64,000 bases of DNA from Neocallimastix lanati (nom. inval.) (Eukaryota > Neocallimastigomycota > Neocallimastigomycetes > Neocallimastigales > Neocallimastigaceae), in NCBI GenBank assembly GCA_016946835.1, contig JACVTC010000009.1, positions 2,027,501-2,091,500 of the forward strand, read 5' to 3'. Positions 1 to 64,000 of the stretch are shown in pieces. Below the pieces are notes generated by a model. The model made no database searches. It saw nothing but the letters and a program-made list of their open reading frames with translations, and had not been told where the DNA came from. Positions within the stretch are counted from its first letter, which is position 1; each line of letters begins with the position of its first letter. Made by a program: the position numbers and the translations under genes.

Positions 1-90
1 CTCTTTTTATATATTATATATTATTAATTATATATTATTTATATCATTATTCGTACTATTGGATAAATAAATTAAAATATTAAAATTTAC

Positions 91-3000
91 CATCACTATA
101 TTCTTGGAATGGATTAGTATTAATAGCTGGTTGATTTGATAATGTTTCTCTATATGGAACAATTGGATCTGAGGAATGAATACCAATTTTGGCATATTTT
201 TCTTTTAAATCCTTTAAGCATCTCTGTTAAAAATCAATTTATTTAAAATATAACATAAATATCAAAAATTTAATATAAATGCAATAATTACTAAAATAAA
301 ATAAAATAAAATAAAATAAAATAAATAAATATATAAATGAATAAATAAATGAATAAATAAATTATAACCTCTAAATGCAATTCACCAGCAGTAACAATAA
401 CATGCTCACCAGTTTCTTGAATTAAAACTTCAACACATGAATCAGCTTGATTGAGAAGTTTTAAACCTTCAACTAATTTTGGCATATCACCTATTAAGAA
501 TAAAATTGTTTATTACCATTAATTAATGTTATACTTAGTAATATATACAATTAAATATATATATATATATATATATTATTATTATATTTTACTTGGATCA
601 TATGGTTCAACAGCAACTCTAACAATTGGTGGTGCTTTCATATCAACATTAATTAAACTTGGACATTCAGTAAGAGTTGAGATAGTTGCACTCTTTAAAA
701 CAGCTTCATCCAAACCTCCAATACCAAATACATTTCCAGCCGGTACTGAAGTAAGAGCTTCTAATTCTTTTCCCATAATTAGATATAAGTTTTTAACAGT
801 AACTTGAGTACAGAACTTAGTTGGATCCATTGGATCATATTTTGGGCCCATAACATAAACAGTTTGACCCTCATGAATTGTACCGGAAAAGATTCTAGCA
901 AAACCAACTAATATATTATCTTTTTTCTTTTCTTCTTCTTTATTATCTTCGGTTTTTTCCACAGGAGTTGTTGCTTGAACTTCATTTAAAGATAATGGGG
1001 CTTCGATTTGCCCTTCTAATTCCAATTTCCTTTGTTCTAATAATCTTCTTCTATTTTCTCTCATTTCTTCAGCAGTTAATTGGATTCTACGATTTGAAGG
1101 TAAATCTTCAGCATTAACATCAACCATCTTTGAAACAATAATAACAACAGGGGCATTTTCACTTGCATCACATTCATATAAAGCTTTTTCAAGTTTTTTT
1201 TGATTTTCTGTTAAATCTGGATCTGAATTATTATTAATATTTTGTGGATATAAAAGTTTTGGTAAACGAATTTTTTGAGCTTCTAATGGTGATGGAAGTT
1301 GTTCAACGATACTATGTATACATAACAGTTAAGGATTAATATAAATATAGTTAAATAATTTTATAAAAGCAATTACAATAAATTACTTGTATTTGTAATT
1401 ATTACTAATATATTATATTATATTATATTATATTATATATTATATTTAAATTATTTTAACTATTATTTAAAAGGATATAAAGTACTGTTTGAGCTAATGG
1501 TAACCATGTACTGCATATAGTTGATTGAATAGCTCTTGTATCTTTTGATTTAAGGTCTCTCGGTAAAATTTTTAAATTTAATGATTTAACAATTTTATCT
1601 ACTTTTTCTTTATCACTATTTGAAAGAAATTAACATATATTTAAAATTATAATTCATAATTATATAATTAATATGACTAAATAATCATTTTAATAATAAT
1701 AATATATATATATTACTTGTTTTCAACAGCTTCAAATATGGTCCAAATATTATCTAATATAAATTGAACAAACATTGGTTTTAAATTTCTTCCTTTTAAG
1801 TGCTTATATCCAATAACTTTTTTAGTTTTTGGATCTAAATAGTAGTCACCCCATAAAACCTTTTTAAGAAGATTTTCTTTGATTCCAAGTTTCTTGGCAT
1901 AAATTTTAGCAAATGATTCTATCCTATATTATAAATATTAATAATGATAATTATAATAATAATAATAATAATAATAATATTTTAATATTAATAATATTAA
2001 TAATATATTAAAGTTTTAAAATTTCATTTATATAAAAATTCTTAAACATAAAACATTATTTAAATTTTTTATATACCTAAAAGCCCAACCATCAATAGCA
2101 CTGGCAAAAATAACATTTCCTTTTTCTGGTGAAAAGAAAATTTCTTTTTCCTTTTCTTCATCCCACTCATCATCTCCGTCATCTTCACCTTTTTTATTCT
2201 ATAAAATACCAAAATATTTAATTTCCCAATATCTAATATAATATTAATTTATCTACTATTAATATATAGTATATGAACCTCTCTCTTTAAATTATCTTCT
2301 TCCATTACACCACCAGCAAAAAAAGAACCCATAATTGCATTAATTTGTTCAAGAATATTTCTTATATGAATATATGCTTCTGTAGCTGTTAATTTTAGTT
2401 CGGTAATTAATCTATCAATTTTATTAAACACAATGATACAACGAATATTTTCATCCCATGCTTGTCGAAGAACAGTATGTGTCTTATACATTTCGAAAAA
2501 AAATATAAACATATAAATAAAATATTATGAAACAAATATAAAAAAAAAAAAAAAAAAACATGTTTGATTTTTTATGAAATATTTACCTGAGTACAAATAC
2601 CTTCAACAACATCAACTAAAACTAATGCACCATCACACAATCTTGACGCAATGGATACTTCACTTGAAAAATCGATATGTCCTGGGGAATCAATTAAATT
2701 AATCAAATAATTCTCCTTTTTCATTTCAACTATAAAAATAAAAAAAATAAAAATTATTTTGTATTGAAATAATAATTAAAAATAAAACAAAATTTTTTAA
2801 TAATATATGCTAATATATAATTTTTAATAAGATTAATATTTGAAATCTACTTTGCTTTGTTTCACTGTTAAGATAATTTGTTAAAACTTGGAAAGATAAA
2901 GAAATACCAGAAGATTCCATTGTAATTCCTCTTTCTTGTTCATCTTCTCTACTATCTAAGTATCTAACTTTACCAGCCAATCTTTCTGAAATAATTCCAT

Positions 3001-3451
3001 TTGAGGCTAATAAACTATCTGAAAGAGTAGTTTTTCCTTTATTATGTTTTAATATTTAATAATTTATAATTATAATAATTTGTAATATATATATATATAA
3101 AGAAATTAACATAAAATTCAATTTCAATTGAATAATAAAACTATAAAAATACAATTTATAGTTTTATTTATACAATTCAAGCAGAACACTAAATTATTAA
3201 TTATATTTATTATTTTGTTATCTAAGATACTTTGTTTAATTAAATTTAATTTTATCATTAATTGAAAATAAAATTTGATTTTAAATTTTTTATATTAACA
3301 TTATAATAAATGGATAATAAATGGATTATTAATGAATGATATTTTCTTTGTTTAATTTATATGTACCATGATCCACATGAGCTAAAATGCATATATTTCT
3401 AATATTTTTAATATTCTTTTGAAGGGCTTGTATTTTATGCACTGTAGACAT
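91..3451 (-). CDS. EFL1: EFL1/Ria1, ribosome assembly GTPase (3' part outside window)
   Basis: Elongation factor-like GTPase 1, a cytosolic EF-2 paralogue that, with SBDS, releases Tif6/eIF6 from late pre-60S subunits. The start [13 protein letters not shown] at 3451 is followed by G1 AHVDHGKT, G2-region [12 protein letters not shown]3 DSPGHIDF, G4 FNKIDR and G5-like SAIDGW. An acidic insert ([16 protein letters not shown]) and a Lys/Glu-rich insert before VGFARIFSG are typical of EFL1 and absent from EF-2. The domain II part [12 protein letters not shown] and the domain III-like VTAGELHLE follow. Ten exons are seen: 3367-3451, 2851-3036, 2587-2729, 2279-2482, 2077-2198, 1923-1717, 1615-1479, 1315-593, 490-369 and 223-91. 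A last visible donor at 85-90 shows that the gene continues left of the window, so domain IV/V is missing only because of the window edge. All introns are GT-AG except the 1316-1478 one, which fits U12 AT-AC rules. Confidence 0.95.
1316..1478 (-). other. Candidate U12-type AT-AC intron in EFL1
   Basis: On the minus strand the exon ends ACA GTA CTT T. The intron begins ATATCCTTTT at 1478, the classical U12 donor. A branch-site match TCCTTAAC lies at 1335-1328, and the intron ends TATGTATAC at 1316. Joining gives TAT AGT ATC GTT GAA, so the protein reads [17 protein letters not shown] as expected for EFL1. The only nearby GT donor (GTACTT) joined to the AG|TATCG acceptor gives TAT CGT TGA, a stop. 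Branch A to intron end is 13 nt. Length is 163 nt. Confidence 0.85.
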
Positions 3452-3775
3452 TTTAATATATAACTATATTTAAATAAACTAAATTATTATATATTACTAA
3501 TGTTCTATAAATAAAAATAGAAAAAATTACAAAAAAAAAAAAAATAATAATGAAAAAACTTAAATAAAAAATATATAAATATATATATATAAGAAATTAA
3601 ATATATAGTGTACAGATAAAGATAAAAATAAAGTCGAGAATTAATTAATTATAATCTTATTATTTAAATTTTTTTATTATTAATATTAATAATAAATATT
3701 CTATTTATTAGAATTCTATTTGCATTTTGAAAAAGTATTTTCAACCAATCATAACTTTTTAAAATTAAAATTAAT

Positions 3776-3845
<70 letters not shown>

Positions 3846-4111
3846 TTAATTCAAAAACTTTAAATTTTCAAAAGATTTCAATAATTTAAAAGCTTTAAGT
3901 AGTTTTAATTTACTTTATAAATAAATTCTTAATATTTAATTTTTAAAAACATAAATTTTATATTAGATAAAAAATTTTATAAATCAGAAAAAAAAATAAG
4001 CAAAAAAATAAAAGAAATAAAAAAAAAAAAAAAAAAAGTAAAAATTTAAAATAAAAGTATATATTTAATTTAATTAATTGAAATTTAATTAAAAATTTCA
4101 AAATTTTAAAA
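3452..4111. promoter_or_regulatory. Shared intergenic region between divergent EFL1 and SDA1
   Basis: This 660-base AT-rich region separates the two start codons and must carry both promoters. It holds an A-run followed by a TAA run (about 3779-3844) and several A/T homopolymers. No individual factor site can be claimed against this base composition. The head-to-head pairing of two 60S maturation genes suggests possible co-regulation. Confidence 0.5.
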
Positions 4112-5358
4112 ATGGTAAAGAAAAATAGAGGAATCACTTTAATTCAAAATTTACCTCAATTACAAAATCTCATTAAAAGAGATCCTTTATCATATAAAGA
4201 TGAATTTTTTAGACAATGGAGACACTATGAATCACAATTATCAATTTTTCAATTAAAACCAGAAAGTGAAAGTGAAGAATTCGGTGAATTAATTACATTT
4301 TTAAGTCATGTTTCAAGTTGCTATCCAAAAGAAACCTCTGAATTTCCAAAACAACTTATTGACATTCTTTCCCAACATTATATGATCTTATCTCCAAATT
4401 TAAGAAAAACCATGGTTCAAGCTTTAATTTTATTAAAAAATAAGGATGTCGTTTCTACAGCAAAGTAAATATAATTTATATTAATAGTTAAAAATTTTAT
4501 ATATAATTATTATAACATTATAATTTGGTAATATTGTTTAATTATTAAATGACATAAACATAAACTATATATTCATTGCTTATAGCTTATTATCGTTATT
4601 TTTCACTTTATTCCGCTGTAAAGACAAACTTTTACGTACTTTATTACATACATACATTGTTACTGATATTAAAAATTCAAATGCAAAGCATAAAAATAAT
4701 AAATTAAATAAAACTCTTCAAAATTTCATGTTCAAAATGTTAAATGATTCCGATGATGTAATTTAATTATTAAATACTAAAAAGATTAATTAAATAAAAT
4801 CAATAAAATATTATAAATTTAATAGAAGAAATAATTAAAACATAAACTTTTAAATTAATATAAATAGATTGCAGCAAGAGAATCTTTGAAAGTCATGATT
4901 GATTTATATAAAAAAAATATATGGTAAAATAAAATTATTTTGAATATAATTATTTTTGTATAATTAATACAAAGTATATTAAAAATTAACATTATGTCAT
5001 TTAATATTAAAGGAATGATGAAAAAACTGTAAATATTATTACTCAAGCCTGTTTATCTAAAACGCAAAAGATTGCTGCTACAGCTATAGCTTTTTTCTTA
5101 GGTTTAAATAATAAAGAGGAAGAGGAAGAAGACGAAGATGTAATAATAAATTAATAATATTAATATTTTTTTATTGAAATTATGTATTTGTTAATATATA
5201 ATAATTTAATAATTTAATAATTTAATTATAGGATATTGATATTGGTTATATGAAAAGAACAATGAAAATAACTAAAAAAACAAAGTCCAAACAAGCACAA
5301 ATGGAAAGAGCGTTAACTACATTAAAAAAGGTTATTATTATTATATATTATTATTATA

Positions 5359-5441
<83 letters not shown>

Positions 5442-5463
5442 TAAACCTTTAAAATAATTAAAA

Positions 5464-5502
<39 letters not shown>

Positions 5503-7640
5503 AAATTATTTGATTATATTTTATGTTTAATTTAATTAAAATAGAAAGAAAGACAAAGAAATAAAGCTGAAGTATTTAATTTTTCTGCTTTACATTTAAT
5601 TAATGATCCACAAGGTAAATATAAATATAATTTTTATTTTTGTTACAAAACATTTCTATTAATAAATTTATTAAACGTAATAAGGATTCACTGAAAAATT
5701 ATTCTCAAGATTAAAGCAAGTTACTTCGACATCAGAGTTTTCATTTGAAGTCAGAATTCAAATGATTAATCTCATTTCTCGTTTGATTGGTGTTCATAAG
5801 CTTATATTATTGAATTTCTATACATTTATCATAAAATATTTAGTACCACATCAACGTGATGTTACCCAAATTTTAGCATATACTGCTCAAAGTATACATG
5901 ATTTGATTCCCCCAGATTCAATTGAACCTATCGTTGAAGCTATATCAAATAATTTCTTATGGACAAATTGTGCATCTGAAGCTATTATTGTTGGGTAAAT
6001 ATTAAAAATTTAATGATTTCAGTATTAAAAATATAAGCTGTATTATTAATATTAATAAAATTTATTACATTTTTAATAAAATATAAAACATGAATAATAA
6101 AATGATGTAAATATTAATAAATATAAATAATGATAATACAATTTTCAAATAACAGTTTGAATAGTTTAAGAGAAATCTGTACTCGTGCACCATTAGCAAT
6201 GAATGAAAGATTATTACAAAGTTTAGTAGCGGATTTTAAAATTCATCAAGATAGTGGTGTTACAGCAGCTGCAAAATCATTGGTTAGTCTTTATCGTGAA
6301 ATTAACCCAGAAATGCTAAAAAAGAAAGACAGAGTAAATATTAATTATTTTTCATTATAAAACTATTTTTAATTATTTTATTAGTAATTATATGACATAA
6401 CCATAATTATAATATTATTCTTTCATTATCATAAAATTTAAAATATAAAGGGTAAAATTGCAACAATGAATCTTAATAATATTAAAGCCCCGCAATATGG
6501 TGAAGTTAAAGTTAATGATACAGTTGAAGGCATGGATGTAAGTTTATTTAAAAATAATGTTAAAAAAAACGAAAAAAAAGTGTTGATATTTATTATGATA
6601 TATTATAAATAGTTATTAATGAAATATCAAAGGAAAAAGGAAGAAAAAGAAAATAATGAAGATGAAGATCCTGGAGAAGGATGGGAAGGATGGGAAGTAG
6701 ATAGTGAAGCTGAAATAATTAGCAATGAGGAAAATGAAGAAAATGAAGAAAATGAAGAAACCAAAGCAGAAAAAGAAAGAATTAAACTTGAAGAAAAGAA
6801 AAAAGCCAACGAAGAATTAACTTCAAGAGTAATAATTTTACAAATTAAAATAAACATTTAATAGTTTTAATCTATATATTAAAATATTTAATAACATTTC
6901 AAATTATAAATATTACTGTAATTAGATTTTAACAGATGAAGATTTTGCTAAATTAAAGAGACTTCGTCATCATGAAGAAATAAACAAAATGACTGGAAAT
7001 AAGGATGAAGTGTACTTCTCTGATTCTTCAGAAGAAGAAGACGAAGAAGAAAATAAAGAATATTTAGATGCTGATGATCTTACAGTACATATTAAAAGAA
7101 AGAGATCTGATTATGAAGAACGTATAGAAAGTATTAAGGTAAGAGGCATTTATATATATATTTATAAATAACATAATCGTTATATAAATATATATAATAA
7201 AATAATAATAAACATATTTATATTATATAATAAAATAGCGTGGTCGTGAAGGTCGTCTTAAATTCGGTTCAAGAAAAGGAAAAGAAAGAACTAGTGTTAC
7301 AAATGCAGTAAATATTTTGATAGACTTAATATATTTAATAATATTTTTTTAATAGTATTATTTAAAAATTATTTTTATAATTGTCATATTTTTAATAGGA
7401 AAAGGCAAAGAAAAATAAGGCATTTATGATGGTTGTTCATAAAAGAAGTGTTCAAAATAAAGCTAAAAAATCTTTAAGAGAAAAACAGGTAACTTAAAAA
7501 TTAAATATATATTATACATTTTAATTTATAATTATTCTTATTTTTTTTTTTTTTTTTACTTTTGTTTTATTTTTATTTTAAAAAAAAAATAGAAAATATT
7601 AAGAGCCCATATAAAAAAGCAAAAAATGAAGTTAAAATAA
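4112..7640 (+). CDS. SDA1: SDA1 homologue, 60S ribosome biogenesis and export
   Basis: Nucleolar/nuclear SDA1 family protein (SDAD1 in animals), needed for pre-60S maturation and export. The start ATG at 4112 gives [20 protein letters not shown] followed by [13 protein letters not shown], the family N-terminus. The helical region continues through [14 protein letters not shown] and the conserved [17 protein letters not shown], then [21 protein letters not shown]. Next come the acidic segment [28 protein letters not shown] and the basic tail [18 protein letters not shown] and [13 protein letters not shown], ending KKQKMKLK at 7640. Fourteen exons join cleanly with GTAAAT-like donors and short AT introns; one intron (about 5330-5543) holds a TTA microsatellite and an A-run. 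Length is close to the usual family size. No U12-like introns were seen here. Confidence 0.95.
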
Positions 7641-7882
7641 TTATAATCCGATAAATACAACTCTTTTTTTTTTTTTTTTTACATTTAGAAATAATAAATT
7701 AGAAAATAATTATTTAAAATGTAAATTTAAAATTTGATTCAAATGTTATTAATATATTATAGAGATTTATCACTGTCGTTATTATATCTTATTATTTCAG
7801 TTTTTTTTTTTTTTTATTATTATATTATTTATAAAAAGAATTTTATTTATTTTAATTTATTAATATTATACATATCTTTTAA

Positions 7883-7914
<32 letters not shown>

Positions 7915-8029
7915 TTTTTATTATTATTATTATTTTATTATTATTTTAATAAATAACAATTAAAATTATAAAATAATATTTCTTGTTTTCTTTCTTTTTT
8001 TTTTTTTTATTATAATTATAATTATTATA

Positions 8030-8062
<33 letters not shown>

Positions 8063-8503
8063 ACAGATAATTACAAATAAAGATTGTTTTTAAATTAAAA
8101 AGAAATGTATAAATGAATAACTTGTATAAATGTATACAATATATATTTTTATTTATAAATTATTAAACTTAAACAATAACATAATTTTATTTATTTTGTG
8201 GAGTTCTATATTTTTTTTCAATTTTAATTTCTTTATTTTTATTATATTTGGTATTTATAAATTTTATTAAATATGTATATTTAGTATAGTTTTGTTATTA
8301 AATATATGTAAATATATAAATTAATATTTAGTATAGTTTTTATTATTTTTTTTTTTTTGTTTTTTTTGTTTGTTTGTTTGTTTGTTTGTTTTCGTTTTCG
8401 TTTTTGTTTTTGTTTTTGGTTTATTTGTTTTGTTTTGTTTTGTTTTATTATATTTTATTCTATTTTATTTTATTTTATTTTAATAATTATTTGTGGTTAA
8501 TAT

Positions 8504-8541
<38 letters not shown>

Positions 8542-8830
8542 TTTTAGTTTTATTTTTTTATTTCTTGGTCTGTTTTGTATTCTTTTAATTTAATATTTAT
8601 AACACAAGTTTAAAAATAAATTTATTCTGCTTTATTTTATTTTCACTTTCATTTTCATTTTTATAATCATTATTCACGGGTTAAAACCTTGAATAATTTT
8701 ATTAATATTATTATTATAAATTTATTTTTTAATATTATTTTTATTTTATTTTTTTTTTTTTTTTTTTATTTTATTTTATTTTATTTTATTTTATTTTATT
8801 TTATTTTATTTTATTTTATTTTATTTTATT
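7641..8830. other. Gene-free convergent intergenic region
   Basis: 3' flanks of SDA1 (+) and the kinase gene (-). It contains long T runs, short TTA and TTTG runs and an ATTTT array at the right end. No open frame with protein-like composition was seen on either strand. Confidence 0.6.

Positions 8831-8844
<14 letters not shown>
8740..8844. repeat. (TTTTA)n microsatellite at the kinase stop codon
   Basis: About 15 copies of the pentamer TTTTA run from about 8767 to 8840. The kinase stop codon (8831-8833) lies inside the last units, so the annotated 3' UTR begins as an AAAAT array on the minus strand. The repeat may have formed the present C-terminus (..LIEFIK). Confidence 0.8.
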
Positions 8845-16392
<7,548 letters not shown>

Positions 16393-16481
16393 GTTTCTAA
16401 TTTTCTAATGTTCTATCTTAATTACTTGTATTATCATTTAATATATTTTCAAAAATATTATGTTATTAATTTTATTTTATA

Positions 16482-16525
<44 letters not shown>

Positions 16526-17316
16526 CCTTTAATAAAAATAATTATATATATCATATATTATAAATAAAATATTATAGAAAACTTATAATAACATTAATAT
16601 TAATTATTAATTTGCTTTTTTATATGACATCAATATTCATCATTATATATTTTATAATTTATTTTTAAATTATTTAAAGTTTATAAATTTTAAATCATTT
16701 TGTTTTTATTTTAAAAATATATTATAAATAAAAAAAAAAAACAAGTATATATATTATATAAAACTATAAAAAAAAATAAAAAATTAAAAAAAAAATAAAA
16801 TAAATTAAATATTAAAAAAAAATTTTTTTTTTTCTGAACTTTAATAATATATTTTATGGTTTATATTAAAAAAGTATATTTGTATTTTTTTTATTGTAGT
16901 ACGAAACTTCTACATATAAAAATATATAACAAGAATTTCACCATTAAATGATAAAAACGAAATAATAAAGTTTTCATTCTACATTTTTATTGATAAATGA
17001 TATTTTTTAGTCTTTATTTATAAAATTATTTTAATAGAAAAAAACATACATTTATATATTTACTTTAATATTTTCTTGAATTTTTTTTTTATTTTTTTTT
17101 TATTTCACTCTTATCTTTTCCTTTCATTTTCTTTCATTTTGATTTTACATTTTTTTCTTTATTATTTTTTTGTTTATTTTACTTAAATTCGTATATTTTA
17201 TTTAAAATGATATAAATAGATTTTTTTTTATTCTATTTTAATTTCCTTGATAGTTATTAATCTTATTTTGAATAATTAAATTAATCTAATTTCATCAGTT
17301 TTTACTTAAAGTTCAA
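16393..17316. other. Intergenic region between giant ASH gene 3' end and kinase 5' end
   Basis: AT-only sequence with A and T runs (for example A run about 16483-16522). It must hold the giant gene's polyadenylation site and the kinase promoter. No supported gene. Confidence 0.6.
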
Positions 17317-35675
<18,359 letters not shown>

Positions 35676-36672
35676 TTATATATATATTATTATGATAAAT
35701 ACATAATTAAATAATAAATAAACTAATAAATACTAATTATATAATATAAAAATAACAAATTTATATATATTAATAATTTTCTAATTCTCTTTATTATTAA
35801 TTAATGGTAATAGATTTTTTTTTATATATAATTAATTATTATATCTTATTTTATCATAAAATTATAAAATAGAAATAATTAAAATTTGAATTTTTGTGGA
35901 TATAATCATATTAAATCGTTTTTAAAATGTTAAAAAATAGTATTTACTAATTAAAATCTAATTTACTAAAAAAAATTTTATTTTTACTCCGATTTTTTCT
36001 TATAAGAAAAAAAATTTTTTTTGTTGGTAAAAATAAACATTTAGTTATTATTTAAAAAAAAAATTTGAAATATAGTTTGTACATCAATAAAAAAATAATA
36101 ATAATAAAAATTTATAAATAATAATAAATATATAATAAATTATATTATTTATTTATATAGTTAGTTATATAGTTAATTATATAGCTACTTATATTTTATT
36201 TATATAGTTGTATATATATGTATTTATTTATTTATTTATTTATTAATTTATTGATTTTTATTATTTATTTATATTTATTTATTTCATTCATTTAAATAAA
36301 TTAAATTATAAATAATAATATAAATAAAAAATAGATATAAAAATTTACTAAAAAGACAAAAAAATCCAAAATTCTTATTTAAAATATAATTTTCTTCACT
36401 ATAAATATAATAAATAATTTATTATTAAATAATATTTCTTATAGCATTTCTATATAAATTATAATAATATTAATATTTTAAATTATACACTTTTTTTTTT
36501 TAATATTTAATAATATATAAATAAAAAGATTTTATGTATTCAAATATTATATTATTTATATACAAAATTTTGTTCTTTTATTTAATTTTTGTTTTTATTT
36601 TTGTTTTCCAATGAATTCGATAAAAATTAATCAATAATTATTTTTATGTAATTTTTAATTTATAAATGAATT
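35676..36672. other. Intergenic region, giant gene 5' and SNW1 3'
   Basis: AT-rich, with short TTTA and TATA runs. It should hold the giant gene promoter and the SNW1 polyadenylation site. No further feature supported. Confidence 0.5.
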
Positions 36673-39339
36673 TTAATGTCTTCTTCTTTTCTCAGAACTT
36701 CTTTCATCATCACCTTCATGATTTCTCTTATTCTTTAAGAATTTTTCCAATTCATATGGATCTTCTTCTTTTTCAAATTGAACAGGGCCTGATCTATCAG
36801 AATTAACATCTGCTCCTTTAAAGCCTCTACTACCTTCACCTATTTATTCATATATAAAATATATATTAATATTTTAATTAAATCTTATAATACATCTTAT
36901 TATTTTAATATATAACTATTATTTAATTTATATATATATTTACCTCCAATTTTATTGCTAACTATTTTTTCTATTGCTTCGGTATCATAGTTTTCATCTG
37001 ACACTGTTTTCTTTGGTCTATATATAGTATTCGAACTACGTTCCGCAAATAGTGGTTTATCATATATATTATAACTGTCTTCACTTCCAAAACCAGATGA
37101 TAAACCTTCTGATCTATTAAATAAACGTTGATCATACATCGATTCTCTTGATGCAGTTGGTTGGGCTAAACCTAATGCAATCTTTTCTGATATATCACGA
37201 TCACCACTACATAATTATAAATAATTTATTGTTCGTAAATTATTTACCAATATTTACAATTAGTAAATATATAATAATAATAATAATAATAATATAATTA
37301 AAATTTTAAATATTTATATTATTTATTTATATATAAGAATTACATACAGCTTACGCATAACTTTAGACTTGGTTTCTTGTCCCATATGAGATAAACGCAT
37401 TTCTCTTTCACGTTGTTTCTGTCTTTCACGTCTTAAATTATCACGTTCTTTAGCCTTTCTTTCACTTTCACTTTCGTTTCTATGTCTTGATGACCTATGT
37501 TCTCTATGTGAATGTTCAGATCTTGATGATTCTGATCTTGTATCAGATCCTGATTCTGATTCTGACTCTGATTCATTTCTTTCCTTTCTTTCATTATATT
37601 CGCTAGAAGCATTGTTTATTAAGCCTATTATATTAATGTATTTGAGTATTAATTATGATTTTATTCAATTAAATTATTAACAAAATAAATTTAGAATAAA
37701 ATTAATAAACTTAATGTAAATATTACAAATAAACTTAAAAAAAAAAAAATCATTCATAATAATAAAATAATTATATACAATATTATATCATAATTATAAT
37801 TATAATTATAATATTATATAAACTAATTTAATTACAATATTAATTTAATTAAAAATTTTATTATATTTACCTGCTCTTTCTTCACGAGCACGTTGAGCAA
37901 GCATACGTAATCTTTCTTCTTTTTCTTTCTTTTCTTTAGCAGCTAATTTTGCTTGCATGTTTGCTCTTAATCTTACTTCCTCACGGGCATGACGATCAGC
38001 AATTGAAAGGGCTTCTGAAAAACTTGCAAATTTAGGATTAATTTGAATATCTTGAATACCACGACCATCTGCCGCTAAACGTTTATCTAATGGAATAGTA
38101 TAACCTTTAGCATTTTTCCAATTACTAATACAAGGTGGAATAACCCAATTACTTTGTTCCTCAGCAGATACTTTTCTTGGTGGTGAATGTAATACTGGAG
38201 CTGGTGGGGATGGCGGTCCTCTTGGCATTTTCTTATGTTTAAACTTTGGTGGTTCCATTGGATCTACTGGTGCTTCAACCATTCTAATAATACGTGAACC
38301 AACTGTTGATTTTGAAGCTGGGGTATATTTAACAAATGATGGTCCAGCTTTTTTATCTTTACTTGTACCGCCTTGTACTGATTTTGAACGACCTTCTAAA
38401 ATTGCCTGTAAAGCTGCTTGTGTCTTCTCCGTTGTCTTTTTAATTTCATCCTCCGTTGGTCTAGCATTAAAATCTCTTTTCTCCATTGGTACAATATCTT
38501 TCAATTGTGAATGAATAATTCTATTATTACTATGACCTTGCTTTAAAATTGCATCATATCTAATTTTACCATCTCCATCAACTTGTAATGGTAAAGTTTT
38601 AGTTGACGATGTTTTAATACTCTTTTTTCTACCCATATCTAATGGGTATTGAACTACATGAATTTCTGGAAATGCACCACCATTTCCAAAATCCTATTCA
38701 TTATTTCCATTTTAATTCACATTTTTATTAATTATAATTTATTTTTATAAAAAATAATAATATCAAATTAAAATTAATTAAATATTTTAAAAATAGATTT
38801 AAAAAACAATTTACTATTACTATTACAAAAAAAACTAATAAAATAATATTGATATATAAATTTATTTCAATCAATCTTTTTTTTTAAAAAAATTTAAATA
38901 TAATTTTATATTTTTTTATTTTTAATTTATAGAATATAATAATAAAATCCAATGAATTTAATAAAATATACCTCCACTGTTCTTGGAATAAAACCCTTTC
39001 TATGTCTATATGGTGGTGGTCCAACAATATCATCTGAAATTAATGGTGTACGATCGAATATTGAATCATTTTTTAAAGTTTGATTTCTTGGTTTTGGTAA
39101 AAAACTATTTTTTATATGATAATAATTTATATGGAAATTGCATAATAAAACATTATATAAAACATTATACATTAAAATTATATTATAATAATATTGTTTG
39201 TTTATTTATATAAATGTATATATTAAGATTATATTAATAATTAGATTAATCATAAAAATATATGATTTTTTTTATATTTATATTAATTTTTCTTCCTTTT
39301 CTTCTTTAATTTTTATTATTATTACCTTGCTAAACTCAT
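36673..39339 (-). CDS. SNW1: SNW1/Prp45/SKIP splicing and transcription co-factor
   Basis: Nuclear SNW-domain protein of the activated spliceosome. The 14-nt first exon (39326-39339, MSLA) joins to SFLPKPRNQT, the conserved N-terminus. Then come VGPPPYRHRKGFIPRTVE, DFGNGGAFPEIHVVQYPLDM, HSQLKDIVPMEKRDF, GSRIIRMVEAPVDPMEPPKF and the signature CISNWKNAKGYTIPLDKRLA with ADGRGIQDIQINPKFA. A coiled charged segment (EEVRLRANMQAKLAAKEKK), an RS/ES-rich region (ESESESESGSDTRSESS) and RDISEKIALGLA follow, ending SEKRRRH at 36673. Six exons: 39326-39339, 38972-39104, 37871-38693, 37348-37624, about 36955-37208 and 36673-about 36839. All are GT-AG. Size and order match fungal SNW proteins. Confidence 0.97.
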
Positions 39340-39824
39340 TTTGTTATATTTTTTAATATTTATAACTATTGCAATATTTATTCTTTTACACTTTCTTCAA
39401 TTTTTTTATCCGAATTGATTATAATTATATCGCTCTCTCCAAGATTTTTTTTTTTTTCTTTAAATTTAATTTTAATAAAAATAAAAAATATATATTGCAA
39501 TATAATATAAAACTTTTTATAATATAATTTTAAAAATATAAAAAATAGAAAAAAAAAAAAAAAAAAAAATTATATAAAATTATATATATACAATAAATAA
39601 ATATTAGTATATTAATTCAATTAATCCTTTATTTGTTAAAAATTAATATATATTTATTTACATATAAATTTAAAATTAATATATAAATAAATTTAATAAA
39701 ATATATTAAAATTCTATATTTAATAAATAAAAATTAATATATAAATCTATTTTAAAAATGCAAAAATTTACAAATTTAAAATATAAAATAAAATTTTGGT
39801 ATAATTTAGATATATTCTACTAAA
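39340..39824. other. Intergenic AT-rich region upstream of SNW1
   Basis: A and T runs and TATA-like stretches only; presumably includes the SNW1 promoter. Confidence 0.5.
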
Positions 39825-40115
39825 AAACAGTCTTTCTGACTAATATACAATTACCAAGGGAGCTAGGAAGTATCGCATGGTTAGGTTATATTGGTCTCGC
39901 TTCAATGGGAAATTAGGAACTGGAGAAGCACTCTGATAAAAAGCGTACTAAAAAATTCTCAGCAATACTATGCATGTCATAACACCTATGCTAAGCACTC
40001 AGTAAGGCTGTCCAGTAAGGACAATATCTGCCTATACGAAGTGTTGTGACTACCTCAAATATTCCCATGCACTTAAGGGGGTATGAAAATATGGGCGATA
40101 CATATACATACCGAT

Positions 40116-40148
<33 letters not shown>
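39825..40148 (+). mobile_element. GC-richer island with 3' poly(A), probable retroelement fragment
   Basis: About 290 bases of much higher GC than the surroundings end in GATAGT and a run of about 30 A (40119-40148). It has inverted segments (GGTATG...CATACC) and no open frame of useful length. Composition and tail fit a truncated LINE 3' end or a SINE-like insertion. I could not match it to the LINE at 59.6 kb by eye. A non-coding RNA gene copy is an alternative. Confidence 0.5.
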
Positions 40149-40151
<3 letters not shown>

Positions 40152-41204
40152 TATAATTTAGTTTTGAAATTAAAAAAATGAATTGAACAATAATCCTATA
40201 ATAATTATCTGTTATAAGAATGAAAAGGAACTTCTTAATTTATATAATATGAATGTTTAAAATAATACAAAATTGTACTTCATTTTTACAATAAAATAAA
40301 TTTACGACCCAAAATTATTATTAATTTTTTTTTTTTTTGCATATATTTAATAAAATATAATTATGTTTGTCCATGATATAGTCTTATTATTTCAGTAAAA
40401 AATATTAGCACTCAAAATAGTTATTTGTCTATAATTTAACCTAAGATTTAATATTTATTTTTATAATTAATATAATTTTCCTAAATTTATGTATATATAT
40501 ACTAATTACTAGCATTTATAATTTTTCCAAAAAGAAATTTAAAAATTATGAAATTTAAAAATTATTATTTACATACTAATAAAATGATTTAATTTGAATT
40601 TAAAAAATGTTCAAGTAAGCAGAATATGAACAATGATTATTTATATAGGTATTAGTCTTTAACTTTTAAGCTATCCAATTATAAATTATAAAATATGTAA
40701 TTAGAAGTTGGTAGTAACGACAAATTTTTAATAGTTTTCAAAATTTTTATTTTGTTTTTTAAATTTATTAATATATTTTAATATATTAATTATATTTATA
40801 TAATGATAATTGTATTTTCAAATTATTGAAAAAATTAAAATGTATAATTTATTAAAGTAAAAATTACTTAAGAATGAATGATTGAGATAAAAAAATATTT
40901 TATTGAATAAAAATAACTAAGAATTCTTTGGTTTCTTTAAAAAAAAAAAAAAAAATAATTCAATATTTTTAAACTTATAATTTATTGATATTTAAAACAG
41001 TTATATATTCTTTTATTTTAAATTATTATTTTTAATTTTTTTTTTCTCTACTTTTACTTTTAATTCATTAAATATAGCAATTAAAATATTGATATATATA
41101 ATGAACAATGTAATTATTGCTAATATTGATAATTATTCATGATACACTATTATTGTTATTGATACAACATATAGTCATATAATTCTTATTTTTGTTAATA
41201 ATTA

Positions 41205-42042
41205 TTATATTATTATTGATTATTGATTATTGATTATTGATTATTGATTATTGATTATTGATTATTGATTATTATTTATTATTTATATTTATTATTTATT
41301 ATTTATATTTATTATTTATTATTTATTATTAATAATATTAATATATATTCTTTATTATTTATTATTATTATTTATTATTTATTATTTATTATTTATTATT
41401 TATTATTTATTATTTATTATTTATTATTTATTATTTATTGTATATTATTTATTATTTATTGTATATTATTTATTATTTATTATTTATTATTTATTATTTA
41501 TTATTTATTATTTATTATTTATTATTTATTATTTATTATTTATTATTTATTATTTATTATTTATTATTTATTATTTATTATTTATTATTTATTGTATATT
41601 ATTTATTATTTATTATTTATTATTTATTATTTATTATTTATTATATATTATTTATTATTTATTATTTATTATTTATTATTTATTATTTATTATTTATTAT
41701 TTATTATTTATTATTTATTGTATATTATTTATTATTTATTATTTATTATTTATTATTTATTATTTATTATTTATTATTTATTATTTATTATTTATTGTAT
41801 ATTATTTATTATTTATTATTTATTATTTATTATTTATTATTTATTATTTATTATTTATTATTTATTATTTATTATTTATTATTTATTATTTATTATTTAT
41901 TATTTATTATTTATTATTTATTATTTATTATTTATTATTTATTATTTATTATTTATTGTATATTATTTATTATTTATTATTTATTATTTATTATTTATTA
42001 TTTATTATTTATTATTTATTATTTATTATTTATTATTTATTT
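41205..42042. repeat. Heptamer satellite (TTATTGA)n then (TTATTTA)n
   Basis: The array starts with about eight TTATTGA heptamers (41214-41273) and passes into more than 90 TTATTTA heptamers with scattered TTATTGT/ATA variants. The 7-base period gives long IIYYLLF-type open frames that are not genes. The inverse of the same heptamer occurs at 56277-56395. Confidence 0.95.
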
Positions 42043-42329
42043 GAAAAATGAGCAATTATATAGCAGAAAAAAAAATTTGGGAATAATTTATAATAAAATA
42101 ATTTTAAAATGTATTAAAAAATTAAAATAAATGTAAAATAAATTTAATTATTATATTTATAAAAATCTTTAATTCTATCTTATAATCTAATTAGAATATT
42201 AAATATTGGTGAAATAAATAGAATATGATAATCTATCAAAATATAATAATATTGAAGATGTCAAAACTGTTATTTTATCATATTTGAAGCTTGAAGATTT
42301 TTTTTTAAAATGTCAATATAGAAGCTAAA

Positions 42330-42465
<136 letters not shown>

Positions 42466-42839
42466 GAAATTTTATATTTAATAGCATTCTTGCTTGTATA
42501 AGACATCTTCCAAGTTCAACGGTTTCTTCATTTTTTATTGATACACTGTATTTTTCTTTAACAACGTTATTAATTGTGTTATACAAATCATAAACAACAT
42601 TCTTTGCAGAAACTGTAGCTGTTTTCTAATTTTTTAACCATCATGGTATTAAAAAGTTCACCATAATTTGGGATATTGTATACCTTGAGTAAGGCAAGTA
42701 GGTTTTCTTGACTCAATTTTGAAATAAATTCATTTTCTTTATTATATATTTCAGAACTTTCAAGAAGTGATGTACATACAGAGTTGAAAGCCTCATCAGT
42801 AAAACCATAATAACTATATATGAATTGAATATAATTCAA
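42466..42839 (-). pseudogene. Frameshifted gene relic of unknown family
   Basis: Two protein-like frames lie end to end on the minus strand. The first (NYIQFIYSYYGFTDEAFNS ... LFNTMMVKKLE) runs to about 42630. The second (KTATVSAKNVVYDLYNTINN ... EETVELGRCLIQAR) continues in another frame without a plausible intron. There is no clear start Met (first in-frame codon is TTG). I do not recognise the family; composition is helical and non-repetitive. A one-base loss or sequencing error would explain it. It is cut at the 3' side by the TAA repeat. Confidence 0.45.
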
Positions 42840-43070
42840 ATAATTTGTAAAGTTTTTATTTTGATTTAAAATTTATTATAACTAAAATATAAATTTCTTT
42901 TTTTTTTTTTTATTTCAAGAGAAATTATATAGAATAATTTAAAATTTTTATTATAATGTATGAAAGCTATTGATAATTAAATCATTTATATATCATTAAC
43001 TATAATAAATATTCTTTTAATATATCTAACAACTTATTATAACAACTTTTTTATATAAATAAATAAATTT

Positions 43071-43145
<75 letters not shown>

Positions 43146-43809
43146 TTATTAATTAATTAATTATTACCATGGTTCAAATCAACTATTATTTAATAAATTT
43201 TAAAATGAAAAAGAACTTTAATTATGTTTCAAAATACAAAAAATTAAAATTATTACAATAATAAATTTAAATTTTAACAATATTTATATAATATTATGTT
43301 ATGAATTTATAATATATATTATACATTTACAATGCTATTTAAAGCCTTTTAAAATTTTTGAAATTCCAAAAAAAGTGATTTGGGAAAAGTTAATCCTTTT
43401 TATAATAAGTATCTTATTCAAAACTATTGTATTATGTCTTATAAATTATATTTAAGTTGCTAACATGATTGACTTAGAATTCTAACATAATTATTAAAAA
43501 AAAAAGTTTATAGCAAGATTAATATAAAATTGTAAATTTAATTTTATATATATATTGAAAATATTAAAATATAAAGAATTTAATTTATATATATATAATT
43601 TAACAATATTATATGTTAATTATATATTATTATTGATTTTTATTAAAATGTTTTGAAATTTTATACATCATATAAGTATACTATGAAAATATTTTACATG
43701 GAAATTTATACATTATAAAAGTATATTATGAAATATTTTAAAAGTTAATATATACTAATGTAAATCTAAATGTAAAAATAAATAAATATCAAGCTAACAC
43801 GAAATAACG

Positions 43810-43840
<31 letters not shown>

Positions 43841-43888
43841 AAAAAAAATTTCAAAAATTCCATGAAAGAAGAAAAATAATAAAAAATA

Positions 43889-43920
<32 letters not shown>

Positions 43921-44291
43921 TGTTCGTTTTTTTGTTTGTTTGTTTTTTTTTTTTTTTTTTTTTTTTTTTGTTCTTTTTTTTTTGTTTTTGTTTTTTTTTT
44001 GTTTTTGTTATGTTAATTTTAATTAAAAAAAAAAAAAAAAAATAAAAATAAAAAAAAATAAAATAAAATAAAATAAAATAAAAAAAAAAAGGAGAAAAAT
44101 ATTTAAATTTTTAGGTATTACTTTGATAAATTATTAACTAATTAAACATATATATATATATATATAATTTTTCTTTACTTTTATTAAATAAAATATCTAC
44201 AAAGAAAAAAAATCATTTGGATTCTTTTTATTCTTATATATTATATATTATAATTTTTTAAATATATATATATATATATGAATATAAGGGT

Positions 44292-44327
<36 letters not shown>

Positions 44328-44393
44328 TTCTTTTTTTTTGTTTGTTTTATTTTAAATGTTTATAAATATATTTTATGTTTTTAAGTTAATAAT
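42840..44393. other. Gene-free region with homopolymers
   Basis: Contains a TTTA array (about 43069-43147), A runs near 43811, T/TTTG runs near 43930-44010 and 44293-44345. No supported gene. The androglobin 3' UTR must end in the right part. Confidence 0.6.
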
Positions 44394-45985
44394 CTAATAA
44401 TCTGTATCTGCTAAAAATGAAGGAGATTCTTGAATTGATTTAATAGTTGCTTGTAATTGTTTTTCTTGTTCAATTTGAATTTTTAAGAGTTTTAGTTCTT
44501 CCAATAAATTACTTTTATAGATTTTCCTTCTTTCTAGGTCCACTTTATGTATCTGTTCATCCATATATCTTTTATCAACTAATCTATCCATCTGTAATTG
44601 TTTTTCTTGACTTCTCATTTTTTTATTTTCTTCACGACGACTAACCACTGACGACTGAAAATTATTAAAGATTTCATTAATTTCCGTTGATTTCTTAATA
44701 CGTTTATTTATAAGTTCTTCGTCTTTAACTCTTGGAGGTTGATCTAATTCATAAACAATCGACCATGGTTTATATAGGAGTGGAGGTTTGGGTACCTTAT
44801 TTATTTTACGAACATATTTTGCTAAATAGTCATTATAAGAAAGGGTAGTACTCTTGGTTCTTAAGAGCGAAATTTCTTCCTTCGTCATAATTACATTATT
44901 ATCATTTAAAAATTGTTCATAATTTTTCTTAGGTTTAGTAAATATAATCTTTTCAATGATATCTTTTGATCCCTTAATAACTTCCTCCCTTGAATTCATT
45001 CTATTGAAATTCTTTGAATAATTATGGACATCATTGATATTTGATTCTGAAAAATATTTTTTCGAAAGATATTTTGGGTCAGAAAGAATTGATTTTGTAC
45101 TAGTTTGATTTAATAATTCATCAACATTTTTTTCAAATACATTTTTTATAGTTTCATTTTCTTGATTGGTATCCATCGTAACTTTTAATGTACTTGAATT
45201 TTGAAGTTTATATTCTTTAGAAGCAGAAGGTGATATAATATTACTTTCATTGGTTGTGGTAGTACTCGCTGTTGATGGATTGGAAGAACGAGTAAAGTAA
45301 TTATCAATAAACCGATTCATAACTAATGATGGCCCATTTAATGAAATGAATTGTTTAGTGAAGAGAGGAACTGTTTTAATTGTTCCCTTTTCCAATTGTT
45401 TTAAATAATTTATTCTGCTTTCTTTAGCTTTTGAAGCTCTTCCTGCTTGTCCAACTTCCCATGAATTTTTTATAACTTTATATTTTTCTTCCTTTTCTGT
45501 ATCTTTTGCAATAGTTACAGAAGCTCCATCTGATGATATAAGTCTAAGCTTATAGCTTAATTCAACATTATTAGATGTATTAGGGGTAGTACCAGTTGGA
45601 TTAGTACTATTATTGCCGTTATTACTAGATTTATCTTGTTTTGCTGATGCATCCTTAGTTTGATCTTTATCCTTACTATCACCCTTTTTATCTTTACCTT
45701 GAGTAGTAGCTGCTGTAATGGTTGATATATTTGAATTATTTCTTTTTCTTCTTCCTGAGTGATTTTTAGAATTTTTAGTCTCTTTTAAAGAACTTACAGT
45801 CTGTTCTTCCTCTATTGTTTTATTTAAAGGATTTGGTGGGGTAGATTGTAAACTTAATATTTCAACAATTCCTTCAATAATATATCTATGAATAGGTGCC
45901 TAATATCATAGTAATGATTATATTAATGTTATGATGATATAATAATAATAAATTACAATATAATATTTAATATTTATTAAATTTT

Positions 45986-46037
<52 letters not shown>

Positions 46038-46739
46038 TAATATATATAATATAATGTAATATATAAAAAGAAATAATATTAAAATAAATTAATATATTAA
46101 AAAAAAATTATTATTTTTTATTATTATTATTGATTATATATATTATTTATTAATATTTATTTTTTTTATTTTTATTTAATAAATAATAATATAAGTAGTA
46201 ATTAAATTAATCTTAATGATGAATATGATAATATTATACAAATAATGACAAAATTATCATTTTTTCTAAATATTTGATTTATCTTTACCTTATCAGATGT
46301 ATCTATTTTTTGATCATCAGAGGCAGTCTTTTTAGAATCTTTATCTTTATCCTTTTCTTTATCTTTGTCTTTATCCTTTTCTTTATCTTTGTCTTTATCC
46401 TTATCTTTATCTTTGTCTTTATCCTTATCTTTGTCTTTGTCTTTTTTAGAATCTTTATCCTTTTCTTTTTGTTTGGTAGGTTCTTTTACAACAGATTTAA
46501 CTTGGTCTTTCTCAATTTGTTCTCTTTCCATATAAATTGACATAATAGATGTTGTTCCTTTTCCTTTAGAAGTAGATAATAAAGTCTCACCATCATAAAC
46601 ATTTAATGTAACATAAGAATTTTTATGAGAAAAAGTCAATTTTATAGATAATAAATCTTTTGGACTATCTTTAACTTTAACTAGATATCTATTTTTATAA
46701 TTAAATTTATACATTTATATAAATTAAGAGTGTAAGATT

Positions 46740-46777
<38 letters not shown>

Positions 46778-47125
46778 AAAATTGTGATAAATAGTTTTTT
46801 AAATAATGATTATCACCATAAATGAATAAATAATTATATAAATAAATATTTATATATTAATATAAAAATTTTTATAAACTCATAAACTCACCGGAATAGT
46901 ATATTATGTTTATTTGGTGTATAAACTTCATTAAAATCTTGAACATTGTATTTAGATATTGATAGAGGTTCAGATAAAGGTGAAGGTAAACTAATTAGTC
47001 TCATTTTCCATTTTCCACTTACTTTAGTATTAGGTGATCTACACTCAGCCACTACTGTATAACCATTCTACATTAAAATAGTTTAATCAGTTATATATAG
47101 TTTATATATATAATTTTTCATTTTA

Positions 47126-47176
<51 letters not shown>

Positions 47177-47895
47177 AAATTAAAATAAAATAAAATAAAA
47201 ATAAAAAATTAATAAAAAAAATAAAAAAAAAAATAATGAATAAAAAATAATTTAGATTTATTTTAAAAAATTTTATTTCATTTATAATAATTTTAATAAT
47301 TAAAATATATTATAAAAAAAAAAAAAATAAAATTATTAATATTAACCGTATTTGGTAAATATCTTTTTGGCCTTAGTCTAAATAAAGGCTGAGAAATTTC
47401 TGTATTTGTATCATTATCAATAATATGTAAGGATGTATTATATTGTATTGATTCTGAAACATAAAAAGCAGGAGATAAAAATAATGGTTTTGTTAAAGAA
47501 AAAGCTTGTCTTATTATTATAAATGTGTTTATAAAATATAAAAATAAAAAATAAAAAATAAAAAATAAAAAATTAAAAAAAAATATATAAATATTAATAT
47601 AAATATATAAAAAATTATTATTATTTATGAATTAATAAAATTTTTCACTTTTTTCTATATAAAAATCACAGATATATGAAATTAATATTTACTTAAATAG
47701 AATATTCCATGTATTTGGTTGTTGAATATTGAATACATCGTCAACATCTGTCACATTAACCTTTAATACATCGGATAAATATTTTCCTTCCTCTTCAAGA
47801 GAAAATTGTTGTGTAAATGTCCAGAATTGTATTGAAATAAATCCACATGGATTATCAATAACAAATGTAAATGCATCACTGGTAAATATAATATG

Positions 47896-47941
<46 letters not shown>

Positions 47942-47984
47942 TGTATCAAAATATTAAAATAATATAATATTAATATAAAACAAC

Positions 47985-48024
<40 letters not shown>

Positions 48025-48743
48025 TAAATAATATTAAAATTTGAGATTATGCATAAAAAATAAAAATATAAAAAAAAAATATAAAAATATAAAAAATTAA
48101 ATAAAAATGTTTATAATAACATTTTCAAAATATAGAATTTAACAATAAAAAAAAAAAATATTAAAATATATTATTGTTCCTGTTAATATATTATATATAT
48201 ATATATGAATTATTATTATTACCCTGGTTTAATTAAATATTGACAGGTTAAACTTGCATTTGTTGATAATCTTATTAATGGTTTTTGTGGATTTAATGAA
48301 GTCCAATCATATTTTTGAACTACTACAGAGCCATCCCTTGATAATCCTGGTTTTATTTTACTAAATGTTGAAACTGTCATATAGATATTTATAGGATTTT
48401 GTGTATCTTCAGAAACATCTATTATATCCAATAGTAAATACAAAAATATATATATATATATATCATAATAATAAAATTAAATAAATTTATTAAAATTATA
48501 TATAAAAAATAATTTAATTTAGTTTTCACATTTATTTTTAATATTTTTTCAAAATTATAATATATATAATATTTTGATGATTAATAAAATATTATATTAT
48601 ACATAAAACTTGAGGAATTCTTAATGATTCTGGAATTAAAGTCTGATCTTTAATAGGTAATTTATTTATTATATAATCAGGATAATATTGAAAAGATTTT
48701 TGAACTTTAAATACAGATGGTGAATAATAATACAAAATATATC

Positions 48744-48775
<32 letters not shown>

Positions 48776-49065
48776 TTGAAATAAAATTTATTAAATGACA
48801 ATTAATATATTGATAAAAAATATTTATAATAATAATATGACTCTCTATTAAAAGATATAATAATAATTACTTAAATGTTAAACAAAATTCTTCAAATGAT
48901 ATCCATATATCAAAAGTATCAGGTTGATTTGGTTGATGTTCTACCTGAGGTTCTTCTACTGTTTTATTGTTTTTAACTGTTAAATTATTATTTTTTTTAG
49001 GTAACAATTTTTGGCTGTTAATTTGATTTCTGATAGAAATATAAATAATGAAATAAAAAAAAATT

Positions 49066-49105
<40 letters not shown>

Positions 49106-51994
49106 TTATATGTATTATTATTATTTTTTTTATTTTTTATTTTTATTATTATTATTACTATTGTAATATTTCAAATATAAATTAAATATATATATATATA
49201 TATATATTATTTTTTTTAAATGAAAACCAAATAAAAAATTATTTACCCAGATGAAAAATATCCCCTTAAATGTATTTGTCTTTCAAATTCTGGATCATCA
49301 AAATTCTCTTTTACTTCAATAATTCTATAGGGAAATGATAAATTATAAAGAATTGACTGTTTTATTGGACTTTTAATATATAAAATATTAAAATTTTATA
49401 ATATTTTAATAGAATAACAATCATTTATTAATTAAGAATTAATTTATATAAAAAGAAAATATAAAAAAAAAAATAAAAAAAAAAATTAAAAATAAATAAT
49501 AAAATAAAGATAAATAATAATAAATTAAGTATAAAGTATTATCCTTATTATGAAATAATAAAATAAATAAATAATAATATGATCAATAGAATTAAATTGT
49601 TTATTACTTTTTAATTCCATTAACGGTAGTAGGAATTTGACATTGAAAAGGGCCAGGTTCTTTCCATGCAAATATTGCATAATTTATATTTACAGGTGCT
49701 TGATTTTGCGTTGCATCTTTTGATGTAGAATTCATCATTTTATCTCTATCACCATTAAGTGTTTTACTAAACTGATTTTGATTTTGATTTGTATTAGCAC
49801 TTATTGAATTATTATTAATTTGATTATTACTATTATTATTATTGTTTGCATTATTATTGGAATTATTATTATTATTATTGGAATTATTATTATTGGAATT
49901 ATTGTTGTTTGAATTATTATTATTATTGGAATTATTGTTCCCATTATTACCGTTTTGATTTAATGACCCTAGTGTACTCATAGATTGAGAACTTATAGTT
50001 AAATTAGATGCCGTAATAAAATTAATATCATTCCAAATAATATCATACGACTTTTTACGAAAACTATATCTCTCAACAATCCATGATGAAAGAGTATGTA
50101 TAACATCAAAATCACCAAAATCCATATAATCTTCACTTTCTCTATAACTATTTAATAGTAATAAAAAAAATTTTTTTAAATATTTTTATTATAATTATAT
50201 TTATTTATAATGATAATTAATAATATATAAATAATAAGATAACGAAAAAAAAAAAAAAAAAAAAAAAAAAAAGATAATATGATGCAAAGTAAGCAAATTA
50301 ATAATTAATAATTATAATAAAATATTAATTTATTTTTTGTAAAAATATTATAATAGAATAAAATAAAAAAATAAAAAAAAAAATAAAAATAAAAATAAAA
50401 AAATAAAAATAAAAATAAAAATAAAAAAATAAAAAAATTATAAAAGAGATAATATATATATTGATGTTTATATGTTAACATTTGTATAATGATATTGATA
50501 GTTATATTGATGATTATATACTAATCTTTAAATATTAATACTAATATATATTAATATATATATAGATATATAGTTCCAAAGAAATACCTTAATTCAGCAA
50601 TTTTTAAAATAGCTTTTGATAAAATTAATGGCCAAAGTTCATGTTGTAATGCACTTCGAACGAGCAAAGGTCTACCTTTGGCATCTAATGGAATGGAATC
50701 ATCCACTGTAATTTTTCTCCAATTTCCTAACCAATAAAGTTTTACAATGTATTTACCAGAAGAATTATAGATAGGCATACCATCTTTTCCCTTTGGATAA
50801 ATATGATCCCATAAAGAAAAATCATCTGGATTTTGAGGATTTTTTTGATTTTTCAATTGACAATATATATAATGAAATGCTGATAGAATATTACACATTA
50901 ATTCTGAACCTAATAAATGTGAATTTTCTTGAAATAATTTACTAGCTTCAGAATACTTTTTATCTGAATTATCATCCTCAGTTTCAGTAATAGATGGATC
51001 TGTAACTACTGTCTCATTAATATGTAATTTATCATCTTTTGAATCTTGTGTTGAAGATTTATTTTCATCTTTTTTTTCTTCATTTTCATTTTCCTTTTTT
51101 TTCTCTTTATCTGGAGTGTTAACTTTCATAAAAAAGAAACATATTAAAATGAAATAAATTAAATAAAAAATTATATATATTATATTAAAAATACATTTAT
51201 AATAACAATAAGAATAAAAATAGATATTTAAAAATATATATAATAATTAATATTTCATTTTATTATTTTTATTGTTATTTGTTATTTGTTATTTATTATT
51301 TATTGTTATTATTATTGTTATTGTTATTGTTATTGTTATTATCATATTTATTATTATTAAAATAATTATTATTATATGTATTATTATTATTATAATAATA
51401 ATTATTATTTATATTATAAGTAATCGTATTAGTTGATATAGTAATATCAGTAATAATTGCAGTGGTGGAAATAATAGTAGCGATAATGAAAACAGTAATT
51501 ATAAGAATAATATTTTAAATTAAAAAAAAAAAAAAAATTACATAAATAATTTGTATAATTATAAATTATTATATATTTTTCATACCATGTAATGATATAT
51601 TACTTATTGCTGGGCTTGATGGAGCAGTAGATATTGGTAAAAAAAAATAATCATCTACGTTATTTCCAGAAGCTACAATTACTGGTGATTGATTATCTGT
51701 TATAAATTCAATAGGTCTCTTCCATGAATCTACTTTTGAACGTAATTTCCTTGGTAAAGTCACAGCGCCATCTGGATCTTCAAATGCGTGTTTTGTTATC
51801 CATTTTTCAGATGCTACTTCTTGTTCATTCCAAACTGGCCAAGAAGCAAAAGATGTATCTGGATTTTCAACTTCTTGATGAATACCTGTAGTAACTTGAC
51901 TTCCAACATTTCCTTCTCCTCCACTTGGTGTTCTCTTTTTTTGACTTGATTTAGAAACTGTTGCTTTTGATGAAGAAACAGCTGTCTTTTTCAT
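44394..51994 (-). CDS. ADGB: Androglobin (ADGB) homologue apparently lacking the globin domain
   Basis: Calpain-like, cilium/flagellum-linked protein. From the start ATG at 51994: Lys/Ser-rich tail, FASWPVWNEQEVASEKW, FEDPDGAVTLP, DSWKRPIEFI, then HLLGSELMCNILSAFHYIY, LWDHIYPKGKDGMPIYNSSG and KYIVKLYWLGNWRKITVDD, HELWPLILSKAILKIAEL (calpain-like domain). VIHTLSSWIVERYSF and YAIFAWKEPGPFQCQIP close the protease-like part. Then DIWISFEEFCLTF, RDGSVVVQKYDWTSLNPQKP and FTFVIDNPCGFISIQFWTF, as in animal ADGB. C2-like segments (YTVVAECRSPNTKVSGKWK; YLVKVKDSPKDLLSIKLTF) and a KD-repeat linker follow, then a helical coiled C-terminus (LERRKIYKSNLLEELKLL) ending FLADTDY at 44394. About a dozen exons, all GT-AG. 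Between the ADGB parts that normally flank the globin I find only introns of about 180 and 270 bases of low complexity, so no globin exon. Confidence 0.9.
46355..46500 (-). repeat. Coding Lys-Asp dipeptide tract in androglobin
   Basis: KDKD and KEKD hexanucleotide repeats link the second C2-like segment to the following exon. They are in frame and flanked by unique coding sequence. Confidence 0.85.
49835..49945 (-). repeat. Asn-rich tract in androglobin
   Basis: NNNSN-type codons between LGSLNQNG and QINNNSISAN, inserted in the calpain-like region and coding. Confidence 0.8.
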
Positions 51995-53485
51995 TTTAAT
52001 TTAAATATATATATATGTTCTTTTTATAGAATAATTTAATGATATATGTAGATAATGATAATTTAATGTTATACCATGAAATTATCTGATTTTGTACATT
52101 CAATAAAAATGAATATTATACTATTATATATATTTGAAATATATTTAAAAATAATATAATAATATTTCATATCATATTTTTTATTTTTTTTTTTTTTTTT
52201 AAGTTTAGATATTTTTTTCTTATTTCAATAAATATTAAAATATGTAAAATTTTAAAAAAAACTTTTATTTAAAAAATTCAGTATAAATAATTTAATTTAA
52301 TTAAATGAAAATTTTATGTTTATTTATTATATTTTAAATTAGATTATTTTTCAAATTAACTTTATTTATTATATTTTTGGTGTTTAGATATATATTCATT
52401 TATATATTTATTTATATTTATTTTTTTTTATTATTTTAATTTTTTTTTTTTTTTTTATTGTTTTTTTAAAAAAAAATATTATTATTTTTTTTAATTTTAA
52501 TTTATTACTAAATAGGTTAGATTATATCTTATATGATAAAAAGTATATCCTAATCTGCAAAATTAAAAATGACAAATTTTTAATACATTTAATGTTTTTA
52601 AATATGTAAACTATTAAAATTTAACAAAGCAAAATAAAGCAAAAAGCAAAAATATATATATATATATTATACTAAAATTTTTCTTTGATAGTTTTCATCA
52701 AATATTTTTATTTCAAAAAAAAAGAATATTAATAGTTAAGAAAACAAATAAAAAAAATATATATATATATGAATATATATATATATATTATTACAACTTT
52801 TATATAAATATAACTTTAAAATTAAATAAAAGTAATACCAAAAACATTTAAATATAAAAATAACCTTTAACAAAAAATGAAAGAAGCAACAATAATAATA
52901 ACAATATGTAATTTTATTTATCATCTATTTACTTTTTTTATTAGTAAATTAAAAAACAATTATTTATTTTAAATATAAATGTTAAAAAGTATTTTATTAT
53001 TTGAAATGAAAATTTAAAAAAAAAGAAAAAGCATGCCTTTTAATATTAAAAAAATAAAATTTTAAATATGTATAAAAATATAAGCATATAATAATTAATA
53101 GTACCTTTTTGTTATCTTGTATGAAAATAAAAAATACATTTTTTTATTTTTAAATAAGGTAATACCATGTAATTTATAACAATAAATAAATAAATAAATA
53201 AATAAATATAAATAAATAAATATATATATATATATAAATAAAACAATCAATAAATAAACAAATAAACAAACAAACAAATAAATAATAAATAAATAAATTA
53301 AAAAATAAATAAATGATATATACAAATATATAGATATAATATATACATATAGTTTTTTAATTATTTATAACTATACCTATAATAATATAGATACACACAC
53401 ATATAACATATAACACATATAAATTTAATAATAGACACATTAATATAAATAGATTTATAGATTTATAATAAATAAAAATTTATAA
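51995..53485. other. Gene-free region upstream of androglobin
   Basis: Long A/T-only stretches, TA runs and AATA tetramers (53186-53320). It should include the androglobin promoter. No supported gene. Confidence 0.5.
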
Positions 53486-53490
53486 ATAAT

Positions 53491-53572
53491 ACAGATGTGG
53501 TTGCATTTCGAAATGTAGGCTTTATATAAAGTACGGCGTACTTTAATAAACCTTTGATGTAAGGGTGGCTTA
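53491..53572. other. Cluster of short palindromes of unknown function
   Basis: A GC-richer patch contains the palindrome CATTTCGAAATG (53504-53515), CTTTATATAAAG (53520-53531) and AAAGTAC-GGC-GTACTTT (53528-53544), then a short CCTT...AAGG stem. The second and third share AAAG and could not form together. May be a small structured RNA, part of an element, or a protein site. Confidence 0.4.
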
Positions 53573-53933
53573 AATTATTTTTGATAAATAAATAATATTT
53601 AAATATAAATAAATAATAAAATAATGAAATATATTTAATTTTAAAGATATATTTTAATATTTTTGTAAGAACAATATAATAAAATATTTAATATTTAATA
53701 TGGTGAGTAGTTATTTTACAAAATAAAAATTTATATATAAGTCATGTCACGAAATGCATCATTCCCAGTAATATGAACAATAAAACAATATTATATAACA
53801 TTTTAATATTTCAGCAATATCCAAATAATAATAAATAATAAATAATTTATGATAATATCGTTTATATTGTTTAGTTTGAAATGAATATTATTTTATTTTT
53901 ATTATTAAATTTATCTTTCTTTATGATTTATGA

Positions 53934-53964
<31 letters not shown>

Positions 53965-54026
53965 AAACAAATTTAATATTCAATGCTTTATTATAAAAAA
54001 TATTGTATATAAATTATTTATTATTA

Positions 54027-54402
54027 TTTTTTTTTTTTTTTTTTTTTTATAGACTGAAGACTTTGGTCTTCCCCATATAGTAATATGGGTGTATGATTAA
54101 CTGCCATACCGGTACGGCGCTCTCAACTCCCCATAAGCAAAGAAACTCCATATAGAAGCACCCTACGCGATCCTCGAGGGAAAGCAGAGCCAACTATAGG
54201 TGGCGTCCTTGCCATCCCAGAGGAGCTGGACACTGTAAATCCTCTCAGACAAGGCTTACGCAATGGGATTCTAACAGTGTTAGAAATATAGAAAACTTAG
54301 AAAGTATACCTACCTGAGTATCGTTTAACCCCTAACCTTTCACGCAAAACCCAAAGGGAAAAATCGTGAAGATATGATACTTGTGGGGGTCGATCCAGAT
54401 AT
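54027..54402 (-). mobile_element. Second GC-rich island with poly(A) on minus strand
   Basis: About 350 bases near 45-50% GC sit directly beside a T run (54027-54048), that is, a poly(A) tail on the minus strand. Next to the tail are two clean hairpins: GAAGAC-TTTG-GTCTTC (54056-54071) and CCCATAT-AGTA-ATATGGG (54072-54089). The far end reads GGGGGTCGATCC on the plus strand, which resembles a Pol III B box only loosely. No protein frame found. Best read as a 5'-truncated LINE tail or SINE-like element; not visibly related to 39825-40148. Confidence 0.5.
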
Positions 54403-54483
54403 TTATTATTATAATTAATTAAAAATTATTAATTATTATGTATTAATAATTAAAATAATTTTTATTTTTTAAAAGGTGAACTT

Positions 54484-54956
54484 CAAAAAGATTATATTTA
54501 TATTTTATATTTATATTTTATATTTATATTTTATATTTATATTTTATATTTATATTTTATATTTATATTTTATATTTATATTTTATATTTTATATTTTAT
54601 GTTTTATATTTTATATTTTATATTTTATATTTTATATTTTATATTTTATATTTTATATTTTATATTTATATTTTATATTTTATATTTTATATTTTATATT
54701 TATATTTTATATTTATATTTTATATTTATATTTTATATTTATATTTTATATTTTATATTTTATATTTTATATTTATATTTTATATTTATATTTTATATTT
54801 ATATTTTATATTTTATATTTTATGTTTTATATTTTATATTTTATATTTTATATTTTATATTTTATATTTTATATTTTATATTTTATATTTATATTTTATA
54901 TTTATATTTTATATTTTATATTTTATATTTATATTTTATATTTATTTATATTAAAC
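54484..54956. repeat. Mixed TATATTT / TATATTTA array
   Basis: Alternating TATATTT heptamer-like and longer TATATTTATATTT blocks with a few TATGTTT variants. It makes a YILYFIF-type open frame that is not a gene. Confidence 0.9.
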
Positions 54957-54959
54957 AAT

Positions 54960-56272
54960 AGTATTTGGTAGAAATATGTAAGAAAAGTATCTAGTAAATT
55001 TTTTTTTCTTTTTATTTAAATAATTATTTAAATTTTATTATTTGTTTTATTTTTATATAATAAATAAAATCATAATAATTAAAATCATAATAATAACATA
55101 ATCTTAATAATAGAATAGAAATTTATATTAATAATAACTATTAATAATTATAATAATAATGAAGTAGTATAAAAGAATAAAGTATTAATAAAAATAAAAT
55201 AAAATAAATAATGAAATAAAATAAATAATAAAATAAAATAGATAATGAAGTAGTATAAAATAATAAAGTATTAATAAAAATAAAATAAAATAAAATAAAA
55301 AGTAATTTTTGCTATCTGAAGAACGAAATATATCATATAAACATTAATAATTATTTTTTTTTTAATTGCTTTTATATTTTAAAACAGGACAAGATAATAA
55401 AAAAAATTTTAAAGAGAATTATAAATATGCATAATTTTCTAAATAATTTTTATTTAATATTGGTTACTAAAATATTTATAATAATAAAATATTTTCATTT
55501 TATTCATTTTAATAATAATATTAATAAAAAAAAGTCAACAACTTATCAATATAATAATAATAATAATAATAAAATTTTGAGATTATTAACAGCTTATTAC
55601 TAATTTTTACTTGAAGTATATAAAAAATTTTTAAAGGCAATTTAGTTGTACATTTTTATTTTCATATTTTATAGTTTTATCATTCCATTTATACAATTTG
55701 TGTATCCTCATAAAATCTATCTGTAATTTTTTTTTTTTTTTTTGATTATTAAACTTTTTTTTTTATTAAAAAATCCTCCCCATTTTTTTTTATTTTATTT
55801 TATTTTTTTTTTTTTTCACTATAATTTAAATAATTAAATAATAAAAATTATAAAAATAAATAAAAAAAAAAGTTATTATTATGTCTTTTTTTTTTTAACA
55901 TGTTAATATTTTTTAAGTCTATTTTTAACTGAATAGTCAGAATATATATGAATATTTTTGATTTATATTAAAATAAATATAGTTTTCATTTTATTTTTAT
56001 TTTTATTTTTTTATTTCTTTTTTTTCATTTTCATTTTTATTTTCATTTCTATTATTTTGTCATAATTAATTGTATTACTTTTACTATGGAATTGACTTTC
56101 TTATTCATTTATTCTATTAATAAAAATATTTTAAATAGTTTACCTTTTTTTTTTTTAAATATATATATACAATACTAAAACAAAAAAAAAAAAGGTAAAC
56201 TAATAATATGTTTTACATTATAATAAAATATATGATTCAATTGAAAATTTCAGAAATTTAATCTTGATGAAA
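54960..56272. other. Gene-free AT-rich region
   Basis: TAAAA and AATAA short arrays (for example 55195-55300) and homopolymers. No supported gene on either strand. Confidence 0.6.
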
Positions 56273-56395
56273 TTTTCAATAATAAATAATAAATAATAAA
56301 TAATAAATAATAAATAATAAATAATAAATAATAAATAATAAATAATAAATAATAAATAATAAATAATAAATAATAAATAATAAATAATAAATAAT
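56273..56395. repeat. (AATAAAT)n heptamer array
   Basis: About 17 perfect heptamers, the reverse complement of the TTATTTA satellite at 41277-42040. It lies about 750 bases upstream of eEF1A. Confidence 0.95.
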
Positions 56396-56956
56396 TGAAT
56401 AATAATATATATAGAATATTATACATAATAACAACCAAATATAATAAAGAAAAATATATATATTATTAATAATAAATAGTCTATAATTAATTGATTTTAT
56501 TTATAAAGTGTATATAAATATATATATTATATTTTTATGTATCAATTTTAACATAAATTTTAAAAACTCTAATAACATTTTTTAATTGGAAAAATATATA
56601 TATATATTAACATTATACTTTTTTATATTTATAATTTTTTTAATAATTCATACTTTATATATTATTTATATTTTATAGTGGTATTGTTAATATTTTATTT
56701 ATTTATTTATTTATTTATTATATCTTATAAAAATAAAAAATTGACATTATTTTGTTAATATAAAATTATATATTATCGTATGTGATACAATCAGAATTCA
56801 ATATAAATTAATATATATCAATATATTTAAAATTATATTTCCATATTTTTTTTTTTTTTTTTAAATTATATTGCTAAATTTATTGGCTTATAAAAAAATT
56901 AAATTTATGTATATATTAAATAGGTTTTTTCCATCAAATATTAATTTCTATAATAT

Positions 56957-57065
56957 GATTGGAATATAATTTTTTTAAGGCCAATCATGATACAAAAACT
57001 AATAAAAGTTAATATTGGCGTATAATAGAAAATATGGTTATCGAAAATTTCATATAAAAGGAAAA
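56957..57065 (+). promoter_or_regulatory. Probable eEF1A promoter: CCAAT boxes and TATA-like element
   Basis: Upstream of the eEF1A ATG are an inverted CCAAT (GATTGG, 56957-56962), a direct one (CCAATCATG from 56981) and another inverted (ATTGG, 57014-57018). CATATAAAAGG follows at 57051, about 95 bases before the ATG. A pyrimidine stretch (TTTTTTCCCTACACTCTT) lies between the TATA-like element and the start. Such a cluster is unusual in this AT-only background and fits a strongly expressed gene. Confidence 0.55.
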
Positions 57066-57146
57066 AAATTTCGCCTAATCATTTTTTCCCTACACTCTTA
57101 ATTTAGTTTAAAATTTTATAATAAATTAAAATTAAAAAATAATAAA

Positions 57147-58511
57147 ATGGGTAAGGAAAAGACTCACGTTAACGTTGTCGTTATTGGTCACGTCGATTCT
57201 GGTAAGTCTACCACTACCGGTCACTTAATTTACAAGTGCGGTGGTATCGATAAGCGTACCATTGAAAAGTTCGAAAAGGAATCTGCTGATCTCGGTAAGG
57301 GTTCCTTCAAGTACGCCTGGGTTCTTGATAAACTTAAGGCTGAACGTGAAAGAGGTATTACCATTGATATTGCTCTCTGGAAGTTCGAAACTCCAAAGTA
57401 CTACGTTACTGTTATTGATGCCCCAGGTCACCGTGACTTCATCAAGAACATGATTACTGGTACTTCTCAAGCTGATTGTGCTATTCTTATTATTGCTGCC
57501 GGTACTGGTGAATTCGAAGCTGGTATTTCTAAGGATGGTCAAACTCGTGAACACGCTCTTCTTGCTTACACTCTTGGTGTCAAACAACTTATTGTTGCTG
57601 TCAACAAGATGGATACCGCTAAGTGGTCCGAAGCTCGTTTCAAGGAAATTGTTAAGGAAGTTTCCAACTTCATTAAGAAGACTGGTTACAACCCAAAGAC
57701 TGTTCCATTCGTCCCAATTTCTGGATGGCACGGTGATAACATGATTGAAGCCACCACTAACATGCCATGGTACAAGGGTTGGACTAAGGAAACCAAGTCT
57801 GGTTCCTACACTGGTAAGACTCTTTTAGAAGCTATTGATTCTATTGAACCACCAAGTCGTCCAATTGATAAGCCACTTCGTCTTCCACTTCAAGATGTCT
57901 ACAAGATCGGTGGTATTGGTACTGTCCCAGTCGGTCGTGTCGAAACTGGTGTCATCAAGCCAGGTATGGTTGTTACTTTCGCTCCAACTGGTGTTACTAC
58001 TGAAGTTAAGTCTGTTGAAATGCACCACGAAGCTTTAGCTGAAGGTGTTCCAGGTGATAATGTCGGTTTCAACGTTAAGAACGTTTCTGTTAAGGAAATT
58101 CGTCGTGGTAATGTTTGCTCTGACTCTAAGAGAGACCCAGCCAAGGAAGCTGCTTCCTTCACTGCTCAAGTTATTGTCATCAACCACCCAGGTCAAATTG
58201 CTAACGGTTACTCTCCAGTTCTTGACTGTCACACCGCTCACATTGCCTGCCGTTTCGCCGAAATCCAAAAGAAGATGGATCGTCGTTCTGGTAAGACTCT
58301 TGAAGAAAATCCAAAGTTCATCAAATCTGGTGATGCCGCTATGGTTAAGTTAATTCCATCCAAGCCACTTTGTGTCGAAACTTTCGTCGAATACCCACCA
58401 CTTGGTCGTTTCGCCGTTCGTGATATGAGACAAACTGTTGCTGTCGGTGTTATCAAGTCTGTTGAAAAGGTCGACAAGGCTGCCTCTGGTGCTGCTGGTA
58501 AGAAGAAGTAA
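57147..58511 (+). CDS. TEF1: Translation elongation factor eEF1A
   Basis: Delivers aminoacyl-tRNA to the ribosome. It is 454 residues and intronless. G1 GHVDSGKST near residue 14, G2 region [18 protein letters not shown]3 DAPGHRDF near 91, G4 NKMD near 153, G5-like SGWHGDNM near 194. The opisthokont-type insertion [15 protein letters not shown] is present after NMPWYK. The C-terminus ends [10 protein letters not shown]. Length is normal. Coding sequence is far richer in GC than the rest of the window, with strong preference for codons such as GGT, AAG, GTC and TAC, the usual mark of very high expression. All other long frames in this interval are shadows. Confidence 0.99.
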
Positions 58512-59300
58512 ATGCCTTAAAATTCTTGAACTAATCTTTATTTAACCCAACAAAATAATTTGTTTGCCCATTTTAAATGAAATAAATGTGGAAAAATCTT
58601 TCTTTTGAAAGTTTTTTAACTTTAGTTTGTTTAAAATTTTAAAATAATCTTATAGATAAATGAAATTAATTTACAATTTATAAAATAAAGCAAAAAATAT
58701 ATAATAATATATGTGTGTCTTTTCCAAAAAAAAAATAAAACAAAAATAAGAAAAAAATTAGAAACAATTAAAAAAAATAAAAAAAAATAAAAAAATAAAA
58801 TACAAATTTTTGAAAAATAAAATTTATATTTAAAACTGAAAAAAATAAATTAATTATTTTTTATATTTACGTGTATTTTAAATAATGTTAAATAAAATGT
58901 TTTATTGTTTTTGGAGTATATGCGATTTATTATATTGTTTAAACTGGATGTGGTTTGTCTAATAATATTATTGTAGTTTCAACAAATTATAATTGTAATG
59001 AATTTATTTTATTTTTATGACTTTAGCAATATTTATACGAAGGATGAATCTCGCCCTAGTAGTTCAATAAATGGTGAATCCGGGGAGAGTTTAGTGGACA
59101 CAATACTATCTATTTTAAAGATGTTACTTCTAGGTTTTATTTCTTTTTTATATGTTAGGAAGGGAAAAATTCCCACATAGTACAACTTGCCGAAATACAT
59201 AGTATTTTCGAGCTTTTTATTTTTTTATTTTTTAAATTTTTTATTTTTAATTTCAAATGTACTTTTCACCTACATGTATTTTTTAAAATAAAATTTAATA
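58512..59300. other. eEF1A 3' flank and unassigned stretch
   Basis: The AATAAA-like signals and GT/T-rich stretch after 58512 probably end the eEF1A transcript. A mixed-composition patch at about 59035-59215 has a 60-codon frame (starts MNLFYFYD) with a hydrophobic C-terminal segment. It has no recognisable family and may belong to the retroelement debris that follows. Confidence 0.4.
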
Positions 59301-59303
59301 AAG

Positions 59304-59400
59304 TTTTGGAAGTGTATTCTCTTCCCTGTCTATAAAAAAAAAAAAAAAAATTGGAAGTGTATTCTCTTCCCTGTCTTGAAAAAAAAAAAAAAAAAAAAAT
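59304..59400. repeat. Tandem duplication of a poly(A)-ended 27-mer
   Basis: The unit TTGGAAGTGTATTCTCTTCC + CTGTCT occurs at about 59306 and 59350, each followed by an A run. A diverged relative (TTGGAAGTGAGGTTCGTTGC, then CTATAAA) occurs near 62289. Poly(A)-ended copies suggest tails of retrotransposed sequence. Confidence 0.65.
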
Positions 59401-59567
59401 TTAACTTTAGCAATTTTTTGTATTTTTATTTTTCTATAGTGTTATTTAAACTTATATTCCTAATATGTCACATTACTTATGGACTAAAGAAATTAACTGA
59501 TAAAAAATCAAGTGAAATAAAAAAGTTTTATTGGGAAAGGAGAGGTCTTCAAACTCTCAAAAGCTAA
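59376..59567 (+). pseudogene. Possible LINE C-terminal fragment
   Basis: A 63-codon frame ends SSEIKKFYWERRGLQTLKS, which resembles NKIKDFYWKRDMKINSIKAE in the C-terminal part of the LINE at 59650-61433. It lies before the reverse transcriptase rather than after it, so it would be a separate older fragment. Confidence 0.35.
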
Positions 59568-59649
59568 AAAAAGCAATTATTAAAATTATAAGTATTCATG
59601 TATATTATATAAGAATAAATAAATAAAGATTAAAGTTCGCAATAAAGAA

Positions 59650-61433
59650 ACTTTCCCTGTTTTTCTAAATTTAAAAAAGGCATATGATTCTGTTCCATAT
59701 TTTATATAAATTAGATGCTTTAGATATTAGAGGTTTATCAATTTATTAAAAATCTATATTTGACTTCCAAAGCCAGTGTTAAAATTGATGATCAATATTC
59801 GGAATTTTTTAATATTATGAAAGGAGTTAGACAAGGTTGTCCACTATCACTAATTCTTTTCAATTTATTTATTAATGACATTTTTAATGATTTTTTAGAA
59901 CTTGGAATTCCTTTAGGCGAATCTAGATGTTGTGGTGGACTCTTTGCAGATGATATTGTTCTATGCGCACCATCAAGAACTAAGTTAAAAAAAAAATGCT
60001 TAAGAAGGTATATGAATGGGCTAAATTTAATATGATGAATTTTGGAATTTACAAGCGTGCAACGATGGTGATTCGACCAGACACACCTCTTTTTCAAAAT
60101 AAAAGATATCCTACTTTTTATCTTGCTGGTCAACCGATCCCAATAACTAAATGTTATACCTATTTAGGTATACCATTTGATAAAAGCTTATCGTTGAACC
60201 CTATTATTAAATTACTTAACTCTAAAGTTACTAAAGCTCTCTTTTCTGTTAGTAAATTTCTTTCAAATTCCAAAATTCCTATTCCATTTAAGAAGATTAT
60301 AATTAACTCCTATGTACTTAGTAAAGTCTCTTACTTTGCACCTTTACTTGGTTCAAATAAAGCGGGAACAAATAATACTCAGAAATTAATTAATAAAGGA
60401 TTAAGATGGATTGCAGGTTTACTATAAAGCCAAATCATTTATTAATGCATATTCTATTTCAAAAGATTTAAATATTCCTCCATTGTCAGCTAAGTGTTCT
60501 TTGTTTCAAGTCAAATGTTTTGATAAGTGGAAAGATTCAAATTGTATTATTTCCTATTTAGTTAATAATATTCCAAAATCTAGAAAATATACATGGACAA
60601 AAGAAAGTAGAACTCTTAAACGTAAACTAGAGAAAAGAGGTAATAATGATAATAAAATCAAGGATTTTTATTGGAAAAGAGATATGAAAATCAATTCTAT
60701 TAAAGCTGAGATTTATGACAAAAACAAATTCGAAGAAACATCAAAATTTATAAAACTTTGTTATGAATATCCTGATTTTTCATATGGTTTCTATTGGCTA
60801 TTAGGACGAAGCGGATATAGATTAGATGCTAGAATTGCTAAAGCTGCAAAAATAATAGATCAAATGTGTCCTAATTTTTGTCCCTGTTGTAAAAGTAATA
60901 AACAATGGATAAGTCATTGGTTAATTGATTGTCCTTTTTTCAATCATATTCGTAGTAAAGTTAATGATAAAATTTTATTTTTATATAATGCTTTTTACCG
61001 TGGCAACCTAACAAATGATATTGTTAATAGTAATAATAGTAATAGTAATAATAGTTATAGTATTACTAGTAATAGTATTTTTAGTAATGTTAGTAATAGT
61101 ATTGAAAATGATGTGTATATTGATTCTAGTGTGTGTGAAAAAGTGTTTAATTTCCTTCTTGGAGGTTGAAGTATTAATAACAGTACAATGAATGGAAGGA
61201 TCTATTTAAGTGCCAGATGAAAATCAGGTGCTTATTCTGATACTCCGTTCTTGGTGGTTACTGCGGCACTTCTCCAATCGATTTTACCTATTGCTATTGG
61301 CCAGCAATGGTCTTTGTTCAATAGGTTCAAATTGAATCGTACTACTACTACCAAGAGCGTCAATGCTGAAGAAACAGTAAGACAGGCCAGCAGGGCTAGC
61401 GCAACCAATGAAGATCATAATTTTGTTTCTTAA
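59650..61433 (+). pseudogene. Decayed non-LTR retrotransposon (LINE) reverse transcriptase
   Basis: Reverse transcriptase remnant spread over several frames. Motif A reads FLNLKKAYDSVP, with Asn where the catalytic Asp is expected. Motif B is GVRQGCPLSLILFNLF and motif C is FADDIVLCAPS (59947 onward). The frame breaks upstream of 59760, in an A run near 59988, and near 60420. The thumb/C-terminal region follows, then a cysteine-histidine motif CPNFCPCC...ISHWLIDC (about 60870-60930). The last frame stops with TGA at 61167, yet stays open apart from one more TGA at 61218 to 61433, suggesting a lost 88-residue extension (ends EDHNFVS). No endonuclease domain is visible 5', which fits 5' truncation. 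Inactive. Confidence 0.88.
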
Positions 61434-61559
61434 AATTATGATTTACATTGCGAAGTCAAAATTAATTATTATACTTCAGTATAATAATGCCCTTGTGAAG
61501 TCTTCCTGATATTAATTAAATGAAACTAGAATATATTATATCATTATTTTATTTTATTT

Positions 61560-61596
<37 letters not shown>

Positions 61597-61769
61597 TTTA
61601 TTTTTTTATTTTTATTTTTATTTTTTTTTCTTTTTATTACATGTATTTAATCAAATATTTAATTAATAAAGATGAAACAAGTTTGCTGCCGTTAAAAAAA
61701 AAAAAAAAAAAAAATTATTTCAGAAATCAAAGACTTAACATTTCAATATCCTAAGTATTAATTAGGATT

Positions 61770-62192
61770 CTTTTGGATTTCTTGAATTAGGTATGGTTTT
61801 AAATTTGACATTAGTATTTCCATCAAAAGAAGAATAGTCTCAGATGATTGCCCTAAATGTTGCCCATGTTGTGGTGTTAGTATACCTAGCTTTTCTCACT
61901 GGATCTTTGCCTGTAAAGTATTGGAAAATTACGGAAATAAATCCTTTTCAAGATGATCATGTTGCTACACATAGTATATGTTACACCGAAATCTTTTTTT
62001 TTTTTTACTTTTGAACTTATTTTTATTTTTTATTACAATAAATTTTCTATGATTAATTAAAATTTGTTTATGTTTAATTTTATTTTATTTTTTTTTTTTT
62101 GGTTTACTTAATCTTTTACATACTTTTTTACTTTTTATATTAGCTGAAAATGCATTAAGACAGCTAGCAGGGCCTTTGAAAGAGAAGACCAT

Positions 62193-62212
<20 letters not shown>
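61770..62212 (+). pseudogene. Second, diverged LINE C-terminal fragment
   Basis: The frame IRYGFKFDISISIKRR..DDCPKCCPCC...FSHWIFAC (61785-61950) parallels SGYRLDARIAKAA..CPNFCPCC...ISHWLIDC of the neighbouring LINE. Further on, AENALRQLAGP (62143-62196) parallels AEETVRQASRAS at 61364-61424. It is followed by a T run. Similarity is only partial, so it is an older or different subfamily copy. Confidence 0.65.
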
Positions 62213-63393
<1,181 letters not shown>

Positions 63394-64000
63394 TTACTCA
63401 ATAAATGAATCTATATCTTCTATTTTAATATTTTTTGATTTTTTACTTATGCTACTGATACTTTTATTAATTTTGTTGTTCTTTTTATTTATACTATGAA
63501 TACTTATAGTACTTTCATGTACATTATCGTTAATATCAATAGTATCATTGGTATTAATAATAATATTATTAATACTATTATTACTATTATTAATATTGCC
63601 ATTATTATTATTATTATGTTCTACTTTTGATGGGTCATAACAATAATCGAAATTATTGGATAGATACACTTTTTCTTCCTGATTCTCATTTTTATCTTCA
63701 TTTTCGCCTTTATAATTATCACCTCCAGTGATATCTATTACTTGATTTATTTTTTTATGTCTTCGATAGGTTCGTATAACGTAAAAAATAGCCCATATTA
63801 ATCCTATGATGATAATAACAAAAACTATAGAAAGTATAATGTAGAGAACATTTGAAAATTTTGATACATCTTTATTTAATTCATTAGCGATAAGGTTTTG
63901 TGGTATAACAGGATAACAAGTATAAGTTTTTGAACATAATGAATTAGTATTTTCTAATAAACAATATCTAATTTCTTGATTTTTATTATGGTATAGGATA
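63394..64000 (-). CDS. Single-pass membrane protein, C-terminal part (5' part outside window)
   Basis: Open from the window edge to a stop at 63394. The visible part starts with a Cys-containing outer segment (IRYCLLENTNSLCSKTYTCY). One strong transmembrane helix follows (VLYIILSIVFVIIIIGLIWA then IFYV), then the basic stop-transfer RTYRRHKK and a polar Asn/Ser-rich cytoplasmic tail of about 130 residues ending EDIDSFIE. Topology suggests a type I surface or secretory-pathway protein. Family not recognised. Confidence 0.75.
   Translation of the reverse strand, partial: ILYHNKNQEIRYCLLENTNSLCSKTYTCYPVIPQNLIANELNKDVSKFSNVLYIILSIVFVIIIIGLIWAIFYVIRTYRRHKKINQVIDITGGDNYKGENEDKNENQEEKVYLSNNFDYCYDPSKVEHNNNNNGNINNSNNSINNIIINTNDTIDINDNVHESTISIHSINKKNNKINKSISSISKKSKNIKIEDIDSFIE

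Follow-up and report, generated by a model that had tools for sequence, protein, structure and literature searches.

The EFL1 gene

The window, by which is meant the whole 64-kb stretch of DNA analysed, begins within the gene for EFL1 (Ria1), an EF2-like GTPase that acts in maturation of the 60S ribosomal subunit. The closest database proteins of the predicted product include entries named ribosome assembly protein 1 or EFL1, and its top solved-structure match is EFTUD1 (5anb_K, E 1.5e-206), which we take to be human EFL1. Ten exons are present on the reverse strand (Table 1); directly after exon 10, where the homologue diverges, there is a GT donor (GTAAAT) at 90, and the remaining 3' part of the gene falls into 4000 bases that are all N (G000:C752 2023501-2027500). 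Nine EFL1 introns are complete in the window. Eight are GT-AG introns that carry no U12-type donor and branch motifs, and the remaining one, between exons 7 and 8, has AT-AC ends.

Other features of the window include an exon encoding the SKIP/SNW domain of a spliceosomal protein gene (37845-38693, - strand), a 454-residue EF1-alpha frame that runs without interruption (57147-58508, + strand; top solved structure 1f60_A, eEF1A), and long simple repeats in which several frames are open together (15186-16259, 13955-14527 and 41262-42051).

Table 1. Features of the EFL1 gene, its AT-AC intron and the associated loci; positions are those of the window unless another locus is named
Feature	Position	Strand	Remarks
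EFL1/Ria1 gene, exons 1-10	91..3451	-	3' part lies left of the window
EFL1 exon 1	3451-3367	-	
EFL1 exon 2	3036-2851	-	
EFL1 exon 3	2729-2587	-	
EFL1 exon 4	2482-2279	-	
EFL1 exon 5	2198-2077	-	
EFL1 exon 6	1923-1717	-	
EFL1 exon 7	1479..1615	-	ends with the first base of codon 362
AT-AC intron, very likely U12-type	1316..1478	-	163 nt, phase 1, G+C 0.10; spliced product equals P0001 across the junction
5' splice site ATATCCTTTT	1469..1478	-	read in the sequence
Branch-site motif TCCTTAAC	1328..1335	-	second A lies 13 nt before the end of the intron
Terminal AC, 3' splice site TATAC/AT	1316..1317	-	
GT-AG alternative, open but faulty	1312..1504	-	same skip in gene model P0004
EFL1 exon 8	593..1315	-	begins inside codon 362 (Y), then SIVEQLPSP
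EFL1 exon 9	490-369	-	
EFL1 exon 10	223-91	-	end set by eye and by the point of P0001 divergence
U6atac, copy 1	L002:1501-1649	-	
U6atac, copy 2	L003:1501-1646	+	
U11	L005:1501-1634	+	short 5' domain and altered start; stem-loop CGGAAUCGAUAUCAAGAGAUUUCG and Sm-like site kept
SNRNP48 (U11 48K protein) gene	around C279:1004975		
Glomeromycotina EFL1 models with deletions around codon 362	P0033, P0053, P0059, P0067, P0082, P0085		

Sequence marks of the AT-AC intron

The donor ATATCCTTTT (1478-1469) matches RTATCCTTT, the pattern used here for a U12-type 5' splice site (the canonical minor-intron donor motif being taken as ATATCCTTT), and near the 3' end of the intron the sequence TCCTTAAC (1335-1328) matches the branch-site pattern TCCTTRAY; U12 branch sites usually lie ~10-15 nt from the 3' end. 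Removal of the sequence between the AT-AC termini restores the EFL1 frame in phase 1. On re-reading, the coordinates, donor, branch match, terminal AC and 13-nt spacing are all as the original prediction described them, and the frame that it held to be restored does rebuild a conserved segment of 13 residues, with the exact join found in the public protein P0001.

Neither motif is by itself enriched in the A+T-rich window: RTATCCTTT occurs 5 times as against 4.09 expected from shuffles, and TCCTTRAY 8 times as against 11.38. Since the single motifs are as frequent as in shuffled sequence, the case rests on their combination and on the coding context. A composite motif, defined as RTATCCTTT, TCCTTRAY and a fitting terminal AC or AG in that order over no more than 520 nt, has a single occurrence in the 64 kb of the window, at the EFL1 intron; of 150 windows simulated with a third-order Markov model, one contains it. 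A second composite motif, i.e. a further minor intron, was not found within the window. A chance match of the intron motifs was considered and is rejected by the composite count together with the identical public protein. We are highly confident that 1316-1478, in the EFL1 gene of a Neocallimastigomycete, is truly a spliceosomal AT-AC intron of the minor (U12) type.

Public proteins and alternative splice pairs

Through the last codon that exon 10 holds in full, all 687 residues of the spliced EFL1 model agree with P0001; over the full query the identity is 687/690, the last three query residues being read-through past the next donor. P0001 is a protein of 1078 residues on a public contig of 3488 nt. 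On the genome, the 687 residues are spread over 3361 nt, and encoding the remaining 391 takes 1173 nt or more; the introns therefore cannot fit on a contig of 3488 nt, and P0001, although not so labelled, is very probably derived from a transcript. The same exon join is found in P0002 (92% identity, 3349-nt contig), P0003 (89%, 3307-nt contig) and P0006 (76%, 3448-nt contig), and the conserved block is intact in Piromyces sp. E2 (P0005).

When GT-AG, GC-AG and AT-AC pairs are tried at the junction, with donors from 1520 to 1440 and acceptors from 1450 to 1290, 12 pairs leave the frame open, 11 of them AT-AC and one GT-AG. Among the 12, only 1478-1316 yields the conserved EFL1 block at its conserved length, a length also seen in PDB structures of EFL1 (EFTUD1) and of EF2. 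According to the original prediction, GT-AG alternatives run into a stop; this is in error for a single pair, 1504-1312 (193 nt), whose product lacks 11 conserved residues and gains one Cys. This same skip is made by a public gene model, P0004, which reads STICSTCIVEQ at the junction, is near-identical to P0002 outside it, and bears the label Orpsp1_1, presumably Orpinomyces. It could thus be proposed, from an open frame and a public model that uses it, that no AT-AC intron exists and that the true intron is GT-AG 1504-1312, encoding a protein without the 11-residue block as in P0004. However, the block is kept in P0001, which is identical to the window protein, and in P0002, both of them on contigs too short to hold introns; it is kept in EFTUD1 of the PDB, and it is missing in 0 of 105 alignment rows outside the Glomeromycotina and Neocallimastigomycetes. 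A real intron at 1504-1312 is already contradicted by these observations and is extremely improbable. With the AT-AC intron as the preferred reading, such an intron is probably present in the gene of P0004 as well, and wrongly annotated there.

Placement of the lineage

An EFL1 tree was built by maximum likelihood from 31 rows (the window together with 30 picked from 120 listed homologues; midpoint root). In it the window protein and P0001-P0006, P0004 and Piromyces sp. E2 among them, form a group with 100/100 support, which adjoins the chytrids at 96/91. By this grouping the source of the window is assigned, on sequence, to the anaerobic gut fungi, Neocallimastigomycetes, in agreement with the earlier description of the gene as EFL1 of a probable early-diverging fungus. 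A dictyostelid or another amoeba, as the base composition might suggest, is rejected on the homologues and on the tree. The closest named EFL1 is P0004, at 90%, and the SNRNP48 protein described below is 88% identical to that of Neocallimastix californiae. The window also contains a 2818-residue stop-to-stop frame for a CFAP65/HYDIN-like flagellar protein (22541-30997, - strand), of which residues 700-1900 show 72% identity to Neocallimastix californiae and 68% to Piromyces finnis; a flagellar protein fits a zoospore-forming lineage.

Components of the minor spliceosome

The original prediction named U11, U12, U4atac, U6atac and SNRNP48 among the components to be sought in the same genome. Covariance searches of the genome (G000; 199,045,447 bases in 762 contigs) with Rfam models, each of which scored 39-48 out of 4700-20704 candidates, yield U12 at 56.8 bits (cut-off 53), two U6atac genes at 57.4 and 56.4 bits (cut-off 33), and U11 at 40.5 bits (cut-off 39; E 5.2e-4), the weakest of the matches above cut-off. 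U4atac, at 47.2 bits, falls below the Rfam curated cut-off of 53. The alignments span each Rfam model end to end, that of U4atac included, and for each of the four minor snRNAs 0 of 14 control genomes is positive, the control set being a loose test of specificity.

U12 keeps the branch-pairing segment GAGUAAGGA, and its duplex with the EFL1 branch site is predicted at -8.7 kcal/mol versus -7.4 for the consensus. In U4atac, CGUCCUUAUC is complementary over its full length to GAUAAGGACG in U6atac, and relative to the Rfam consensus lines the stem carries a C-G to U-A change made on both sides, which argues for a working pair. The two U6atac copies share ~1.2 kb at 96.6% and are thus a recent duplication that counts as one observation rather than two; a DNA search of the genome finds no third copy. 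U6atac has 0 matches in IMG/VR and 0 in a prokaryote genome collection, as expected for a fungal RNA.

The SNRNP48 gene encodes a zf-U11-48K CHHC zinc finger (33.9 bits), a family that also matches one of the 14 controls, Sulfolobus acidocaldarius, and its hand-joined exons match the solved U11/U12 48 kDa protein in the PDB at E 2.8e-9. Of 336 candidates, 34 are relatives at E <=0.001. Among them are Neocallimastigomycetes, many Glomeromycotina, Jimgerdemannia, a coral and Balamuthia, and none of the named relatives in this set is from Dikarya. All four snRNAs, U4atac below its cut-off, and the SNRNP48 homologue are thus present in the one genome, and they lend support to the earlier view of a U12-type AT-AC intron in a lineage that has retained the minor spliceosome.

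Minor introns elsewhere in the genome

Two genome-wide searches for a donor and branch pattern covered introns of ~60-130 nt only; the gap class of the EFL1 intron (120-150) lies outside them, so that they contain no positive control. With a gap of 35-65 and the branch pattern TTCCTTAAC, which is stricter than the EFL1 branch site, where A precedes TCCTTAAC, there is 1 match versus 1 in the reversed control, and this match lies inside an open frame of >1000 residues. With a gap of 67-97 and the pattern TCCTTAAC there are 10 rows at 9 places versus 4 in the reversed control. Eight of these 10 rows are in open frames of 116-883 residues and the other two are copies of one sequence that has T before TATCC; only L039 has both a fitting start and a fitting end, and it sits in an open frame of 871 residues. 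No canonical site in either search (~60-130 nt) was judged to be an intron.

A looser motif was run over 200 kb along the same contig, of which 180 kb are readable and 20 kb are N, and gives 8 rows. In neighbouring sequence the candidates L018 and L023 join no coding frames, judging from their flanks, and the five L015 and L016 rows have one donor mismatch each. The pattern searches, which would miss shifted motifs or other intron lengths, agree with there being few canonical minor introns in the genome without proving it.

Predicted donor pairing by altered U6atac and U11

The order of snRNA steps in minor splicing is textbook knowledge. Applied to the EFL1 intron, U11/U12 would recognise the donor and the branch site, with the GUAAGGA of U12 pairing to TCCTTAAC; U4atac/U6atac would take over from U11 at the donor; and splicing would join codon 362 (T/AT, Tyr), rebuilding the conserved 13-residue GTPase segment. 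The sequence marks, the restored frame, an identical intron-free coding sequence, and genes for the snRNAs and SNRNP48 are observed, and from these we infer that the intron is removed by the minor spliceosome.

The donor-reading RNAs of this genome depart from the consensus. Both U6atac copies have AGCCGAGAGA where the Rfam consensus has AAAGGAGAGA, that is GCCGA for AAGGA, the latter being presumably the donor-pairing part of U6atac, and the predicted start of U11 is AGAAUAGG versus AAAAAGGG in the consensus. The best predicted duplex with the donor is -3.0 kcal/mol for U6atac versus -8.4 for the Rfam consensus segment, and -2.7 kcal/mol for U11 versus -6.1. Pairing of the donor with U11 and U6atac, one of the marks by which membership of the class was judged, is therefore predicted to be weak, and this is a feature of the snRNAs of the genome, not of the EFL1 intron. 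The weak pairing lowers confidence in the standard donor-reading step.

This raises the question of whether the major (U2) spliceosome removes the AT-AC intron, the U12-like motifs being remnants. AT-AC introns spliced by the U2 spliceosome are known, and poor pairing of U6atac and U11 with the donor would fit such a scheme, as would the lack of another canonical minor intron in the two length classes searched. Removal by the U2 spliceosome nonetheless appears very unlikely, since donor and branch site are full matches to the U12 consensus while the eight other complete EFL1 introns are GT-AG and lack them, since the segment of U12 that pairs with the branch site is intact, and since the U4atac/U6atac stem has stayed fully paired through its two-sided change. 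If the intron is instead a substrate of the minor spliceosome, it may tentatively be suggested, as one possibility that we do not favour strongly, that U6atac (in both copies) and U11 retain little of their ability to read the donor by Watson-Crick pairing, whereas U12 still reads the branch site; that very few introns, that of EFL1 included, are served; and that the donor is chosen via proteins or other RNA contacts. This would be a transformed and perhaps dwindling minor spliceosome, between retention and loss.

Age of the EFL1 intron

Evidence bearing on the age of the intron comes from a MAFFT alignment of the 120 homologues that were listed out of 7933. A column counted as conserved if it had <=3% gaps among the 105 rows outside the Glomeromycotina and Neocallimastigomycetes, a definition that itself limits what those rows can show. 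At residues 338-376, at least 4 conserved columns are deleted in six of the nine rows from Glomeromycotina (Rhizophagus, Ambispora, two Paraglomus, Glomus and Funneliformis), in one of the six from Neocallimastigomycetes (P0004) and in none of the 105 others (Fisher P 3e-8, for an interval chosen after the deletions were seen and for rows that are related, not independent, where models of one project may share errors). Geosiphon and Acaulospora have altered residues in the interval, and Gigaspora is intact. Elsewhere among 833 conserved columns, the nine Glomeromycotina rows show one such deletion (Acaulospora); deletions of this kind occur in 12 of the remaining 105 rows, always outside the interval. 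As aligned, residues 360-367, which bracket codon 362, are lost in Rhizophagus and Paraglomus brasilianum. Eight of the nine Glomeromycotina rows are in the EFL1 tree, where they group at 100/99; three of the nine names were confirmed in the taxonomy as Glomeromycotina, and the rest we take to belong there.

P0004 and the six Glomeromycotina models of Table 1 are probably faulty around codon 362. The simplest reading of the deletions suggests an intron at this codon with non-GT-AG ends that gene predictors could not use. Mouse Efl1 and human EFL1 also carry a U12-type intron, according to the part of the source that was available, where it is known by gene and not by position, and the exon before it ends in CG in mouse Efl1 versus TT in the window EFL1 (PMC10853781). 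Because the Glomeromycotina models break at the same codon and the mouse and human genes hold a U12-type intron, the EFL1 intron is probably ancestral, inherited rather than new.

Relation to known minor introns

Minor introns in this lineage, whose novelty the original prediction implied, prove to have been published as a class: in the passages available, the 2023 report of Larue and Roy describes minor introns and minor snRNAs in the Neocallimastigomycetes Piromyces finnis and Neocallimastix californiae, i.e. the same intron class, the same fungal class and the same four Rfam snRNA models as used for the window genome (PMC10639083). For two further non-Dikarya fungi it gives totals of 205 and 249 minor introns, the former number being that of Rhizophagus irregularis, whose EFL1 model, as noted, breaks at the same codon; an AT-AC intron in the EFL1 gene of this species is suggested by the protein models. 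EFL1 is not named in the main text, nor do the passages available discuss what sequence U6atac or U11 has in these fungi (PMC10639083). The same passages argue that the well-aligning gene models of that study are unlikely to conceal unannotated introns (PMC10639083); the EFL1 models considered here suggest that when a minor intron is overlooked, the resulting model can still align over nearly its full length.

The EFL1 AT-AC intron is thus ordinary in kind, its class being already known in Neocallimastigomycetes. Limited searches of the openly accessible literature found no publication on a fungal EFL1 intron, on the U6atac or U11 sequence of anaerobic fungi or on Glomeromycotina EFL1. The points of interest are the canonical donor set against altered U6atac and U11, and an EFL1 position that is apparently shared and mis-annotated. 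The gene offers a Neocallimastigomycete minor intron at the level of sequence, probably backed by a transcript, and a case in which a faulty intron has probably replaced the AT-AC intron in the gene model of a relative, apparently as in several Glomeromycotina. The genome provides a system in which to test how the minor spliceosome reads a donor that U6atac and U11 match poorly. If the EFL1 position should be common to animals, this would be a very old minor intron that can be traced into the fungi.
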